Positions 1-64,000 of a stretch of DNA of 64,000 nt are shown in pieces. Position 1 is the first letter of the stretch; every line of letters starts with the position of its first letter. Source of the stretch: Streptomyces tardus (lineage in GTDB: Bacteria; Actinomycetota; Actinomycetes; Streptomycetales; Streptomycetaceae); the NCBI RefSeq assembly GCF_018101125.2, contig NZ_JAELVF020000004.1, positions 496,001 to 560,000 on the forward strand, given 5' to 3'. The notes below the pieces were generated by a model. It made no database searches. It had not been told where the DNA came from and saw only the letters and a program-made list of their open reading frames with translations. The translations under genes were made by a program, and so were the position numbers.

Positions 1-58
1 TGCCCGTGGCGGGGTAGAGCGTGTCGTTGACGCAGGTGATGAACAGTGCGACCCGCAT
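1..58 (-). CDS. lutA: LutA/YkgE-type (Fe-S)-binding protein, N-terminal fragment
   Basis: Only the first 19 residues are inside the window (MRVALFITCVNDTLYPATG); the frame runs off the left edge. This is the characteristic N terminus of the LutA/YkgE family, the two-CCG-domain Fe-S subunit that works with LutB and LutC in cytoplasmic L-lactate oxidation. An AGGAG sits five bases upstream of the ATG, supporting the start. The rest of the gene, including the cysteine motifs that would confirm the family, is not visible, and glycolate oxidase subunit GlcF-like relatives start similarly. Confidence 0.6.
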   Translation of the reverse strand, partial: MRVALFITCVNDTLYPATG

Positions 59-378
59 GGCCTCTCCTCTCCGTGCCCCGGCCGCCGCGCTCCGGTGCGG
101 TACGTGCGCCGCCCCGCTCGCGGCAGGGCTCCGGCAGCACCGCGGACGGGCGGCCGGGGCGGTGTGCGGCATCCTGCACAGTGCGTTCGGACTGGTGCGG
201 GCGCACCGCTCGTGCACGCCCGTACCGGCAGCCTGCCCCACCGCGCGCCGCTCACCGCCCCGGCGCACCGCTCGGGAGCACGGCTGGGGCGTACGGCTCG
301 GGAGCACGGCTCGCGGTTACGTCGTGCGTCGGCAGGACGGTGGAGCCGCCCTCGTCCGGAATGCGGCCGGGGCCGGTG
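59..378. other. intergenic region without a recognisable gene
   Basis: No frame here has a ribosome binding site and protein-like composition. Two copies of a 15-bp sequence (CTCGGGAGCACGGCT) lie 26 bp apart at 271-285 and 297-311. The region should hold the promoter of the leftward LutA-like gene, but no convincing -35/-10 pair was seen. Confidence 0.5.
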
Positions 379-930
379 TCAGGAGCGGGTCCACCGCCAG
401 GAGTCGCCGTTCTGCCGGCAGGTGATGCGGGTCCCGGAGGAGGTGGTGGTGCTGGCACCGTGGTCGCTGGTGCGGCAGAATTGGCCCGGGCTGTAACAGT
501 TGCCCGCGTTGGAGACCAGCGAGCAGCTCGCCGCTGCGCCGCCTCCCGTACCACCGCCCCCGCTCACGCTCCCGCCCGAGCCGCTGCCCGTACCGCCGCC
601 CGCGCCTGTGCCGGAGCCGCCCGGGGCGGAGGTGACCGTGACGGTCGGGCCCGGGGTCTTGACCGTTCTGGTCCTGGTGACTGTCGGCGCCGGATCGGGC
701 TCGACGGTCACCCGCTCGGTCGTGGTGGCCTCGACCGTCGCGGTGAGCGTCGGAGTCGGCTTGACGGAATCACCCAACGCCGTTGTGGAGTCCGGCTGTT
801 CACCGGCACTGCCCAGCAGGGCGCCGAACAGGAGGAGCCCGACCCCGCCGCCCCAGACCCGCTTGCGGCGGCGCAGCGGTCGCAGGTCCGGCGGACGGGG
901 AGGCGGACTCGGTCGGTTGTACGGGTTCAC
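379..930 (-). CDS. secreted or membrane-anchored protein with C-terminal cysteine module
   Basis: A 183-residue protein. The GTG start at 930 is preceded by AGGGAG four bases upstream, which is why it is preferred over longer frames. The order is a proline-rich cytoplasmic head, an RRRKR stretch and one hydrophobic segment (about residues 28-42), a Thr/Val/Pro-rich stalk, a Gly/Ser linker, and a C-terminal region of about 45 residues with four cysteines (CSLVSNAGNCYSPGQFC, later ITC). Similar short cysteine tails end many streptomycete exported proteins, so an extracytoplasmic disulphide-bonded module is inferred. No enzymatic motif is visible. It stands alone, reading leftward toward the LutA-like gene; the function is unknown. 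Confidence 0.75.
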   Translation of the reverse strand: MNPYNRPSPPPRPPDLRPLRRRKRVWGGGVGLLLFGALLGSAGEQPDSTTALGDSVKPTPTLTATVEATTTERVTVEPDPAPTVTRTRTVKTPGPTVTVTSAPGGSGTGAGGGTGSGSGGSVSGGGGTGGGAAASCSLVSNAGNCYSPGQFCRTSDHGASTTTSSGTRITCRQNGDSWRWTRS

Positions 931-1220
931 GGTGCTCCCTGGGTGGCTGAAGGCCCGGCCGCGCGCGGGAAGAGTGCGGCCGGGACCACTGGGACGCCGG
1001 GCCTTGGCGCGGCGTTGAGGAGGACGCCCCTGCCGCCGGCTGCCCCGGGGCGGGCGGGCACGGCGTCGCGTGGAGCGGTGCACAGAAGACATCCGGAGCC
1101 GCACGAAGGTTGTGCGCCCTCACCCGCGAGGACGACAGCCACCCGATCCCGTCCAACCCGGCGCTCCCCGAAGGGAGTTGGCCCCTCGCCACCCGCCGTG
1201 CTACTGCCGCCGCGCCTGCC

Positions 1221-3512
1221 TCAGCCGGGCCGCCCGCCCGCGCTCTCCGCCCCGGCCAGCCCATCGAGCCCCCGTGGCAGCCGGCCCGTGTGCAGCACTC
1301 CGAGGTGCTGGGTGGCGCGGGTGAGCGCGACATAGAGGTCGCTCAGCGCGTACGCGGCCGGTTCGACCACCAGCACCGAGTCGAACTCCAGCCCCTTGGC
1401 ACCGCGAGGCGTCAACAGCACCACCTCGCGGGTGAGATCGGGCCCCGCTGCGGAACCGGCGTCCGGCAGCTCGACGAGGAGCGCGGCGTGCAGCTCCTGC
1501 GGGGCGATCACCGCGGTCCGACCCCGGCCGCTCCTGCCGTGCGCCTCCTGTGCCACCGCACCGGCCAGTTCCCGCGCTCCCACCGACCGCGCCCACGGCC
1601 GCACGCCCGTCCAACGGACCGACTCCGGAGGTGTGAAGTCCGGGTCGTGCGCCCGCACCACGTCGGCCGCGACCTCCATGATCTCCGCCGGCGTACGGTA
1701 GTTCACCCGCAGCCGCACCCGTTCCCAGCGGTCGCCCACATGCGGACGCAGCGCACGCGCCCAGCTCCCGACTCCTGCCGGGGCGGCGGTCTGCGCCGGG
1801 TCTCCGACCAGCGTCATCGAGCGGGTCGGCACCCGCCTCATCAGCAGCCGCCACGCCATCGCGGACAGCTCCTGCGCCTCGTCGACAATGATGTGGCCGA
1901 ACGCCCAGGTCCGGTCTCCGGCCGCCCGCTCGGCCGCGCTGCGGTCGTCGGTCTCCTCCTGGCGCTCGGCCATCCGCTCGGCGTCGATGATGTCGTGCGC
2001 AGCCAGCGCCTCGGACTCCATGTCCTCGAACTCGTAGGACTGCGATCCGGCGGACACCTCCAACACGCCCTGCGCATAAGCGATTTCCTCCTGACGGCCG
2101 GCCTCCGCCCTGGCCCGCGCGGCGCTGTCGTCCTCGCCGAGCAGCTCGGCCGCCTCGTCCAGCAGCGGTACGTCCGCCTCCGTCCACGCACCGCCCTCGC
2201 GGCGGATCAGCCCCGCGGACTCCTCGTCCAGGTGCACCGGCTCCGCGAGATAGTCCGCGAGGAAGCGCTGCGGGGTGAGCCGCGGCCACAACTGCTCGAC
2301 GGCCTCGTGCACTTCGGGACTGGTCGCCACGTCCCGGCCGAGCTGGGCGATGTCGTCGGGGCCCAGCAGATTGTCCCCGCCGAGCGGGTCCGCGCCGATC
2401 CGCTCGACGAGCTGGGCGGTCAGCTCGTCGATGATCCGGAACGCGAAGACCGGACGGGCCAGGTTGTGCGGCAGGCGGCTCTCGCGTGCGTGGTGCCGCG
2501 CGTCCTCGGCGGTCTCGCGGTGCAGCAGGAGCGTGCCGTACTCCTCGTGATCGATCTCCCGCACCCGTTCGGGCACGGTCTGCCGTCCCCGCAACGCCTT
2601 CGCCAGCACGTCGGCCATCTCCGGGCGCCCCTTCACCTCCGCGGCAGCCGGACTGTCCGCACCGGTGGCCCTCACGCCGGGGAAGAGCTCGCCGGGAGTG
2701 GCCAGCAGCACCCCGGTCTCGCCGAGCGAGGGCAGCACCTCGCCGATGTAGTCGAGAAACGCCGGGTTGGGACCCACGATCAACACGGCACGTCGGGCGA
2801 GCAGTTCACGGTGCTCGTAGAGCAGGAACGCCGCCCGGTGCAGCGCCACCGCGGTCTTTCCGGTGCCGGGCCCGCCCTCCACCACCATGACCCCTCGGGG
2901 GGACGCGCGGATGATCCGGTCCTGCTCCGCCTGGATGGTGCGCACGATGTCGTGCATCCGACCGGTGCGCGCCGCGTCCAGCGCGGCGAGCAGCACCGCG
3001 TCGGCGTCCCTGCTCTCGTGCCCTGTACGGGTCGGGTCGTTGAGGTCCATCAGCTCGTCGTGCAGCGCGGTGACAGTACGCCCCTCGGTCGTCAGATGCC
3101 TTCTGCGCCGCAGTCCCATCGGGGAATGGCCCGTCGCGAGATAAAAGGGACGTGCCGCCTCGGCCCGCCAGTCGATCAGCATCGGCGCGCCTGCCAGCTC
3201 TTCGTACTGAATTCCCATCCGCCCGATGTGATGTGTTCGACCGTCCCCGAAATCCAGTCGGCCAAAGCACAGTCCGTTCTCCGCGGCATTGATCGCCGCG
3301 AGTCGACGGGACCGCTCCGAGACGGCGACCTCCCGCTCCAACTTGGCCTGGTAGGCGTTCCCGACCTGCGCAAGCGCCCCGTGTGCGGACTCCTGAGCCC
3401 GCACCCTGAGCGCGTCGAGACGCTCGTGGAGCGCAGCGACGAATTGCTGCTCCCGCTCGATTTCACTGTTTGACAATTCCGCTCCCGCCGAGTTATTCTG
3501 ACTCCGGTGCAT
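1221..3512 (-). CDS. helD: HelD-type UvrD-like ATPase (RNA polymerase recycling factor)
   Basis: A 763-residue superfamily 1 helicase-like protein of the HelD family, whose members enter stalled RNA polymerase and release it from nucleic acid; some streptomycete members (HelR) protect against rifamycins. Visible are the N-terminal coiled-coil region (about 1-80), Walker A GGPGTGKTAVALH (about 215-228), Walker B IIVDEAQELS, motif VGDPAQTAAPAG, and C-terminal motifs TPRGAKGLEFDSVLVVEP and YVALTRATQHL. The ATG at 3512 fits the promoter at 3549-3579, but has a poor ribosome binding site; a TTG at 3476 has GGGAG five bases upstream and would give a 751-residue protein. No rifamycin-associated inverted element was seen upstream, so a HelR role is not supported. 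Confidence 0.88.
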   Translation of the reverse strand: MHRSQNNSAGAELSNSEIEREQQFVAALHERLDALRVRAQESAHGALAQVGNAYQAKLEREVAVSERSRRLAAINAAENGLCFGRLDFGDGRTHHIGRMGIQYEELAGAPMLIDWRAEAARPFYLATGHSPMGLRRRRHLTTEGRTVTALHDELMDLNDPTRTGHESRDADAVLLAALDAARTGRMHDIVRTIQAEQDRIIRASPRGVMVVEGGPGTGKTAVALHRAAFLLYEHRELLARRAVLIVGPNPAFLDYIGEVLPSLGETGVLLATPGELFPGVRATGADSPAAAEVKGRPEMADVLAKALRGRQTVPERVREIDHEEYGTLLLHRETAEDARHHARESRLPHNLARPVFAFRIIDELTAQLVERIGADPLGGDNLLGPDDIAQLGRDVATSPEVHEAVEQLWPRLTPQRFLADYLAEPVHLDEESAGLIRREGGAWTEADVPLLDEAAELLGEDDSAARARAEAGRQEEIAYAQGVLEVSAGSQSYEFEDMESEALAAHDIIDAERMAERQEETDDRSAAERAAGDRTWAFGHIIVDEAQELSAMAWRLLMRRVPTRSMTLVGDPAQTAAPAGVGSWARALRPHVGDRWERVRLRVNYRTPAEIMEVAADVVRAHDPDFTPPESVRWTGVRPWARSVGARELAGAVAQEAHGRSGRGRTAVIAPQELHAALLVELPDAGSAAGPDLTREVVLLTPRGAKGLEFDSVLVVEPAAYALSDLYVALTRATQHLGVLHTGRLPRGLDGLAGAESAGGRPG
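3470..3499 (+). promoter_or_regulatory. possible plus-strand promoter overlapping the helD 5' end
   Basis: A perfect TTGACA at 3470-3475 is followed 18 bp later by TATTCT (3494-3499; four of six consensus positions). It points away from helD, and no protein gene follows; an intrinsic terminator ends 103 bp further on. The same TTGACA lies beside the alternative TTG start of helD, so chance cannot be excluded. Confidence 0.35.
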
Positions 3513-3548
3513 TAGTGGTGTGTCCAGTCGCAGGCAAATGAAGCATTG

Positions 3549-3579
3549 AATATACGCTGAGTCGAGTCGTGGATGTCAA
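3549..3579 (-). promoter_or_regulatory. probable helD promoter
   Basis: On the minus strand a perfect -35 TTGACA (3574-3579) and a -10 TATATT (3549-3554) are separated by 19 bp. Transcription would begin near 3541, about 30 nt before the ATG at 3512. The spacing is one or two bases longer than ideal. The stretch is clearly more AT-rich than its surroundings. Confidence 0.55.
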
Positions 3580-3602
3580 ATTCATCCGCGACTTTTCTTT
3601 TT
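3566..3602 (+). terminator. intrinsic terminator with T-tract
   Basis: A 10-bp stem with one G-U pair (3566-3575 with 3583-3592), a 7-nt loop, then TTTTCTTTTT. This is a textbook Rho-independent terminator for the plus strand. It is unusual because no plus-strand gene lies upstream, and it overlaps the helD -35 element. Confidence 0.65.
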
Positions 3603-4012
3603 GCCGGCTCCCTGGCGTTACGCGCTGCTCGTCGTGTGCACGACTCGCAGCCCCCGTGTGCGTCGAATGTGCGCCGGGAGCGCCGACTCGCACGTGAGCG
3701 GCGGGACGGCGAGATGTGGCGGGGCGGCGGCCGGGCGGAGTGCGCCCGCCCCCGGTGGGCGGCTCGGCGCCCCGGCGATGATCTCGACGACGGTTCACGC
3801 CGCTTGGCGGGTGTTCCGCGATTCCGGGCACTCGCCTCCGGCCTCGAGAAGGCGTTGCCCGGCCCGCGTTCGGCCCTTGATCGTTCTGCTCCCCGCGCCC
3901 CCGTCCGCACCGCTGTTGAGCGGCGCCGACGGTGTGCGCGAGCACCCCCCGAAGTGAGGTATTGTTCTCGTGCACGGCCGGTCAGGGGCAGAGCCCAGGG
4001 TCGGAGCAGCAC
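3603..4012. other. intergenic region upstream of the tRNA
   Basis: No coding frame here is convincing. A TATTGT at 3960-3965 could serve as a -10 for the tRNA, but no matching -35 was found. Confidence 0.4.
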
Positions 4013-4086
<74 letters not shown>

Positions 4087-4092
4087 CGGTGC

Positions 4093-4140
4093 GAGAAGGC
4101 GCCCTGATCAGGGAGAAATCCCTGATCAGGGCGCCTTCTC
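4093..4140 (+). terminator. perfect 22-bp hairpin after tRNA-Pro
   Basis: Arms 4093-4114 and 4119-4140 are exact reverse complements closed by a GAAA tetraloop (GNRA type). It starts six bases after the tRNA 3' end and is followed by TCATTCTCTG, with only short T runs. The likely role is terminating or stabilising the 3' end of the tRNA transcript. It contains the smaller palindrome CCTGATCAGG in each arm. Confidence 0.85.
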
Positions 4141-4865
4141 TCATTCTCTGACTTCCCCGTCAACCTGACGACCCATCAGGAACTGAACGGTCGACTGGTG
4201 GCGGAGCAGGCCGTTGGGGAGCTTCAGGCCTGCTGACCGCGGGATCGTCCCCTGGGGAGCTATTTGTACTCCTGGAGCTATCTGTACTCCTGGACCGCGG
4301 CCCGTCGACCTGCCACAACCGCCCTGAGGTGCGCGACGGCGGCACGCCGTCCGCGGCAGCGCAGGGAGTACGCGGCGGTCATGCCCGACGCGCCGCGCGA
4401 TCTCGCCGGCCAGACTGCCGGTGCGGGTGAAGGGAGAGAACTCAGCCGCTGAGGCGGCGGTGCCACCGATGTCTGGGCCCTCTGCGAGGTGCATCTCCAG
4501 CACGCGTACACCGAGCCGCCACGCGCGGCCCGCTCCCGTCGAAGTGGGCCGAGGTATCCAGGAAGTCCGAGTCGACCGAGGCGCTGAAGAGCATGCGCGA
4601 CGACAGGTCCAACCCAGGAGCCGCTCGCGGCCCAGGCAACTCCCTCAGCCAACTCGGCAACTCCAGCCGAGCCGAATCGACAGGAGGATCTCCGGAACGA
4701 TGGTCCGTACGGCGACCACCGCTTCCCGGGCAGCCTCAGCCTCCTGCCCGTTTCCTGCCAGGCTCCGTAACACTTGCCGGATCTGGCCACGGTCGGGCAA
4801 GCCCCCGTGATGGCCGTAGTCCACAGAAGCGAACGGCGCCACCATCTGTCCATTCCCTGGCTCAT
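4141..4865 (-). pseudogene. decayed minus-strand coding remnant, family not recognised
   Basis: No single frame is open across this stretch, but protein-like segments appear on the minus strand in successive frames: FASVDYGHHGGLPDRGQIR (about 4790-4850), SSRMLFSASVDSDFLDTSAH (about 4540-4600), and EGPDIGGTAASAAEFSPFTR (about 4430-4490). They read in order, which suggests one gene broken by frameshifts. The product was not recognised. A short duplicated sequence (GGAGCTAT(T/C)TGTACTCCTGG) lies at 4255-4290. Confidence 0.35.
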
Positions 4866-5815
4866 CGCCGGGGTCGTCGTCCTGACGTCGCTTCACACTG
4901 TTTACGACAGCTGCTTCACGAGCCTGCTGCCCCGCGTGGTCGGGGATAAAGATCTCGGGTTCGCGAACGCCCGGCTGAGCGCATCCCAGTCCACCGCCGG
5001 TATCGCGGGCCCTTCCGGCGGGCAGCGTCCGGGTTTCCGTGGGAGCGGACTGGCCCTTCCTCCTGAAAGCCGTCACTTTCGGCGCTTCGGCGGCGTGGGC
5101 GGCATCTCTCCCACCCGACACCGGCCGCCGACGGAACGGGCGGGGCCGCGCCGCCGTGGCGTCGTACGTCCGCCGGTGCGGGACGTTGCCGAAGGCATAC
5201 GACGCGTGCGGCGGCAGTGGCTGCTGTCCCTGCTGTTGGGCAGCGCGGCGGTGAGCAATCTGTGCAACGGCCTCAACTGCAGCGCTGTACCGCTGTTGGC
5301 CACCCACACCCTCGGCCGTAAGTATGAGCAGTTCCGGCGCGATCATCGCCGCGAACGCGGCCAGCACGGTCGGGGGCAACTTGCTGGCCGGAGGCATTGG
5401 CATGGCGATCCTCGGATTTGGCGCCGGCATGTGGAACTTCCCGTCGCCGACGCTGATGATGCGCTCCGCGCCCGAGGATGTGATCGGCCGCACCAGTGCA
5501 CCGTTCCGTACCGTCTCGGTGGCCGGGATGCCTCTGGGCGCGGCACTCGGAAAGCTTGTGGCCACCCTCGGTGGGTTGAGGGCCAGCGCACTGGTGGCTG
5601 GTGCGCTGTCCGCCGTCCTGTTCGTCAACTTCAGCTACCACGCCCGTCGACTGTCGCGACTCGAAGTCGAGTTGGAGTCGTCGCAACCGAGCCGGAGAGG
5701 GACTAGCGCATGCGTACGCTGTCTGTCGACACCACGCACATGTCCCACTTGCGACTACCTGGAACAGGCTCCTCCGCCTGTCGGGCGTGGAGTTGGGCGC
5801 AGGCGGTGCGCATAA
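4840..5815 (+). pseudogene. MFS efflux transporter pseudogene
   Basis: Fragments of a major facilitator superfamily exporter of the macrolide-efflux type read in order but switch frame at least three times. They are a first segment with VYDSCFTSLLPRVVG and ANARLSASQSTAGIAGPS (about 4880-5020), ADWPFLLKAVTFGASAAW (about 5042-5100), VAEGIRRVRRQWLLSLLLGS (about 5185-5250), and a last segment GIGMAILGFGAGMWNFPSP to VSVAGMPLGAALGKLVATLG (5324-5580). The hydrophobic segments and the order match the central and C-terminal parts of such transporters. The N-terminal third is missing or unrecognisable, so the gene is inactive. Confidence 0.75.
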
Positions 5816-5946
5816 GCGAATCATCGCCCGCGCCACGGGCAGGCACCCCGCCGACGAACCGGGACCAAGATCACAGGCAGGCCAAGATCGCCCAGCTGAT
5901 CAACTTCCCGTCCTCACCCGGATGTAAGGTCCGTACGTGCCCATCG

Positions 5947-5978
5947 GGGGAGGGGCGCCGCGACAAGCATCCCTCCCC
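5947..5978 (+). terminator. possible terminator hairpin
   Basis: GGGGAGGG (5947-5954) pairs with CCCTCCCC (5971-5978) across a 16-nt loop, followed by TCTTCG. It sits between the dead transporter and the small secreted-protein gene. The long loop and absence of a T-tract make this a modest call. The rest of 5816-6019 shows no gene. Confidence 0.3.
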
Positions 5979-6019
5979 TCTTCGCAACGTGTATCTGGGA
6001 GCCGAAGGTGCGTCAACTT

Positions 6020-6448
6020 GTGAAGCGTCAAGCGCTGAATTGAATAGGCTTGGTCGTCGCATCCGCGGCCGTGCTACCACTTGTGATAGCAACGCCGGCT
6101 TACGCGGGTAACAAGACCACTTACATCAGCGGGGCTTATCCGACCTTCGAATCGAGTCGCTGGACCGATGACGGTGGCACCGGCCCCACCAAGATCCATT
6201 TCACGACGTGCTCGGCGACAATACAGTTTGCGAATACGGACGTCGTTACGTGGGAAGACATTACGGCGTGGCCAGATGATCACAGGGGTAGGAAGACGTT
6301 CTCCGCCTGCGCTACGAATGGCTCCACGTCTAAGGGTGATTGGCCTGCTATGAGCAGCGGAGATGACGTGTACTTCGAGATTGACGCCATCAACGGGTAT
6401 ACGAGCAACGTCCAACTATACGTGGACACAGTAAAGATCGCGTACTGA
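6020..6448 (+). pseudogene. small secreted protein with an in-frame TGA in its signal peptide
   Basis: From GTG 6020 the frame reads VKRQALN, then TGA (6041-6043), then IGLVVASAAVLPLVIATPAYA and a mature part of about 112 residues with two cysteines ending in DTVKIAY. Together the two pieces form a normal Sec signal peptide (basic N-region, hydrophobic core, AYA cleavage site), so the TGA looks like a single C-to-T change of a CGA arginine codon. Translation could instead start at TTG 6050, leaving a signal peptide with no basic residues and no clear ribosome binding site. AAGG lies upstream of GTG 6020. Its composition is less GC-rich than its neighbours. It directly precedes an ABC exporter operon; no function is recognised. 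Confidence 0.6.
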
Positions 6449-6460
6449 TCTACGACCACC

Positions 6461-6500
6461 AAGGTGGCGGGGCGGCCATCGGTCGATGCCCCGCCGCCTT
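6461..6500 (+). terminator. hairpin terminator after the secreted-protein gene
   Basis: A 13-bp stem with one G-U pair (6461-6473 with 6488-6500) and a 14-nt loop begins 12 bases after the stop codon. There is no T-tract, as is usual in high-GC actinobacteria. It would partly separate the secreted-protein gene from the ABC operon. Confidence 0.6.
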
Positions 6501-6521
6501 TGCGCGCAGCAAGGAATTCCC

Positions 6522-7274
6522 ATGCCGATTCGGTTCTCCTCCTGTTCGTTCGGATACCGACGACGCCAACGTGTCATCGAGAACCTGGACTGCGAACTGC
6601 CACCCGGGCGAACGGTCTTCCTCGGACCGAACGGAGCCGGAAAGAGCACCGTTCTGGGCCTCGCCTCGTCGGCGTTGTCTCCCCGAACCGGGCAGGTAGT
6701 CTACGAAGGCTTGTCCAGTACCGGGCGCGATGTAGGCGCCTATCGCCGGCGTATCGCCTGGATGCCGCAGCAGCTTGCGCGCGTGCCCGGGCTGACCGCC
6801 CGCGATCAGGTCGCGTACGCTGGCTGGCTGAAGGGCATGTCGAAGTCGGATGCCTGGCACCAGTCGCTGCGGGCTCTGCGGCAGGTGGAGTTGGGTGATC
6901 GGGCCGAGGACAAGATCGATCAGCTGTCAGGTGGGCAGCAGCGTCGCGTGGGTGTCGCACAGGCTCTGGTGCATGGCGCGGAAGTGCTCCTACTCGATGA
7001 ACCGACGGCTGGAATGGACCCCCGGCAACGACAGGTTTTCCTTGATGTCCTGGGAAACCTCTCGAGTTTCGTGCACGTCGTACTGGCCACCCATGACACC
7101 GCCGATCTCGACACAGTGTATGACAACGTTCTGGTGTTGCTTGACGGGAAGTTGGTCTTCTCTGGCTCGGTCGAGGGGTTCCTGGCACACGCGGAAGCGG
7201 GGGCAGTGCCAGGCAGGCGAGCGGATTCGGCGTACCACTTGCTCACCGAACGGAGCCACGCGTGCGTTTCCTGA
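6522..7274 (+). CDS. ABC transporter ATP-binding protein
   Basis: A 250-residue nucleotide-binding subunit. The ATG at 6522 has AAGGA six bases upstream and gives MPIRFSSCSFGY. Walker A is GPNGAGKST (about 36-44), the Q-loop region is AWMPQQL, the ABC signature is LSGGQQRR, Walker B is VLLLDEPTAGMDP, and the H-loop is LATHD. The short single-domain architecture is that of ABC-2-type export ATPases, which power efflux of peptides, drugs or lipids across the cytoplasmic membrane. The gene overlaps the next by 13 bp and forms an operon with two membrane proteins. The upstream small secreted-protein gene suggests a linked export or sensing role, but that link is inference. Confidence 0.9.
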   Translation: MPIRFSSCSFGYRRRQRVIENLDCELPPGRTVFLGPNGAGKSTVLGLASSALSPRTGQVVYEGLSSTGRDVGAYRRRIAWMPQQLARVPGLTARDQVAYAGWLKGMSKSDAWHQSLRALRQVELGDRAEDKIDQLSGGQQRRVGVAQALVHGAEVLLLDEPTAGMDPRQRQVFLDVLGNLSSFVHVVLATHDTADLDTVYDNVLVLLDGKLVFSGSVEGFLAHAEAGAVPGRRADSAYHLLTERSHACVS

Positions 7275-8521
7275 ACTCCCTGCGTCGCTCGCCCGTACGT
7301 TGGCTTGGAGTACCCGCTCTCGCGATGGGGTACTTCTATGCGGCCCAAACGACCCAGAGTGCGACCGGGTTCGGAGGAGACGCGGTAGCCGGGGGCGCCC
7401 GAGCGGCTGTCATTGTCAGCGGTGTGCTTGCCGCGCTTGCGGCGTGGGAGGCAGGGAGGTGCCGGGCGGGCCTGCTGTGGAGTCTGGCGCCCGCTCGTGG
7501 CCGGTACCGGATCGCGTTCGACGCTCTTCGGCCGGTTCTCGTCCTTGCCCTGATCGTCGACGTCGTCGCTTTTCTGAGTGCTGCTCTAATGGTGAACGCG
7601 TCGCCACGAGCCGCGGACCTACCGGTGATCGGGTTCGCGGTGGCCCTGCAGACGGCACTGATCATCCTCGGTTTCGGGGTGGGATGTGTCCTCTCGCGGA
7701 TCATCGCCGTCCCGACGGTACTGATCGGTGTCACGCTCTGGCTGGCGATCCCCGCCACCTTGGAGACTCCCTGGGTCCGCTATCTGACTGGTGTACTGAG
7801 TGCGGCACTCACCTTCACCGACGACTTGGCACCGAGCGTGCTCCTGGCACCGCTGGTTCTCGCGGCAGGCGTGGTGGCCGCCGTGCTGCTCGGCTCGGTG
7901 CCGGTGCGCAGCCGTCTGCTGCGCGCAGGTGTCGCGCTGTGCTGTGTGGTCGCGGGTGCCGTGCCCGCGCAGGCCATGGTCGCCGATGCCGGGTACGAGG
8001 CTCCTACCGTCCCGCGGACCGGTGCGCAGACCTGCGACGAGGGAGCCCCGCGCATCTGCGTACCGGAGGAGTTCGCGGACGCGCTACCGCAGTTGCGCGC
8101 GGCGGCGAACAAGGCTCTACCGAACCTCGCCGAAGCCGGCGTCGACGTGCCCGGCGCGGTCGCGTACGTCTCCCAGGACGCCCGCTTGGAGCCGGGTGAT
8201 TGGCGGATGCACCTCGAGCGGCCGGTAAGCGACCTGCGAGCGTTCAACGCGGTGGCCACAGCTGTGATTCCAGCCTTCAGGGAATGCCCCGACCTCCCGG
8301 ACGACCACGGTCACCCGTCGCCCGGGCCGCTTGCCGCGTGGTTGCGGGTGTCAGCGGGGATGGACGAACGGGACGCGTCCGGCGTCGGTACCGTCCGCGC
8401 CCGCCGCGAGGCCGAACGCGTCCGTGGCCTCGACCGCGTAGAGCAGCGACGCTGGTTCGACGTACAGCTACGGGCGCTGCGTAGCTGCGACCCGAAGGCG
8501 CACGCGGAGGCACTGCCGTGA
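7262..8521 (+). CDS. ABC transporter permease with large extracytoplasmic C-terminal domain
   Basis: A 419-residue protein starting at GTG 7262 inside the end of the ATPase gene, which implies translational coupling. Residues about 10-240 contain six or seven hydrophobic segments. The remainder, after the signal-like AVPAQAM, is a soluble region of about 170 residues with cysteine pairs (TCDEGAPRICVPEE; later ECPDLPDD and RSCDP), predicted to lie outside the membrane. No transporter with known substrate could be named. The architecture resembles actinobacterial ABC permeases that carry an uncharacterised C-terminal domain. Its operon position makes it the main permease partner of the ATPase. 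Confidence 0.75.
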   Translation: MRFLNSLRRSPVRWLGVPALAMGYFYAAQTTQSATGFGGDAVAGGARAAVIVSGVLAALAAWEAGRCRAGLLWSLAPARGRYRIAFDALRPVLVLALIVDVVAFLSAALMVNASPRAADLPVIGFAVALQTALIILGFGVGCVLSRIIAVPTVLIGVTLWLAIPATLETPWVRYLTGVLSAALTFTDDLAPSVLLAPLVLAAGVVAAVLLGSVPVRSRLLRAGVALCCVVAGAVPAQAMVADAGYEAPTVPRTGAQTCDEGAPRICVPEEFADALPQLRAAANKALPNLAEAGVDVPGAVAYVSQDARLEPGDWRMHLERPVSDLRAFNAVATAVIPAFRECPDLPDDHGHPSPGPLAAWLRVSAGMDERDASGVGTVRARREAERVRGLDRVEQRRWFDVQLRALRSCDPKAHAEALP

Positions 8522-9105
8522 TGCCGTGGGCGATCGTACGCCGTCCCTGGGTCGTGCTGGCGGCGCTGGTGGCGTACGTCGCTCTGCTGCTGTTCGTTCG
8601 GGACGACGTGGTGAACGTTCCGTCGATCACCATGCGCGGCAGCGCCGGGATCAAGCTGATGAACTTCCTCCCGATGATCCCACTTCTGGGGCTGCTGTAC
8701 TGCTTGGAACGGCGGCTCGGACACGCCGAAGCGACGGCGGTCCGTCCGGTGGTCGCCGCCGACCGAGCGCTGGTCGTGGCAACAGGTGGCGCGGCGGTGA
8801 TGGTCGGGTTGGTCTTCAACTGGGCGTACGGCATGGACAACGCGGTTGCCGCTGCCCGCAACGTGATCCTCCTCGTCGGCCTCGCCCTGCTGGTGCGGGC
8901 TTGGTACGGCGCGCATGCCGCGGCTGCGGCGTCGGTCGGTGCGCTCTTCCTGACCGTTGTCACCGGGCTTCAAGCGCCGCAGAAGCCGTACCCGTGGGCC
9001 GTACTCCTGGAACCGGCCTCCACGCCGCACGCCGCCGCGGCCGGGGCGCTGATGCTGCTCGTCGGCCTCGCAGCCATGGGCCGCAACCGGGTGACGACTC
9101 CCTGA
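8518..9105 (+). CDS. integral membrane protein, third component of the ABC operon
   Basis: A 195-residue, very hydrophobic protein with five or six predicted membrane helices, including WVVLAALVAYVALLLFVRDD near the N terminus and ALMLLVGLAAMGRN near the end. It can start at GTG 8518, overlapping the permease stop by four bases, or at ATG 8521. No family was recognised. The overlap shows co-translation with the ATPase and permease, so it is probably a second permease half or an accessory subunit of the exporter. Confidence 0.7.
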   Translation: MMPWAIVRRPWVVLAALVAYVALLLFVRDDVVNVPSITMRGSAGIKLMNFLPMIPLLGLLYCLERRLGHAEATAVRPVVAADRALVVATGGAAVMVGLVFNWAYGMDNAVAAARNVILLVGLALLVRAWYGAHAAAAASVGALFLTVVTGLQAPQKPYPWAVLLEPASTPHAAAAGALMLLVGLAAMGRNRVTTP

Positions 9106-9384
9106 CGGAGGTGGAGCGGACCGTCGAGGCCCAGGCGGTGAGCACCGTGGGTGGAGACGGCCGCCGCCCTCCGTGTCGCGGCGCTGGGCGTCACCGCGGC
9201 CTGCTTCGCAACTCGCTGGTACTCCAGCAGGTCTCTCCCGCCGGCCCAGTTGGACGCGACGGGGCTATCCGTCAGCGCCAAGCCCGCCGGGCCGCTCACC
9301 AGGTGCGGCATCGCCAGGCTTCCTCGTAGGTGCGCTGGCTCCTCCCGCGCGCTTCTCGCGTTCTCCCGAGGCTGCTATCTCGTG
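9106..9384. other. unassigned stretch between the ABC operon and an IS110 remnant
   Basis: Frames on both strands look partly coding: on the plus strand from GTG 9151 (VETAAALRVAALGVTAACF) and on the minus strand around 9311-9120 (NWAGGRDLLEYQRVAKQAA). Neither has a good ribosome binding site or a recognisable family, and they cannot both be real. It is probably a gene fragment next to the IS remnant. Confidence 0.3.
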
Positions 9385-10053
9385 TCAAGCCGCTTGGGCG
9401 AGCTTGTGAGGGCTCGGTTGGTCCTTTCGCTCGAGGATCTTGAAGCGCTGTCGGCTGATGGCTCGCTACAGGCAGCGCTGGGCGCCACGGGAGGTCTTTC
9501 GTTCGCCGGTGCGTCGGGCGACGTACTCCTCCGTGGCCGGGTTGAGTCGCGTCCTGATGAGCGTGATGGTGTGGAAGGCGCGGTTGAGCTGACGGTCGCC
9601 TCTCTGCGGTTGAGGCGGTGCTTGTTCGTGAGTCCTGATGAGGCTGGGATCGGGGCGACGCCGGCGAAGGGAGCGAAGGCAGCTTCGGATCGGAACCTCC
9701 GGGGTGGAATCAGCTGACCAGGACCTGTGCTGCAGTGATGGGGCCCACGCCAAGCAGCTCAAGAAGCTCGGGTGCTTCTTGCCGTTCCAACTGGAGGATT
9801 CCTCTTCGAGTTGCTTGGCTTCGGGCTGGAAGTGCTTGATCCGCTGAGCGGTGGAGCGTAGCGCTGAGACCGTCGTGCGGTGCTCGACGGACTGGGTGGT
9901 CCGGTCCCGCAGCGCGGCGCATCGTGTGACCTGGGCAGGGCGGGTGAGCTTGGGCAGCTCGGCGCGCGCGGCAACCTGGGCGCACGCACCGGACGCGAGG
10001 CACAGGGGCGGCCGTGAATGCGCGTCCAACGAGGTGCGGCTGCTGGCGGCCAC
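9385..10053 (-). pseudogene. IS110-family transposase remnant (first copy)
   Basis: The minus strand carries, in shifted frames, AQRIKHFQPEAKQLEEE, PELLELLGVGPITAAQVLVS, GDRQLNRAFHTITLIRTRL, NPATEEYVARRTGERKTSR, and, after an in-frame TAG at 9466-9468, RQRFKILERKDQPSPHKLAQ ending at the native stop (9385-9387). These are the C-terminal transposase_20 (helix-hairpin-helix, GVGPITA) motifs of IS110/IS116/IS902 enzymes. The N-terminal DEDD catalytic domain is absent, and at least one frameshift and one nonsense codon are present. It is inactive. Confidence 0.8.
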
Positions 10054-10105
10054 GAGCGCCGTGGCAGTGCCGGCGGCCTGCCGGCGGTAACGCCGGAGCC
10101 GATAA

Positions 10106-10150
10106 GGAGATAGTCTCCGTTTCGCGGCTGACGATACGGAGATGGTCTCC
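10106..10150. promoter_or_regulatory. duplicated TetR-type operator
   Basis: Two palindromic sites, GGAGATAGTCTCC (10106-10118) and GGAGATGGTCTCC (10138-10150), differ at one central base, share flanking GATA(A/C) on the left, and start 32 bp apart (three helical turns). The second ends 25 bp before the ATG of the tetR gene. Autoregulation by that TetR protein is the obvious reading. Confidence 0.7.
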
Positions 10151-10175
10151 GCGCTGTCAACGAGAGGTGCACGGC

Positions 10176-10796
10176 ATGAGTGAGGGAGCAGCCGGCGGGC
10201 GTCGGCAGCGGACGGACAAGCAGCGCAATCGCACGCACATCCTTGAGGTTGCGGAGGAGCTCTTCGTCGAGCAGGGCATCACCGGCTCCATGGACGCCGT
10301 CGCCAAGCGGGCCGGGGTAGGCCCGGGCACTCTGTATCGGCACTTCCCCACCCGTGAGGCCCTACTGGCCGCGTTGCTGCAGGCCCGCGACGAAGAGCTG
10401 GAGGCCCGTCGCGTTGCCATCCAGCGCGAGGTGACCGACTCCCGCGCCGCCCTCACGTCGTGGCTTCAGGCGCTGAACGAATGGGTGACCGCATTCGACG
10501 GCCTGCCCGAGCCACTCCGGACCGCGCTGAGCAAGGGCACGTCGCCTCTGGCGATCACCTGTCAGGGCTTCGTCACGACCACCGAGGACTTTCTCGGCGC
10601 GGCTCAGCGAGATGGTGCCGCTCAGCCCTGGGTACGGGGCCGGGACCTGTTCCTCAGCACGCTGGCCACGGCCTGGGCGCGCGGCGCCGTCATGGCCGAC
10701 GAGTCATCGCCCGACGCGCTCGTCTCTCTCATGCGCACCGGGTGGGAGACACCCGCGAGGGAAACGGCGCCCGGGAGGTCCGAAGGGCTTTCATGA
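10176..10796 (+). CDS. TetR/AcrR-family transcriptional regulator
   Basis: A 206-residue repressor. ATG 10176 is chosen because GAGAGGTG lies upstream and because longer versions would run through the operators. The N-terminal helix-turn-helix is ILEVAEELFVEQG-ITGSMDAVAKRAGVGPGTLYRHF (about residues 18-54), typical of TetR DNA-binding domains. The C-terminal ligand-binding half (about 60-195) has the usual low similarity. Twin palindromes upstream imply autorepression. The next gene, an NADP-dependent reductase-like protein 108 bp downstream, is the likely co-regulated target; the ligand is unknown. Confidence 0.9.
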   Translation: MSEGAAGGRRQRTDKQRNRTHILEVAEELFVEQGITGSMDAVAKRAGVGPGTLYRHFPTREALLAALLQARDEELEARRVAIQREVTDSRAALTSWLQALNEWVTAFDGLPEPLRTALSKGTSPLAITCQGFVTTTEDFLGAAQRDGAAQPWVRGRDLFLSTLATAWARGAVMADESSPDALVSLMRTGWETPARETAPGRSEGLS

Positions 10797-10904
10797 CCGT
10801 AGGCGTCCTTGAGGGCAGCTGCCGGCCGGGTCGCCACGCGGCGGCGCTGCGCATGTCGGCCGCAACCGCCTCCCGCACCCCCACTCGATGCAAGGAGATC
10901 CACT

Positions 10905-11651
10905 GTGAAGATCGGCATTCTGGGCGTAGGACACATCGGTAAGACTCTGACCCAGCGGCTCAGTGCCGCGGGGCATGAGGTGAAGGTGGCCAACTCGCGC
11001 GGCCCGCGGACGATCGAGGCCGATGTGCTGTCCTCGGGCGGGCAAGCGGTCACCGCGACGGAGGCCGTGGCGGACGTCGACGTCCTGATCCTCTCGATTC
11101 CCCTGAACCGTCTTCCGCAGGTCGCGCCGCTCATCGCTGGTGTACCGGCCGGAACGGTCCTCATCGACACATCGAACTACTACCCGGCACGGGACAACCG
11201 GATCGAGGCCATCGACGCCGGGCAGATCGAGAGCCTGTGGGTCACCGAACAGCTGGGCCGGCCGGTCGCCAAGGCGTGGAACGCGATCGGTTCCCACTCC
11301 TTCGCGACCAAGAGCAAGCCGGCGGGAAGCCCGGACCGCATCGCCATCCCCGTCGCCGCCGACGTCGACCAGGACCGACAGGTGGCCATGGCACTGGTCG
11401 AGGACACCGGATTCGACGCCTTCGACGCCGGGACCCTCGCGGACTCGTGGCGTCAGCAGCCGGGCGCGCCGTGCTACTGCACGGACCTCTCCCGCCAGGA
11501 GATGCCGGGCGCGCTGTCCGCGGCGGATGCCGACCGCCTGCCCAGGCGCCGCGACCTGGCCGTCGCCGCGATCCAGGAAAGGGTCGGGGACCCCACCACG
11601 AACCCCGACGCGGGGTACGGCGTCCGCCTGAACCGGGTCCTGTTCATGTGA
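10905..11651 (+). CDS. NADP(F420)-reductase-like dinucleotide-binding oxidoreductase
   Basis: A 248-residue protein starting at GTG 10905 behind a strong AAGGAGAT. The N terminus MKIGILGVGHIGKTL carries the GxGxxG Rossmann signature, followed by VANSRGP, as in the F420_oxidored/NADPH:F420 reductase superfamily (pfam03807) and related predicted dinucleotide-binding enzymes. Middle motifs include WNAIGSHSFA and a C-terminal alpha-helical part. The likely chemistry is hydride transfer with NADP; the partner substrate is not evident. It follows the tetR gene and may be its target, with the 108-bp gap leaving room for a separate promoter. Confidence 0.82.
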   Translation: MKIGILGVGHIGKTLTQRLSAAGHEVKVANSRGPRTIEADVLSSGGQAVTATEAVADVDVLILSIPLNRLPQVAPLIAGVPAGTVLIDTSNYYPARDNRIEAIDAGQIESLWVTEQLGRPVAKAWNAIGSHSFATKSKPAGSPDRIAIPVAADVDQDRQVAMALVEDTGFDAFDAGTLADSWRQQPGAPCYCTDLSRQEMPGALSAADADRLPRRRDLAVAAIQERVGDPTTNPDAGYGVRLNRVLFM

Positions 11652-11699
11652 GCAGCAGCGGTGCGCGCCGTCTGGGAACATCTCGTCCGCCGCCGAGCG

Positions 11700-11925
11700 G
11701 CCGTCATCAGCTGGTGACGGCCCCGCTCGCCCCAGTCGAGGATCGTGTCCGGACCTTCCCTCGGTGGCCTGGCAGTACGCGTCGGCGGACGCCGCTGCCA
11801 GCCGGTGCCTCAGGCGCAGCTGCTCCAGGGCCTCCGGCTCCGGGTCGGCGGTCATGTCGACATGGCCGTTGACGATCACGCGACGGAAGAAGTCGCCCCG
11901 CACATGAACAGACCGGTCCAGCCGA
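11700..11925 (-). pseudogene. short decayed minus-strand fragment, family unknown
   Basis: The minus strand reads HVRGDFFRRVIVNGHVDMTA, then EALEQLRLRHRLAAASADAY, which looks like genuine protein, but the open segment is only about 65 residues and is bounded by frame breaks. No start with a ribosome binding site is visible and no family was recognised. Confidence 0.25.
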
Positions 11926-11929
11926 CTTG

Positions 11930-12374
11930 CCCGCCGCGGAGATGCCCGACAGGACGAGGACGCCCTGCTCGCCCTGGACGCCCGTGAGCAGCCCACCGCC
12001 ACGCTCGGCGGCCCCGACCTCGTCGTGTCCGCGACCACTGCCAATGGCTGGATCCCCGACGCCGACGAGCCCGCCGCAGCAGCAGGCCCGATGTACGTCT
12101 CGCACCTGAGCCTGGCGAGGTGCCGCCGCTGATCCAGGACGGTGATCCTCGGTCGGCTGTCCCGGAGGCGGACGAGCCAGGTCTGCAGGGTTGGCGGGCG
12201 TGGTCCGCGTCCACCGCGGGCGGGCCAGACTTGTGGGCGGCGTCCTTCATCAGCGGCGTGCCGCACGACCTCGTCCCCGCTTTCGCCGCAGCGCTCAGCT
12301 CCACGGCGCCGGTCCTGCGCCGCAGACTGCCCGAGCGCACCCGGGACCGCCTCCTGCGCGCCCCCGTCGGCTGA
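11930..12374 (+). pseudogene. probable DUF317-domain protein remnant
   Basis: Two plus-strand segments in different frames read in order: ATLGGPDLVVSATTANGWIP with AAAAGPMYVSHLSL (about 11985-12115), then LWAASFISGVPHDLVPAFAA and LSSTAPVLRRRLPERTRD up to the stop at 12374. The spacing of the W-A-F, TPxHLVxAFxxAL and P-x-LR elements resembles DUF317, a domain almost confined to actinomycetes and often carried by integrative or plasmid-derived elements. A frameshift near 12115 and the lack of a start make it a pseudogene. The family assignment is by eye and moderate. Confidence 0.4.
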
Positions 12375-12957
12375 AAGCGCCGCCGGGGCCGTCACTCCCT
12401 CGGCAGCCCGTCCGCCTCCAACTGCCGGGGGTCGGCGAGACACGAATCGTCTACGCCGACAGCCCTGATGATCCTGTCGAGCGCCGACCCTGCACTGTTC
12501 GGCCGTTGGGTCAGCAGGCGCCGCCACTCGCGTCATGAGGGGGTGTTGGCCTCGCCACAACCTCTGCGGCAGGCCCGGGGCGTGGCCCTGATCGGGGTAC
12601 TGCGCCGGGCTCCGCGTCTACCGGATGTGCCGACGGCCGGGCGGGACGAGGCGACCATCGGCAGATCCGGTCGTGCAGTTTGCGGTATGTGGCCGGGCCG
12701 TCGAGAGTGATCGTTTGCGGCTCTCGTTGGTGTTGCAGTCGGGGTCGATGCACTCCCTCGAGTTCAGACCGGGGGCGGTCAGGCGGCAGGTGACCGCGCC
12801 GCGCGAGATCAGAATCCCGTCGACGGCGGCCTCGTGGGCGATGCGAGTGGCCGACCACTCCCCATCTCTGCGGCGACATGCGCGATCGGAAGAGTCTTGG
12901 CAATGCTCGATCAACCGGCGGTGACCCCTCAACGGGCAAAGGGTGTGTTCGTGTGGG
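12375..12957. other. decayed region without an intact gene
   Basis: A protein-like minus-strand segment (EWSATRIAHEAAVDGILISR, about 12795-12855, continuing into a cysteine-containing stretch) is open for about 100 residues but has no ribosome binding site, and its family was not recognised. The rest is noncoding in appearance. Confidence 0.3.
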
Positions 12958-14220
12958 TCACGGTGTGGTAGTGGCTGCTCGGGACGCGTGATGACATGCG
13001 CTGGTGACGACGAGTGAAACGTTCTGCCCACCGAAGCCGAAGGAGTTGCTGAGCACGGCCTCTTGAGGGGCGTCTCGTCGCTCTGCGACGACATCGAGGT
13101 CGATGTCGGGGCCGACGCCGGCCACAGTGAGGTTGCGGGTGGGCGGGATGACACCGTGCTCCACGCTGAGGACGGCAATGAGCGCTTCGATTGCGCCAGC
13201 GGCGCCAAAGAGATGGCCGAGCGCCGCCTTGGGGGCTGTCACGATGGCGCGGCCGAAGACCTCGCCGATCGCGTGTGCCTCGGCGACGTCACCGACCGGA
13301 GTTCCGGTGGCATGGGCGTTGATGTGGCTGATCTGCTCGGGAGCCAAGCCGGCTTGCGAGAGGGCTTTCCGCATGGCGGCGATCTGACCGGAGCCGTCGG
13401 GAGCGGGCGCCGTGATGTGGTGTGCGTCGGCGGCGATGCCGGCGCCCGCGAGTGCTGCGTGTACGCGCGCGCCTCGGGCACTGGCGTGCTCGGCGCTTTC
13501 CAGCACCACGACAGCCGCGCCTTCGCTGAGGACGAATCCGCTGCGGTCTGCGGCGAACGGCCGGGAGGCTGAGGCGGGTTCGGCGGTGTATCGCGACAGT
13601 GCTTGTGCCTGGGTGAAGCCAGCGACGGTGATCGGGGTGATTGCGGACTCGGCCCCGCCTGCGATGACCACGTCCGCTTCGCCGGCACGAATGAGCCTGG
13701 CCCCCAGGGCGATCGCCTCGGCGCCGGAGGAACACGCCGAGACGGGTGTGTAGACCCCGGCCCGCGCGCCGTATTCGATACTGATCAGCGCCGCCGCTGC
13801 ATTGGGCATGAGCATCGGGACTGTGCGCGGCGAGACGCGCCGGGGCCCGGCCGCCTCCAGTACGTCGTCTTCCTTGAGCAGCGTCCGCACACCACCGATG
13901 CCCGTGCCGATCGCCGATGCGAGCCGGTCCGGGTCCACCTCCGGGGCGCCGGCGTTGGCCCAGGCTTCGGCCGCCGCAACGAAGGCCGCCTGCTGCGAGC
14001 GGTCGAGCCGCCTGGCCTGCACCGGCGGCAGCAGCTCCGCGGGGTCGGTCGCCATAGTGCCCGCGACGGTGCTGGGAAGGCCGGTGCCGTCGTGGCCTGG
14101 TAGGACGCCGTCGCGGATGCCGGACTCGCCGGCAAGCAGGGCGTCCCAGGTTGACTCCACGCCTTCACCGAGTGGCGTGATCGCGCCGAGTCCTGTCACG
14201 ACGACTTCGGTCCGGTGCAT
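12958..14220 (-). CDS. beta-ketoacyl-[ACP] synthase II (FabF-like)
   Basis: A 420-residue condensing enzyme. ATG 14220 (MHRTEVVVTGLGAITPLG) is taken as the start because a longer version from 14256 would run through the operators. The active-site Cys lies in SACSSGAEAIALG (about 163), the two His in INAHATGTPVGD and LGHLFGAAGAIEA, and the C-terminal SNSFGFGGQN loop is present, so the Cys-His-His triad is complete. Such enzymes extend acyl-ACP by decarboxylative condensation with malonyl-ACP. It is isolated from any other fatty acid or polyketide gene and is divergently transcribed from a TetR gene across two operators, which suggests a dedicated, inducible role rather than housekeeping. Confidence 0.9.
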   Translation of the reverse strand: MHRTEVVVTGLGAITPLGEGVESTWDALLAGESGIRDGVLPGHDGTGLPSTVAGTMATDPAELLPPVQARRLDRSQQAAFVAAAEAWANAGAPEVDPDRLASAIGTGIGGVRTLLKEDDVLEAAGPRRVSPRTVPMLMPNAAAALISIEYGARAGVYTPVSACSSGAEAIALGARLIRAGEADVVIAGGAESAITPITVAGFTQAQALSRYTAEPASASRPFAADRSGFVLSEGAAVVVLESAEHASARGARVHAALAGAGIAADAHHITAPAPDGSGQIAAMRKALSQAGLAPEQISHINAHATGTPVGDVAEAHAIGEVFGRAIVTAPKAALGHLFGAAGAIEALIAVLSVEHGVIPPTRNLTVAGVGPDIDLDVVAERRDAPQEAVLSNSFGFGGQNVSLVVTSACHHASRAATTTP

Positions 14221-14235
14221 GCTCCTGAGCCTTTC

Positions 14236-14281
14236 TTGTATGCGATACAAATTCAACGATGCCTTGTTGTATCACATACAA
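14236..14281. promoter_or_regulatory. twin palindromic operators TTGTAT-N3-ATACAA
   Basis: Two perfect 6-bp-arm palindromes, TTGTATGCGATACAA (14236-14250) and TTGTATCACATACAA (14267-14281), start 31 bp apart between the divergent KAS and tetR genes. The spacing of about three helical turns fits two TetR dimers on the same DNA face, controlling both promoters. Confidence 0.8.
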
Positions 14282-14303
14282 TCCGGATGTGGAGAAGAAG
14301 CGA

Positions 14304-14906
14304 ATGGAAGCTCGATCAACGTCGGCTCGGTCGCGGGGCCGCGGTCGCGCGACGAGGCGCCGGCTGATCGAGGCAACTGCACAACTCTGCAAGGAGCAGC
14401 CCGGCGCTGAGGTGAGCGTCGCGGAGATCGCGAACGCGGCTGGGGTCTTCCCCAACCAGGTCACCTACTACTTCGGCTCCAAGGACTCGCTGCTTGTGCA
14501 TGCCGCCTTTCTCGGCCTGCTGCACGACGCCCGACGGATCGAGCGCCTCGGTCGCCAAGCCCCCGATGCGGCGGCATTTCGACGCAACATTGCCCGCGTC
14601 GTACTGGCCATGCCCTCGCTCCCATCGGTCGCGCGAGCACTCGCTGCAGCGATCTCCAAGCCCGAACTCGCCCCTGTGGTCGACCAGCACCTCCGGCTGC
14701 TGTTTCAGCAATCGGAGCGCTTCGCAGGCCAGCTCATCGACAGTCGAGGCTGGAGGGCCCGTCGACCGCTCAGTGTGGAGACCAGGACGTTCTGGAGCAC
14801 CGCGTTCGGCGCAGTGCTACTCGTCCGCGCCGGAGCACACGGCACTGTCGCCGACCTCGACCTCGCCGGAGCATTGACCATCCATGACGAACCCGAGCCT
14901 GGCTAG
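14304..14906 (+). CDS. TetR-family regulator divergent from the KAS gene
   Basis: A 200-residue TetR-type repressor starting at ATG 14304 with GGAG nine bases upstream. The DNA-binding domain is RRLIEATAQLCKEQPGAEVS-VAEIANAAGVFPNQVTYYFGSKD (about 14-60), with the phenylalanine-proline-rich recognition helix seen in several TetR subgroups. The C-terminal half contains ARALAAAISKPELAPVVDQH. The twin TTGTAT-N3-ATACAA sites just upstream, shared with the FabF-like gene, strongly suggest that it represses both. Ligand and physiological signal are unknown; an acyl thioester is a reasonable guess only because of its neighbour. Confidence 0.88.
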   Translation: MEARSTSARSRGRGRATRRRLIEATAQLCKEQPGAEVSVAEIANAAGVFPNQVTYYFGSKDSLLVHAAFLGLLHDARRIERLGRQAPDAAAFRRNIARVVLAMPSLPSVARALAAAISKPELAPVVDQHLRLLFQQSERFAGQLIDSRGWRARRPLSVETRTFWSTAFGAVLLVRAGAHGTVADLDLAGALTIHDEPEPG

Positions 14907-14975
14907 CGCCGCATCAGGCCACGTTCGCCCTGTCGACAAGGGCTCGCAGCCGTTGATCGCCAGCGTGAGGTTCCG

Positions 14976-15260
14976 TTAGCTGACGTAGCGCCGGATCATG
15001 CTGCCCCGCTCTTCGTGGCTGGCGTGGTCGGTGCCGTCAAGGGTGAAGTAGCGCAGGGCGGTGAACTGGGCGTCGATGCGATTGAGCCAGGAGAGGTTGG
15101 TGGTCGGGGTGGGTGAACTCCAACGTTGTTGGCCGTGGCCCAGCCCCAACTCGGGTGTCCTTCTTCGTGGTCAGGTGCGGGGAGTAGTTGTCGAGCACGA
15201 TGGCGGGACGAACGGTAAGACCTGATCACGATGCGCCTGTACCCGTTCATCGGCGAACGC
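14976..15260 (-). pseudogene. IS630-family transposase remnant
   Basis: The minus strand carries VLDNYSPHLTTKKDTRVG (about 15155-15205), the DNYSxH segment of the IS630 DDE catalytic core. Then, in other frames, come WLNRIDAQFTALRYFTLDGT and HASHEERGSMIRRYVS, ending at a TAA (14976-14978) that is probably the native stop. At least two frameshifts break it and the N-terminal half is gone. The stretch 15261-15394 has no recognisable content. Confidence 0.7.
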
Positions 15261-15394
15261 GTCCACGGCGCTGTCTGGTGCTCGCGCAGGAACGGGTGGC
15301 GAGTGCAGGTGGCCGGTGCGGTGACTGGGTCTGCGCTCGCCACCCATTCGACCTCCGGCACTACCGGATTTCTCAGTGCGGCGACCTTGCGTGG

Positions 15395-17389
15395 TCACCC
15401 GGGGGTCTCGGGCTCAGGGGCCACGCTCTTGCGGGGTGCGGGAAGTTCGTTTGCGGGGCCGACTTTGTACTGGGCGGCCTGTGCCTGGTACATCCCGTGA
15501 TACAGGCCGCCGGTGGTCATGAGCTGGTCGTGGGTGCCGTGTTCGGCGACGTGTCCGTGGTCCATGACGTAGATGTGATCGGCGGACGCGGTAGCGGCGA
15601 GTCGGTGGGTGATCAGCACGACCGCGGTGCCGTCGCCGGCCAGGGTCCGCAGCCGCTCGAACGCTTCGATTTCGGCGTGGGGGTCGAGGGCGCTGGTGGG
15701 TTCGTCAACCAGCAGGAACGGGGCGTTGCGGTATCGGCTGCGTGCGTTGCCGAGTTTCTGCCACTGTCCGCCGGAGAGCTGCACGCCGCGTTCGTAGCCC
15801 TTGACGACCATCGAGTTCCATCCGTGTTCCAGGTCCTCGACAAGGGACCTCGCGTCGGCTGACTGTGCGGCGTCTTCGACCTTCTCCATGTTCCGCGGGC
15901 GGTCGCCGGCGCCGACGGCGACGTTGGCTGCGGCCGTCATCTGCCAGTGCGGGAAGTCCTGTGCCAACAGGCCGACGGAGTCAAAGACTTGCGAGCGGTC
16001 GGCTTCACGTACTTCCACCCGTTCACCGTCGGGGCCCACCCACCACACGGCGCCGCTGCCGGGCAGCAGGAGCCCAGCCAGGATCTTGGCGAGTGTGGTC
16101 TTGCCGGAGCCGTTCGCTCCCACGAGCGCGGTGACCTCGCCTCGGCGGATGGTGACGTTGACACCGTTCAACGAGGGTGTTGTCGCGCCGGGGTAGGTGA
16201 AGGTGGCGTTCTCGACCTGGATGGCGTGGGTTGGGGTCGGGAGCGGTGTCCCTGTCGTGGGGATGGCGTGTTTCGCTGCGAGTTCGATGGCCCTCTCGGT
16301 GTCGGACAGCATCAACATCTCCTCGTACATGCGGTTGACCTGCTGCACCAGGGAAGTGAGCCGAGCAGTGGAGGTGCGAATCGCGACGACGGCAGTACCG
16401 CCGACAGCCAGCGGGAGTCCGCCGCTGGTCAGCAGCGCCCACAGGACCCCGTAGCAGCCCACAGAAGCCAGGCCGGAGAACGCGCCGGCGACGAGGTCGG
16501 TGTGCGCCTGTGCGCGGGCCAGTCGACGCTGTTCGGTCTCCATCAGCTCCGACATCTCGGCGTACCCCCGCAGCAGGAGGGCGGACGCCTTGTGGACGCG
16601 GAGTTCTCCGGCCGCGTGCGGCATCGTCAGGTACTGCACAAGCGTGGCCACCGCGCGCCGGTGGTCGATCCAGTGCAGTCGCGAGATGTACTCGCGGCGA
16701 GCGGAGCGTACGGCACCCCAACCCTTTGGCAGCGCGATGACCAGCAACATCGGTAGCAGCGCAGGGTGTAGCGAGGCGAGTACGACAGCGGCCGCAATCA
16801 TGCTGATCAACACGTTCGCGACGCCGACGGACAGGCCGAGCATGCGCCGGGCGGAAGCCGTCCCGAACTTGCCTGCCTCCAGGTGGCGTTGCACTTCCGG
16901 CTGTTCGGTCGCCTCCATCTCGACCTGTGTGACGGCTCGGTAGTACCGCGCAGAGACAGCCCGTTCGACTCGAGGCTCCAACCGCCCCGTCATGGCGGTC
17001 GACCACGCCGACAGCACGGCTGCTCCGATGGAGACGACCGCGAGCACCAGCAGCGCGGGCAACGACTGCCGCAGCTTGTCGGCAGTCGGGCCGTCTGCGA
17101 ACAGGCTGGTCAAAACGCTGTTGACCGCGGCCAGCCCCACCCCGGTGGTCAAGCCGAGCCCGACCTGTGACACCACCAGGCCGGTCAACGCCCGCGGGTC
17201 CGCGCTCCATCCGGCCCGTAGCACCAGGCCCACCATGCGTGGCAGCGCAGCGGCCATCTGCCCGAAACGCATGCGCGTGAGGGCGCCTTCGTGCTCGATG
17301 TATGACTGCCGCCACCGCAGCCGGCCTCCGAACAGTTCCCGTTCGACCGCCGAGACCTCCGCCTCCGTGGCGTCCTCGCGCCTCCTCAT
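15395..17389 (-). CDS. ABC exporter with fused membrane and ATPase domains
   Basis: A 664-residue half-transporter. After a soluble N terminus of about 60 residues come the membrane segments (about 65-340), then the nucleotide-binding domain: Walker A LVGANGSGKTT, Q-loop GLLAQDFPHWQ, signature QLSGGQWQKLGNAR, Walker B FLLVDEPTSALDP and H-loop LITHR. No N-terminal peptidase domain is present. The ATG at 17389 lacks its own ribosome binding site and overlaps the stop of a 68-aa ORF (ATGA), so it is probably coupled to it. The family exports peptides, lipids or drugs as a dimer; the substrate here is unknown. Confidence 0.9.
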   Translation of the reverse strand: MRRREDATEAEVSAVERELFGGRLRWRQSYIEHEGALTRMRFGQMAAALPRMVGLVLRAGWSADPRALTGLVVSQVGLGLTTGVGLAAVNSVLTSLFADGPTADKLRQSLPALLVLAVVSIGAAVLSAWSTAMTGRLEPRVERAVSARYYRAVTQVEMEATEQPEVQRHLEAGKFGTASARRMLGLSVGVANVLISMIAAAVVLASLHPALLPMLLVIALPKGWGAVRSARREYISRLHWIDHRRAVATLVQYLTMPHAAGELRVHKASALLLRGYAEMSELMETEQRRLARAQAHTDLVAGAFSGLASVGCYGVLWALLTSGGLPLAVGGTAVVAIRTSTARLTSLVQQVNRMYEEMLMLSDTERAIELAAKHAIPTTGTPLPTPTHAIQVENATFTYPGATTPSLNGVNVTIRRGEVTALVGANGSGKTTLAKILAGLLLPGSGAVWWVGPDGERVEVREADRSQVFDSVGLLAQDFPHWQMTAAANVAVGAGDRPRNMEKVEDAAQSADARSLVEDLEHGWNSMVVKGYERGVQLSGGQWQKLGNARSRYRNAPFLLVDEPTSALDPHAEIEAFERLRTLAGDGTAVVLITHRLAATASADHIYVMDHGHVAEHGTHDQLMTTGGLYHGMYQAQAAQYKVGPANELPAPRKSVAPEPETPG

Positions 17390-17592
17390 GCGGACACCGT
17401 CCCCACGGGGCCGCCATGCAGCGCGGCGGTGCTTCGGGCGGGACCGGGCCGACTACCGGCGAGTTCCTCTGCGTGCCGCATCCGGCGGCGTGCGGCGTCA
17501 TCTCGACGTCGCAGAGACGGGGCCGGTGGCCCGCAAAGGCCGCCGTGTTCGACCAATTCGGGAGTGAGCGCTGAATGCGGGCGGCGAGCCAC
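17386..17592 (-). CDS. 68-aa ORF translationally coupled to the ABC exporter
   Basis: GTG 17592 is preceded by GGAGG with a 5-nt spacer, a strong start, and the TGA overlaps the ATG of the ABC gene. The protein begins VARRPHSALTPELVEHGGLC and is rich in Arg, Ala, Pro and Gly, with a single cysteine and no signal peptide or membrane helix. It matches no family known to me. It may be a genuine small protein, a peptide precursor for the exporter, or simply a leader that drives coupling; the sequence does not decide. Confidence 0.5.
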   Translation of the reverse strand: MARRPHSALTPELVEHGGLCGPPAPSLRRRDDAARRRMRHAEELAGSRPGPARSTAALHGGPVGTVSA

Positions 17593-17751
17593 GGTGTCCT
17601 CCGTACGGATGGGCGAGTGGTACAGGTGCTCTAGAAACGGCACCAACGGGCGCGCGGTAACGGGTATTTCGCGAACCCGTGTGCGAAGGGATCGTGTTGG
17701 CCCCGCGTTGCGCGGGTGCGAGCGGCGCAGTTCATTCGAACGAGCGGGGGG

Positions 17752-18070
17752 TCACTCGGTCGTGCGATTGCGCAAGCGCGAGCCAGGGCGAGGTGAGGCG
17801 CGAGCGGCGGGATTGAGGAGCAAGTCAAGCGCGGCTTCCCCACGGTTCGCCGCGCCCACCAGGACGCGTGCGTGGTGGGCCGGCAGGAGTCCAGCCCCGA
17901 GGCATGCGCTGACCACGATTTCGAGGCACCGACGCTGTTCGGTAGTCGAATGACCTCTGGTGGTGGGGTGTTGGAGTAGCTCGCGGGCCGCGTGGGCGTC
18001 GGAGGCGGCGACGTGGGCGAGCGCTTCGACGAGTGCACCCGTTTCCTGCGAATGTTCAGCCAAGGGCGAG
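17752..18070 (-). pseudogene. unassigned minus-strand ORF fragment next to an IS110 remnant
   Basis: Minus-strand segment with ETGALVEALAHVAASDAHAA, EQRRCLEIVVSACLGAGLLP and HHARVLVGAANRGEAALDLL reads as a helical protein end of about 100 residues, with its stop at 17752. Upstream it runs without a clear start into low-complexity and IS110-derived sequence. It is probably the 3' part of a gene disrupted by the IS. No family was recognised. Confidence 0.3.
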
Positions 18071-18189
18071 CGTGGCGACGCCTGTTCTGGTGTGGAAGAC
18101 GGCCGTGATTCCCCCGGATGTTTCGGCTTCTGCGGTGATCTCGGTGACGAGGAGGACGATGTCGGACCGCGGTACGGCGGTGTCTGGGG

Positions 18190-18800
18190 GGCCTCTAGTC
18201 TTTCGTCAAGGCGCCCGGGGTTGGTTGTGGGGTGGTTTGGCTTGCTGGGGTCATGCGGCGAGTTCGACGTCCTTGGGAGGACGCTGATGCGTTGACGGGC
18301 CAGGCGGAGGAGGGCCTGGGCGTGGGTTTTGCCGCGGGCTCGCTGGCGGTCGTAGTGGGTGCGGGAGGCCGGGTCGGCGTTCGTGCAGGCGAAGGCGGAC
18401 AGGAACATGACGCGTTTGAGTTGCCGGTTGCCGCCCCGGGGTGCGTGCTCGCCGTGGATGGAGGTCCCGGACGACTTCGTGCTGGGGCCGGGCCGGCGTA
18501 GCAGGCGAGGTGGGCGGCGGTGGGAAAACTGGTGCCGCCGCCGACGGTGGCCAGCAGGACGGCAGCGGTCCTGACGCCGACGCCGGGCATCGAGGTCAGG
18601 ACCGGGGAAAGAGGGTGAGCCTCCAGCGGAGTGCTGATCTGGGCTTCCAGGGCCCGGCGCTGGGTGTGGACGGTGGCCAGGGCGAAGTCCAGGGTGGGAA
18701 TGACGATGTCGAGGGTGCCGGAGCCCGGGACGAGGACGGTCTGCTCGTCCAGTGCGTCGAAGGCATCATCGATCAGCCGCTGGGCCATGCGCGGGGCCTT
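18190..18800 (-). pseudogene. IS110-family transposase remnant (second, different copy)
   Basis: The minus strand encodes LIDDAFDALDEQTVLVPGSG, PVLTSMPGVGVRTAAVLLAT and FPTAAHLACYAGPAP, then in a shifted frame VMFLSAFACTNADPASRTHY and RARGKTHAQALLRLARQRIS. These are the GVGxRTA and C-terminal motifs of an IS110/IS116/IS902 transposase. A frameshift near 18490 separates the two parts, the N-terminal DEDD catalytic domain is missing, and the C terminus runs into unrelated sequence. It differs in sequence from the remnant at 9385-10053. Confidence 0.82.
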
Positions 18801-18898
18801 GGGTGGCTCGGAGAGTCGGCGGTGGGCAGTGGGTGTGGCGGTCCGTTGCTCGGTGTGGCAGACGGCGGGTCGGGTCGACGCAGCCGCAGACTGTCCGA

Positions 18899-19144
18899 AT
18901 GGCAACTTTGGTCACCGTGTTCCCGCCAGACTCCGAGGGGCGCCGCCGGGTGATGTGCGCCGGCGAGGACCTGGGCCGTGCCGGCAGCCTCTACGAGGTG
19001 ATGGACCTGCTGAACGGGGCGGGCCTCAACGCCGCCGCCACCGCCTTCGAGGACACGGACATCTTCGACTGGCGGGGCGGCGGCCCCTACGCTTGGGTGC
19101 CGGCCCCTCCTCCTGGACCGGGCGGCACCTCGGAAGCGGGGTGA
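18899..19144 (+). CDS. small hypothetical protein
   Basis: An 81-residue frame from ATG 18899 (MATLVTVFPPDSEGRRRVMC). It contains GSLYEVMDLLNGAGLNAAAT and FEDTDIFDWRGGGPYAWVP, and ends in a proline- and glycine-rich tail. Composition is convincingly protein-like and acidic. There is no ribosome binding site near the ATG, and the IS110 remnant ends about 100 bp upstream, so the original 5' end may have been lost. No family was recognised. Confidence 0.5.
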   Translation: MATLVTVFPPDSEGRRRVMCAGEDLGRAGSLYEVMDLLNGAGLNAAATAFEDTDIFDWRGGGPYAWVPAPPPGPGGTSEAG

Positions 19145-19415
19145 GCAGATCCGCGAGCCTGCCGGAAGCCGGCCCGCCCCGTGCTGTCTGTGGCCGGGTC
19201 GCTCACCGACGGTGCCGGCTGGGCCCGCAGAGCGGCCACACAGGGACGACGCCAAGGTGCGCACCGCGGTCCAACCCGTTCGGGCACCGTGGGGGGCAGG
19301 GCCCGTGGCCCGTCGCCGGCCACATCCGTGCGCGCGGTGCTCGTCGGCCGGAGCGCGGAGCGCGTGCGACGTGCGGTGGAGGGTGGGCAGGTTTCCCCGA
19401 TGCAGAGGAGCGGGC

Positions 19416-19967
19416 GTGAACCCCGGTGGTCGGCGAGCCCTGGTGGTCATCGACATGATCAACACCTATGACCACCCCGATGCGGAAGCACTGCGCGCCT
19501 CGGTGCGCGGAGCGCTGCCCGGCATCGGCAAGCTGCTGGAGCAGGCGCGAAGCGCGAACGTTCCCGTCATCTACGTCACCGACAACTTCGGCCGCTGGCG
19601 TTCGCACCACGGGGAGCTGATCGAGCATGCGCTCCGCGGCCCTCACGCGGACCTGGTGGCGCCCGTGCGCCCGGACGACACCTCGCTGTTCGTCGTCAAG
19701 GCCCGACACTCGATCTTCTACCAGACTCCGCTCGACCACCTGCTCTCCGAACTCGGGGTCGCTGACCTCGTACTCTGCGGCCAGGTCACCGAGCAGTGCG
19801 TGCTGTACTCCGCCCTGGACGCCCATCTGCGCCATCTGCAGGTGACCGTGGCGCGCGACTGCGTGGCGCACATTCACCCGATGCTCGCCGAGGCCGCGCT
19901 GGAGATGATGTCGCGAAACATGGGCGCGACGGTCACCAGCTCTCGCTCGCTCAGCTTCGACGCGTGA
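19416..19967 (+). CDS. isochorismatase-like cysteine hydrolase
   Basis: A 183-residue member of the isochorismatase/nicotinamidase fold, from GTG 19416 with GAGGAG five bases upstream. The catalytic triad positions are visible: Asp in ALVVIDMINTY (about residue 12), Lys in FVVKARHSIFYQT (about 93), and Cys in GQVTEQCVLYSA (about 128). The family hydrolyses isochorismate, nicotinamide, carbamoylated amines or similar. No neighbouring gene indicates the substrate, and the motif GQVTEQC fits the general family rather than a named subgroup. Confidence 0.88.
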   Translation: MNPGGRRALVVIDMINTYDHPDAEALRASVRGALPGIGKLLEQARSANVPVIYVTDNFGRWRSHHGELIEHALRGPHADLVAPVRPDDTSLFVVKARHSIFYQTPLDHLLSELGVADLVLCGQVTEQCVLYSALDAHLRHLQVTVARDCVAHIHPMLAEAALEMMSRNMGATVTSSRSLSFDA

Positions 19968-20245
19968 GGCACCCGTTGGAGCGGGTTGTCGAAGCCGCCA
20001 TGCGTCCCGGCCGGTCGTCCGATCTTGGCGGGACCGGTGGCGTCTGAGCGCTTGACGAGCGGTCGGCGCCGGGGTGGGTGCGCGGCGGTCTGTGCGTCCA
20101 GGGTCACGACGTCGCGGTCCGTGCCGCGGGGCTGACCGGCGGCGCCTGCCGTTTGACTGCACGGGCGGCGGGGGACCCGGGGCAGATGTTCGAGAGCCGG
20201 GGGCTGATCGCCACCGGTCGACGCGCCGAGGAACGGTGGTGATCC

Positions 20246-20821
20246 GTGCCGACCAACCCCGCTGAGGACCCGGGGCAGTACGCGCCGCCGCCTGCGGAGC
20301 CGAACGGGTCCGCCGGGTGTCCTGAGGGCCCTGACGTCCGCGTCGAGCAGAACGCACCCGCGGGACGGGAGGGGCGCGCGGACCAACAGGCAGGAGCGTC
20401 GCCGCCCGAAGCCAGACGGGTGGTCATCGAGCCGGGAGGACCGGTGTTGGTCGAGGGGCCGGTGGAGGTGTGTCTGCCGGGTGGCGGCACCGCCCGCTCC
20501 GACCGTTTCCTGGTGGCGATCTGCATGTGCCGCAAGAGCGCCTGCTACCCCTGGTGCGACACCAGCCACCGCCGTCGACAGCGACGAGGCGGCCCCGCTG
20601 ATTGCGGGGCGGGCCCCGTACCGCGCGGGACGGTTCCTGAATCCACCGGGGCTGGACCCGACCCGGAGGATTCAGTGCCGACCGGCCCCGACCCGGACGA
20701 GGGTTCCGGCCCGCGCGGCACCGGCCCCGTCCCGGAGGAGGGCTCCGTGCCGGAGGACGGCGGCGGTGCCGGTCGTGGTTCAGTCGGCGGGGAGGGCAAC
20801 GGGCAGCGGGATCCGCAGTGA
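20246..20821 (+). CDS. CDGSH-type iron-sulphur protein with disordered tail
   Basis: A 191-residue protein from GTG 20246. After a proline-rich head comes RRVVIEPGGPVLVEGPVEV, and then the cluster motif CMCRKSACYPWCDTSH (about 93-108), which supplies the three Cys and one His of a CDGSH [2Fe-2S] site. The remaining 80 residues are a Gly/Pro/Asp/Glu repeat (GPDPEDSVP, GPDPDEGSGP), probably disordered. CDGSH proteins carry redox-active, transferable clusters. The gene is convergent with an iron-containing redox enzyme and overlaps its 3' end by 42 bp; the two families are often neighbours in actinomycetes. The start is not strongly supported by a ribosome binding site. Confidence 0.75.
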   Translation: MPTNPAEDPGQYAPPPAEPNGSAGCPEGPDVRVEQNAPAGREGRADQQAGASPPEARRVVIEPGGPVLVEGPVEVCLPGGGTARSDRFLVAICMCRKSACYPWCDTSHRRRQRRGGPADCGAGPVPRGTVPESTGAGPDPEDSVPTGPDPDEGSGPRGTGPVPEEGSVPEDGGGAGRGSVGGEGNGQRDPQ

Positions 20822-21808
20822 CGAACGGCCCTGCTCCCAGGCGTCGCTCAGATGGCGGGCGAAGTCGTCCTCGACCAGCTCGGTGGCGCGTATCCCGAAC
20901 ACCACGTCGGGAGCGAGCGAGGGCTCCCGAGCGAGCAGACCGTCGATCACCTCGTGCCGCATCACCTGCTCGTGCACGGCGTCCGCCTCGATGTGCTCGG
21001 CGTAGAAGTGCACACACGCCTCGTCGGCACCCAACCGCCGCAGTGCGCTGACCATCCGTCGTGCGCTCGGGGCGGAGGTGATCTCGGCGGCGGCGAAGTG
21101 GCCCACCAGCGCGCCGCGCAGCGACCGGTGCAGCCCGAAGAGCGACATCATGTTGACCCAGGCCAGCGTCGGCGCGGTCACGGACGGCAGATAGTGCAGG
21201 TAGCCGGAGCTGAGTCCCGCGCCCTCCAGGAGGTCGGCATACAGCCGGGAGTGTGCGCGATCCGCCCGCCCGCCGCCGAACTCGTCGTACTCCACCGCCA
21301 CCAGCGCGGCCTTCGCCCGCCCCCGCAGACGGGGAACGACCCAGGAGTGCGGATCGGCCTCCTTCAGGTGGTAGACGGAGCGGTGCGCCAGGAACTCCCT
21401 CATCTGCCACCACTCTCCGCGCCTGGCCAGGCGCGGGGCGAGGCCGCCACCGCCGATCGGCTCCACGAGCAGCTCCTCCACCACGGACGACACCTCGCCG
21501 CTCTCCGGCAGGCGGTCACGGAGCCCCGCCAGGAACACCGCCTCCGCCTCGCCGCGGAAGCGCAGCAGCACGGGGTCCCACTCCCACTGGTCCGGCACGC
21601 CCGGAAAGCCCTGGTAGTGCAGCTCGTAGCAGAGCTGGAGAGCCAGCTGAAGGTCGTCGCCGAAGGGTTCGGCACCGGCCGGGCTCGGCATCCCGGTCAC
21701 GACGCCGCGGGGCTCGCCGGCCAGCGCCGCGACCACCGCGGCGGAAAGCGGCCCACGGGCCGGCGGCAGCGCGGCCGTGGGCGGGGCGGGATCGGTGAGG
21801 GTGGTCAT
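20780..21808 (-). CDS. iron-containing redox enzyme, haem-oxygenase-like fold
   Basis: A 342-residue protein starting at ATG 21808 with AGGAAA seven bases upstream. Features of the family (PF14518-like) are LCYELHYQGFPGV near residue 80, EFLAHRSVYHLKEADPHSW, and the histidine- and glutamate-rich stretch VHFYAEHIEADAVHEQVM, which supplies candidate di-iron ligands. It is the last gene of a leftward operon; its ATG overlaps the stop of the YbdK-like ligase gene. Together with the convergent CDGSH gene it suggests an iron-dependent oxygenase on a small acyl or amino substrate, but the reaction is not known. Confidence 0.8.
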   Translation of the reverse strand: MTTLTDPAPPTAALPPARGPLSAAVVAALAGEPRGVVTGMPSPAGAEPFGDDLQLALQLCYELHYQGFPGVPDQWEWDPVLLRFRGEAEAVFLAGLRDRLPESGEVSSVVEELLVEPIGGGGLAPRLARRGEWWQMREFLAHRSVYHLKEADPHSWVVPRLRGRAKAALVAVEYDEFGGGRADRAHSRLYADLLEGAGLSSGYLHYLPSVTAPTLAWVNMMSLFGLHRSLRGALVGHFAAAEITSAPSARRMVSALRRLGADEACVHFYAEHIEADAVHEQVMRHEVIDGLLAREPSLAPDVVFGIRATELVEDDFARHLSDAWEQGRSSLRIPLPVALPAD

Positions 21809-23007
21809 GAGCGGTTTCCTTTCGAGCGCGGATGTCGTACGGGTGCGGTCCCAGGCGGGGCTGCGATCGCCGGCGCACCGGTCACGGGCCGGAGCAGATC
21901 CCGGGTGAGCTGCGTCAACAGGGCCTGCCGCCCCCGGGCGCCGGCGCGCAACTGCCGCTCCGCCCCCGTACCGCGGTCCAGAAGGCCCTCGACCGCACCG
22001 GCCACCCACTTCTGGTCGCCGCTCGCCCGCAGCGCCTGGTCGACCTCGGCCAGCAGGCGTTGCGCCAGCTCCTGGGCGGGCACCGGGCGAGCCGCCCACG
22101 GGTCGACCCCCGCGCCCCGCAAGCCGTGCCGCGCGGCGGCCCACACCGCGGCGGCGGCCGTCTGGTTGCCGAACTCGGCCGGCGGGCGCCCCTCCAGCAC
22201 GGCGGCGTGCGCGGTGGTGACCAGGGCGCGGGCGAGCGCCGCCTGCAGCACGGCCTCGTCCACCGAGGCCGCGGTGTCCGCGACTCGAAACTCCACGGTC
22301 GGCCAGCGAGGGGAGGGGCGAACCAGCCAGAAGCTCATCCGCTCGTCAACCAGGCAGCCGTACGCCGTCAGGCGCGCTACCTCCTCCCGGTGGCCGGCGG
22401 CCGAACCGAACAGCGGCGGGATGCCGGAGCCGGGCAGCCGCGCCTGTTCGAGCAGTCGCCAGGAGGCGAACCCGGTGTCCCTGCCGAGGTGGTACGGAGA
22501 GTTCACGGACAGTGCGAGCAGGGTCGGCAGCCACGGGCGCACCCGGTCCACGATCTGCACGGCCGTCTCCGCGTCCGGCACACCGACGTGGATGTGGCAC
22601 CCGCACACCTGGTAGTCGGCGACCGCCTCGCGGTGTGCGGAATGGATGCGCCGGAAGCGCGCGCCCTCGCTCAGCGGCACTCGTTCACCGGGGAACGGGG
22701 CTGTGGCGGAGGGCAGCAGCGCCACTCCCGCACTCCGCGCGGCCTCCGCGAGGGCACGCCTGTTGTCCCACAACTGCCCGGCTGCCTCGGCGGTGTCCTC
22801 GCAGACGGCCGTGGTCGACTCCACCTGGCTGGTCAGCAGCTCTCGTTGGAAGCGGTCCGGGTCGCCGCCGGCCTGCCGCACCCGCTCCAGCACCTGCGCC
22901 GCCTTCCCACAGGGCCGACCGGTCTCCGGGTCCACCAGCAGGAACTCCTCCTCGACGCCGAGCGTCGGGCTTCCTGCCGGGGCCGCTGCCGGGCCTGCGG
23001 TCGTCAT
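21805..23007 (-). CDS. YbdK-type carboxylate-amine ligase (glutamate-cysteine ligase 2 family)
   Basis: A 400-residue enzyme of the GCS2 family, ATP-dependent ligases that join gamma-glutamyl groups to amines or have weak glutamate-cysteine ligase activity. The start MTTAGPAAAPAGSPTLGVEEE at 23007 overlaps the upstream stop (ATGA). Motifs are TLGVEEEFLLVDP near residue 15, QVESTTAVCEDTAEA, QVCGCHIHVGVPDAE (the HIHV core), and SFWLVRPSPRWPTVEFRVAD with the metal/ATP ligand Glu. It lies between a truncated SRPBCC protein and the haem-oxygenase-like enzyme and shares their transcript. Confidence 0.88.
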   Translation of the reverse strand: MTTAGPAAAPAGSPTLGVEEEFLLVDPETGRPCGKAAQVLERVRQAGGDPDRFQRELLTSQVESTTAVCEDTAEAAGQLWDNRRALAEAARSAGVALLPSATAPFPGERVPLSEGARFRRIHSAHREAVADYQVCGCHIHVGVPDAETAVQIVDRVRPWLPTLLALSVNSPYHLGRDTGFASWRLLEQARLPGSGIPPLFGSAAGHREEVARLTAYGCLVDERMSFWLVRPSPRWPTVEFRVADTAASVDEAVLQAALARALVTTAHAAVLEGRPPAEFGNQTAAAAVWAAARHGLRGAGVDPWAARPVPAQELAQRLLAEVDQALRASGDQKWVAGAVEGLLDRGTGAERQLRAGARGRQALLTQLTRDLLRPVTGAPAIAAPPGTAPVRHPRSKGNRS

Positions 23008-23330
23008 CGAGCCGTCTCGTGCGCACCGAGGGTCTTGTCGCCCCACGGCCGGATGTCGAACGCGATGCGTGCCGTCCCCAACGGGCCGCCGTCGGCCTCC
23101 AGTTCGAGCGTCTGAGGCCGATCGATGCGCCGTACGACCGTGCGGGAGGCGAACTCCTTCGGGCCGAGACGGAGGCTGTGTGCGAGGGAGGAGCCCTTCT
23201 CGGGCCAGTTGCCCTCGTCGGCGCGTGAATCCGAGGCGCCGACGACCCACCGGCCGTACGGGTGCTCGCCTTCCAGCACGGCCCACACGTCGGTGGGCGA
23301 AGGGTCGATGAGGTGCTTCCGTACGGCCAT
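23004..23330 (-). CDS. SRPBCC-family protein, C-terminally short
   Basis: A 108-residue START/Bet v1-like protein from ATG 23330. It begins VRKHLIDPSPTDVWAVLEG, with the family signature GRWVVGASDSRADEGNWPEKG and IAFDIRPWGDKTL, after which it stops with GAHETAR. Relatives usually continue 30-40 residues to a long C-terminal helix that closes the ligand pocket, so this copy looks truncated or frameshifted at its 3' end. The stop overlaps the ATG of the YbdK gene. It is the first gene of the three-gene leftward operon. Confidence 0.75.
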   Translation of the reverse strand: MAVRKHLIDPSPTDVWAVLEGEHPYGRWVVGASDSRADEGNWPEKGSSLAHSLRLGPKEFASRTVVRRIDRPQTLELEADGGPLGTARIAFDIRPWGDKTLGAHETAR

Positions 23331-23376
23331 CGCGGTCTCGATTCCTGCGGTCGGGCGTGCCCTCGCTGCTGTGGCT

Positions 23377-23425
23377 CACCTGCCGGCGAGCCGGGGCCCA
23401 CGGGTACCTGGCTCGCCGGCAGGTG
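23377..23425. promoter_or_regulatory. perfect 16-bp inverted repeat upstream of the SRPBCC operon
   Basis: Arms 23377-23392 and 23410-23425 (CACCTGCCGGCGAGCC and its complement) flank a 17-bp centre. It lies 47 bp upstream of the SRPBCC start, in the leader of the leftward operon, not behind any gene end. It could be a leader hairpin, an attenuator or a protein-binding site. Confidence 0.6.
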
Positions 23426-23752
23426 AAACCACCCCGGCGCGAACGGCCTGCTCGTCGACCGGCGGGCAAGCGCACTCCGTCCAGCCGGCCCTTCGAACGC
23501 CGTACGGCCTTGCGCAGCGCCTCGGAGTCGGCCTCGAAGTCGTCCTCGGCGGGTCGAGGTCGAAGACCGGACGTGCGCCCGGCCCTTTCCTCGGGGGTAC
23601 CGCACGCCGTTTCCCGCGCGCTCTCGCTCCGCGCCCGTGCGCCTTCTCGGCGGACTTGGGACGATGTACACGCTACGGAGCGCCTGCGGCGGTGACCGCT
23701 CTCGCCACGTCCGCCGGCAGGCCGCGGTTCCTTCTGAGGAGGTAGCGCGCAG
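23426..23752. other. divergent intergenic region
   Basis: A minus-strand stretch (EDDFEADSEALRKAVRRSKG, about 23480-23540) looks protein-like but has neither a start with a ribosome binding site nor a stop before the hairpin, and no family. It may be the relic of a small gene. The promoter of the PP2C gene should lie here but is not obvious. Confidence 0.3.
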
Positions 23753-24994
23753 ATGAGCGAAGCCTCGACGAGCATGGCGCGATTGCTGGCGGCGGTGGAG
23801 CAGGCGCCGCCGGTCGACTCGGTGCTGGTGGTGGCCGGGTTGCTGGCCGAACAACTGCGTGCCACCGAAGTGTGCTTCCTGATCACCGACGTCGGGGGGA
23901 GCGTGGCCTGGCGGCTGCCGGCAGCGTGGGCCAACAGGCACACGGACGGCAACCCCGAGTCGTTGCGCGGAACGCTGTACGACGAGGTGATCCGCTCCCA
24001 GCAGCTGCGCGTCACGACCGAAGCGTCCCTCGGCGGCAGGGGGGAGGTGAGCCGGGCGGTGGCGCCGGTGACTGCCCGCGGCGACTCCATCGGGGTGCTG
24101 GAGTTGCTGATGCCCGGGAGGCCGAGCGTGCGGGACGAGCAGCACATCGCGCAGGCCGCTCACGCGCTGGCGTACGTGGTGACGAGCAATCGCCGCTTCA
24201 CCGACCTGTACGAATGGGGCCGCCGCAGCGTGACTCCCACCCTGGCCGCCGAGATCCAGCAGAACCTCCTGCCTCCCGTACTGACCGTGGAGGCGGGTCA
24301 GGCAACGGTCGCCGCAGCGCTGGAGCCGTCCGCCGAGGTCGCGGGGGACACCTACGACTTCAGTCTGGACGAGGGCACACTGCACGTGGCCGTCACCGAT
24401 GCCATGGGCCACAACGAGGACGCTGCCCTCCTCGCCACCCTGGTGACCGGCGCGCTGCGCCAGTCCCGCCGGTCCGGCGCCGCTTTGGCCGAGCAGGCCC
24501 GTGCCGCCCACCGGGCCCTCCTGGAGCACAGGCCGGACGCCACCGCCACCGGTCTGCTGCTGCGCCTCGACCTGACCACCGGCGGCGCACTCATGGTCAA
24601 CGCCGGCCACCCGTGGCCGCTGCGCTTGCGCAACGGCAGATCGCAGGAGATCGAGCCCGAGGTCGACCTTCCTTTCGGCTCCCCCTGGGGCGGCGAGTAC
24701 CGGACACAGGTGGTGGATCTGGAACCCGGCGATCGGCTGCTCCTGTTCACGGACGGCATGACCGAGCGCAACACCGAGGCTCTGGACCTGCCGGCTCTGC
24801 TGGAGCGAGATGCGCAGGTGCACCCCCGCGAAGCTGTCCGCTTCCTCGCCCGCGCACTGCGGGAGGCGACCGACGATCACATCATCGACGACGCCACCGT
24901 CGTCTGCCTGGACTACCACGGCCCCGGCTCCAGCCGGCGAGACAGCAGCACCGGCGTCGAGGAGAGGCAGGCGCCGGGCGGGCCCGGCGCCTGA
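23753..24994 (+). CDS. GAF-SpoIIE (PP2C-type) serine phosphatase
   Basis: A 413-residue cytoplasmic phosphatase starting behind AGGAGG. Residues about 1-155 form a GAF-like sensory domain; residues about 185-390 form the SpoIIE/PP2C domain, with metal-binding Asp in [23 protein letters not shown] and [15 protein letters not shown] and the terminal [10 protein letters not shown]. Streptomycetes have dozens of such RsbU-like enzymes, which dephosphorylate anti-sigma antagonists in partner-switching pathways. No kinase, antagonist or sigma gene is adjacent, so its pathway cannot be told. It ends in a short disordered tail whose DNA overlaps a hairpin. Confidence 0.9.
24967..24992 (+). terminator. 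terminator hairpin overlapping the PP2C stop codon
   Basis: A 12-bp self-complementary sequence (24967-24978 with 24981-24992) with a minimal loop covers the last codons of the phosphatase gene. No T-tract follows. Its place at the end of the gene suggests termination. Confidence 0.4.
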
Positions 24995-25127
24995 CGAGGT
25001 GCGCGGGCACTCGCGAGAGTTCCGCGCCGCTGCTCGGATCGACCTCCCGTCACGTCGGCCCACGAGGGCTCGGGCCGGCCCGAGCGCCGTCCTCCGCGAG
25101 GCTGCCGGCTCACGGAGACTCGCCGGC

Positions 25128-26237
25128 TCACGGCCGCTTGCCGACGCCGGTGGCGAACTCCCCCCAACGGCCACCGGGCGCGCGGGGAAGGAGCGGCGGT
25201 GTGGTTCCTCCAGCGCCCTCTCCGAGCCCTTCGAGCAGCTCGCCCACCGCCTCCGCGCCGCTGAACTGCGGGTGCCAGCCCAACTCTCGGGCGGCTCGGG
25301 CGGAGCTCATCAGGGGGAGCCGCAGCAGGGCGGAGAAGAGTTCCGGATCCGTCGGAACCAGTCGGAGCAGCCACGCCAGGCCCAGTGCCGCCCTGGCGGG
25401 GCGGACGGGGACGGGGATCGTTCGGGCGTCGAGCAGCAGGGCCAGTTCCCGGGCGCGTACGGTGCCCTCGCCGGCGAGGTTGAACGCGCCCCGGGCGCCC
25501 GCGTGCACCGCCCGTACGAAGGCATCTGCCACGTCGTCAGCGTGCACCGCCTGGAACCGCAGTCCCGGTATGTCCGGCACCACCGGTACGACTCCGCGGC
25601 GCACCAATCGGTTCGGCAACAGCGGTCCGGCGAACAGCCGCCGCTGTTCCATCGCCGCGGCGCGCTGGAAGATGAAGGAGGGCCGCATCCGGGCCACCCG
25701 GATCTCGGGATGCCGTGCGTCGAATCCGTCCAGAAGGCGCTCCACATAGGCCTTCTCGCGGCTGTAGGGGGCGGTCGGGCGTCCGTGGGTGGGCCACGAC
25801 TCGCTCACCGGCGGGTCCTGGCCCGAGGTCGGGCCGGCGGAGTAGGCGGCCACCGAGGAGGCGTACACGAGCTGCGGAACGCGGGCGGCGGCCACCGCCC
25901 GCAGAACCCGCTCGCTGCCGAGCACGTTCGCGGCCCAGGTGGTGTGCGGGTCGCGACTCGGCTGGATCAGCCAAGCGAGATGGATCACGGCGTCGACGCC
26001 CCGGAAGGCCGCGGTGAGCCGGCTTTCCGATTCCGCTCTGCCGAGGTCGGTGGTGACCCAGGTGGTCTTGGGCGGGGCGGTGTCCGGAGCGCGCCGGGAG
26101 AGTCCGACGATCGTGTCGATACGAGGGTCGGCGCCGAGCGCGTTCACCACCCGTGTCCCCACGTTGCCGCTCGCGCCGGTCACCGCGACCCGCAACCCGG
26201 CGGAGGAACTGTTCTGAGGTGAGGGGGTGTCGACCAT
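25128..26237 (-). CDS. NAD-dependent epimerase/dehydratase (extended SDR)
   Basis: A 369-residue extended short-chain dehydrogenase from ATG 26237 with AAGGAGG five bases upstream. The nucleotide-binding motif is VAVTGASGNVGTRVV (about 17-31), then AVIHLAW, catalytic Ser-Tyr-Lys in YASSVAAYSAG and APYSREKAYVE (YxxxK), and downstream FQAVHADDVADAFV. The C-terminal region carries ARELGWHPQFSGAEA, common in sugar-nucleotide epimerase relatives. It is monocistronic and its substrate is not evident; a nucleoside-diphosphate-sugar or a quinone/flavone-like carbonyl are both possible. Confidence 0.85.
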   Translation of the reverse strand: MVDTPSPQNSSSAGLRVAVTGASGNVGTRVVNALGADPRIDTIVGLSRRAPDTAPPKTTWVTTDLGRAESESRLTAAFRGVDAVIHLAWLIQPSRDPHTTWAANVLGSERVLRAVAAARVPQLVYASSVAAYSAGPTSGQDPPVSESWPTHGRPTAPYSREKAYVERLLDGFDARHPEIRVARMRPSFIFQRAAAMEQRRLFAGPLLPNRLVRRGVVPVVPDIPGLRFQAVHADDVADAFVRAVHAGARGAFNLAGEGTVRARELALLLDARTIPVPVRPARAALGLAWLLRLVPTDPELFSALLRLPLMSSARAARELGWHPQFSGAEAVGELLEGLGEGAGGTTPPLLPRAPGGRWGEFATGVGKRP

Positions 26238-26892
26238 GGGGCCTCCTTGTGACGGTGTTCTGAAAATTCGGGGCTCACGCGTCTGCCCTCGCCGAGCGAG
26301 AGGGTCCTGCCGAGGAGCGGCGGCACCTCTGCGGGATGTGACTTCCTCGCGAGTACGTGCTGACACGTGCCGCACGCCGGCGCTGGCAGCAGGGGGCGTC
26401 GCGGGTGGGCGCCGTACCGGGCCGGTCGCAGCCTTGGATGCCCGGGCGTCATATGGACGTCCGGGGTCACGGCGCCGCGGACGCTCCTCGAGCTGGCGGC
26501 TCGGACGTACCCCGTCGGTTGGTGAACGTGCACCCGCCGCGTCCGGGCGCCGTGACGGGAGTCGGCGTCCTCGGTGTTTCTCCCCTCCACGGTGCCACCT
26601 CTGTTCTGTGCGCACCTCCCGACCACCATTGGTGGGCCGTGCGCGGCCGGGTTCTCGTCGCGGGGCGGTGATGTGCAGCGGGCAGGGGTTGGCGATGCCC
26701 TGGCCCGCCCGATCCGTGGCTCACCTCCGTGTCGGGGGCGTCGGCGTCGGAGGACGGCGGCAGGCAAGGGACCGTCGGTCGCGGCGGGCGGCGTCGGGGG
26801 TGACGGCGTGCCCGGCCAACTGGCCGGTGCGCCGGGGCGGTTCGGAGGTTTGCCCGGTTCTGGTCATGGGTGCGCTCGGTAGCATGCCGAGC
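26238..26892. other. 655-bp divergent intergenic region, nothing recognised
   Basis: It must hold the promoters of the epimerase and the VOC gene. Frames open here lack ribosome binding sites and family features. A GC-rich imperfect inverted repeat (CCCTCGC...GCGAGAGG) lies near 26285-26302. Nothing more can be supported. Confidence 0.4.
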
Positions 26893-27330
26893 ATGGCCAT
26901 CAGACTTGAGAATGTCGGTATCGCGGTGCGAGACATCGAAGCCGCGATCTCCTTCTTCACCGATCTCGGTCTCGAGGTCGTCGGCCGGGACACCGTCAGC
27001 GGCGAATGGGCCGACACCGCTGTCGGGCTCGACGGCAATCACGCGAAGATCGCGATGCTTCGTACGCCGGACGGCCACGGCGTTCTGGAGCTCTTCGAGT
27101 ACATCCACCCCGAAGCCGTCGAGACGGAGCCCACGCGGCCCCACGAGATCGGCATGCACCGCGTCGCCTTCTCCGTCGACGACATCGACGAGGCGCTGGA
27201 GATCGCGGCAGGGCACGGATGTCGCCCGCTTCGAGGGGTGGCGAACTACGAGGAGGTGTACCGGCTCGCGTACGTCCGCGGACCCAGCGGGATCATCGTG
27301 ATGCTCGCCGAGAACCTCGGGCGGAGCTGA
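26893..27330 (+). CDS. VOC (glyoxalase/dioxygenase) superfamily protein
   Basis: A 145-residue single protein with two beta-alpha-beta-beta-beta repeats: RLENVGIAVRDIEAAISFFT at the N terminus and GMHRVAFSVDDIDEALEIAA in the middle, followed by YVRGPSGIIVMLAENLG. The candidate metal ligands (Glu in LELFEYI, His in MHRVAF, Glu near the end) fit a glyoxalase I-like or methylmalonyl-CoA-epimerase-like enzyme. ATG 26893 gives the usual start; in-frame ATGs at 26884 and 26869 are possible and none has a good ribosome binding site. The substrate is unknown. Confidence 0.82.
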   Translation: MAIRLENVGIAVRDIEAAISFFTDLGLEVVGRDTVSGEWADTAVGLDGNHAKIAMLRTPDGHGVLELFEYIHPEAVETEPTRPHEIGMHRVAFSVDDIDEALEIAAGHGCRPLRGVANYEEVYRLAYVRGPSGIIVMLAENLGRS

Positions 27331-28232
27331 CCGCTCGCCGCCTGCCTGCCTCCTGCCTGCGCGAGGGACGTGCCCGAGACGGGTGGCGTCACGGCTCGGT
27401 GCGAGCGGCGGGGGGCTTTCGGGTGGCCGCCCGCCCGTTCCCGACTCCCCGAGACCTGCGCGCTCCCGGGCGTACGGGATTCGGAGTGCCGTGCGGGTGG
27501 ACGCGGCAGGTTCGAGCGGGCCCGGCGGATCGGTGACCGCGGCGGGCAGGTCCGGCCGGAGTCCGGCTGCGCGACCGGCAGCGCTCCGCCCCTCCGCGGT
27601 GGTGTGGACGAGGCCTCCGGCGCTGTCGGCCGGGGCTCCGCTTGTGCGGCGGAAGTGTTGGCGCGTTGAGGCCCGAGGGAGGGTGGACCAACTCCGGTTC
27701 GGGGCGCGTCGATTCGGGCATGTCGGGACCGTGGGGCGCCGAAGCGTTGTCGAACCGTTGCCTGTGGCGCGACGGGCCCGGGGCGTCGCTCGGGGTGTGC
27801 CGGTGTGCGTCTTGTGCCCGGGCGGGCGGGTCGGTGCCCGCCTCGCGGGCAGGGAACGGGCGGCTGCGGATGGCTGAACGGGCGCTTCGCTGGAAGGGGT
27901 GTCGGATCGGGAGACCCTTGTCAGCGCTGGGTTTCTGCGGTTCGCGGCATTACTTGCTCGTACGGAAACGGGCACACTCGGGCATGATCGATCTCACTGT
28001 GTGTCTGGTGACGCCCGTCACTGCACGGTAAAACTCTGAGGCAAGGAGCCCGAACGGGCACGAACGGTCGAACGCGGCCCGTACGTGCCCCACCCGGCGA
28101 CCGGCCGTACCGCGCACAGCGCCGGGCAGCGGCGGTCGCGGGCCGGTTGGGCGGTCGGACGGCGTCAGCACGCGGACCGGCCGAGCGACCGGCGGGCGCA
28201 ACGAAAGTCGCGAAGAAAAACCGAGGTGGCCG
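27331..28232. other. 900-bp intergenic region upstream of the DeoR gene
   Basis: Several frames stay open because of GC content, but none has a ribosome binding site or a recognisable product. A small palindrome GTGAC-GCCC-GTCAC lies at 28008-28021, and an AACGAAAGTCGCGAAGAAA stretch at 28199-28217 could be a DeoR-type site. Both are suggestions only. Confidence 0.35.
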
Positions 28233-28994
28233 GTGAGCGCGGAGGACAGACAGCGGGCGATCGTTGCCGCTGCACGCAGCGCCGGCTCAGTGGACGTCGG
28301 CGAGCTGGCGACCGAGCTGGGCGTCGCGAAGGAGACGGTCCGCCGCGATCTGCGGCTGCTGGAGGACCACGGGCTGGTACGCCGCACCCACGGCGGCGCC
28401 TACCCGGTGGAGAGTGCCGGATTCGAGACGACCCTCGCTTTCCGCACCACCATGAACGTCCCGGAGAAGCGCCGGATCGCCAGTGCCGCGGCCGGACTAC
28501 TCGGCGATGCGGAGACCGTCTACATCGACGAGGGGTACACGCCCCAACTGATCGCCGAGGAACTGCCCGTCGGGCGCCCGCTGACCATCGTGACGACCTC
28601 GCTGGCGACGGCGGGCGTGCTCGCCGAGCGCGAGGAGTGCACTGTGCTGCTGCTCGGCGGTCGGGTGCGCGGCGGAACGTTGGCCACTGTCGAGCACTGG
28701 GCGGTGCGGATGCTCTCCGGCTTCGTCATCGACCTTGCCTTCCTCGGGGCCAACGGCATCTCCCGCGAACTGGGTCTGACCACTCCGGACCCGGCCGTCG
28801 GCGAGGTCAAGGCCCAGGCGATCAAGGTCTCCCGGCGCCGGGTCCTGGTCGGGATGCACACCAAGTTCGCCGCGGTGAGCTTCGCGAGGTTCGCGGAGGT
28901 CTCCGACTTCGAGGCGATCGTCACCAGCAGCGGCCTGTCCACCGCCGAGGCGCAGCGCTACTCCCTGCTGGGACCGCAGGTCATCCGAGTCTGA
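28233..28994 (+). CDS. DeoR-family transcriptional regulator of the polyol operon
   Basis: A 253-residue regulator starting at GTG 28233 with GAGGTG four bases upstream. The N-terminal winged helix is DVGELATELGVAKETVRRDL followed by EDHGLVRRTHGGAYP (about 20-58), the diagnostic DeoR signature. The C-terminal DeoRC sugar-phosphate-sensing domain includes IYIDEGYTPQLIAEEL-like and FLGANGISRELGLTTPD motifs. It lies directly upstream of, and in the same direction as, a sugar/polyol ABC importer and dehydrogenase, so repression of that operon relieved by a phosphorylated sugar is the natural inference. A hairpin follows its stop. Confidence 0.9.
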   Translation: MSAEDRQRAIVAAARSAGSVDVGELATELGVAKETVRRDLRLLEDHGLVRRTHGGAYPVESAGFETTLAFRTTMNVPEKRRIASAAAGLLGDAETVYIDEGYTPQLIAEELPVGRPLTIVTTSLATAGVLAEREECTVLLLGGRVRGGTLATVEHWAVRMLSGFVIDLAFLGANGISRELGLTTPDPAVGEVKAQAIKVSRRRVLVGMHTKFAAVSFARFAEVSDFEAIVTSSGLSTAEAQRYSLLGPQVIRV

Positions 28995-29052
28995 ACCGGC
29001 CGGACGTCCGGGCCGCACCACCCCTCCGCGGCCCGGCGGACGTCCGACCGGT
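28995..29052 (+). terminator. terminator after the DeoR gene
   Basis: A long GC-rich hairpin begins one base after the stop. Arms 28995-29016 and 29028-29052 pair over about 21 bp with a 3-nt bulge and one mismatch, and the loop is 11 nt. It would separate DeoR transcription from the transporter operon, implying a separate promoter in 29053-29262. Confidence 0.6.
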
Positions 29053-29164
29053 GAGCGCCCGGGCACCTCGTGCCGCAGATCCGGTGCGCCGGCACCCCAC
29101 GCGCCGGCGACGTCCGCGCCGGACACCGCACCATCCGTACGAGAAGGCGTACCCGCAGTTTCAC

Positions 29165-29236
29165 GACGACCCGTCCGGACGAGACCGGGTCGTCGGTCCG
29201 ACTCCCCAGCCGGCAGACGGCGTTGTTCCGTCTGCC
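29165..29236. promoter_or_regulatory. two inverted repeats in the transporter operon leader
   Basis: GACGACCC (29165-29172) pairs with GGGTCGTC (29187-29194), and GGCAGACGG (29212-29220) pairs with CCGTCTGCC (29228-29236) across a 7-nt loop. The second ends 26 bp before the ATG of the binding-protein gene. They are candidates for the DeoR operator or a leader hairpin. Confidence 0.45.
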
Positions 29237-29262
29237 TGAGAGAAATGTGAACGGAGCTCTCG

Positions 29263-30627
29263 ATGCGCAGTCAGAGCCGACATCGCAACCGCGCAGCACT
29301 CGCCCTCCTGACCGCCGGTGGGCTTGTGGTCGTCAGCGGCTGTGCGGGCGCGGGAGACCTGTTGGGCGGTGGTGGTGACACGATCAACGTGCTGATGGTC
29401 AACAACCCGCAGATGACCGACCTTCAGAAACTCACCGCCAAGCACTTCACGAAGAAGACCGGCATCAAGGTGCAGTTCACCGTGCTGCCGGAGAACGACG
29501 TGCGGGACAAGATCGGGCAGGACTTCGCCAACCAGGCGGGCCAGTACGACGTCGCGACGATCAGCAACTACGAGACGCCGATCTACGCCCGCAACGGCTG
29601 GCTGCACGAGCTGGACCCGTATCTGGGCAAGGACAAGAAGTACGACGAGAAGGACGTCCTCGATCCGATGCGCCAGTCCCTCACGGGGGACGACGGGAAG
29701 ATGTACGCGCAGCCGTTCTACGGCGAGTCGTCGTTCCTCATGTACCGCAAGGACATCTTCGAGAAGGCCGGCCTGGAGATGCCGGACAAGCCCACCTGGA
29801 AGCAGGTCGCCGGTCTGGCGGCGGAGGTGGACGGCGAGCAGAAGGGCATGAAGGGCATCTGCCTGCGCGGGCTGCCCGGTTGGGGCGAGCTGACGGCGCC
29901 GCTGACGACGGTGGTCAACACCTTCGGCGGCACCTGGTTCGACGAGAACTGGGAGGCGCAGCTGACCTCGCCGGAGTTCACCAGGGCGACCGAGTTCTAC
30001 GTCGACCTGCTGCGCAAGCACGGTCAGGCCGGCGCCGCGCAGTCCGGCTACGCCGAGTGCCTCAACAACATGACGCAGGGCAAGAGCGCGATGTGGTACG
30101 ACGCGACCGCCGGCGCCGGTTCGCTGGAGGACGGCAAGTCCCCGGTCAAGGGCAAGATCGGTTATGTTCCCGCGCCGGTGGAGAAGACCGAGAGCTCGGG
30201 CTGGCTCTACACCTGGGCCTGGGCCATGCAGAAGGCGTCGAACAACAGCGACAAGGCGTGGAAGTTCATCTCCTGGGCGTCCAGCAAGGAGTACGAGGAG
30301 CTGGTCGGCAAGGAGCGCGGCTGGGCCAACGTACCGGCCGGCAAGCGTGCTTCGACGTATCGGAACGAGGAGTACAAGAAGGCCGCGGACGGGTTCTCCG
30401 AGGTGACCTTCCAGGCCATCAACCAGGCCAAACCGCGTGAGCCCGGAGTCCAGAAGCGTCCCGCCCCCGGCATCCAGTTCGTCGGAATCCCGGAGTTCAC
30501 GGATCTGGGCACCAAGGTCTCGCAGGAGATCAGCGCGGCCATAGCCGGCCGGCAGTCCGTCGCCAGTGCGCTGAAGAAGTCGCAGGAGCTGGCCGACAAG
30601 GTGGGCAAGGAGTACCAGAACCGATGA
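29263..30627 (+). CDS. sugar/polyol ABC transporter substrate-binding lipoprotein
   Basis: A 454-residue extracytoplasmic family 1 binding protein. ATG 29263 follows ACGGAG. The signal peptide ends in a lipobox, LVVVSGC, with the lipidated Cys near residue 27. The mature protein starts with GGDTINVLMVNNPQMTDLQK and shows the typical DGKMYAQPFYGESSFLMYRK and GYAECLNNMTQGKSAMWYD features of the sorbitol/mannitol (SmoE-like) group. It captures the substrate outside the cell and delivers it to the two permeases downstream, whose genes overlap it by 4 bp. The operon lacks its own ATPase gene; a shared multitask ATPase such as MsiK is the usual streptomycete solution. Confidence 0.92.
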   Translation: MRSQSRHRNRAALALLTAGGLVVVSGCAGAGDLLGGGGDTINVLMVNNPQMTDLQKLTAKHFTKKTGIKVQFTVLPENDVRDKIGQDFANQAGQYDVATISNYETPIYARNGWLHELDPYLGKDKKYDEKDVLDPMRQSLTGDDGKMYAQPFYGESSFLMYRKDIFEKAGLEMPDKPTWKQVAGLAAEVDGEQKGMKGICLRGLPGWGELTAPLTTVVNTFGGTWFDENWEAQLTSPEFTRATEFYVDLLRKHGQAGAAQSGYAECLNNMTQGKSAMWYDATAGAGSLEDGKSPVKGKIGYVPAPVEKTESSGWLYTWAWAMQKASNNSDKAWKFISWASSKEYEELVGKERGWANVPAGKRASTYRNEEYKKAADGFSEVTFQAINQAKPREPGVQKRPAPGIQFVGIPEFTDLGTKVSQEISAAIAGRQSVASALKKSQELADKVGKEYQNR

Positions 30628-31625
30628 CAGCCACATCCACCTCCACCGAGGCCACCGATCCGGCACCCGAGTCGCCTCCGGGCGGCGGGAGTTCGGGACG
30701 CGGCCGCAAGAGCGCCGAGGGCGGGGGAGCCCGCCGGCTCAGCCGCTGGTCGACCAGGGCACCGCTGCTGCCCGCGCTGGTGTTCCTGATCGTGATGACC
30801 CAGCTGCCGTTCGTGGCGACGCTGGTCATCTCGCTCTTCGACTGGAACTCGCTCTATCCCGACGCCCGCGAGTTCAGCGGACTCGGCAACTACGGCACGG
30901 TGCTGAGCGACGAGGCCATGCGCGGCTCGGTCCTCAACACGGTGCTGCTCACCGCGACCGTCGTCATCGTCTCGCTGGCCCTCGGCCTGGCGATCGCGCT
31001 GCTGCTGGACCGCAAGTTCCGCGGCCGGGGCCTGGTGCGCACGATGATGATCGCGCCCTTCCTGATCGTCCCGGTCGCCGCGGCGCTGCTGTGGAAGCAC
31101 GTGCTGTACAACCCGGAGTACGGGCTGTTCAACGGCGCCATCAACTGGCTGGCCTCGCTGGTCGGGGTCGAGGATCCGGTACAGCCCGACTGGGTCTCGG
31201 AAATGCCGCTGGTGGCGGTGCAGGCCTCGCTGATCTGGCAGTGGACGCCGTTCATGATGCTGATCCTGCTGGCCGGCCTCCAGAGCCGACCGCTGGACGT
31301 CATCGAGGCGGCCCGCATCGACGGCGCGAGCAACTGGCAGATCTTTCGCTACATCACCCTGCCGCATCTGCGCCGCTACCTGGAGCTCGGCGGACTGCTC
31401 GGCTCGATCTACGTCGTGCAGAACTTCGACGCCGTCTACACCATCACCCGCGGTGGCCTGGACACCGCGAACCTGCCCTACACCATCTACGAGACCTTCT
31501 ACCAGGCGCACGAGTACGGACTGGCCTCCGCGGCGGGCGTACTGGTCGTCATCGGTTCGATCATCCTCGCCACCTTCGCGCTGCGAGTGGTTTCGTCCCT
31601 GTTCAGTGAGGAGGCGTCCCGGTGA
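30624..31625 (+). CDS. sugar/polyol ABC transporter permease (first)
   Basis: A 333-residue inner-membrane permease of the MalF/SmoF type; its ATG overlaps the previous stop. A proline/serine-rich head of about 40 residues precedes six membrane helices, and the EAA loop is EAARIDGASNWQIFRYITLP (about 229-248), which contacts the ATPase. It forms the transport channel with the next gene product. Confidence 0.92.
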   Translation: MTATSTSTEATDPAPESPPGGGSSGRGRKSAEGGGARRLSRWSTRAPLLPALVFLIVMTQLPFVATLVISLFDWNSLYPDAREFSGLGNYGTVLSDEAMRGSVLNTVLLTATVVIVSLALGLAIALLLDRKFRGRGLVRTMMIAPFLIVPVAAALLWKHVLYNPEYGLFNGAINWLASLVGVEDPVQPDWVSEMPLVAVQASLIWQWTPFMMLILLAGLQSRPLDVIEAARIDGASNWQIFRYITLPHLRRYLELGGLLGSIYVVQNFDAVYTITRGGLDTANLPYTIYETFYQAHEYGLASAAGVLVVIGSIILATFALRVVSSLFSEEASR

Positions 31626-32518
31626 TGAGTACCGCGACAGTCACCCGTAAACCTCGCGGCGCGGACAAGGTCCGCCCCGACCTCCGGACCCGGTCCCAGC
31701 GCAGGCGCAACGCGGCGCTCGGTCTGCTGGCCTGGGCCGTGGCCCTGATGTTCTTCCTGCCCGTGGCGTGGATGGTGCTGACCTCCTTCCACGCCGAGGC
31801 GGACGCCGCGACCAACCCGCCCTCGCTGACCGCCCCGTTGACCCTGGACAGCTACCGGGAGTTCTTCGGCGCGGGCGGCGGTGCCAGCCCCTGGCCGCCG
31901 CTGCTGAACTCGGTCGGCGCCTCGCTCATCTCCACCGCCCTGGTGCTGCTGCTGGCCATCCCGGCGGCGTACGCGCTGGCGATCCGTCCGGTGGAGAAGT
32001 GGCGCGACGTCCTGTTCTTCTTCCTGTCCACCAAGATGCTGCCGGTGGTCGCCGGTCTGCTGCCGATCTACCTCTTCGCCCGCAACGCCGGGATGCTGGA
32101 CAACATCTGGCTGCTCATCCTGCTCTACACCTCGATGAACCTGCCGATCGCGGTGTGGATGACGCACTCCTTCCTCGCGGAGGTGCCGGTGTCGCTGATC
32201 GAGGCCGCGCAGCTGGACGGTGCCAAGCTGTGGACGATCCTGCTCCGGGTCATCGCGCCCATCGCCGGCCCTGGCATCGCTGCGACGGCGCTGATCTGCT
32301 TCATCTTCAGCTGGAACGAGATGCTGTTCGCGCGGGTGCTGACCGGTGTCACCGCCCAGACCGCGCCGGCCTTCCTGACGATGTTCATCACCAGTCAGGG
32401 GCTCTTCCTCGCGCAGCTGTGCGCAGCCTCGTTCATCATCTCCCTGCCGGTGCTCGCCGCGGGGTTCGCCGCCCAGGACAAGCTGGTCCAGGGCCTGTCG
32501 CTTGGAGCCGTGAAATGA
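31622..32518 (+). CDS. sugar/polyol ABC transporter permease (second)
   Basis: A 298-residue MalG/SmoG-type permease with six membrane helices. The EAA loop is EAAQLDGAKLWTILLRVIAP (about 194-213). The start is GTG 31622, overlapping the previous stop, or ATG 31625; GAGGAGG lies 8-11 bases upstream of both. It pairs with the preceding permease. Confidence 0.92.
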   Translation: MMSTATVTRKPRGADKVRPDLRTRSQRRRNAALGLLAWAVALMFFLPVAWMVLTSFHAEADAATNPPSLTAPLTLDSYREFFGAGGGASPWPPLLNSVGASLISTALVLLLAIPAAYALAIRPVEKWRDVLFFFLSTKMLPVVAGLLPIYLFARNAGMLDNIWLLILLYTSMNLPIAVWMTHSFLAEVPVSLIEAAQLDGAKLWTILLRVIAPIAGPGIAATALICFIFSWNEMLFARVLTGVTAQTAPAFLTMFITSQGLFLAQLCAASFIISLPVLAAGFAAQDKLVQGLSLGAVK

Positions 32519-33504
32519 AAGCCGCCCTCATCGAAGCCCCTGGCGTCGTCACCGTCACCGAGGTGCCCGACCCGACGCCCGGTCCGAGAGAGGTGGTCGT
32601 CAAGGTCGCCTCCTGCGGGCTGTGCGGGACCGATCTCCACATCATGGAGGGCGAGTTCGCGCCGACCCTGCCGGTCGTACCGGGCCACGAGTTCGCCGGC
32701 GAGGTCGCGGCGGTCGGCACCGGGGTGACCGAGCTGGCGGTCGGCGACCGGGTCGCGGTGGACCCCTCGCTGTACTGCCACGAGTGCCGCTACTGCCGTG
32801 AGGGCCACAACAACCTCTGCGACCGCTGGAACGCCATCGGCGTGACCACCGCGGGCGGGGCGGCCGAGTACGCCGTCGCGCCGGTGGCCAACTGCGTGCG
32901 CCTGCCCGACCACGTCGGCCTCCAGGACGCCGCGCTGATCGAGCCGCTCTCCTGCGCGGTGCGCGGCTACGACATCCTGTCGGCCAAGATGGCCTCCAAG
33001 GTGCTGATCTACGGATCGGGAACCATGGGCCTGATGATGCTGGAGCTGGCCAAGCGCACCGGCGCGGCCTCGGTCGAGATGGTCGACATCAACGCCGAAC
33101 GCCTCACCACCGCCGAGAAGTTGGGGTGCAGCGCCAGCGCGACCAGCGCAGACGAGCTGGACCGGCCCAACGGCTGGGACATCGTCATCGACGCCACCGG
33201 CAACGCCAAGGCCATCCAGGACGGTCTCGGCCGAGTGGCGAAGGCGGGCACCTTCCTCCAGTTCGGTGTCTCCGACTACGCCACGACCGCCACCATCGAG
33301 CCGTACAAGATCTACAACCAGGAGATCACCATCACCGGCTCGATGGCGGTCCTGCACAGCTACGAGCGGGCGGCCGAGCTGTTCGCGACCGGGGTCATCG
33401 ACCCGAAGGTCTTCATCAGCGACCGCATTCCGCTGGCCGAGTACCCGCGGGCGATCGACCAGTTCAAGGCCGGTATCGGCCGCAAGGTGCTGGTGGTGCC
33501 GTGA
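32515..33504 (+). CDS. zinc-dependent polyol/alcohol dehydrogenase
   Basis: A 329-residue medium-chain dehydrogenase; ATG 32515 overlaps the permease stop. The catalytic zinc ligands are Cys in SCGLCGTDLHIME (about 37), the His in VPGHEFAGEVAAVG, and the following Glu. The structural zinc cysteines are in CHECRYCREGHNNLC (four Cys). The NAD-binding motif is VLIYGSGTMGLMMLEL. This is the sorbitol/arabitol dehydrogenase subgroup. As the last gene of the importer operon it probably oxidises the imported polyol to a ketose. The following terminator closes the unit. Confidence 0.9.
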   Translation: MKAALIEAPGVVTVTEVPDPTPGPREVVVKVASCGLCGTDLHIMEGEFAPTLPVVPGHEFAGEVAAVGTGVTELAVGDRVAVDPSLYCHECRYCREGHNNLCDRWNAIGVTTAGGAAEYAVAPVANCVRLPDHVGLQDAALIEPLSCAVRGYDILSAKMASKVLIYGSGTMGLMMLELAKRTGAASVEMVDINAERLTTAEKLGCSASATSADELDRPNGWDIVIDATGNAKAIQDGLGRVAKAGTFLQFGVSDYATTATIEPYKIYNQEITITGSMAVLHSYERAAELFATGVIDPKVFISDRIPLAEYPRAIDQFKAGIGRKVLVVP

Positions 33505-33550
33505 ACCGTCGCCGCCCTGCCGCAGGGTGGGCAGCGAGCAGGTGAACGGG

Positions 33551-33590
33551 GAGCGGGACCCGGTCGGCGCATGTCGACCGGGGCCCGCTC
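33551..33590 (+). terminator. terminator of the polyol operon
   Basis: A 16-bp stem with one mismatch (33551-33566 with 33575-33590) and an 8-nt loop, 47 bp after the dehydrogenase stop. Because the downstream thiolase gene is convergent, it may work in both directions. Confidence 0.7.
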
Positions 33591-33617
33591 CTCGTTTCCG
33601 CGAGGGGTGGGCAGCCG

Positions 33618-33656
33618 TTCCGCGACGGGCTTCCGCGACGGGCTTCCGCGACGGGC
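33618..33656. repeat. three tandem 13-bp repeats
   Basis: TTCCGCGACGGGC is repeated exactly three times (33618-33630, 33631-33643, 33644-33656) in the convergent gap before the thiolase stop. No function is apparent. Confidence 0.85.
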
Positions 33657-33705
33657 CCGCTCCTTGTCCCGCACGAGGGCTGTTCGGCGTTGTCCGCGGG
33701 CGGGT

Positions 33706-34902
33706 TCAGCGTTCCAGTACGAGGGCCTGGCCCTGGCCCACGCCGATGCACAGGGCGGCCAGACCGGTGCCCGAGCCGGCAGCGGCGAGCTGGTGCGCGA
33801 CCGCGCCCGCGATGCGCGCACCCGAGGCACCGAGCGGGTGGCCGAGAGCCAGCGCACCGCCGCGCGGATTGACCGACTCCGGGTCCAGCTCGGGCCATTC
33901 GGCGAGACAGCCCAGCACCTGCGCGGCGAACGCCTCGTTGAGCTCCACGGTGGTCAGCGCGGCGAAGTCGGTGTGCGCCCGCGCCAGCGCGCGCCGTACC
34001 GCCTCCACCGGGCCGAGCCCGAAGAGCTGCGGCTCGACACCGGTGGTGGCCGAGGCACGGATCCGAGCCAGCGGCTCTCGCCCGGTGGCGGCGAGCCCGT
34101 CCTCGTCGGTCAGCAGAAGCGCCGCCGCGCCGTCGTTGAGCGGTGAGGAGTTGCCCGCGGTGACGGTGCCGTTCTCCTTGCGGAAGACCGGCTTCAGCCT
34201 GCCGAGGGCCTGCGGGGTGCTGCCGTCGCGCACGCTCTCGTCGCGCGGCAGCTCCACTCCCGGCAGCGCCACCGTCTCCGCGTCGTACAGCCCCTCCTGC
34301 CATGCCCGCACCGCTTTGCGGTGGCTGGCGGCGGCGTACGCGTCCTGCTGCGCACGGGTGATCGAGTGGCGGTCGGCGACGAGCTCGGCCCCCTCGCCCA
34401 GGGAGACCGTCCACTCCGGCGGCATCGCCGGGTTGGTCATCCGCCAGCCCAGCGTGGTGGAGTGCATCTGCGGGGCGGCAGCCGGAAACGCCCGTTCTGG
34501 CTTGGGCACCACCCAGGGGGCGCGGCTCATCGACTCCACTCCGCCCGCGACCACCACGGACGCGTCGCCGCAGGCCACCGTACGGGCCGCCTGGATCACG
34601 GCCTCCATCCCGGAGGCGCAGAGCCGGTTGACCGTCACTCCGGGAACGGAGACGGGCAGCCCCGCGAGCAGCACCGCCATGCGTCCGACGTTGCGGTTCT
34701 CCTCGCCCGCGCCGTTGGCGTTGCCGAACACCACATCGTCGATCCGGCCCGGGTCCAGGTCGGGGGTCCGGTCCACCAGGGACCGCAGTACGTGCGCGGC
34801 CAGATCGTCGGGCCGCACCCCCGACAGCGCGCCGCCGTACTTGCCCACCGGGGTGCGGACGGCGTCGACTACATAGACATCGCGAAGACGGTCGTTGGTC
34901 AT
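33706..34902 (-). CDS. acetyl-CoA C-acyltransferase (thiolase)
   Basis: A 398-residue thiolase. The nucleophilic Cys is in VNRLCASGMEAV (about 89), the NEAFA motif in VELNEAFAAQVLG, the His in GALALGHPLGASGARI (about 352), and the second Cys in ALCIGVGQGQALVLE (about 383). The full set supports thiolytic cleavage or Claisen condensation of 3-ketoacyl-CoA; the sequence around the active site resembles the beta-ketoadipyl-CoA thiolase (PcaF) branch, but neighbours do not show an aromatic pathway. It is monocistronic and convergent with the polyol operon. Confidence 0.9.
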   Translation of the reverse strand: MTNDRLRDVYVVDAVRTPVGKYGGALSGVRPDDLAAHVLRSLVDRTPDLDPGRIDDVVFGNANGAGEENRNVGRMAVLLAGLPVSVPGVTVNRLCASGMEAVIQAARTVACGDASVVVAGGVESMSRAPWVVPKPERAFPAAAPQMHSTTLGWRMTNPAMPPEWTVSLGEGAELVADRHSITRAQQDAYAAASHRKAVRAWQEGLYDAETVALPGVELPRDESVRDGSTPQALGRLKPVFRKENGTVTAGNSSPLNDGAAALLLTDEDGLAATGREPLARIRASATTGVEPQLFGLGPVEAVRRALARAHTDFAALTTVELNEAFAAQVLGCLAEWPELDPESVNPRGGALALGHPLGASGARIAGAVAHQLAAAGSGTGLAALCIGVGQGQALVLER

Positions 34903-35021
34903 GGAACCGGATCGTGTCAGCAGCGGGAGGAGTTGACCAGACGCCCTGGTGGAAACGCACCGGGCGACGGAGCACCCGCGCGCTTCCCGGCGCAGCGGGC
35001 GCGCGGTCCTAGCGTGGAGCG

Positions 35022-36047
<1,026 letters not shown>

Positions 36048-36259
36048 ACGGATTCGGTACACCCGCAGCCCTCCGCGGGTCGCGCGCAGACTGCGTGCCA
36101 CCCGCCCGCGCCGCAGGTCCGGGCGGGCCCGGTTCGGTGCACCGGAGGCCCGACGGGGCGACCCGGGAGGAGCCGGTAGGCGCTGTGCGGGCGGCCCGTC
36201 CGCGTTTTGCACGCCCTTACGTCCTGATTATGACGTTGTGTCCTCGTACTCTGAGGGAG

Positions 36260-36925
36260 ATGAACACCACGCCAACACCCCGAGGAAATCTGGTGCTGCC
36301 GTGCTTGGACGAGGCGGCGGCGCTGCCCTGGGTCCTGGCGCGGGTGCCGGTCGACTGGCAGGCGATCGTCGTCGACAACGGTTCGACCGACGGCTCCGCG
36401 CGGATCGCCGCCGAGCTGGGCGCCACTGTCGTCCACGAGTCCAGACGCGGTTTCGGCGCGGCCTGCCACGCCGGGCTGCTGGCGGCCAAGGCCGAGCTGG
36501 TCGCGTTCTGCGACTGCGACGGTTCACTCGATCCGAGTGAGGTGAACCGGGTCGCCGAACCGGTCGCCGCGGGCCGTGCCGATCTCGTACTCGCCCGGCG
36601 CAGGCCCACCGGGCGCGGCGCGTGGCCGGTGCACGCCCGCGCCGGAAACCTGGCGCTCTCCCGCATGGTCCGAAGGCGCACCGGAGTACGGCTGCACGAC
36701 CTGGGCCCGCTGCGTGCCGCCCGGCGGCTCGAACTGCTGGAGCTGGGGCTGAACGACAGGCGCAGCGGCTACCCGCTGGAGATGGTCGTACGCGCCGCCG
36801 ACCGGGGCTGGCGGATCAGCGAGACCGCCGTGCCCTATCGGCCGCGAACCGGCCGTTCGAAGGTCACCGGGACCTGGCGCGGGACGTACCACGCGGTGCG
36901 CGACATGCGGGCGGTGCTGCGATGA
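36260..36925 (+). CDS. family 2 glycosyltransferase
   Basis: A 221-residue soluble GT-A enzyme of the DPM1/DPG-synthase type. Motifs are NLVLPCLDEAAALPWVLARV, IVVDNGSTDGSARIA (nucleotide binding) and AFCDCDGSLDP (the DxD metal motif). The C-terminal part GYPLEMVVRAADRGWRISET is also typical. No membrane helix follows, unlike full dolichol- or polyprenyl-linked synthases. ATG 36260 directly abuts GAGGGAG, which is too close; ATG 36230 is a possible earlier start. It is coupled by 4-bp overlaps to the next two genes. Confidence 0.87.
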   Translation: MNTTPTPRGNLVLPCLDEAAALPWVLARVPVDWQAIVVDNGSTDGSARIAAELGATVVHESRRGFGAACHAGLLAAKAELVAFCDCDGSLDPSEVNRVAEPVAAGRADLVLARRRPTGRGAWPVHARAGNLALSRMVRRRTGVRLHDLGPLRAARRLELLELGLNDRRSGYPLEMVVRAADRGWRISETAVPYRPRTGRSKVTGTWRGTYHAVRDMRAVLR

Positions 36926-37716
36926 CCTCCCCTCCGCCGCACCACCGCACCGGGCCCGTACCGCACGCCCCGTTGTCTGCACGCCGCGCGGGCGAGGGCG
37001 AGGGCCTGACGGTGCTGGTCATCGCCAAGGAACCGGTGCCGGGCCGGGTGAAGACCCGCCTCACCCCGTGTTTCACCGCGGAACAGGCTGCGCTGCTCGC
37101 CCGCGCCGCCCTGGCCGACACCCTGGCCACCGTGCGCGCACTGCCGTGCACCCACCGCATCGTGGCACTCCAGGGGCGGCCCGGCCCCTGGCTGCCGGAC
37201 GGCTTCGACGTGGTGCCGCAGGGCACCGGCGGACTCGACGAACGCATCGAGCGCGCCTTCGCCCGCTGCACCGGGCCGACCCTGCTGCTCGGCATGGACA
37301 CCCCACAGCTGCACGCCGGGCACCTCGCCCCGCTGCTGGCCGCCAACGCCTGGGAGCACTGCGACGCCTGGTACGGGCCGGCCACCGACGGCGGGTTCTG
37401 GGCGTTGGCCCTGCGGGAGCCGCGCCCCGGCCTGGTGATCGGCGTACCGATGTCGCGGCCGGACACGGGCGCGCACCAGCGGTCGCGGCTGACCGGGCAC
37501 GGGCTGCGCGTCGCGGACCTGCCGGCGCTCACCGACGTCGACACCGCGGCCGACGCGGCCGACGTCGCACCCTTGTGCGCGGGCGAGTTCGCCGCTGTGC
37601 ACCGTGCGCTGCTCGCCGACAGTCCCGGCGCTCCCGGACCCGAGCAGCCGGCCAACCGTTCCACCCGGGCCAAAGCCCCGCACCCAGCCGGCGAGACCAC
37701 CTCGGAGACCCGATGA
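36922..37716 (+). CDS. DUF2064 / TIGR04282-type glycosyltransferase-like protein
   Basis: A 264-residue protein, ATG overlapping the GT2 stop. The conserved core is VLVIAKEPVPGRVKTRLTPC (about 31-50), then LLGMDTPQLHAGHL and YGPATDGGFWALAL, the fingerprint of the DUF2064 family. These proteins have a nucleotide-sugar-transferase fold and in some bacteria sit in arsenosugar or glycolipid clusters. The tail from about residue 225 is proline-rich and disordered. Coupled translation with the GT2 and methyltransferase genes indicates a shared pathway. Confidence 0.85.
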   Translation: MTSPPPHHRTGPVPHAPLSARRAGEGEGLTVLVIAKEPVPGRVKTRLTPCFTAEQAALLARAALADTLATVRALPCTHRIVALQGRPGPWLPDGFDVVPQGTGGLDERIERAFARCTGPTLLLGMDTPQLHAGHLAPLLAANAWEHCDAWYGPATDGGFWALALREPRPGLVIGVPMSRPDTGAHQRSRLTGHGLRVADLPALTDVDTAADAADVAPLCAGEFAAVHRALLADSPGAPGPEQPANRSTRAKAPHPAGETTSETR

Positions 37717-38411
37717 CCGCCACCTCGCCGCAGCAGCCGGGCGACGAACTCTCCTGGCGCACCGACCCCTACTCCGACGCCTTGCGCGAGGGGCGGGGCC
37801 CGCTGTACCTGCGCCGTACCGACGGCTGGCTGCTGCCGCTGGAGGTCGAGCGCTGGTGCGGGGGTGCGGACGCCGCCGACATGACGGTCCTGCGACGCTG
37901 CCGCGGATCGGTGGTCGACCTGGGCTGCGGGCCCGGACGGCTGGTCGCCGCGCTCGCCGCGCTCGGTCACCCCGCACTCGGCATCGATGCCTCACCGGCC
38001 GCGGTGCACAGGGCGAGGCGCCGGGGAGGTGCCGCGCTGTGCCGTTCCGTATTCGATCCGCTGCCGGCCGAGGGCGGTTGGGGCAGCGCGATCCTCCTGG
38101 ACGGGAACATCGGTATCGGCGGCGACCCCGAGGCGCTGCTCGGGCGGGTGCGCGACATCCTCGCGCCGGAGGGCACCCTGCTGGCGGAGGCGGCTCCCAC
38201 CGAGGTCGAGGAGCGCGTCGAGGTGCGTCTGGACGACGGCAACGGAGGCAGCGGGCCGGTCTTCCCGTGGGCCCGAATCGGCGTACCGGCTCTTCGCAAG
38301 CGCGCGCTCGCGGCGGGCTGGGAGGTACTGGAGGAGTGGTCCTGCCGCGAGCGGTACTTCTTCAACCTCCGGCCGCTCGACGACGCCGGGGGCGCGGCCG
38401 AACCCGGGTGA
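37713..38411 (+). CDS. class I SAM-dependent methyltransferase
   Basis: A 232-residue methyltransferase, ATG overlapping the previous stop. Motif I is VVDLGCGPGRLVAAL (about 69-83), the acidic loop follows in GIDASPAAV, and the post-core region has ILLDGNIGIGGDPEALLGRV. The fold is complete; the acceptor is unknown. Position after the glycosyltransferase genes suggests methylation of a sugar or glycolipid, as inference. Confidence 0.87.
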   Translation: MTATSPQQPGDELSWRTDPYSDALREGRGPLYLRRTDGWLLPLEVERWCGGADAADMTVLRRCRGSVVDLGCGPGRLVAALAALGHPALGIDASPAAVHRARRRGGAALCRSVFDPLPAEGGWGSAILLDGNIGIGGDPEALLGRVRDILAPEGTLLAEAAPTEVEERVEVRLDDGNGGSGPVFPWARIGVPALRKRALAAGWEVLEEWSCRERYFFNLRPLDDAGGAAEPG

Positions 38412-38418
38412 CCGCCGC

Positions 38419-38463
38419 GGAGCCGTCCGGGAGCCCGCACCGCACGGGCTCCCGGACGGCTCC
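38419..38463 (+). terminator. perfect 19-bp terminator of the glycosyltransferase operon
   Basis: Arms 38419-38437 and 38445-38463 pair perfectly with a 7-nt loop, 8 bases after the methyltransferase stop. It stands between convergent genes and may serve both. Confidence 0.85.
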
Positions 38464-38593
38464 GGGCCACGGCGGAGGTCGTCGGGGGCCCGGGGCCTGC
38501 CGACGTACGGCGCCTGACCCTCCCGGTCCCGACTCGGACTCGCCGGGACTCAACAGTGCAGCCCTTGCCGTCCGCTGTGCTCGGGCCGGGGTC

Positions 38594-39967
38594 TCACCAG
38601 CCGGTGAACAGCAGATGGTTGACCGCCAGGGCGAGGGCCGCTTGCGCCGCCAGCCACCAGCGGTGGTCGCGGCGCGGTAGCAGGGCTGCCGCGGGCAGCA
38701 GCCACAGCGCGAACGGCAGCCAGATCCGTTCGGTCTCCGCCTTGCTCATGCCGGAGAGGTCGGCCGCCAGCATGGTGCACAGCGCTCCGGCGAGCAGTAC
38801 CACCAGCGGCAGCGCTCTGCGCCAGGACGTGCGGGTCACGGCCCGCCGCAGGCCCGCGACCGTCGCCAGTCCGACGACGACGACCTGCGCGGCGAGGTTG
38901 GCCCACACGTAGTAACCGTACGGCCGTACCCTCGCGGCGCCCTGGTAGTACCGCTCGACAAGAGTGAAGTACCCCTCGAACCACCAGAACTCGGCCAGGG
39001 CGAACGCCAGCACCACCGGAAGCGCGCCGAGCACCACCCAGCCGACGGGCCGCAGCGTACGGGCGATCCACAGCACGGCCGCGACCAGCAGCACCAACAG
39101 GCCCAGCCCGTAGGAGAGATGGAGCACCCAGCCGAAGAGCAGTCCCGACCCGAGCGCGGCCCACCGGGGGCGGCGGGCGGTGCGGGTCGCGGCGAGCGCG
39201 AGCAGGGCGACCGCCCACGCCGCGACCGCGGTGAAGTAGCCGTCGGCCGAGACGCCGATCCACACCGCGGCGGGGGCCAGCACGAGGAACGGGGCGGCAC
39301 GCCTGGCCAGTTGCTCTCCGTCCAGCGCCTCCGGGCCCGGAGGCGGCCGGTGGTTGCCGAGCGCTCGCAGGGTGACCAGGACCGCCGCGGTCGCCGTCGC
39401 ACCGAGCGTGATGCACCAGACCCCGCCCCAGGCGCCGCCACCCAGTCCGACGCGGTCCAGCCAGACGAAGGTGAGCAGCGCGCCCGGCGGGTGACCGGCC
39501 ACGTGCGGGGGCCAGTTGTCCGGAGCGTCCATCAGGATGCGCGAGGTGAACTCCCGCAGCATCGCCGGGATGTCGTCGACGCCGCCGACGGACTGGAGGT
39601 ACTCGTAGCTGGTCGTCAGCCGCCGGGCGACGCCTCGGTGCCAGCCGTCGACGAGCGCCAGCGACCAGATCCACGCCATCGACCCCAGCCAGCTCGCCCA
39701 CAGCAGCGCGCGCCAGCTCAGCCGCCGGGCGACGGTGGGACCGTACGCCACGACCAGTGCGGCGACGATCAGCGCGGCGGGCGTGCCGGGCCCCACATGG
39801 GGGTCGGCGTAGGCGTACAGCGGCGGCCAGTGCAGCCGCAGCGTTCCGTGGTCGTTCTCCAGTGCGTGGCCGACGAGCGCGGCGACGACGAACAGCAGTA
39901 CGGCCCCGGTGGCCGCCAGCAGATCGGCGACCACCGCGCGGCGGCGGCGGTGGGGAGCGGGCTTCAC
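38594..39967 (-). CDS. polytopic membrane protein, GT-C glycosyltransferase-like
   Basis: A 457-residue protein with about eleven membrane helices, starting at GTG 39967 (VKPAPHRRRRAVVADLLAAT). After the first helix an extracytoplasmic loop contains HVAGHPPGALLTFVWLDRVG (about 180-200), the kind of acidic or His-bearing loop found in GT-C/PMT-like transferases that use lipid-linked sugars. No family could be named with certainty. The ribosome binding site is weak. Being convergent with the glycosyltransferase operon, it may act on the same lipid-linked product. Confidence 0.7.
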   Translation of the reverse strand: MKPAPHRRRRAVVADLLAATGAVLLFVVAALVGHALENDHGTLRLHWPPLYAYADPHVGPGTPAALIVAALVVAYGPTVARRLSWRALLWASWLGSMAWIWSLALVDGWHRGVARRLTTSYEYLQSVGGVDDIPAMLREFTSRILMDAPDNWPPHVAGHPPGALLTFVWLDRVGLGGGAWGGVWCITLGATATAAVLVTLRALGNHRPPPGPEALDGEQLARRAAPFLVLAPAAVWIGVSADGYFTAVAAWAVALLALAATRTARRPRWAALGSGLLFGWVLHLSYGLGLLVLLVAAVLWIARTLRPVGWVVLGALPVVLAFALAEFWWFEGYFTLVERYYQGAARVRPYGYYVWANLAAQVVVVGLATVAGLRRAVTRTSWRRALPLVVLLAGALCTMLAADLSGMSKAETERIWLPFALWLLPAAALLPRRDHRWWLAAQAALALAVNHLLFTGW

Positions 39968-40055
39968 CCGCCCAAGGTAGGACCGGAGAGCCGTTGGGTC
40001 CGGGAGCTCGGGCCGCCGGGGCTGTCGGCGGCGATCCGCGCGAGTGCGTACGCCC

Positions 40056-40259
40056 TCAGCCGCGGACCCGGTCGGACGCCGTCGCAACCCCCAGCGCCGC
40101 CGTCAGCAGCAGCGCCGCGACCAGCACCTCGTGTCCCTCGACGAACGGCAGGTGGTGGGCGAGGGGCATCAGATCGAACCAGCCGACGAAACGGTGCACC
40201 AACAGACCGGCCCCCTGCAGAAACAGCACGAGCGCGAGGAACTCCATGATCTTCTTCAT
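40056..40259 (-). CDS. small membrane protein
   Basis: A 67-residue protein (ATG 40259, MKKIMEFLALVLFLQGAGLL) with two hydrophobic segments, 1-25 and about 45-60, joined by a short polar loop with His residues (HRFVGW, LAHHLPFVEGHE). There is no strong ribosome binding site. It lies 88 bp upstream of the GT-C-like gene and in the same direction. Function unknown. Confidence 0.6.
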   Translation of the reverse strand: MKKIMEFLALVLFLQGAGLLVHRFVGWFDLMPLAHHLPFVEGHEVLVAALLLTAALGVATASDRVRG

Positions 40260-40456
40260 GGGACCGAACGGTAGAGAGCGGCGACGGGCCCGGCGTCGGC
40301 ACAAAGTCGCCGTCGGCGACCGACTTTCGTCGCGCGCCGACCCTGCCCGGCAGGCATGTACCGCGGTCCGTACGGCCACGCAGGCCCGAGAGGTCCGTAC
40401 TGCGGGGTCGGCCGGTGCGGGGAATGAGAGGAGCCGGTCCCGGCGTTGTGCCGGGC

Positions 40457-41518
40457 ATGACTGGGACGGACGCAGGAGGGGGCCCGCGGCCCGGGTGTGC
40501 CTCTTCACCGGGCCTCGCCTCGGCACGGCTTTCGGTGCTGGACCGTTCGCTGGTGCGGGCGGGCAGGTCGCCGGCGCAGGCGGTGCGCGGGACCGTGGCC
40601 TTCGCCCGGGAGATCGAGGCGCTGGGGTACCACCGCTTCTGGGTCTCGGAGCACCACGGCGTCCCGGGGGTGGCGGGCTCCGCTCCGACGGTGCTGGCGA
40701 GCGCGGTCGCGGCGGCGACCTCGCGCATCCGGGTCGGTACCGCAGGAGTGATGCTGCCCAACCACCAACCCCTCGTGGTCGCCGAGCAGTTCGGCGTGCT
40801 GGAGGCGCTCCACCCTGGGCGGGTGGACATGGGGCTGGGGCGCTCGGTCGGCTTCACCGAAGAGGTGCGCAGAGCGCTGCGCACCGACCGCGCCGCCGCC
40901 GAGGAGTTCGAGCCGGCGATCAGGGAGCTGCTCGGCTACTTCGACGGCGTCCACCCGGTCCCGGCGCTGCCCGCCGAGGGTGCGCGGGTGCCGGCGTTCG
41001 TACTGGCGACCGGTGCCGGAGCGGGGGTCGCGGGGCGGCTGGGGCTGCCCGTCGTCGTCGGCGGGCCCGACCGGGAGACGGTCCTGGCGGCCGTGGAGCG
41101 GTACCGCGCGGCCTTCGTTCCGTCCTCCCGGACCGCGGAGCCGTTCGTGGTGGTCGCGGTGAACGCCGCGGTCGGCGCGACCGAGCGCGAGGCCGCGCTC
41201 TTGCAGATCCCGGAGGCGTGGGCGATGACGGAGTCCCGCGTACGGGGCGTCTTCCCTCCGCTGCTGTCGCCCGCGCAGGTGCTGGAGCAGCCGCGCGGCG
41301 AGCGCGCCGAGCGGTACTTCCGGCAGGCCAGACGCGGCCAGGTGCACGGAACGGCGGAGCAGGTGGTCGAGGAGCTGGACGGTCTGGCGCGGGCCGCCGG
41401 CGCCGACGAGCTGATGCTCACGCTCAACACCCACGACCCGGCCGAGCGGCTGGACTCCTACCGGCGGCTGGCGGCGCTCACCACACCTCTCGCCACGCCC
41501 AGCTCCACGAGGTCCTGA
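40457..41518 (+). CDS. luciferase-like (LLM) flavin-dependent oxidoreductase
   Basis: A 353-residue monooxygenase-like protein of the MsnO8-type bacterial luciferase family. Evidence includes SVLDRSLVRAGRSPAQAVRG, FWVSEHHGVPGVAGSAPTVL (EHH motif, about 66) and RIRVGTAGVMLPNHQPLVVAEQFGVLEAL. The start is uncertain: ATG 40457 is chosen, ATG 40424 is possible, and neither has an ideal ribosome binding site. The last 61 bp overlap the 3' end of the convergent carboxyltransferase gene. Flavin (FMN or F420) specificity cannot be judged. Confidence 0.82.
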   Translation: MTGTDAGGGPRPGCASSPGLASARLSVLDRSLVRAGRSPAQAVRGTVAFAREIEALGYHRFWVSEHHGVPGVAGSAPTVLASAVAAATSRIRVGTAGVMLPNHQPLVVAEQFGVLEALHPGRVDMGLGRSVGFTEEVRRALRTDRAAAEEFEPAIRELLGYFDGVHPVPALPAEGARVPAFVLATGAGAGVAGRLGLPVVVGGPDRETVLAAVERYRAAFVPSSRTAEPFVVVAVNAAVGATEREAALLQIPEAWAMTESRVRGVFPPLLSPAQVLEQPRGERAERYFRQARRGQVHGTAEQVVEELDGLARAAGADELMLTLNTHDPAERLDSYRRLAALTTPLATPSSTRS

Positions 41519-42819
41519 GGGCGCAGCCGCAGCCGGTCGGCCAGCCGGGGCACCTCCTCCGGCGACAGCTTGAGGATGGCGGCGGCCGACTCCGGGGCGA
41601 TGACGGAGAAGTAACTGTCGGGCGTCACCCAGGTGTTGCCCGGTGCGGCGAGCGCCAGTGCGCCACCGGACCCGCCCTCGCCCACCACCAGCGTGGTCAG
41701 CGGCACGCTCGCCTCGGCGACGGCCGCGAAGCAGTCCGCGATGGCCGCCCCCGCGCCCAGCCGCTCCGCCTCCGCGTCGTTGGCGGCGCCCGGAGTGTCG
41801 ACAAGGGTGAGCACGGGCAGCCGCAGCCGGTCCGCCAGCCGCAGGAGCCGCGCGGCGGTGCGGAAGCCGGCCGGGGTGTTGGCGGTGCCGCACTGTGCGG
41901 CGTAGGCGACCGTACGACCCTCGTGGCGGCCGAAGCCGCAGCGCATACCGGGGTCGATGCCGCCGCTGCGGTCGCCGCTGATCTCGACCCGGTCGGTGAA
42001 GTGGGCGTCCAGATACGCTTCGGCGCGCGGCCGGTGCGGAGCGCGGGCTCCGGTGAGCGCCTGCCATCCGTCCGCGGGCAGCGTCTGCCCACCGAGCGCG
42101 GCGGGCGGTGGGACCGGTGCCGGTTCGGGGCAGGCCCGATCGCGGACGGCCGGGCCCAGCAGCGAGAGCCACCGGCCCAGCACTTCGGGAAGCTCCTCCT
42201 GCGAGACGATCCGGTCCAACTGCCCGGCCCGGTGCCGGCTCTCGGCGAGGTAGGCGAGCGGATCGGCGTCTGCCGGGCGCACCCGGCTGCCGGCGAAGGC
42301 GACCTGGGCACCCGGCAGGGCCAGCGTCACATCAGAACCGGCGCCGAGCGTCGCCCAGCCGCCGCCGGTGGCCGGGTCCCGCAGCACCGCGAGCTGCGCC
42401 AGGCCGGCGGCCCTGGTGCGGGCCGACTCGGCTGCCACGCGCTGGAGTTGGCCGAGCGCCCGCATGCCTTCCTGCATACGGCTTCCGCCGGTCGCGATGA
42501 GCGAGACCACCGGGAGCCGTTCGGCTCTGGCCGTCCGGTGCGCGGCGGCGAGCCGGTGGCCGGTGCGCTCGCCGAGCGAGCCGCCGAGCCAGCCGAACTC
42601 GAAAGCGATCAGCACGGTCCGTACCCCGCCGACGGTGGCGACGCCGCAGAGGACCGATTCGCTCTCGCCGGTGCGCTCGGCGGCACGTGCACGCGCGGCG
42701 TCGTAACCGGGCCAGCCGAGCGGCCCGTCGGCGGGCTGGGGGAAGGAGTCGACGGGCAGCTCGGTGAACTGCTCGGTCAGCGAGCGCACCAGGCCACGCG
42801 CGCCCGTACGTTCGCTCAC
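41458..42819 (-). CDS. fused acetyl-CoA carboxylase carboxyltransferase (AccD-AccA type)
   Basis: A 453-residue protein, GTG start overlapping the upstream ligase stop, with GGGAG upstream. The N-terminal half (about 1-215) is AccD-like (FEFGWLGGSLGERTGHRL, VVSLIATGGSRMQEGMRAL) without the four-cysteine zinc ribbon. The C-terminal half is AccA-like (LTLVDTPGAANDAEAERLGA, VVGEGGSGGALALAAPGNTW, YFSVIAPESAAAIL). Such fusions transfer the carboxyl group from biotin to an acyl-CoA; no biotin carrier or carboxylase gene is nearby. Paired with a malonyl-CoA synthetase-like gene, it is a likely malonyl-CoA supply module. Confidence 0.87.
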   Translation of the reverse strand: MSERTGARGLVRSLTEQFTELPVDSFPQPADGPLGWPGYDAARARAAERTGESESVLCGVATVGGVRTVLIAFEFGWLGGSLGERTGHRLAAAHRTARAERLPVVSLIATGGSRMQEGMRALGQLQRVAAESARTRAAGLAQLAVLRDPATGGGWATLGAGSDVTLALPGAQVAFAGSRVRPADADPLAYLAESRHRAGQLDRIVSQEELPEVLGRWLSLLGPAVRDRACPEPAPVPPPAALGGQTLPADGWQALTGARAPHRPRAEAYLDAHFTDRVEISGDRSGGIDPGMRCGFGRHEGRTVAYAAQCGTANTPAGFRTAARLLRLADRLRLPVLTLVDTPGAANDAEAERLGAGAAIADCFAAVAEASVPLTTLVVGEGGSGGALALAAPGNTWVTPDSYFSVIAPESAAAILKLSPEEVPRLADRLRLRPQDLVELGVARGVVSAASRR

Positions 42820-44267
42820 CGCAGCTCCCGCTTGAGCACCTTGCCCATGTCGTTGCGCGGCAGGCTGTCCAGCAGGCGCACCTCGCGGGGACGCTTGTGC
42901 GGCGAGAGCGCACCCGCGACCAGCTCCACCAACTCGGTCGCGGAGACCGGGGCTTCGGCATCCGCGGGGACCACCCAGGCGATGACCCGCTCGCCCAGGT
43001 CCGGGTCCGGCTCGCCGGTGACGGCCGCCTCCGCCACTCCGGGGTGCTGGAGGAGCACGTTCTCGATCTCACCGGCGCCGATCTTGAAGCCGCCGCTCTT
43101 GATCAGGTCCGTGGAACCGCGCCCGACGATCCGGTAGAAGCCCTCCGTGTTCCTGGTCGCCATGTCGCCAGTGCGGAACCAGCCGCCGGCGAACGCGGCG
43201 TCGGTCGCCTCGGGACGGCCCAGGTACTCGGTGAACAACTGCGGGCCGCGGACCTGGATCTCACCGATCGTCACCCCGTCGGACGCCTCGATGCGCTGCC
43301 CCTCCTCGTCCACCAGGCGTACGTCGACGCTGGGCAGCGGCAACCCGACACTGCCCGGCAGGTAGGGGCCGCGGGCATGGACGCTGGTGTTCATCAGGGT
43401 CTCGGTCATCCCGTAGCGCTCCACCACGTGCCGGCCGGTCGCCGCGGTGATCCGCTCGTGGTCCGACTCCGGCAGCGCGGCCGAGCCGGACACCAGCAGC
43501 CGCGCCCCGCGCAGTGCGCGCACCAGCGTGGGCTCGCTGTCCAGCGATTCGGCGATGCGGTGGTACATGGTCGGTACGCCGAAGAGCATCGTGCCGCCGC
43601 CGTCCAGTCCGGCGGACACGGCCTCGGTGGAGAACCGGCCCAGATGGTGCACCGTGCCACCGCGCCGCAGCGGTCCCAGCACACCGAGGATCAGCCCGTG
43701 CACGTGGTAGAGCGGCAGGGCATGGACCAGTGTGTCGTCCTCCGTCCACTCCCACACCTCGGCGAGGTCGTCCAGCGACGCGGCGATCGCCTCCTGGGAC
43801 AGCACCACTCCCTTGGGCGCGCCGGTCGTCCCCGAGGTGTACACGATCAGGGCGGGTGTGGCGGAGGCGGCGGCAGCGCCGAACTCCCGGTGGGAAACCG
43901 CCTCTTCGGGGCTCACCCGCACCTCCACGTCGACCCTGGAGAGCTCGGCGAGCGGCGCCGGCAGCTGGTCGTCGGCAGCGGCGAGGATCAGCCCCGGCGC
44001 GCTGTCGTTGACGAGGTGCGCCAGCTCCTGCTCGCCGGAGCGGGGGTTGATCGGTACGGCGGGCACCCCGGCCAGCAGCGAGGCCACCACCGCGACGACC
44101 GTCTCCAGCGACGGGGTCGCCCAGACCGCGACCCTCGCCGGATAGGTGAGGCTGCCGGCCAGAGTCCGCGCGGCGGCGGCGAGTTCGGAGTAGTCCAGTG
44201 CCCGGTCCCCGACGCGCACGGCGGTCCTGGCTGGCTCGGTCTCCAGAGTGGGCAGCAGGTGTGACAC
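42816..44267 (-). CDS. matB: malonyl-CoA synthetase-like acyl-CoA ligase
   Basis: A 483-residue adenylating enzyme from GTG 44267 with AAGGAG seven bases upstream. Motifs are A3 LIVYTSGTTGAPKGVVLSQ (about 143-161), A5 VERYGMTETLMNTS, A7 GGWFRTGD, A8 KSGGFKIGAGEIE and the C-terminal catalytic Lys in NDMGKVLKRE. The short length and the YGMTET context fit the MatB group, which makes malonyl- or methylmalonyl-CoA from the free diacid, ATP and CoA. It overlaps the carboxyltransferase gene by four bases. A general fatty-acyl-CoA ligase is the alternative. Confidence 0.82.
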   Translation of the reverse strand: MSHLLPTLETEPARTAVRVGDRALDYSELAAAARTLAGSLTYPARVAVWATPSLETVVAVVASLLAGVPAVPINPRSGEQELAHLVNDSAPGLILAAADDQLPAPLAELSRVDVEVRVSPEEAVSHREFGAAAASATPALIVYTSGTTGAPKGVVLSQEAIAASLDDLAEVWEWTEDDTLVHALPLYHVHGLILGVLGPLRRGGTVHHLGRFSTEAVSAGLDGGGTMLFGVPTMYHRIAESLDSEPTLVRALRGARLLVSGSAALPESDHERITAATGRHVVERYGMTETLMNTSVHARGPYLPGSVGLPLPSVDVRLVDEEGQRIEASDGVTIGEIQVRGPQLFTEYLGRPEATDAAFAGGWFRTGDMATRNTEGFYRIVGRGSTDLIKSGGFKIGAGEIENVLLQHPGVAEAAVTGEPDPDLGERVIAWVVPADAEAPVSATELVELVAGALSPHKRPREVRLLDSLPRNDMGKVLKRELR

Positions 44268-44562
44268 CTGGACTCCTTCGCTGGTGGTCAGTGTCGCGAT
44301 GGCTGTGCGTCACGATCTCATCAGCGAGTGCCCGGCGGGGGCAAGGGCCGTCCGTCGCCGGTCGGGCCCCTGCCTTCGCCTGCTCGGGACCCGCGCCGGA
44401 TCGCCGGGTCCGGCACGGGCCGAACCCGCTCCCGGCGCAGGGAAGGTGCGGGCCCGGGTGTTCGGGTAGGCGTCCCGCGGTGCCTCGGCGGTCCGTCGCC
44501 AGCCGCCCGTTGCGTCGGCCTCCGGTCGCCTCAGCCTCCCGTCATGTCGCCCTCCGGTCGCT

Positions 44563-45333
44563 TCAGCCGCCCGTCACGTCCGGGAAGAGGGTGTGGAACG
44601 CCTCGGCCGGATCTGCCAGCCCACGCGCGTACGGCTCGTCGAAGACCCAGATGAGGAAGAGCAGGAAGGCGATGAGCGCGCTGAAGAGGCCGGCGAGCAC
44701 CAACTCCCGCGCGGAGCGGCGGATCTGGAGCGCGAAGACCATGCCCACGGTCACCACCGCCCCGACCACCAGACCGAACCAGACCACGGCGGGCAGGGTG
44801 GGTTCCACGCTCTGCCCGCGCCCGATCCTGGCCTGTTCGGCCGCGGTGATCTGGTCGACCATGCCCTGGTACGCGTGGGACTGGAGCGTCGTACGCGGCT
44901 CGAAACCGCTGACGTGGGAACGCACGGCTGTGATCAACTCGTCGCCGCGTGCGGTGAGTTCACCGTCCTCCACCATCCGGGACCACTCGGTGTCCACGAC
45001 GTGCTCGACGTAGCGGTCGACGTCGCCGCGGATGTCCTCGCGCACCTGCGCCGGGTAGACCTCGGCACGCGCGCTGACCTCGTGCAGCGCCTGTGCCTCC
45101 CGTACGACCAGGTCCTCGGCGGCGTTGCGCTCCTCCCAGACGCCGGCGATGGCCAGTCCGAGGACGATCGCGTAGACGACACCGATCATCATGGTGATGT
45201 ACTCGATCACGTCCGGGGTCTGGGAGGTGTCCTCCTCGGCGTCGCCCAGCCTGCGTTGACGCAGCAGCGCCACGCTCAGTACGACCGCGCAGGAGGCGGT
45301 CATGGCCAGTGCGAGGACAAGCCACTCGGACAC
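44563..45333 (-). CDS. DUF4239 (bestrophin-like) membrane protein
   Basis: A 256-residue protein from GTG 45333 with AAGGAG five bases upstream. Two N-terminal helices (about 3-22 and 45-65), a long helical cytoplasmic or extracytoplasmic middle with EERNAAEDLVVREAQALHEV, and two C-terminal helices (about 190-240) define the DUF4239 fold, related to bestrophin channels. Its function is not established. It is the second of two leftward genes with the proline-rich protein, 163 bp apart. Confidence 0.8.
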   Translation of the reverse strand: MSEWLVLALAMTASCAVVLSVALLRQRRLGDAEEDTSQTPDVIEYITMMIGVVYAIVLGLAIAGVWEERNAAEDLVVREAQALHEVSARAEVYPAQVREDIRGDVDRYVEHVVDTEWSRMVEDGELTARGDELITAVRSHVSGFEPRTTLQSHAYQGMVDQITAAEQARIGRGQSVEPTLPAVVWFGLVVGAVVTVGMVFALQIRRSARELVLAGLFSALIAFLLFLIWVFDEPYARGLADPAEAFHTLFPDVTGG

Positions 45334-45496
45334 GGGGGCTCCTTGTCGGCAGGGGAGTGCGCCGGCGCGGGGGCGCCGGGGCCGGTGCGGCGAAGCGGGT
45401 GGCGGATGTGCGGTGCGGCAGCGGCGGTGTGGTGGGCTGCCGGAGGACCGCGGAGCCGCGCAACCCGTCACGGCTGAGGGCGGCTGAGGGCGGGGC

Positions 45497-46072
45497 TCAG
45501 GACGACGACGAGCCGCCGCCGCGTGGTTTGAGCGCGGCGGCAGCCAGCACGGCCGGCGCCAGGATCAGCAGCATCCGCCCCATGAGTGAACTCCCCTGCT
45601 GCGCCGGCTTGTTCTCCACCGGTGCGTGCAGCGGTGCGGCAAGCGGTGAGGGCGAGCGGCTCGGCGGGGGAGTGGAGGGCGTGGAGGGCGTGGGGCGGAC
45701 GGTCGGCCTGCTCGCCGAAGGGGTCGGCGCCGGAGTGGTGGCCGGCGGCGGTTCAGGAGGCGGCGGAGGCGGGGTGAGTGCGGGAGGCGCCGGTGGCGTG
45801 GGCGTGGGCGCGGGTGGTGTCGGCGGTGTCGGACGTGGCGGTGTGGGCTCCGGTGGCGCCTGCCGGCAGAGCCGGCCCACGGGCTCACCGCTCAGGGCCC
45901 GCTCCATCAGCTCCTTGACGGAGCGGTCCGAGTCGGCGAACGCGCAGGCCTCGTGGGGTGCCGCGAACGCCTGTGGGGCGGAGGTGAGGGCGAGGGCGGC
46001 CCCGAACACCGCGCCGGCCAGGAGCGTTCCCGGCCGGATCTGCCGCCCGGCTCGCCTCGCACTTGGGGTCAT
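45497..46072 (-). CDS. proline-rich secreted protein with C-terminal membrane helix
   Basis: A 191-residue protein. The signal peptide ends near LALTSAPQAFAAPHEA; a short folded part HEACAFADSDRSVKELMERA with a cysteine pair (CAF and RLC) follows; then a Pro/Thr-rich stalk of about 75 residues; then GRMLLILAPAVLAAAALKPR, a C-terminal helix with a positive tail. This is the plan of a surface-anchored streptomycete protein, although no LPxTG sortase motif is present. The ribosome binding site is poor. Confidence 0.75.
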   Translation of the reverse strand: MTPSARRAGRQIRPGTLLAGAVFGAALALTSAPQAFAAPHEACAFADSDRSVKELMERALSGEPVGRLCRQAPPEPTPPRPTPPTPPAPTPTPPAPPALTPPPPPPEPPPATTPAPTPSASRPTVRPTPSTPSTPPPSRSPSPLAAPLHAPVENKPAQQGSSLMGRMLLILAPAVLAAAALKPRGGGSSSS

Positions 46073-46349
46073 GTGGCTGACCCTGCTCGGTGCGCCGGCG
46101 GTTCATGAGGACGATCGGCACTGTTCGCCGGATCCGGTGAAATCACCGCGGAGAGGTGGGAGTTGACCGTGCGGTGGGTACCTACCCGCCTTTGCGGCGG
46201 CCGGCTGAGCAGAACGCGTCGGATCAGCGCTGCTTCCGGTCGCTCGTATCGGCGCCCGATCCGACGCCGCGCGCCCGCGTACGCGCCCTCGCGCTCCGGT
46301 GGCTCCGGGAAGGTCGCCGGCTCCGGGTGCGCCTCGCGGCGCGTACGGC

Positions 46350-46411
46350 TCAACGAGGGCGCCTCAACGAGGGCACCACGACGGGGGCACCACGACGAAG
46401 GCACCACGACG
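46350..46411. repeat. degenerate 14-bp tandem repeat
   Basis: Four complete units and a partial one with period 14 (units at 46350, 46364, 46378 and 46392, each ending GGGC(A/G)CC or close) lie upstream of the ROK stop, in a 384-bp gap that otherwise shows nothing. Confidence 0.75.
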
Positions 46412-46456
46412 GAAACGTCCCAGCCGCCTGTCCGCGCCTCGGCGGGCGACTACGGC

Positions 46457-47803
46457 TCAGCTCTCCTCGGCGACGAGCGGCCTTCGGGTGGCGGTGCCCA
46501 GCGGATCGTCCAGGACGGCCCGTACCACCGCGTGTGCGGCGCCGAGCAGCGGTCCGTCCGCGCCGAGCCGGGCGACCGCGACCACCGATCCTCCCGCTGG
46601 GCCGCGTGCCAACTCCTCCTCCAGCGAGGGCAGCAGCCACGGCGCCAACCGGGCCATGGCGCCGCCCAGCACGATCGTCCGCGGATCCAGCAGGCTCGCG
46701 GCGCCGCTGAGCGCAACTCCCAGATCGCCGCCCGCCGCCCGCAACGCCCTGAGAACCTGGCGGTCGCCGCTCTCGGCCCGGCGCGCGAGCATCTCCACCC
46801 GGCCGCCGGGGCCGGGGTGTTCGGCCAGTGCACGGGCGGGGTCCAATCCCACGGCGCGCAGCACCGCCTCCTCGCCGGCGTACTGCTCCAGGCAGCCGTT
46901 CCGGCCACATCCGCAGGGACGACCGCGGCGGCGCACGGGTACGTGCCCCAGCTCGCCGGCGAACCCCCGTGAGCCGCGCAGCAGTTCACCATCGACCAGG
47001 ACGGCCGCACCGATACCGACCTCCGCCGAGACGTGCAGGATCTCGCCCGGCGTCTCCTGCGAGGTGGCCGGTGCCGGGAGCTCCTCCGGGCTCGCGGCGC
47101 GCGGCGCGGCCCCGTCGGGGCCTTCGGTCTCGCCGTCGCCGGGGGACCCGGTCCAGACCTCGGCCCGGGCGCCGAGGCGCGCCTCGTTGTCGACGAAGAA
47201 GTACGGCGTCCTGCGCTGGGCGGCCGACAGCCCCAACTCCCGGTCCAGCTCCGCGAACCACGGAGCCAGATCGACGTCCTGCCAGCCCAGGTTGGGGGCG
47301 CGGACCACCCGCGTCGTTCTGCGTGCCACCAGGCCCGGAACGGCGACGCAGACGCCCGCGGGCCGCAGCCCCTGTGAGGCCGTTTCCTTGGCCAGCCGCG
47401 CGGTCAGACCGGCCAGTCTGCGCAGCACCAGCTCCGGTGAGCTCTCCCGGTTGGCGGCGTCCACGGCCGTGCGCGCCCTCACTCGGCCCCGCAGGTCCAC
47501 CGCGCAGACCGCGAGGTGGTCGACGCCGATCTCGGCGCCGACCCCGCACGGTCCGCGTTCGCTCAGGCCCAGTACGGTCCCGGGTCGACCGACCGTGCCC
47601 GACCGGCCGGGTCCCTGCTCCTCCAGCAGAGCGGCCGTCAGCAGCTCGTCCACCAGCGTCGAGACAGCGGCGCGGGTCAGGCCGATCCTCGCAGCGACGC
47701 TCGCCCGGGACGCGGGGCCCGCGTCCGCCACGGCGTACAGGACGGCCGCGAGGTTGCGGCGGCGCATGTCCTGCTGGGTGTGGAGCCTGGGCGCGACGGC
47801 CAT
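46457..47803 (-). CDS. ROK-family transcriptional regulator of xylose genes
   Basis: A 448-residue XylR-like repressor. ATG 47803 has AAGGGGAG eight bases upstream. The N-terminal winged helix includes ASRASVAARIGLTRAAVSTL (about 32-51). The sugar-binding ROK part has VSAEVGIGAAVLVDGELLRG and GFAGELGHVPV, and the ROK zinc motif CGCGRNGCLEQYAG is intact (about 302-315). A Pro/Glu/Ala-rich insert at about 230-250 is unusual. It lies 190 bp downstream of, and in the same direction as, the xylulokinase gene and probably represses the divergent xylB/xylA pair, being released by xylose. Confidence 0.88.
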   Translation of the reverse strand: MAVAPRLHTQQDMRRRNLAAVLYAVADAGPASRASVAARIGLTRAAVSTLVDELLTAALLEEQGPGRSGTVGRPGTVLGLSERGPCGVGAEIGVDHLAVCAVDLRGRVRARTAVDAANRESSPELVLRRLAGLTARLAKETASQGLRPAGVCVAVPGLVARRTTRVVRAPNLGWQDVDLAPWFAELDRELGLSAAQRRTPYFFVDNEARLGARAEVWTGSPGDGETEGPDGAAPRAASPEELPAPATSQETPGEILHVSAEVGIGAAVLVDGELLRGSRGFAGELGHVPVRRRGRPCGCGRNGCLEQYAGEEAVLRAVGLDPARALAEHPGPGGRVEMLARRAESGDRQVLRALRAAGGDLGVALSGAASLLDPRTIVLGGAMARLAPWLLPSLEEELARGPAGGSVVAVARLGADGPLLGAAHAVVRAVLDDPLGTATRRPLVAEES

Positions 47804-47992
47804 CGGGTGGCTCCCCTTCCTCGGATTCCATGGGGCGTGCTCGGGCTGTTCGGCGGGTTCGGGTGGCCGACCTGTTCGCTTCGTGGCCCCGGCAAGGCCC
47901 GTCGGGCGCCCGTCGGGTGTCGGGCCCGCGGGCGAGCGGTGTTCGCCGAGCGGCCCGCCCGCAGCGTCTGACGACAGGCCGTGGCTCCGCGG

Positions 47993-49420
47993 TCACTGCC
48001 GGCGCAGCAGCGTATCCGCGTCGGCGAGAGTGGTGGCGAGCCGGTCGAGAGTGGCACGGTCGGTCTCCACCGCCGGGTGGTACGGACCGTCGGCCGTGCC
48101 CCAGCTGCGCGCCAGCGCCGCGGGGTCTTCGCCGAGCACGAGTCCGGCGGCTTGTGCAGCCGCCCCGAGCGCCACCAACTCCTGCGCGTGCGGCACCTGT
48201 ACGGGCCTGCCGGACAGTCGGCGCACGGTCTCCCGCCAGGCGGTTCCCCGGGCGCCGCCGCCGATCAGCAGGATCGGGGCGTCGGAGGGGCTGTCCGGGT
48301 CGAGGACCAGCTCGACGGCGCGCAGCAGCGCGTAGACCGCGCCGTCGTAGGCGGACTGGAGGATCTGGCCGCCGGTGGTGTCGTGGGTCAGCCCGTACAG
48401 CAGGCCACCGGCGTAGGGCAGGGCCGGGGTGCGTTCGCCGTCCAGGAACGGCAGGACCGTCGCGCTGCCGCCGGGCTCCACCTCCTCGCGGCCCCGGCCG
48501 AGGAGCGCCGCGATGCGGTCGACCGCCAGCGTGCAGTTGAGGGTGCAGGCGAGTGGCAGCCAGCCGTCGAGCGCGTCCGCGAAGCCCGCGACTGTCCCGG
48601 AGGGGTCGACGGGGCGCTGACGGCCGACGGCGTAGACCGTTCCGGAGGTGCCGAGGGAGAGCACCGGTTGGCCCGGGCGCAGTCCCAGACCGAGTGCTGC
48701 GGCCATGTTGTCCCCGGTCCCGCCGGCGACCAACGCCCCGGCGGGCACGGGCAGTCCGAGCCCGCCCCGTACGGTCCCCGCGGCCTCGCCGCGGCCCACC
48801 ACGCGGGGCAGCATCGTCCGGTCCAGGCCGAGATGGGCCAGCACCTCGCTGTCGTAGTCGCCGCTCTCGCTCGACCACCAGCCCGTGCCGGAGACATCGC
48901 CGCGGTCGGTGGTCGCCGCGCCGGTGAGGCGGCCCGTCAGGTAGTCGTGCGGCAGCCGCACCGAGGCGGTCCGGGCCACGGACTCCGGCTCGTGCTCCGC
49001 CAGCCACAGCCACTTGGAGGCGGTGAAGGAGGGGGCGGGCACCAGTCCGGTGCGCCGGGCCCACGCCTGCGGCCCGCCCAACTCTCCCGCCAGCCGCTCG
49101 GCCTGGGGCGCCGAGCGCACGTCGTTCCACAGCAGCGCCGGGCGTACGGGGTCGCCGTTCTCGTCGAGGGTGACCAGACCGTGCTGCTGTCCGGCCACCG
49201 AGATCGCGGCGGCGCTCTGCGCATGGGGCCCGCACTGCTCGATCGCCGAGACGAGCGCCCGCCACCACTGCTCCGGATCGCTCTCGTGGGTGGCCCCGAC
49301 CGTGTGCGCGGCCCGGCCCTGGGCCAGCACCTCGCCGGTCGAGGCGTCCACCGCCAGCGCCTTGGTCGACTGGGTCGAACTGTCGACACCGATGACCACG
49401 GGGCCCTGCGGTTCGGCCAT
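47993..49420 (-). CDS. xylB: xylulokinase
   Basis: A 475-residue FGGY-family sugar kinase. ATG 49420 has AAGGAG six bases upstream and is preferred over 49450. Motifs are VIGVDSSTQSTKALAVD (phosphate 1, about 8-24), GQQHGLVTLDENG, WNDVRS, and the C-terminal phosphate 2 motif LSLGTSGTVYAV. The Asp in GGTGDNMAAALG is the catalytic base. It phosphorylates D-xylulose to feed the pentose phosphate pathway and is divergent from xylose isomerase across the operator region. Confidence 0.93.
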   Translation of the reverse strand: MAEPQGPVVIGVDSSTQSTKALAVDASTGEVLAQGRAAHTVGATHESDPEQWWRALVSAIEQCGPHAQSAAAISVAGQQHGLVTLDENGDPVRPALLWNDVRSAPQAERLAGELGGPQAWARRTGLVPAPSFTASKWLWLAEHEPESVARTASVRLPHDYLTGRLTGAATTDRGDVSGTGWWSSESGDYDSEVLAHLGLDRTMLPRVVGRGEAAGTVRGGLGLPVPAGALVAGGTGDNMAAALGLGLRPGQPVLSLGTSGTVYAVGRQRPVDPSGTVAGFADALDGWLPLACTLNCTLAVDRIAALLGRGREEVEPGGSATVLPFLDGERTPALPYAGGLLYGLTHDTTGGQILQSAYDGAVYALLRAVELVLDPDSPSDAPILLIGGGARGTAWRETVRRLSGRPVQVPHAQELVALGAAAQAAGLVLGEDPAALARSWGTADGPYHPAVETDRATLDRLATTLADADTLLRRQ

Positions 49421-49500
49421 GCCTGCTCCTTCTTCTGCCTCTTGTGCCACTTGTGCCGCGACGGAGGCCGTCGCGGGGTTTCCTCAGGATGCCTCGCATA

Positions 49501-49530
49501 CTAATTTGTTAACGCCGATGACGAAATAAG
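49501..49530. promoter_or_regulatory. candidate XylR operator between xylB and xylA
   Basis: A 30-bp imperfect palindrome, from CTAATTTGTTA on the left to GACGAAATAAG on the right, is markedly AT-rich in a GC-rich context and lies 17 bp before the xylA start. About 9 of 15 positions are symmetric. Its position and base composition fit ROK-type repressor sites (for example Bacillus XylR), but the site is a prediction. Confidence 0.55.
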
Positions 49531-49546
49531 CAGAGAGAAGGGCAGC

Positions 49547-50749
49547 ATGCCGATGGCGACGACGGCAGCACACAGCGACTACGTGCCCGTCCCCGAGGAC
49601 CGGTTCAGCTTCGGGCTGTGGACGGTGGGATGGCAGGGCAGGGACCCCTTCGGTGAGGCCACGCGGCCCGCGCTCGACGCCGTCGAAGCCGTCCACCGGC
49701 TCGCCGAACTCGGCGCCTGGGGCATCACCTTCCACGACGACGACCTGATCCCCTTCGGCGCCTCGCACCAGGAGCGGGAGACGCAGCTCGGCCGCTTCCG
49801 CAAGGCGCTGGCCGCCACCGGGCTCACCGTGCCGATGGCAACGACCAACCTCTTCGCCCACCCGGTCTTCAAGGACGGTGCCTTCACCGCGAACGACCGC
49901 GATGTGCGCCGCTACGCGCTGCGCAAGACCATGCGCAACATCGACCTGGCAGCCGAGCTGGGCGCGCAGACCTACGTCGCCTGGGGCGGCCGGGAGGGCG
50001 CCGAGTCCGGCGCGTCCAAGGACATCCGGCTCGCCCTGGACCGGATGAAGGAGGCCTTCGACCTGCTCGGCGAGTACGTCCACGAGCAGGGCTACCCGCT
50101 GCGGTTCGCCGTCGAGCCCAAGCCCAACGAGCCGCGCGGCGACCTGCTGCTGCCGACCGTCGGCCACGCACTGGCGTTCATCGAACGGCTGGAGCGGCCG
50201 GAGCTCTTCGGCGTCAACCCCGAGGTCGGCCACGAGCAGATGGCGGGGCTCAACTTCCCGCACGGAGCGGCCCAGGCGCTGTGGGCGGGCAAGCTCTTCC
50301 ACATCGACCTCAACGGCCAGAACGGGGTGAAGTACGACCAGGACCTGCGCTTCGGAGCCGGGGATCTGCGCGCCGCCTTCTGGCTGGTGGACCTGTTGGA
50401 GACCGCCGGCTACACCGGGCCGCGGCACTTCGACTTCAAGCCGCCGAGGACCGAGGACGTCGACGGCGTGTGGCAGTCCGCCGCCGGCTGCATGCGCAAC
50501 TACCTGATCCTGCGTGACCGCGCAGCCTCCTTCCGGGCCGACCCGGATGTCGTCCAGGCGCTGGCGGACTCCCGGCTCGACCAACTCGCCAGGCCCACGC
50601 TGGAGCCCGACGAGACGCCCGCCCAACTCCTCGCCGACACCAGCGCCTTCGAGCAGTTCGACCCGGATGCGGCGGCCGAGCGAGGAATGGCCTTCGAGCG
50701 GCTCGACCAGCTCGCGATGGATCACCTGCTGGGTGTCCGGGGCGCGTAG
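49547..50749 (+). CDS. xylA: xylose isomerase
   Basis: A 400-residue class I (actinomycete-type) xylose isomerase, starting with [20 protein letters not shown] and AGAAGGG upstream. Catalytic His is in [14 protein letters not shown] (about 60); metal ligands are in [14 protein letters not shown] (Glu and Lys), [12 protein letters not shown] (Glu, His), [19 protein letters not shown] (Asp residues) and [11 protein letters not shown]. It converts D-xylose to D-xylulose, the substrate of the divergent xylulokinase. An ATG at 49553 is an alternative start. A terminator closes the gene. Confidence 0.96.
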
Positions 50750-50782
50750 CGACCGGCGGCTGCCGCCGGCGGTACGGGGGCG

Positions 50783-50822
50783 GGCGGTACGGGCGGTACG
50801 AGCCCGTACCGCCCGTACCGCC
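50783..50822 (+). terminator. perfect 18-bp terminator of xylA
   Basis: Arms 50783-50800 and 50805-50822 pair perfectly with a 4-nt loop (AGCC), 33 bases after the xylA stop. Each arm itself contains a repeated GGCGGTACG unit. Confidence 0.85.
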
Positions 50823-50879
50823 GTGGCCTTTCGTACCGCCGGCCGGCCTGCCGCCCAGCAGTTCCGTGTTCGCCGTGGG

Positions 50880-50926
50880 CCGGGGCGCCGAGGTCAGCGA
50901 GCCCGCCGCGCGTACCCGGATGCTGC
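50880..50926 (+). repeat. 47-bp direct repeat, copy 1
   Basis: This 47-bp stretch (beginning CCGGGGCGCCGAGGTCAGCG) recurs without a mismatch at 51228-51274, inside the next gene. Copy 1 is outside any gene, so it is a partial duplication of that gene's coding sequence. Confidence 0.95.
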
Positions 50927-50976
50927 CGGTCCTGCCACCTGCTCGTCACTCCCTTCGAAGCCACCCGAGATAGTTT

Positions 50977-50991
50977 GTTGCTCTCAGCAAC
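50977..50991. promoter_or_regulatory. operator-like palindrome in an orphan promoter region
   Basis: GTTGCTCTCAGCAAC has perfect 6-bp arms around a 3-bp centre. On the minus strand it is followed 20 bp later by AAGGGAGTGACGAGC, a ribosome binding site with a GTG, but that frame is interrupted within 20 codons by the 47-bp repeat. It looks like the operator and start region of a gene that has been lost. Confidence 0.4.
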
Positions 50992-51120
50992 TGTACGGGC
51001 GGGGGCGGTGGGGACGCGGGCGCCGCGGACCGTGTAGGCCCCCTCTGTGGCGGGAACCATCACGGTGCGCCACACGTTGAAACAGTGTGCGGAAGCCGTG
51101 ATCGGCGACGGGAGGCTGGA

Positions 51121-51420
51121 GTGGGCACCGAGCCGCGAGACCAGGGCGACGATGAGAGCTCCGGCGGTGCCGGGGGCAGAGGCGACAGCGCCGACTGGGA
51201 CGATCTGGTTCTGGACGAGAACTTCATCCGGGGCGCCGAGGTCAGCGAGCCCGCCGCGCGTACCCGGATGCTGCAGGAGCGTTGGCGGAATCAGCCTCCC
51301 GAGCCCCAGCCCTGGCGAGCCGACGAGCCGCCCGCGGGCTGGTTCTTCAGCAAGAGCAGACGCAAGGCCCGCAAGACGCGCGGAAGGCGCCGCTGGAGGC
51401 GTCGTAAGGACGAGGACTGA
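51121..51420 (+). CDS. small basic-tailed protein of unknown function
   Basis: A 99-residue protein from GTG 51121 with GGAGG five bases upstream. The N-terminal half is acidic and Gly-rich (DSADWDDLVLDENFIRGAEV), and the C-terminal end is extremely basic ([20 protein letters not shown]). The middle TRMLQERWRNQPPEPQPWRA suggests a helical, Trp-rich segment. It looks like a conserved streptomycete small protein that may bind nucleic acid or the membrane, but no family can be named. It contains the second copy of the 47-bp repeat. Confidence 0.7.
   Translation: MGTEPRDQGDDESSGGAGGRGDSADWDDLVLDENFIRGAEVSEPAARTRMLQERWRNQPPEPQPWRADEPPAGWFFSKSRRKARKTRGRRRWRRRKDED
51228..51274 (+). repeat. 47-bp direct repeat, copy 2
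   Basis: Identical to 50880-50926 and spaced 348 bp from it. It lies within the coding sequence of the 99-residue protein (residues 37-51, around RGAEVSEPAARTRML), so this copy is probably the original. Confidence 0.95.
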
Positions 51421-51862
51421 GCCCTGAGGGTTCGCTTCGGTTCGCGGTCCTGGGTTGTCGAGGCTCTGCCGCTTCGTCCTGGGGCGGGTGGGAGTCGCTT
51501 CGTTGCGTTGCCGGGCCGGTTCGGTCGTTCACCGTCGCCTCGGCGTTACAGGATGCGGCGAACGCTGCGTGCGGTGGGGTGCCTGCGCCCAGCGCTGCTG
51601 TTCCGCCGCTGTCCCGTGCACGAGCCCCGTGCAACCGCGTCCGGGCGCCGCGAAGGGACGGCCGCGGTCCAGCGGCGCCGCGGCGCGGGCAATCGGCACG
51701 AATGCCAACAAATCGATGTGCGGGGCCCGTTCGTCGCCGTGCGGTCAGAGCCGGAAGCGTCCCGGAGCCTGCTCCACAAGATCCACCGATGATGACACTC
51801 TTGTAGCAGAGCTGTGAGGACCTCGATTCCTGCGCCCGTTGGGAACATGACAGAGTTGGCGC
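51421..51862. other. 442-bp intergenic region, no gene recognised
   Basis: Open frames on both strands lack ribosome binding sites. The region just upstream of the next gene (51790-51862) is relatively AT-rich and probably contains its promoter, but no clear pair was identified. Confidence 0.4.
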
Positions 51863-52759
51863 ATGACGATTCCACCCCCAGGTCAGCAGCCCCCGGCCGG
51901 TGGCCCGCCGGGCCCCGGCGGCTTCGGCCCGCCCCAAGGTTATGGATACCCCGGCCCGCCGCAGCCGGGCGGTTTCGGCCCACCCGGCCCGCAGGTGCCG
52001 CCCGGCCCGCCCGGCGGTGGCCAGGGTGGTTTCGGTCCGCCGCCGGGCGGCGGCCAGGGCGGCGGTTACGGCCCTCCCGGCCCTCCCGGCCCGCCGTCCG
52101 GCGGTTGGCAGCAACCTCCCTCCGGTGGTGACGGCAGCAACCGCAAGGCGGTGATCATCGCCCTGGTTTCGGTGGTGGTCGCGGGTGCGCTGATCATCGG
52201 CGGCGCCTTCCTGCTCACCGGTAGTGACGGCGACAAGGACGACGAGTCGAAGAACTCGCCCTCCGCGACGGCGACCAGCGAGTCGCCCACCCCGACTCCC
52301 AGCGAGTCGGAGACGGATGACGAGGAGTCGGACGAGCCCTGGGTCGACCCCTCCGAGACCGAGACGGACCTGCCGGACTTCGATCCGGAGGACCGCCCGA
52401 CCCCGAGCACCGGGCCCCGGCCCGCGTACCAGCTCAAGGTCGGTGAGTGCTTCGACATGTCGGAGAGCCAGGAGGGCTACAACGAGAAGCTCGGCTGCTC
52501 CAAGTCGCACGACGGCGAGGTCGTCCACCGCGAGAAGCTGAAGGAGAAGGAGTACGCCTCCGACTCCGCGCTCCAGACGGAGGCGAACAGCATCTGCAAG
52601 AGCAAGCTCGAGGCCAAGGCGCGCAAGCAGGCCGCCGGTACCAAGTTCCGTACCCTCTCGCAGTTCCCGAAGCGCACCGGCTACCTGACGGGGCTGCGCA
52701 CGGTCACGTGCAGCCTGGTGGCCGAGGAGGGCGAGAAGCTCAGCTCGAAGCTGAACTAG
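51863..52759 (+). CDS. proline/glycine-rich membrane protein with extracytoplasmic domain
   Basis: A 298-residue protein. Residues 1-90 are a cytoplasmic Pro/Gly/Gln-rich domain, and residues 97-120 form the single membrane helix (AVIIALVSVVVAGALIIGGA). A Ser/Thr/Asp/Glu stalk of about 60 residues leads to a C-terminal folded part with VGECFDMSESQEGYNEKLGC and CSLVAEEGEK and four cysteines. The plan matches actinobacterial septum-formation-type or serine/threonine-kinase-substrate-like proteins, but no function is proven. The ribosome binding site before the ATG is weak. A hairpin follows 90 bp after the stop. Confidence 0.8.
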   Translation: MTIPPPGQQPPAGGPPGPGGFGPPQGYGYPGPPQPGGFGPPGPQVPPGPPGGGQGGFGPPPGGGQGGGYGPPGPPGPPSGGWQQPPSGGDGSNRKAVIIALVSVVVAGALIIGGAFLLTGSDGDKDDESKNSPSATATSESPTPTPSESETDDEESDEPWVDPSETETDLPDFDPEDRPTPSTGPRPAYQLKVGECFDMSESQEGYNEKLGCSKSHDGEVVHREKLKEKEYASDSALQTEANSICKSKLEAKARKQAAGTKFRTLSQFPKRTGYLTGLRTVTCSLVAEEGEKLSSKLN

Positions 52760-52848
52760 GCACGCCAAGGCGGTTGTCGGGCCTGGGGCGTCGGCGCTGA
52801 CGGTGCGTGGAATCTCATTCCCGCAGTCGCACGGAGCGACGCGGGCAG

Positions 52849-52881
52849 ATGGGGCGGGTGAGGTCACCTCACCCGCCCCAT
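52849..52881 (+). terminator. terminator after the membrane protein gene
   Basis: A perfect 14-bp stem (52849-52862 with 52868-52881) with the 5-nt loop GTCAC lies 90 bp after the stop and is followed by TGGTGTGC. Confidence 0.8.
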
Positions 52882-52929
52882 TGGTGTGCAAGAGGATCAA
52901 TCAGCCCAATCCCAGGGGTCGTTGCACGG

Positions 52930-52968
52930 AACAACCGGCAGTACTACTTCTCGAAACCGCTGGTTGTT
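52930..52968. promoter_or_regulatory. inverted repeat upstream of the SGNH hydrolase gene
   Basis: AACAACCGGC (52930-52939) faces GCTGGTTGTT (52959-52968) with one mismatch, across an AT-richer 19-bp centre. It lies 54 bp before the GTG start, in a stretch noticeably lower in GC, so it is a candidate operator or promoter-proximal site. Confidence 0.4.
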
Positions 52969-53021
52969 GCTAGAACAAGGGACCACAGCAGTTCTTCTTG
53001 ACCCCCCACAAGGGAGATCCT

Positions 53022-53819
53022 GTGCGACCCTCCAGATTCATCAAGGCAACCGCGGTCTTCGCGGCGCTCGTCACGCTGCCACTGGCGAGCAGCGGCACCG
53101 CGCTCGCGGACGAGCGTGCGGCCGAGTCCTACGTCGCCGTCGGCGACTCCTACTCCTCGGGCGTGGGCGCGGGCGACTACCAGGACAGCGGCTGCAAGCG
53201 CAGCAACAACGCGTACCCCGTGCTGTGGAGCAACGCCAACTCGCCCAGCTCCTTCGACTTCACCGCCTGCTCCGGCGCGACGACCGACGACGTCGTCAAC
53301 AACCAGCTGGGCCCACTCAGCGGCAGCACCAGCCTGGTCAGCATCAGTGCGGGCGGCAACGACGCCGGGTTCGCCGGCGTCATGACCACCTGCGTCCTGC
53401 AGGGCGAGAGCGCCTGCATCAGCGCCGCGGAGGAGGCCCGCGGCTACATCAACAACACGCTGCCCGGGAAGCTCGACACGGCCTACAACGCGATCAGCGC
53501 CAAGGCGCCGAACGCCAAGGTCGTCGTGCTCGGCTACTCGCGCCTCTACGAGCTCAACGGCAGCTGCTCCGTCGGCATCAGCGAGGCCGCCCGCGCGGCG
53601 CTCAACAAGGTGGCCGACGAGCTGAACGAGGTCACCAACAAGCGTGCCGCCGACCACGGTTTCAGCTTCGGTGACGTGCGCTCGTCCTTCACCGGCCACG
53701 AGATCTGCTCCAGCGACTCCTGGCTGCACAGCGTGACCTTCCCGCTGGGCGACTCCTACCACCCGACCGCCGCCGGCCAGTCCGGTGGCTACCTGCCGGT
53801 GTTCAAGTCGGCGGTCTGA
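53022..53819 (+). CDS. secreted SGNH/GDSL hydrolase (lipase-like)
   Basis: A 265-residue exported esterase of the Streptomyces SGNH lipase/phospholipase group. GTG 53022 has AAGGGAG five bases upstream. The signal peptide ends at GTALADERA (about residue 28). Catalytic and oxyanion residues are Ser in VGDSYSSGVGAG (block I), Gly in NAYPVLW/ACSGATTDD, Asn in ISAGGNDAGF, and the Asp-His pair in GDSYHPTAAGQ. Six cysteines (CKR, TACSG, TTCVL, SACIS, GSCSV, HEICSS) could form three disulphides. It probably hydrolyses lipid or ester substrates outside the cell. Confidence 0.93.
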   Translation: MRPSRFIKATAVFAALVTLPLASSGTALADERAAESYVAVGDSYSSGVGAGDYQDSGCKRSNNAYPVLWSNANSPSSFDFTACSGATTDDVVNNQLGPLSGSTSLVSISAGGNDAGFAGVMTTCVLQGESACISAAEEARGYINNTLPGKLDTAYNAISAKAPNAKVVVLGYSRLYELNGSCSVGISEAARAALNKVADELNEVTNKRAADHGFSFGDVRSSFTGHEICSSDSWLHSVTFPLGDSYHPTAAGQSGGYLPVFKSAV

Positions 53820-53888
53820 CCGGGAACGTCCGCACAGCGGCGCGGCGGGCGCCCACACGGTGAACCCGCCCTCCGCCACACGGCGTTG

Positions 53889-53928
53889 AAGTGCCCCGCG
53901 ACCGGCTCCATGCGGTCGCGGGGCACTT
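53889..53928. terminator. perfect 16-bp terminator between convergent genes
   Basis: Arms 53889-53904 and 53913-53928 pair perfectly with an 8-nt loop. It lies 69 bp past the SGNH stop and 154 bp past the stop of the leftward SWIM gene, so it may serve both. Confidence 0.8.
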
Positions 53929-54082
53929 GCGTGTTCTGCCGAAAGCGGCAGAGGGCGGAGTCGGCCGCCGGCTCGGACCAGCGCACCCGACCTGCACCCG
54001 ACCACCGCACGTAGCCGCCGGAGCCCGCGGGTCACTCGCCACGCCCTGCGAGCCCCCGACTCCCCGCGGGCCACGACTGGGG

Positions 54083-55399
54083 TCAGTACGGCCGGAGGCC
54101 GTCGAGCTCGGCGAGCAGCACCGCCGGATCGTGGCCGGCGGGCCCGCTGAGGAGCCAGCGTTCCCCGTCCCACCGAAGGGGCCACCAGCGGCCGTCGGCC
54201 CCACAGCGGAGCTGGACCCCCGCCCCACGGAGAGTCCAGCGGTTGCCCTCCTCGCTGAACTCCGGCATCCGCTCGCCCTCGCCCCACGCCGAGACCAACC
54301 TGCTGCGTGCGCGCGCGAGTTGCGCCTCATCGGCCTCCTGCGCGGAGTCCTCCTGCACGCGCAACCCGTCCCGGCCGCCGACCCGCCACGCGTGTACCGC
54401 CGTCGCGAACGCAGGCCCGTCGAAACCTCCCTCCGCGAGAATCCTCCGCCGCACCGCATCGGTGCACACCGGGCGTGCCGCGAGCCGCACCGCGTCCTCC
54501 CGCATCTCGACCGCAGGCGACGGCGCGCTTGTCGCATGGTCGGGGGAGAGCGCCTCCGTCAGCGCCTCACGAGCCCGCCGGGCGGCGTCCCACACCAGCA
54601 GTCCGAGGGCGTCGACATCCAGCCCGGGCGCCGACGGCCCCTCCCGGCGTGCCCACTCGGGCAGCTCCGCGGACTCCCGCACGGCGTCCGGGGGCGCGGG
54701 CATCTCCCAGGGCGCCGTACGCGCGTAGGCCTCGGCCGCGGGAACGGTGCCGAACTCGCCGACCGCGCGGGGGCTCGACTCCCGTTCCTCCGTGGAGAGT
54801 TCACCCGTCGCCCGGGCGAAGCCCAGCTCGCGCAGCTCCGCCAGGATCCTGTGCTCGCCCCGGCCCAGAAGCAGCAGCAGGATCATCGGATCCTCGTCCA
54901 GCAGCCGGGCGAGCTGGTAGCAGACCGCCGCGGTGTGCGTGCAGTGGTCCCACTCGCCGCAGTCGCAGCTGGGCTGGAGATCGCCCATACCGGGCAGCAG
55001 CTGGACCTGTACGGCGTCGGCCTCCTCCACCAGTTCCGGCGGCAGCTCCCCGTCGAGCAGCGCGGCCAAATGCCCGGCGGTGCGCGAGATGACCTCGAGC
55101 AGCCGCTCCCAGGCGGCGTCGTCCAGCCGGGGCGCCAGCACATCGGCGCGGTGGACCTCGCCGCCCGACTCGCGCACCATCGCGGTGATCCGGCCGGGAC
55201 GCACCGCGACGGCGCCCACCGCACCCGACCTCGCGTACCGTCGGCCCTTGCGCAACTGACCCGAGTCCAGGGCCGATTCCTCCAGGGCGCGCTGCCACGC
55301 GGCGCCCCACGGGGTACGGGCGAAGCCCCGGGTGCGCACCGGTGCGAGCGCCTCGAAGACCCGCTCGACCTCCGTCTCCTGCGTGCCGTCCTCACTCAC
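54083..55399 (-). CDS. SWIM zinc-finger protein
   Basis: A 438-residue protein from a GTG overlapping the SNF2 gene stop. The SWIM motif is SCDCGEWDHCTHTAAVCY (about 142-160; C-x-C-x(n)-C-x-H), a zinc-binding module for DNA or protein contact. The N terminus has TRGFARTPWGAAWQRALEES, typical of bacterial SWIM proteins found beside SNF2 ATPases. The C-terminal half is unassigned. The overlap indicates one transcript with the helicase, and the pair probably forms a complex acting on DNA or nucleoid-bound proteins. Confidence 0.88.
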   Translation of the reverse strand: MSEDGTQETEVERVFEALAPVRTRGFARTPWGAAWQRALEESALDSGQLRKGRRYARSGAVGAVAVRPGRITAMVRESGGEVHRADVLAPRLDDAAWERLLEVISRTAGHLAALLDGELPPELVEEADAVQVQLLPGMGDLQPSCDCGEWDHCTHTAAVCYQLARLLDEDPMILLLLLGRGEHRILAELRELGFARATGELSTEERESSPRAVGEFGTVPAAEAYARTAPWEMPAPPDAVRESAELPEWARREGPSAPGLDVDALGLLVWDAARRAREALTEALSPDHATSAPSPAVEMREDAVRLAARPVCTDAVRRRILAEGGFDGPAFATAVHAWRVGGRDGLRVQEDSAQEADEAQLARARSRLVSAWGEGERMPEFSEEGNRWTLRGAGVQLRCGADGRWWPLRWDGERWLLSGPAGHDPAVLLAELDGLRPY

Positions 55400-58300
55400 C
55401 CGTGGGCTCCCTTCAGGCTGACCAGCTCCGCCAGCTCACGGTCGTTCAGCTCGGTCAGGGCGGCCTCGCCCGACTCCAGAACCGAATCGGACAGCGCCTG
55501 TTTGCGCGCGAGCAGCGCCGCGATGCGGTCCTCGACGGTGCCCTCGGTGATCAACCGGTGGACCTGCACCGGGCGTTGCTGCCCGATACGGTGTGCGCGG
55601 TCGGTGGCCTGGGCCTCCACGGCCGGGTTCCACCAGCGGTCGAAGTGGATCACATGCTCTGCCCGGGTCAGGTTGAGACCGGTGCCGGCGGCCTTGAGCG
55701 ACAGCAGGAAGACCGGCGCCCGGCCCTCCTGGAAATCGCGCACCAGCTGTTCCCGGCGGCGTACCGGCGTTCCGCCGTGCAGCAGCAGCCCGGGCACGCC
55801 GCGCTCGGCGAGGTGCCGCTCCAGCAGCCGTGCGAGCTGGACGTACTGGGTGAAGACCAGTACGGAGGCGTCCTCGGCCAGCAGCGTGTCCAGCAGCTCG
55901 TCGAACAGCTCCCACTTGCCGGACCTCCCGACCAGAACCGGATCCTCCTCCTTCAGGAACTGTGCCGGGTGGTTGCAGATCTGCTTGAGCGAGGTGAGCA
56001 GCTTGATCACCAGTCCGCGTCTGGCCGGCCCGTCCGCGCCGGCGACCTCTGCCAGGCCCTCGCGCACGGTCGCCTCGTAGAGCGCGGCCTGCTCGCGGGT
56101 GAGCGAGACGGCCCGGTCGGTCTCCGTCTTGGGCGGCAGCTCCGGCGCCACGCCCGGGTCGCTCTTGCGTCGGCGCAGCAGGAACGGCCGTACCAGACGA
56201 CCGAGTTGGTCCGCTGCCGCGGCGCTGTCGGGATGCTCAGCCCCGGCCTCGACGAGGTCCGCCCAGCGACGGCGGAAGGCGGTGAGACCGCCGAGGAGCC
56301 CCGGCGTCGCCCAGTCCAGGATCGCCCACAGCTCGGTGAGGTTGTTCTCCACCGGGGTCCCGGTCAGCGCCACCCGGGAGCGTGCCGGAACAGTGCGCAA
56401 CGCTTTGGCGGTCGCGGAGAACGGGTTCTTCACGTGCTGCGCCTCGTCGGCCGCGACCAGCCCCCAGTCGGTGGCGTCCGCGAGCTTCGCCGCGTCCAGG
56501 CGCATCGTCCCGTAGGTGGTCAGCACGAACTCGTCCGCGGCCAGCCGGTCCAGGCTGCGCCCCGGGCCGTGGAAGCGCCGTACGGGCGTGCCGGGGGCGA
56601 AGCGCTCGATCTCGCGCTGCCAGTTGCCGAGCAGTGAGGCGGGGCAGACGACCAGCGTCGGGCCCGCAGCGCCGTCGGCGAGGGACTGACGGTGCAGATG
56701 GAAGGCGATCAGAGTGATCGTCTTGCCCAGGCCCATGTCGTCGGCGAGGCAGCAGCCGAGCCCCCACGAGGTCAGCTGGTGCAGCCAGTTCAGGCCGCGC
56801 AGCTGGTAGTCGCGCAACGACGCCCGGAGGAGGTCCGGTTGGGGTACGGGCGGAGCCTCCTCGGGCGACCGGCCCAACTGCTCCCGCAGCTGGGCCGGCC
56901 AGCCGCGTGCGGTCACCTCCACCCGCTCGCCGCCGTTCTCCACCTCGCCACTGAGCAGACCGCGCAGCGCCTCGACGGGGGCCACCGAGTGGGCCTTGCG
57001 CTCCGCAGCCCGGCGCACCTCCCGCGGATCCAGCAGCACCCACTGGTCGCGCAGCCGTACCAGCGGCCGATCCGCCTCGGCGAGACGGTCCAACTCGGCC
57101 CGGGTCAGCTCCAGATCACCCACCGCGAAGCGCCAGTCGAAGCTCAGCAGCGCGTCGGGCCCGAGCAGCGAGGGCATCGCCGACTCCGGGCCCGCTCGGC
57201 GGCCCCGGTCGTCGTCGGGGCCCACCACCGCGCGGGTGGTCAGCCGTCGCACCAGGCCCTTGGGCCAGTGCACCCGCATCCCCGCAGCCGTCAGCGCCGC
57301 CGTGACCGACGGCGCGAGGAGACCGGCCAGATCCTCGGGGCCGAGTTCCACGCCGTCCGGCACCGTGGCGGCGAGCAGCGGCGACAGCGGCTCCCACACC
57401 GCTGCGGCGCGACGCAGCGCGACCAGCACCTCTGGCTGGGCACGGGTCCCGAAGGTGCGCAGCGCGGGGCCGCCCGCCAGCCACAGCTCACGTGCGTCCA
57501 CCACCACCGAGGGGTCGGAGACGCTGTGCACCTGGAGGACCGCGCTCATCCCGTGGGCCGCAGGAGCGCCGGGCCCCCTCGCTTTCACGGCGGAGCTGTC
57601 CGCCCTGCCCCGTGCTCCGTCTGCTCCGTCTGCTCCGTCTGTTCCGTCTGTTCCGTCTGTTCCCGGGGCGCCGAGCAGGGCAGGTGCCTCGATGCGCAGG
57701 GAGAGGCGCACCGCGTTGTCGTGGCGTGCCACCACCTCTTCCGCCCACTGCCGCACCGCGGGCGCCCTGCGTACGGCGGGGGAGGCGTAGGCGGGGGAAC
57801 CCACGGCGAGAGCGGCGGCGGGGGTGCGCGGCAGCCCGTCGGCCACGGCAGCAAGGAACTGTCGCAGCAGCGACTCGGGCTCTGCCAGCTCGACCGCCCC
57901 GCCGTCGGCGAGGTCGCGGTCGTTCTCGGGCGTCACGGGGACGGCGTGTGCGAACGGCGGCATGGTCTGCGCGAGTTCCTGGACGCGGCGGAGGTCCTCG
58001 GGGTCGAGCGGGGCGAGCCGCCAGACGTCGTGGTCCTCGGCGTCGATCGCGGGCAGCAGCCGTCCGCGCGCGGCGAGTTGGAGCGCGAGAACGGCCGCCG
58101 CGCCCCAGTGGGCCGCTGCGGGATGCGCGCCGGACAGGGAGCCGGCCGCCGCAGCTCGGGCTCTGGTCAGCACCGGTACCGCCGCCGCCACCGGCATCCG
58201 CAGGGCCGACGTCTCCCGCACCACGATCCCACCCGTGCCGTCCGGGAGGGCCACGGCGAGCGGCGGAGTGCCGCCCATCGCCCCCACCTCCGCGGGCAGC

Positions 58301-58419
58301 TCCCCGTCCGGATGCCAGAAGGCGATCTGCGAGGTGCGCGGTGGATCGCCGGGCAGCAGTACGGCCGCACACTGAGCGAGAGCGGTGATCTGGGCGGGGG
58401 TGGCCCGGGGCGACGACAC
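55396..58419 (-). CDS. SNF2-family DEAD/DEAH-box ATPase (HepA-like)
   Basis: A 1007-residue protein from GTG 58419. The first 480 residues are the bacterial SNF2 N-terminal region with a low-complexity GTDGTDGTDGADGADGA tract near 253. The ATPase has motif I ADDMGLGKTITLI (about 571-583), II VAADEAQHVKNP (DEAQ instead of DEAH), III ALTGTPVENNLTELW, and the helicase C motifs SLKAAGTGLNLTRAEHVIH and DRAHRIGQQRPVQVH. It uses ATP to move along double-stranded DNA, perhaps removing bound proteins such as stalled RNA polymerase. It is translationally coupled to the downstream SWIM gene. Confidence 0.93.
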   Translation of the reverse strand: MSSPRATPAQITALAQCAAVLLPGDPPRTSQIAFWHPDGELPAEVGAMGGTPPLAVALPDGTGGIVVRETSALRMPVAAAVPVLTRARAAAAGSLSGAHPAAAHWGAAAVLALQLAARGRLLPAIDAEDHDVWRLAPLDPEDLRRVQELAQTMPPFAHAVPVTPENDRDLADGGAVELAEPESLLRQFLAAVADGLPRTPAAALAVGSPAYASPAVRRAPAVRQWAEEVVARHDNAVRLSLRIEAPALLGAPGTDGTDGTDGADGADGARGRADSSAVKARGPGAPAAHGMSAVLQVHSVSDPSVVVDARELWLAGGPALRTFGTRAQPEVLVALRRAAAVWEPLSPLLAATVPDGVELGPEDLAGLLAPSVTAALTAAGMRVHWPKGLVRRLTTRAVVGPDDDRGRRAGPESAMPSLLGPDALLSFDWRFAVGDLELTRAELDRLAEADRPLVRLRDQWVLLDPREVRRAAERKAHSVAPVEALRGLLSGEVENGGERVEVTARGWPAQLREQLGRSPEEAPPVPQPDLLRASLRDYQLRGLNWLHQLTSWGLGCCLADDMGLGKTITLIAFHLHRQSLADGAAGPTLVVCPASLLGNWQREIERFAPGTPVRRFHGPGRSLDRLAADEFVLTTYGTMRLDAAKLADATDWGLVAADEAQHVKNPFSATAKALRTVPARSRVALTGTPVENNLTELWAILDWATPGLLGGLTAFRRRWADLVEAGAEHPDSAAAADQLGRLVRPFLLRRRKSDPGVAPELPPKTETDRAVSLTREQAALYEATVREGLAEVAGADGPARRGLVIKLLTSLKQICNHPAQFLKEEDPVLVGRSGKWELFDELLDTLLAEDASVLVFTQYVQLARLLERHLAERGVPGLLLHGGTPVRRREQLVRDFQEGRAPVFLLSLKAAGTGLNLTRAEHVIHFDRWWNPAVEAQATDRAHRIGQQRPVQVHRLITEGTVEDRIAALLARKQALSDSVLESGEAALTELNDRELAELVSLKGAHG
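57614..57663 (-). repeat. 9-bp microsatellite inside the SNF2 gene
   Basis: Five units of G(C/T)TCCGTCT (first three with C, then two with T) and a partial sixth encode the GTD/GAD repeat of the SNF2 protein. Unit changes of 9 bp keep the frame, so the tract could vary in length between strains without inactivating the gene. Confidence 0.85.
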
Positions 58420-58738
58420 GGCGCTTCGACTCTCCTCAAATTTGACTATCAGGGGCGCGGGTCGCCGAGGGTACAGCAGCGGACGACGTGAATCACATGG
58501 CGTCCTCTCCGCTCCGACCAGGGATTTCTGCGCAGACGGGCCAGGGGCGCTCAGGAGGGGTCGGCCGCCGTGATGCGGGAGCCTCCGGAAGCCGGGAGGT
58601 CACGGTCGTGATTCGGTGGGCGCGACGGGGTTGGCGCGACCCCTCGTGCGGGAACGCGAAAGGTGCTGACGGCGTTCAATGGAGGGAGCGGCGCCGGACC
58701 GACCGGTCACGGCCCGCGCGCACTGGGAGGCGGAAAGC
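58420..58738. other. divergent intergenic region
   Basis: It should hold the promoters of the SNF2 gene and of the small membrane protein. The AT-richer part at 58437-58450 (AAATTTGACTATC) is nearest to the SNF2 start. No confident -35/-10 pair was seen. Confidence 0.4.
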
Positions 58739-58921
58739 ATGAGCACACAGGGGAAAGTCGCCATCGGAGGCGTCGCGATCGGGCTTCTGCTGCTGATCTG
58801 GCTGCCGTTGTGGGCGGTTCTGCTGATCGTCTTCGGCGTGCCGGCGATCGCGTACCTCACTCTCGACCCCTCGCAGCGTTCGAGGCTCAAGCGCGTCTCG
58901 CGCAAGCAGATCGGAAGCTGA
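58739..58921 (+). CDS. 60-aa membrane protein
   Basis: A small protein (MSTQGKVAIGGVAIGLLLLI) from ATG 58739 with GGGAGG eight bases upstream. Residues 8-42 form two closely packed hydrophobic segments, and the end is basic (SQRSRLKRVSRKQIGS). It has no recognised family; it may be a small inner-membrane protein. It precedes the MpaB-type gene by 82 bp in the same direction. Confidence 0.65.
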   Translation: MSTQGKVAIGGVAIGLLLLIWLPLWAVLLIVFGVPAIAYLTLDPSQRSRLKRVSRKQIGS

Positions 58922-59003
58922 AGCCTGCTGAAGCAGGACGGCGGGCGAGGGCGGGAAGGTAGCCTTCGTCCGTCCCACTGTGCTGTGCAAAGGAGTTGAG
59001 CGG

Positions 59004-60008
59004 ATGCGGCGCTACGACCGGCTCAGGCACATCCTTCGGCTGGACCCGGTCGAGGACTGTGAGGAGATCTTCCGCCTCATCGTCACCCGCGAGTTCCCCT
59101 GGGACACCGCGCGCGCCCTGGAGTTCGCGCTCTACCGCACCTACGCCGTGCCCAGCATCGGCCGGCTGCTCGCCGAGACCGCGGAGCTGACCGAGCGCAG
59201 CCAGAAGCGGTACGACGACACCGCGCTGCTGCTCGACGCGCTGATCGAGCACGGCCATTCCTCGGAAGAGGGACGGACCGCGATCCGCCGAGTCAACCGG
59301 ATGCACCGCGCCTACGACATCTCCGACGACGACATGCGGTACGTGCTGTGCACCTTCGTCGTCGTCCCCGTGCGCTGGCTGGAGAGCTACGGCTGGCGCG
59401 CCCTCACCGCGCACGAGCGCACCGCGGTGGCGACGGTGTACCGGCAGCTGGGCAAGCTGATGGGCATCCGCGAAGTCCCCGAGGACTACGAGGGCTTCGC
59501 GCGCTTCCTGGACGAGTACGAGACCGCGCACTTCGGCTACGACGAGGGCGGTCGCGCGGTCTCCGACGCGACACTCGATCTGATGGCCTCCTGGTACCCG
59601 AAGCCCCTCGCGCCGTTCGCCCGCCGAGCCGCCCTCGCCCTGATGGACGAGCCGCTGCTGCGTGCCTTCGACTACCGCACTCCGCCTGGGTGGCTGCGCC
59701 GTACCGCGCGCGGTGCGCTGAGGCTGCGCGGCCGAGCAGTCCGCCTTGCGCTGCCGCCCCGCCGCCGCCCCCACTACGCCCGGCAGAAGTCCCAGATCAG
59801 GGGTTACCCGAACGGGTACGCGCTGGCCGAGCTCGGCACCTTCCCGGGGGTGTGCCCGGTGCCGCACCCGGCATCCGCCGCCGATCGGGAGGACCGCGCC
59901 GTTGGCGAGGACCGCGCCGAGCGCCTCGGTGGGCCCGGGGGCACGAGCCGTGCCGCCGGTTCGGGCGGCGCCGTGGCGACCGGCGGCAGCGAGCACGAGG
60001 AGCAGTGA
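59004..60008 (+). CDS. oxygenase MpaB-family (DUF2236) protein
   Basis: A 334-residue protein from ATG 59004 with AAGGAG six bases upstream. The family core is RLIVTREFPWDTARALEFAL (about 26-45), YAVPSIGRLLAET, NRMHRAYDISDDDMRYVL, and WLESYGWRALTAHERTA, with histidines that could be haem ligands as in the rubber oxygenase/latex-clearing relatives. The C terminus from about residue 285 is disordered. The family includes haem-dependent oxygenases and fungal MpaB, which cleaves a carbon-carbon double bond; the substrate here is unknown. No signal peptide is seen. Confidence 0.82.
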   Translation: MRRYDRLRHILRLDPVEDCEEIFRLIVTREFPWDTARALEFALYRTYAVPSIGRLLAETAELTERSQKRYDDTALLLDALIEHGHSSEEGRTAIRRVNRMHRAYDISDDDMRYVLCTFVVVPVRWLESYGWRALTAHERTAVATVYRQLGKLMGIREVPEDYEGFARFLDEYETAHFGYDEGGRAVSDATLDLMASWYPKPLAPFARRAALALMDEPLLRAFDYRTPPGWLRRTARGALRLRGRAVRLALPPRRRPHYARQKSQIRGYPNGYALAELGTFPGVCPVPHPASAADREDRAVGEDRAERLGGPGGTSRAAGSGGAVATGGSEHEEQ

Positions 60009-60037
60009 CCGCCGCCGCCCTTCGGTGAGGCGCTTGC

Positions 60038-60068
60038 GCCGGCCCGGACCGCACCCGAGCGGGCCGGC
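60038..60068. terminator. bidirectional terminator between MpaB and the PPOX gene
   Basis: GCCGGCCCG (60038-60046) and CGGGCCGGC (60060-60068) form a 9-bp stem with a 13-nt loop in a 72-bp convergent gap. Confidence 0.5.
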
Positions 60069-60080
60069 CCGGACTGCCGC

Positions 60081-60509
60081 TCAGTCGGCGAGGCCGGCCA
60101 GCGCCACTGCCTTGTCGATGCGCAGCCGGACGAGGAGCTCGCCGGGTACGCCGTTGCGCGCGCCGAACTCCTCCGCCCGATCCTCGCCCATGTAACGCGC
60201 CGCGATGCGCGTCGCCCAGTGGCGCACCTCCTCGAGGTCCTCCACCAGCTCGGCCCGCCCGGTCACCACCGCGAAGGAGAAGGGCGGGGCGTCGTCGTCC
60301 ACGCACAGGCTCGCCCGCCCGTCGCGGGCGAGATTGCGGCCCTTGACCGTGTCCGCACCGGTGTTGAAGACGATGTCCGCGCCGTCGAGCACGAACCACA
60401 CGGGCGCGACATGGGGGCTGCCGTCCGCGCGGACCGTCGCGAGCTTGCCGGTCCTGGTTCCCTCGGAGAGGAAGGAACGCAACTGATCCTCGGTCATCTG
60501 CTGTGCCAT
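60081..60509 (-). CDS. pyridoxamine 5'-phosphate oxidase-like split-barrel flavoprotein
   Basis: A 142-residue protein from ATG 60509 (AAGGATGGG upstream). The conserved features are RTGKLATVRADGSPHVAPVW, FNTGADTVKGRNLARDGRAS and DDDAPPFSFAVVTGRAELVE, the PPOX/F420-binding split-barrel signature of actinobacterial TIGR03618-type proteins, which use FMN or F420. It is convergent with MpaB and divergent from a roadblock gene; no partner suggests a substrate. Confidence 0.87.
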   Translation of the reverse strand: MAQQMTEDQLRSFLSEGTRTGKLATVRADGSPHVAPVWFVLDGADIVFNTGADTVKGRNLARDGRASLCVDDDAPPFSFAVVTGRAELVEDLEEVRHWATRIAARYMGEDRAEEFGARNGVPGELLVRLRIDKAVALAGLAD

Positions 60510-60637
60510 GCGCCCATCCTTGGCCTCTGTCCCAGGTGCCGCAACCGGCACCCCGCACGCCTCAATTGGTTGGACAGGCTTATGAGATGGGTAGGTGAGC
60601 CACGGCGGTTGCCATGAGATGGAACGAAGGGGACGGG

Positions 60638-61030
60638 ATGGCGCTGAGCGCGAGCCTTGACTGGCTGCTCGACGACCTGAAGCAGCGCATGTCCAGTGTG
60701 CGGCATGCGTTGGTGCTCTCCACCGACGGTCTGGTGACCAGCTCCGATGCGGAGCTGGACCGCGGTGACAGTGAGCATTTGGCGGCGGTGGCCTCGGGGT
60801 TGCACAGCCTTGCCTGCGGCGTCGGTACACATTTCGACGCGGGGCGGGTCCAGCAGACGATGATCGAGTTCGAGGAGGGTCTGCTCTTTGTGACGGCTGC
60901 GGGGCAGGGGAGTTGCCTGTGCGTGCTGACCGGCGCGCACGCGGACGTCGGGCAGATCGCGTACGAGATGACGCTCCTGGTCAATCGCGTCGGAGAGCAT
61001 CTGGGAGTGGAGGCGCGCCAGGAACCGTGA
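60638..61030 (+). CDS. roadblock/LC7-domain protein
   Basis: A 130-residue protein from ATG 60638 with AAGGGGA upstream. The fold is seen in ASLDWLLDDLKQRMSSVRHA, LVLSTDGLVTSSDAELDRGD, and FVTAAGQGSCLCVLTGAHAD. In streptomycete conservons, CvnB-type roadblock proteins regulate a Ras-like GTPase between a histidine kinase and a multiheme protein. Here no CvnA, CvnC or CvnD gene is adjacent, so it is a stand-alone copy and its partner is unknown. Confidence 0.88.
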   Translation: MALSASLDWLLDDLKQRMSSVRHALVLSTDGLVTSSDAELDRGDSEHLAAVASGLHSLACGVGTHFDAGRVQQTMIEFEEGLLFVTAAGQGSCLCVLTGAHADVGQIAYEMTLLVNRVGEHLGVEARQEP

Positions 61031-61821
61031 GGTGCACGGCCTGCCCCCCGCGCCCGAGTCCCTCCGTCGGGACAGGCGCGGCGGGGCAGGCTGCGCTGGT
61101 GAGTGCGGTGGTGCGCCGCGTCGGTCTCGTGCGTGGGTGCGGGTGCGTCTGCGGGTGCGGATGTCGGGCTCGGCCCTGCCCGGCGGCCCGGGCCGGTCGC
61201 GTCTGCAGTGGAGCGGTCTCGTCGGCGCGTGGCGGCGGGTGGCGCCGGTGGGCGGAAGCGGCGCGGTGTGGCGTGAGGTGCGGGCCGGTGGAGCGATGTG
61301 CCTAGAAGTTTCCGAAGAGACTGGGCAGCGTGAACAGGCCGTGTGGCAAGGCCGGTTTCGGAGTTGTCCACAGGCCCGTGACGGGAAGTTGCGGATTCGG
61401 ATAGCGTTGCTCTCCAAGGTGCTCTTTCCGCTGTGGAGGTGTCCGACCGTGTCCGCGACCTCGTACCGGTGCGTGTCCCCGTGTGTCTTCCCGTGGCGTG
61501 ATCGTGCGATGTGTTCCCCGGTTGCTCCCGGTGGTCGGGAGGAGTCGGGGCGCGCCGCGTCCTGCCCGCCGCACGCTGCCCGATCGGTGCATGCGCCGGT
61601 GCGAGTACTGGCGCCCGTGTCGGCACCCGCGGGGCGGCGGTGTGCGGGCTCCCGGGCCGGCCGGGGAGAGGAGGGCAAAAGACACCGAGCTGCCTTCTCC
61701 CGGCCGCAGTCGGCGGGCCGTACCACCGGCCAGGAAGCCGGAGTTCGGGCCGCCACCGCCACCGCCACCGCCACCGCCACCGCTACTCACCGGGCGCGGC
61801 GACGGTGGCAGTCGGGCGGTG
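61031..61821. other. 790-bp intergenic region with a CCACCG microsatellite
   Basis: A six-base unit, CGCCAC, is repeated five times with a partial sixth at about 61751-61783 in a long low-value stretch. A glycine-rich frame crosses it on the minus strand but has no start. The 3' end of the helicase gene lies just to the right. Nothing else was recognised. Confidence 0.5.
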
Positions 61822-64000
61822 CTAGAGGGGCCCGACGCCGGTGACCTGCAGGACCGCGCGGCCCTCTTCGTCCGAGGCGGCGAGGTCCACCTCGGCCGAG
61901 ATGCCCCAGTCGTGGTCTCCGCGCGGGTCGTCGAAGGTCTGCCGCACCCGCCACAGCCGGTCCTCGGGCACCTCCTCGATCCGCAGGAGCTTGGGGCCGC
62001 GCGCGTCGGGGCCGGAGCCGAGCTCGTCGTACTCCTCCCAGTAGGCGTCCATCGCGGCGGCCCAGGCGTCGGAGTCCCAGCCCGATTCGCCGTCCAGCGC
62101 ACCGAGTTCGTGGACCCGGTCCATCGCGGCCAGCTCGACCCGCCGGAAGAGTGCGTTGCGCACCAGGACCCGGAAGGCGCGGGCGTTTCCCGTGACGGGG
62201 CGCACCTGGTCGGCCCGCGCCTGCGCCTCCTCTGCGGTCTCCTCGGCCGGGTTGGCCAGCTGCTCCCACTCGTCGAGCAGGCTGGAGTCGACCTGGCGGA
62301 CCATCTCGCCCAGCCACGCCACGATGTCCTGGTAGTCCTCGGACTTCAGATCGTCGGGGACGGTGTTCTCGAGTGCCTTGTACGCGCTGGCGAGGTAGCG
62401 CAGCACGATGCCCTCGGTCCGGGCGAGTTCGTAGTGGGAGACGAACTCCGAGAAGGACATGGCATGTTCGTACATGTCCCGCACCACGGACTTCGGCGAG
62501 AGCGGGTGATCGCTGACCCACGGGTGCGAGCGGCGGTAGAGGTCGTAGGCGTGCCAGAGCAGTTCGTCCAGCGGCTTGGGGTAGCTGATGTCCATCAGCC
62601 GCTCCATCCGCTCCTCGTACTCGATACCGTCCGCCTTCATCTCGCCCACGGCCTCGCCCCTGGCCTTGTTCTGCTGAGCGGCGAGGATCTGGCGCGGATC
62701 GTCCAGGGTCGACTCCACGACCGAGACCATGTCCAGTGCGTAGGAGGGGGATTCGGGGTCCAGCAGATCGAAGGCGGCCAGGGCGAAGGTGGAGAGCGGC
62801 TGGTTGAGTGCGAAGTTCTCCTGGAGGTCCACGGTCAGTCGCACGGTGCGGCCCTGCGCGTCCGGTTCTGCGAGCCGCTCCACCACGCCGCCGTCGAGCA
62901 GGGAGCGGAAGATCGCGATGGCCCGCCGGATGTGGCGGAGCTGGGAGCGCCGGTCCTCGTGGTTGTCCTCCAGCAGCCGGCGCATCGAGACGAACGGATC
63001 GCCGGGCCGCGCGATGACCGACAGCAGCATTGCGTGGGTGACCCGGAAGCGCGAGTTGAGCGGTTCCGGCTCGGCGGCGATCAGCTTCTCGAAGGTGTTC
63101 TGCCCCCAGCCGACGAACCCCTCGGGGGCCTTCTTGCGCACCACCTTCCGGCGCTTCTTCGGGTCGTCGCCCGCCTTCGCCAGCGCCTTCTCGTTCTCCA
63201 CCACGTGCTCGGGGGCCTGGGCGACGACCAAGCCGGAAGTGTCGAAGCCCGCACGCCCCGCGCGCCCCGCGATCTGGTGGAACTCGCGGGCGCGAAGCAC
63301 CCGCACCCGGGTCCCGTCGTACTTCGCAAGCGCGGTGAACAGCACGGTGCGGATGGGGACGTTGACGCCCACGCCGAGCGTGTCGGTGCCGCAGATGACC
63401 TTGAGCAGGCCGGCCTGTGCCAGCCGTTCGACGAGCCTGCGGTACTTCGGGAGCATGCCCGCGTGGTGCACCCCGATGCCGTGCCGGACATAGCGGGAGA
63501 GGTTGCGGCCGAATCGTGTGGTGAAGCGGAAGTTGCCGATCACCTGCGCGATCTCGTCCTTCTCGGCGCGGCTGCACATGTTGATGCTCATCAGCGCCTG
63601 CGCCCGTTCCACCGCCTGCGCCTGGGTGAAGTGGACGATGTAGACCGGGGCCTGGTGGGTCTGGAGGAGTTCTGTCAGCGTCTCGGTGAGCGTCGTGGTG
63701 CGGTACTCGTAGCTCAGCGGCACCGGCCGCGTGGCCGAGCGCACCACCGCGGTGTCGCGCCCGGTGCGCCGGGTGAGGTCGTCCTTGAAACGAGTGACGT
63801 CGCCGAGCGTGGCGGACATCAGCACGAACTGCGCCTGCGGGAGCTCGAGCAGGGGGATCTGCCACGCCCAGCCGCGGTCCGGCTCCGCGTAGAAGTGGAA
63901 TTCGTCCATCACCACCTGGCCGATGTCGGCGTGCCTGCCGTCGCGCAGCGCGATCGAGGCGAGCACCTCCGCGGTGCAGCAGATCACCGGTGCGTCGCTG
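61822..64000 (-). CDS. DUF3516-domain DEAD/DEAH-box helicase, partial
   Basis: At least 726 residues are visible, the N terminus lying beyond the right edge. The Walker A motif is not in the window; the Walker B/DEFH box is VVMDEFHFYAEPDRGWA, motif III LMSATLGDVTRF, and motif VI REFHQIAGRAGRAGFDTSG, with CGTDTLGVGVNVPIRTVLFT. The C-terminal 300 residues are the DUF3516 region (LLSVIARPGDPFVSMRRLL and later). It is a superfamily 2 Ski2-like helicase common in actinomycetes, probably acting on RNA, with no known partner. It ends at TAG (61822-61824). Confidence 0.92.
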   Translation of the reverse strand, partial: SDAPVICCTAEVLASIALRDGRHADIGQVVMDEFHFYAEPDRGWAWQIPLLELPQAQFVLMSATLGDVTRFKDDLTRRTGRDTAVVRSATRPVPLSYEYRTTTLTETLTELLQTHQAPVYIVHFTQAQAVERAQALMSINMCSRAEKDEIAQVIGNFRFTTRFGRNLSRYVRHGIGVHHAGMLPKYRRLVERLAQAGLLKVICGTDTLGVGVNVPIRTVLFTALAKYDGTRVRVLRAREFHQIAGRAGRAGFDTSGLVVAQAPEHVVENEKALAKAGDDPKKRRKVVRKKAPEGFVGWGQNTFEKLIAAEPEPLNSRFRVTHAMLLSVIARPGDPFVSMRRLLEDNHEDRRSQLRHIRRAIAIFRSLLDGGVVERLAEPDAQGRTVRLTVDLQENFALNQPLSTFALAAFDLLDPESPSYALDMVSVVESTLDDPRQILAAQQNKARGEAVGEMKADGIEYEERMERLMDISYPKPLDELLWHAYDLYRRSHPWVSDHPLSPKSVVRDMYEHAMSFSEFVSHYELARTEGIVLRYLASAYKALENTVPDDLKSEDYQDIVAWLGEMVRQVDSSLLDEWEQLANPAEETAEEAQARADQVRPVTGNARAFRVLVRNALFRRVELAAMDRVHELGALDGESGWDSDAWAAAMDAYWEEYDELGSGPDARGPKLLRIEEVPEDRLWRVRQTFDDPRGDHDWGISAEVDLAASDEEGRAVLQVTGVGPL

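Follow-up and report, generated by a model that had tools for sequence, protein, structure and literature searches.

A conserved promoter and terminator opposite helD define a predicted antisense unit in Streptomyces

The pR and pL promoters of phage 186 lie face to face and interfere with one another through opposing polymerases, and we know of no terminator inside the opposing promoter in that system. In Streptomyces coelicolor, both strands of the convergent scbA-scbR pair are protein-coding. At that locus, interference and cis-antisense RNA have been proposed to act as a switch (PMC3134472). The locus described here, the upstream region of helD within a 64 kb stretch of Streptomyces tardus DNA (hereafter the window), resembles scbA-scbR in having facing, overlapping transcripts in a Streptomyces, but its antisense unit would be a short, predicted non-coding RNA with its own terminator inside the sense promoter. 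Promoter interference would be shared with phage 186 pR/pL, the terminator inside the opposing promoter being found on the helD side.

Other likenesses are more partial. The cis-antisense RNAs and cutoRNAs treated in passages of a comparative Streptomyces RNA-seq study also lie opposite a gene (PMC3765725), but cutoRNAs come from overlapping convergent genes, and we rejected this identity because the predicted overlap at helD is at 5′ ends rather than at the 3′ ends of convergent genes. The same passages note that antisense transcription is in general not conserved (PMC3765725), against which the helD antisense promoter, conserved across the genus, stands out. The rifamycin-associated element (RAE) of helR genes, as outlined in parts of two reports (PMC10719064, PMC8655204), is likewise a palindrome, and it covers the −35 in the promoter of a helD-family gene, whereas the helD hairpin has a different sequence, variable arms, a T-tract and a facing promoter. 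Ms1/scr3559 and 6S RNA, as presented in excerpts of the literature, are non-coding RNAs tied to RNA polymerase biology (PMC9130861, PMC11077062); the helD antisense RNA, by contrast, is a predicted molecule of ~97 nt, linked in cis to helD, that has a variable body and no Rfam match. A literature search of the main text of articles found no printed description of this RNA.

Bacterial antisense promoters are often dismissed as noise, few being conserved. The one opposite helD is conserved genus-wide so tightly that both the TTG start and the rare serine codon after it are fixed, and the gene concerned encodes a protein that clears stalled RNA polymerase. The locus offers a clean case in which to test regulation by opposing polymerases, and a way to approach the control of helD genes that are not under an RAE.

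The helD gene, its start codon and its promoter

The minus-strand gene at 1221-3476 is, by its sequence, a class II HelD, an RNA-polymerase-recycling ATPase. Its product matched the NCBIfam models HelR_2 (712.7 bits, cut-off 1100), HelR (416.3, cut-off 750) and HelD_MYCSM, each below the curated cut-off, and no family score placed it above a curated cut-off in the HelR group. The open reading frame list begins the gene at ATG 3512, while relatives use the codon equivalent to TTG 3476 (3476-3474), preceded by a GGAG ribosome-binding site; in the window this site reads GGGAG (3482-3486, minus strand) and lies within the spacer of the plus-strand promoter described below, where the CTCC columns are 99-100% conserved. 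With the conserved start at TTG 3476, the plus-strand −35 covers the start codon and the second codon.

Counts in this study refer to 124 loci that gave 122 distinct sequences, which are related to one another. They comprise 37 loci from searches for relatives and 87 of 90 loci from matches to R1, a model of the whole element, three of which (L108, L112 and L120) repeated L024, L023 and L028 and were dropped; 87 of the 124 were therefore picked up by a model into which the promoter was already built. The 37 include the seven Streptomyces loci of a set of 46, the only members of that set used in the counts. Of the 122 sequences, 121 start with TTG and one with GTG, the latter differing only at the start-codon base that lies outside the antisense −35. 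Codon 2 is TCA in all 122, although elsewhere in 37 helD genes TCA accounts for 8 of 930 serine codons; this rare codon is fixed because the antisense −35 is the reverse complement of the TTG-TCA-A start.

The promoter of helD itself consists in the window of TTGACA (3579-3574, minus strand), a spacer of 19 and TATATT (3554-3549), giving a leader of ~69 nt if transcription starts, as assumed, ~7 nt after the −10. The −35 falls within the terminator hairpin of the opposite strand, where it takes up part of the inner stem and the loop. TATATT recurs in 117 of 122 sequences, and a TTG-type −35 at a spacer of 18-19, in the terminator loop, in most of them, so that on sequence grounds this interleaved promoter is itself conserved.

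Gene order in relatives suggests that helD is the orthologue of SCO5439 rather than of SCO2952. In one relative (L193) we take the order, with gene names assigned from the sequences, to be pfkA, a two-component pair, helD and glg/trehalose genes. SCO5439 and SVEN_5092 appear among the HelDs of their species in the relevant part of a published list (PMC8655204), and numbering and gene order together indicate that these two genes and the helD of the window are probably mutually orthologous.

A tRNA-Pro(GGG) gene (4013-4087) adjoins helD in the window and is followed by a long inverted repeat (4088-4141). No tRNA lies near helD in the two relatives examined (L193 and L194), and a second copy of the 3′ end of the tRNA-Pro was not found within the 64 kb. 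To its right lie pieces of a transporter-like gene in more than one frame (4774-5710), probably a decayed gene.

A facing promoter and terminator

On the plus strand, the antisense −35 TTGACA (3470-3475) is the reverse complement of the TGTCAA of the helD start, and the −10 TATTCT (3494-3499) follows at a spacer of 18. This promoter was the sole hit in a scan of positions 1-8000 (0.5 expected), and the 64 kb window contains two TTGACA-17/18-TAnnnT sites where 0.01 would be expected, the second, with a spacer of 18, lying at 10131-10160 on the minus strand. The 6.16 Mb genome holds 4 TTGACA-18-TAnnnT sites and its reversed control 2, so that one such site, taken by itself, is modest evidence. 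In S. coelicolor the consensus is TANNNT for the −10 and NTGACC for the −35 (PMC4895711).

All 122 distinct sequences have TTGACA as the antisense −35. A spacer of 18 separates it from the −10 in 120 of them and one of 17 in the other two, and the −10, which occurs as 18 different hexamers, conforms to TAnnnT throughout, also at the shorter spacing. At spacer 18 the T, A and T columns are each 98% conserved, the exceptions per column being two sequences, as many as have a spacer of 17, while the three inner bases reach 57-66%. TTGACA and TAnnnT at promoter spacing, separated by a spacer free in sequence and held to 17 or 18, is, as far as sequence can tell, the signature of a promoter.

Downstream, a hairpin at 3565-3593 (stem 3565-3575/3583-3593) is followed by the T-rich tail TTTCTTTTT at 3594-3602. 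A terminator scan recovered this hairpin with 12 pairs, but terminator-like sites as a class were no more frequent in positions 1-8000 than in shuffles (2 found, 3.2 expected), and a hairpin with a T-rich tail alone is therefore weak evidence. The stem, however, covaries: in 36 aligned sequences (alignment A1, which omits L018 for its long insertion, although L018 is included in the 122), 90.7% of cells were paired and 58 were changed on both sides, compared with 19.3 in shuffles and at most 10 in slid versions. A second alignment, A2, combines 90 true matches with 33 weak ones in which the palindromic terminator was matched on the reverse strand, and no counts were taken from it.

A T-tract of at least 5 T in 10 follows the stem in the antisense direction in 117 of 122 sequences and in the helD direction in 85; the antisense tract is the stronger in 74, the helD tract in 15 and the two are equal in 33, with counts of 9 and 2, respectively, in the window. 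One locus (L014) has lost the T-tract. The structure thus has the form of an intrinsic terminator, a G+C-rich stem and then a T-tract. A terminator serving only an upstream gene was rejected since, in 64 loci with enough flank, the antisense T-tract was present in 26 of 27 with a co-directional upstream gene and in 35 of 37 without one. Wobble changes in the terminator stem favour neither strand (44 G-T and 55 A-C), whereas those in the hairpin at the 5′ end tend towards the strand of the helD mRNA (120 versus 69), and the leader hairpin may therefore matter in both RNAs.

Placing the 5′ end ~7 nt after the −10, promoter and terminator would delimit a plus-strand RNA of ~97 nt (3506-3602); the fold of 3506-3604 has z = −2.9, a stability equalled by 1 of 200 shuffles. 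With both 5′ ends placed in this way, the RNA and the helD leader would overlap at 3506-3542, that is by 37 nt, and by a median of ~40 nt across the 122 sequences. A dedicated promoter opposite the gene, the mark of a cis-antisense RNA, is present as sequence in all 122, and the plus-strand unit is accordingly predicted to lie face to face with, and antisense to, the helD leader. Since the ribosome-binding site of helD sits in the antisense promoter spacer, and the predicted RNA would begin upstream of it, simple masking of that site is unlikely.

Conservation within and beyond the genus

Relatives of helD were present in 58 of 61 genomes searched, and their upstream regions align to one shared architecture, which in the helD direction consists of an A-rich segment, stem, TTG loop, stem, T-rich segment, GCGTATATT, leader hairpin, ribosome-binding site and AATTGTCAA. 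A script that sought the TTGTCAA start failed at 0 of the 37 loci. With a threshold of E ≤ 0.01, R1 matched 226 of 246 Streptomyces genomes, and the sequences of 90 of these 226, taken from the better-scoring among the matches listed, were read. In the S. tardus genome the single match is at helD. Twenty genomes gave no match, of which 12 have no close helD orthologue and 8 have one; six of these eight orthologues still carry TTGACA-18-TAnnnT at the helD start, missed by R1. Those six are divergent (53-57% identity) and start with TTG, ATG or GTG, yet keep TGTCAA. The remaining two, L197 and L204, have no recognisable element: the N-terminal part of helD is unmatched in L197, and the promoter is absent in L204. 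The promoter and terminator at helD are thus conserved, at the sequence level, in most Streptomyces.

These comparisons bear on a first-pass annotation of the same DNA, which had proposed a promoter-terminator pair delimiting a short plus-strand transcript beside helD. That pair stands, its coordinates being read directly and its conservation at other helD loci borne out by the 226 of 246 genomes, the 122 of 122 promoters and the covarying stem, as does the overlap of the terminator with the helD −35. The mutual exclusion or interference it proposed would be the natural reading where two promoters face each other and one unit runs across the other's promoter, as at helD. The promoter had been rated only a partial match, a caution that its conservation in every distinct sequence removes. 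The statement that no gene is encoded between promoter and terminator holds for the plus strand; on the minus strand helD starts at TTG 3476, which puts the −35 on the helD start. Nor would the transcript be an orphan, the predicted RNA being antisense to the helD leader.

Outside the genus, R1 gave 12 weak matches in 26 loci of other families of the order (best E 0.009); it reaches these families poorly, and the loci were therefore read by eye and by script. Eleven loci of these families have a TTGTCAA start, and all eleven keep TTGACA, with the hexamer 18 nt further on reading CAGAAT in 6, TAGATT in 2 and CAGACT, TAACGT and TAGAAC in 1 each. Where this hexamer is CAGA(A/C)T or TAGATT, the leader differs, but a 5′ hairpin and a G+C-rich stem are again present, and the tail is mostly T-rich. 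Another three loci of the order (L089, L090 and L092) lack TTGTCAA; each contains a TTGACA-17-TAnnnT, counted without regard to where the start lies. Five loci of other orders (L095-L099) showed neither TTGTCAA nor a TTGACA/TAnnnT promoter. Upstream of helD in L044 and L054 (Kribbella) are a TTG start, a leader hairpin and, at a similar distance on the opposite strand, a TAAAAT with a poor −35.

Proposed regulation in cis and its alternatives

From these observations, we regard the plus-strand promoter and terminator as very probably functional parts, and we favour, with less assurance, a role exerted mainly in cis on helD. A housekeeping-type promoter opposite helD would start transcription inside the helD leader, and the antisense transcription would cross the leader and the helD promoter before stopping at a terminator whose loop is the helD −35. 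Two polymerases could not use both units at once, and the 5′ ends of the two RNAs would be able to pair over ~40 nt. Polymerases that set out from the antisense promoter would cross and occlude the helD promoter and collide with polymerases leaving it, and the repression of helD in cis would possibly be aided by pairing of the two leader hairpins. Transcription of the unit, repression of helD and any coupling of helD expression to polymerase traffic are what we infer. In a more speculative extension, which we hold to be rather doubtful, the antisense unit would be a sensor of polymerase traffic: a polymerase jammed between the facing promoters would block helD, and HelD, by clearing the jam, would set its own expression. 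With a terminator lying in the helD −35 and the antisense −35 in the start codon, the two programmes would then exclude each other.

It is unlikely, in our estimation, that the plus-strand promoter goes unused, its words being a protein-binding site together with helD leader and translation signals and the hairpin being a leftover or serving the helD direction. The lean of the 5′ hairpin wobbles towards the helD strand and the frequency of helD-direction T-tracts would fit such an explanation, and something unusual may bind there, as in a WhiA ChIP study the sole peak of the untagged control lies upstream of sven5092 (PMC3781837), a probable orthologue. If the two genes are indeed orthologous, that peak hints at unusual occupancy of the facing promoters by protein or polymerase. 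However, the TTGACA/TAnnnT pair at 17/18 with a free spacer is what a promoter looks like, the plus-direction T-tract is stronger and more constant whether or not a co-directional gene lies upstream, and the helD direction has no T-tract in the window.

A trans-acting small RNA that targets other mRNAs or RNA polymerase, for which the place beside helD would be secondary, is less probable still, although the unit would release an independent transcript of 97 nt that has a hairpin at its 5′ end and ends in a terminator of its own, and although RNAs that bind RNA polymerase exist in Streptomyces according to excerpts of one study (PMC11077062). The body of the predicted RNA is variable, and most of the blocks that are conserved correspond to promoter or ribosome-binding signals on one strand or the other; the element is moreover tied to helD, given the single match in its own genome and the 12 of 20 genomes without a match that also lack a close orthologue. 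Rfam covariance models gave no match other than tRNA-Pro in the window and the scanned loci, and known families including Ms1 and 6S were rejected accordingly; scr2952 is counted among the Rfam families in the passage concerned (PMC8388888). The passages on RNA polymerase RIP-seq in S. coelicolor name other RNAs, scr3559 and scr0792, and the main text of that article contains no word beginning SCO5 (PMC11077062). The suggestion in the first-pass annotation of an RNA acting on RNA polymerase thus finds no support in these results.

Least credible of all, and close to negligible, is that the hairpin is an RAE making the gene rifampicin-inducible as in helR genes. The mycobacterial palindrome, in the part of the report that describes it, also lies over the −35 of a helD promoter, the same place as the hairpin (PMC10719064), but the arms of the helD hairpin vary between species, unlike an operator. 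A search with the RAE-like palindrome GGGGnCTTGCCGCAAGnCCCC found no match at the locus within 3 mismatches, and its 10 matches in the window are at chance level. Palindromes of this kind (GGGGnCTTGCCGCAAGnCCCC or close to it) do occur before helD-family genes at L057, L058, L061 and L062, with a variant at L060, their bearers belonging to Cellulosimicrobium, Micropruina, Avipropionibacterium and Microbacterium. We take the palindrome upstream of the L057, L058, L061 and L062 genes to be the RAE.
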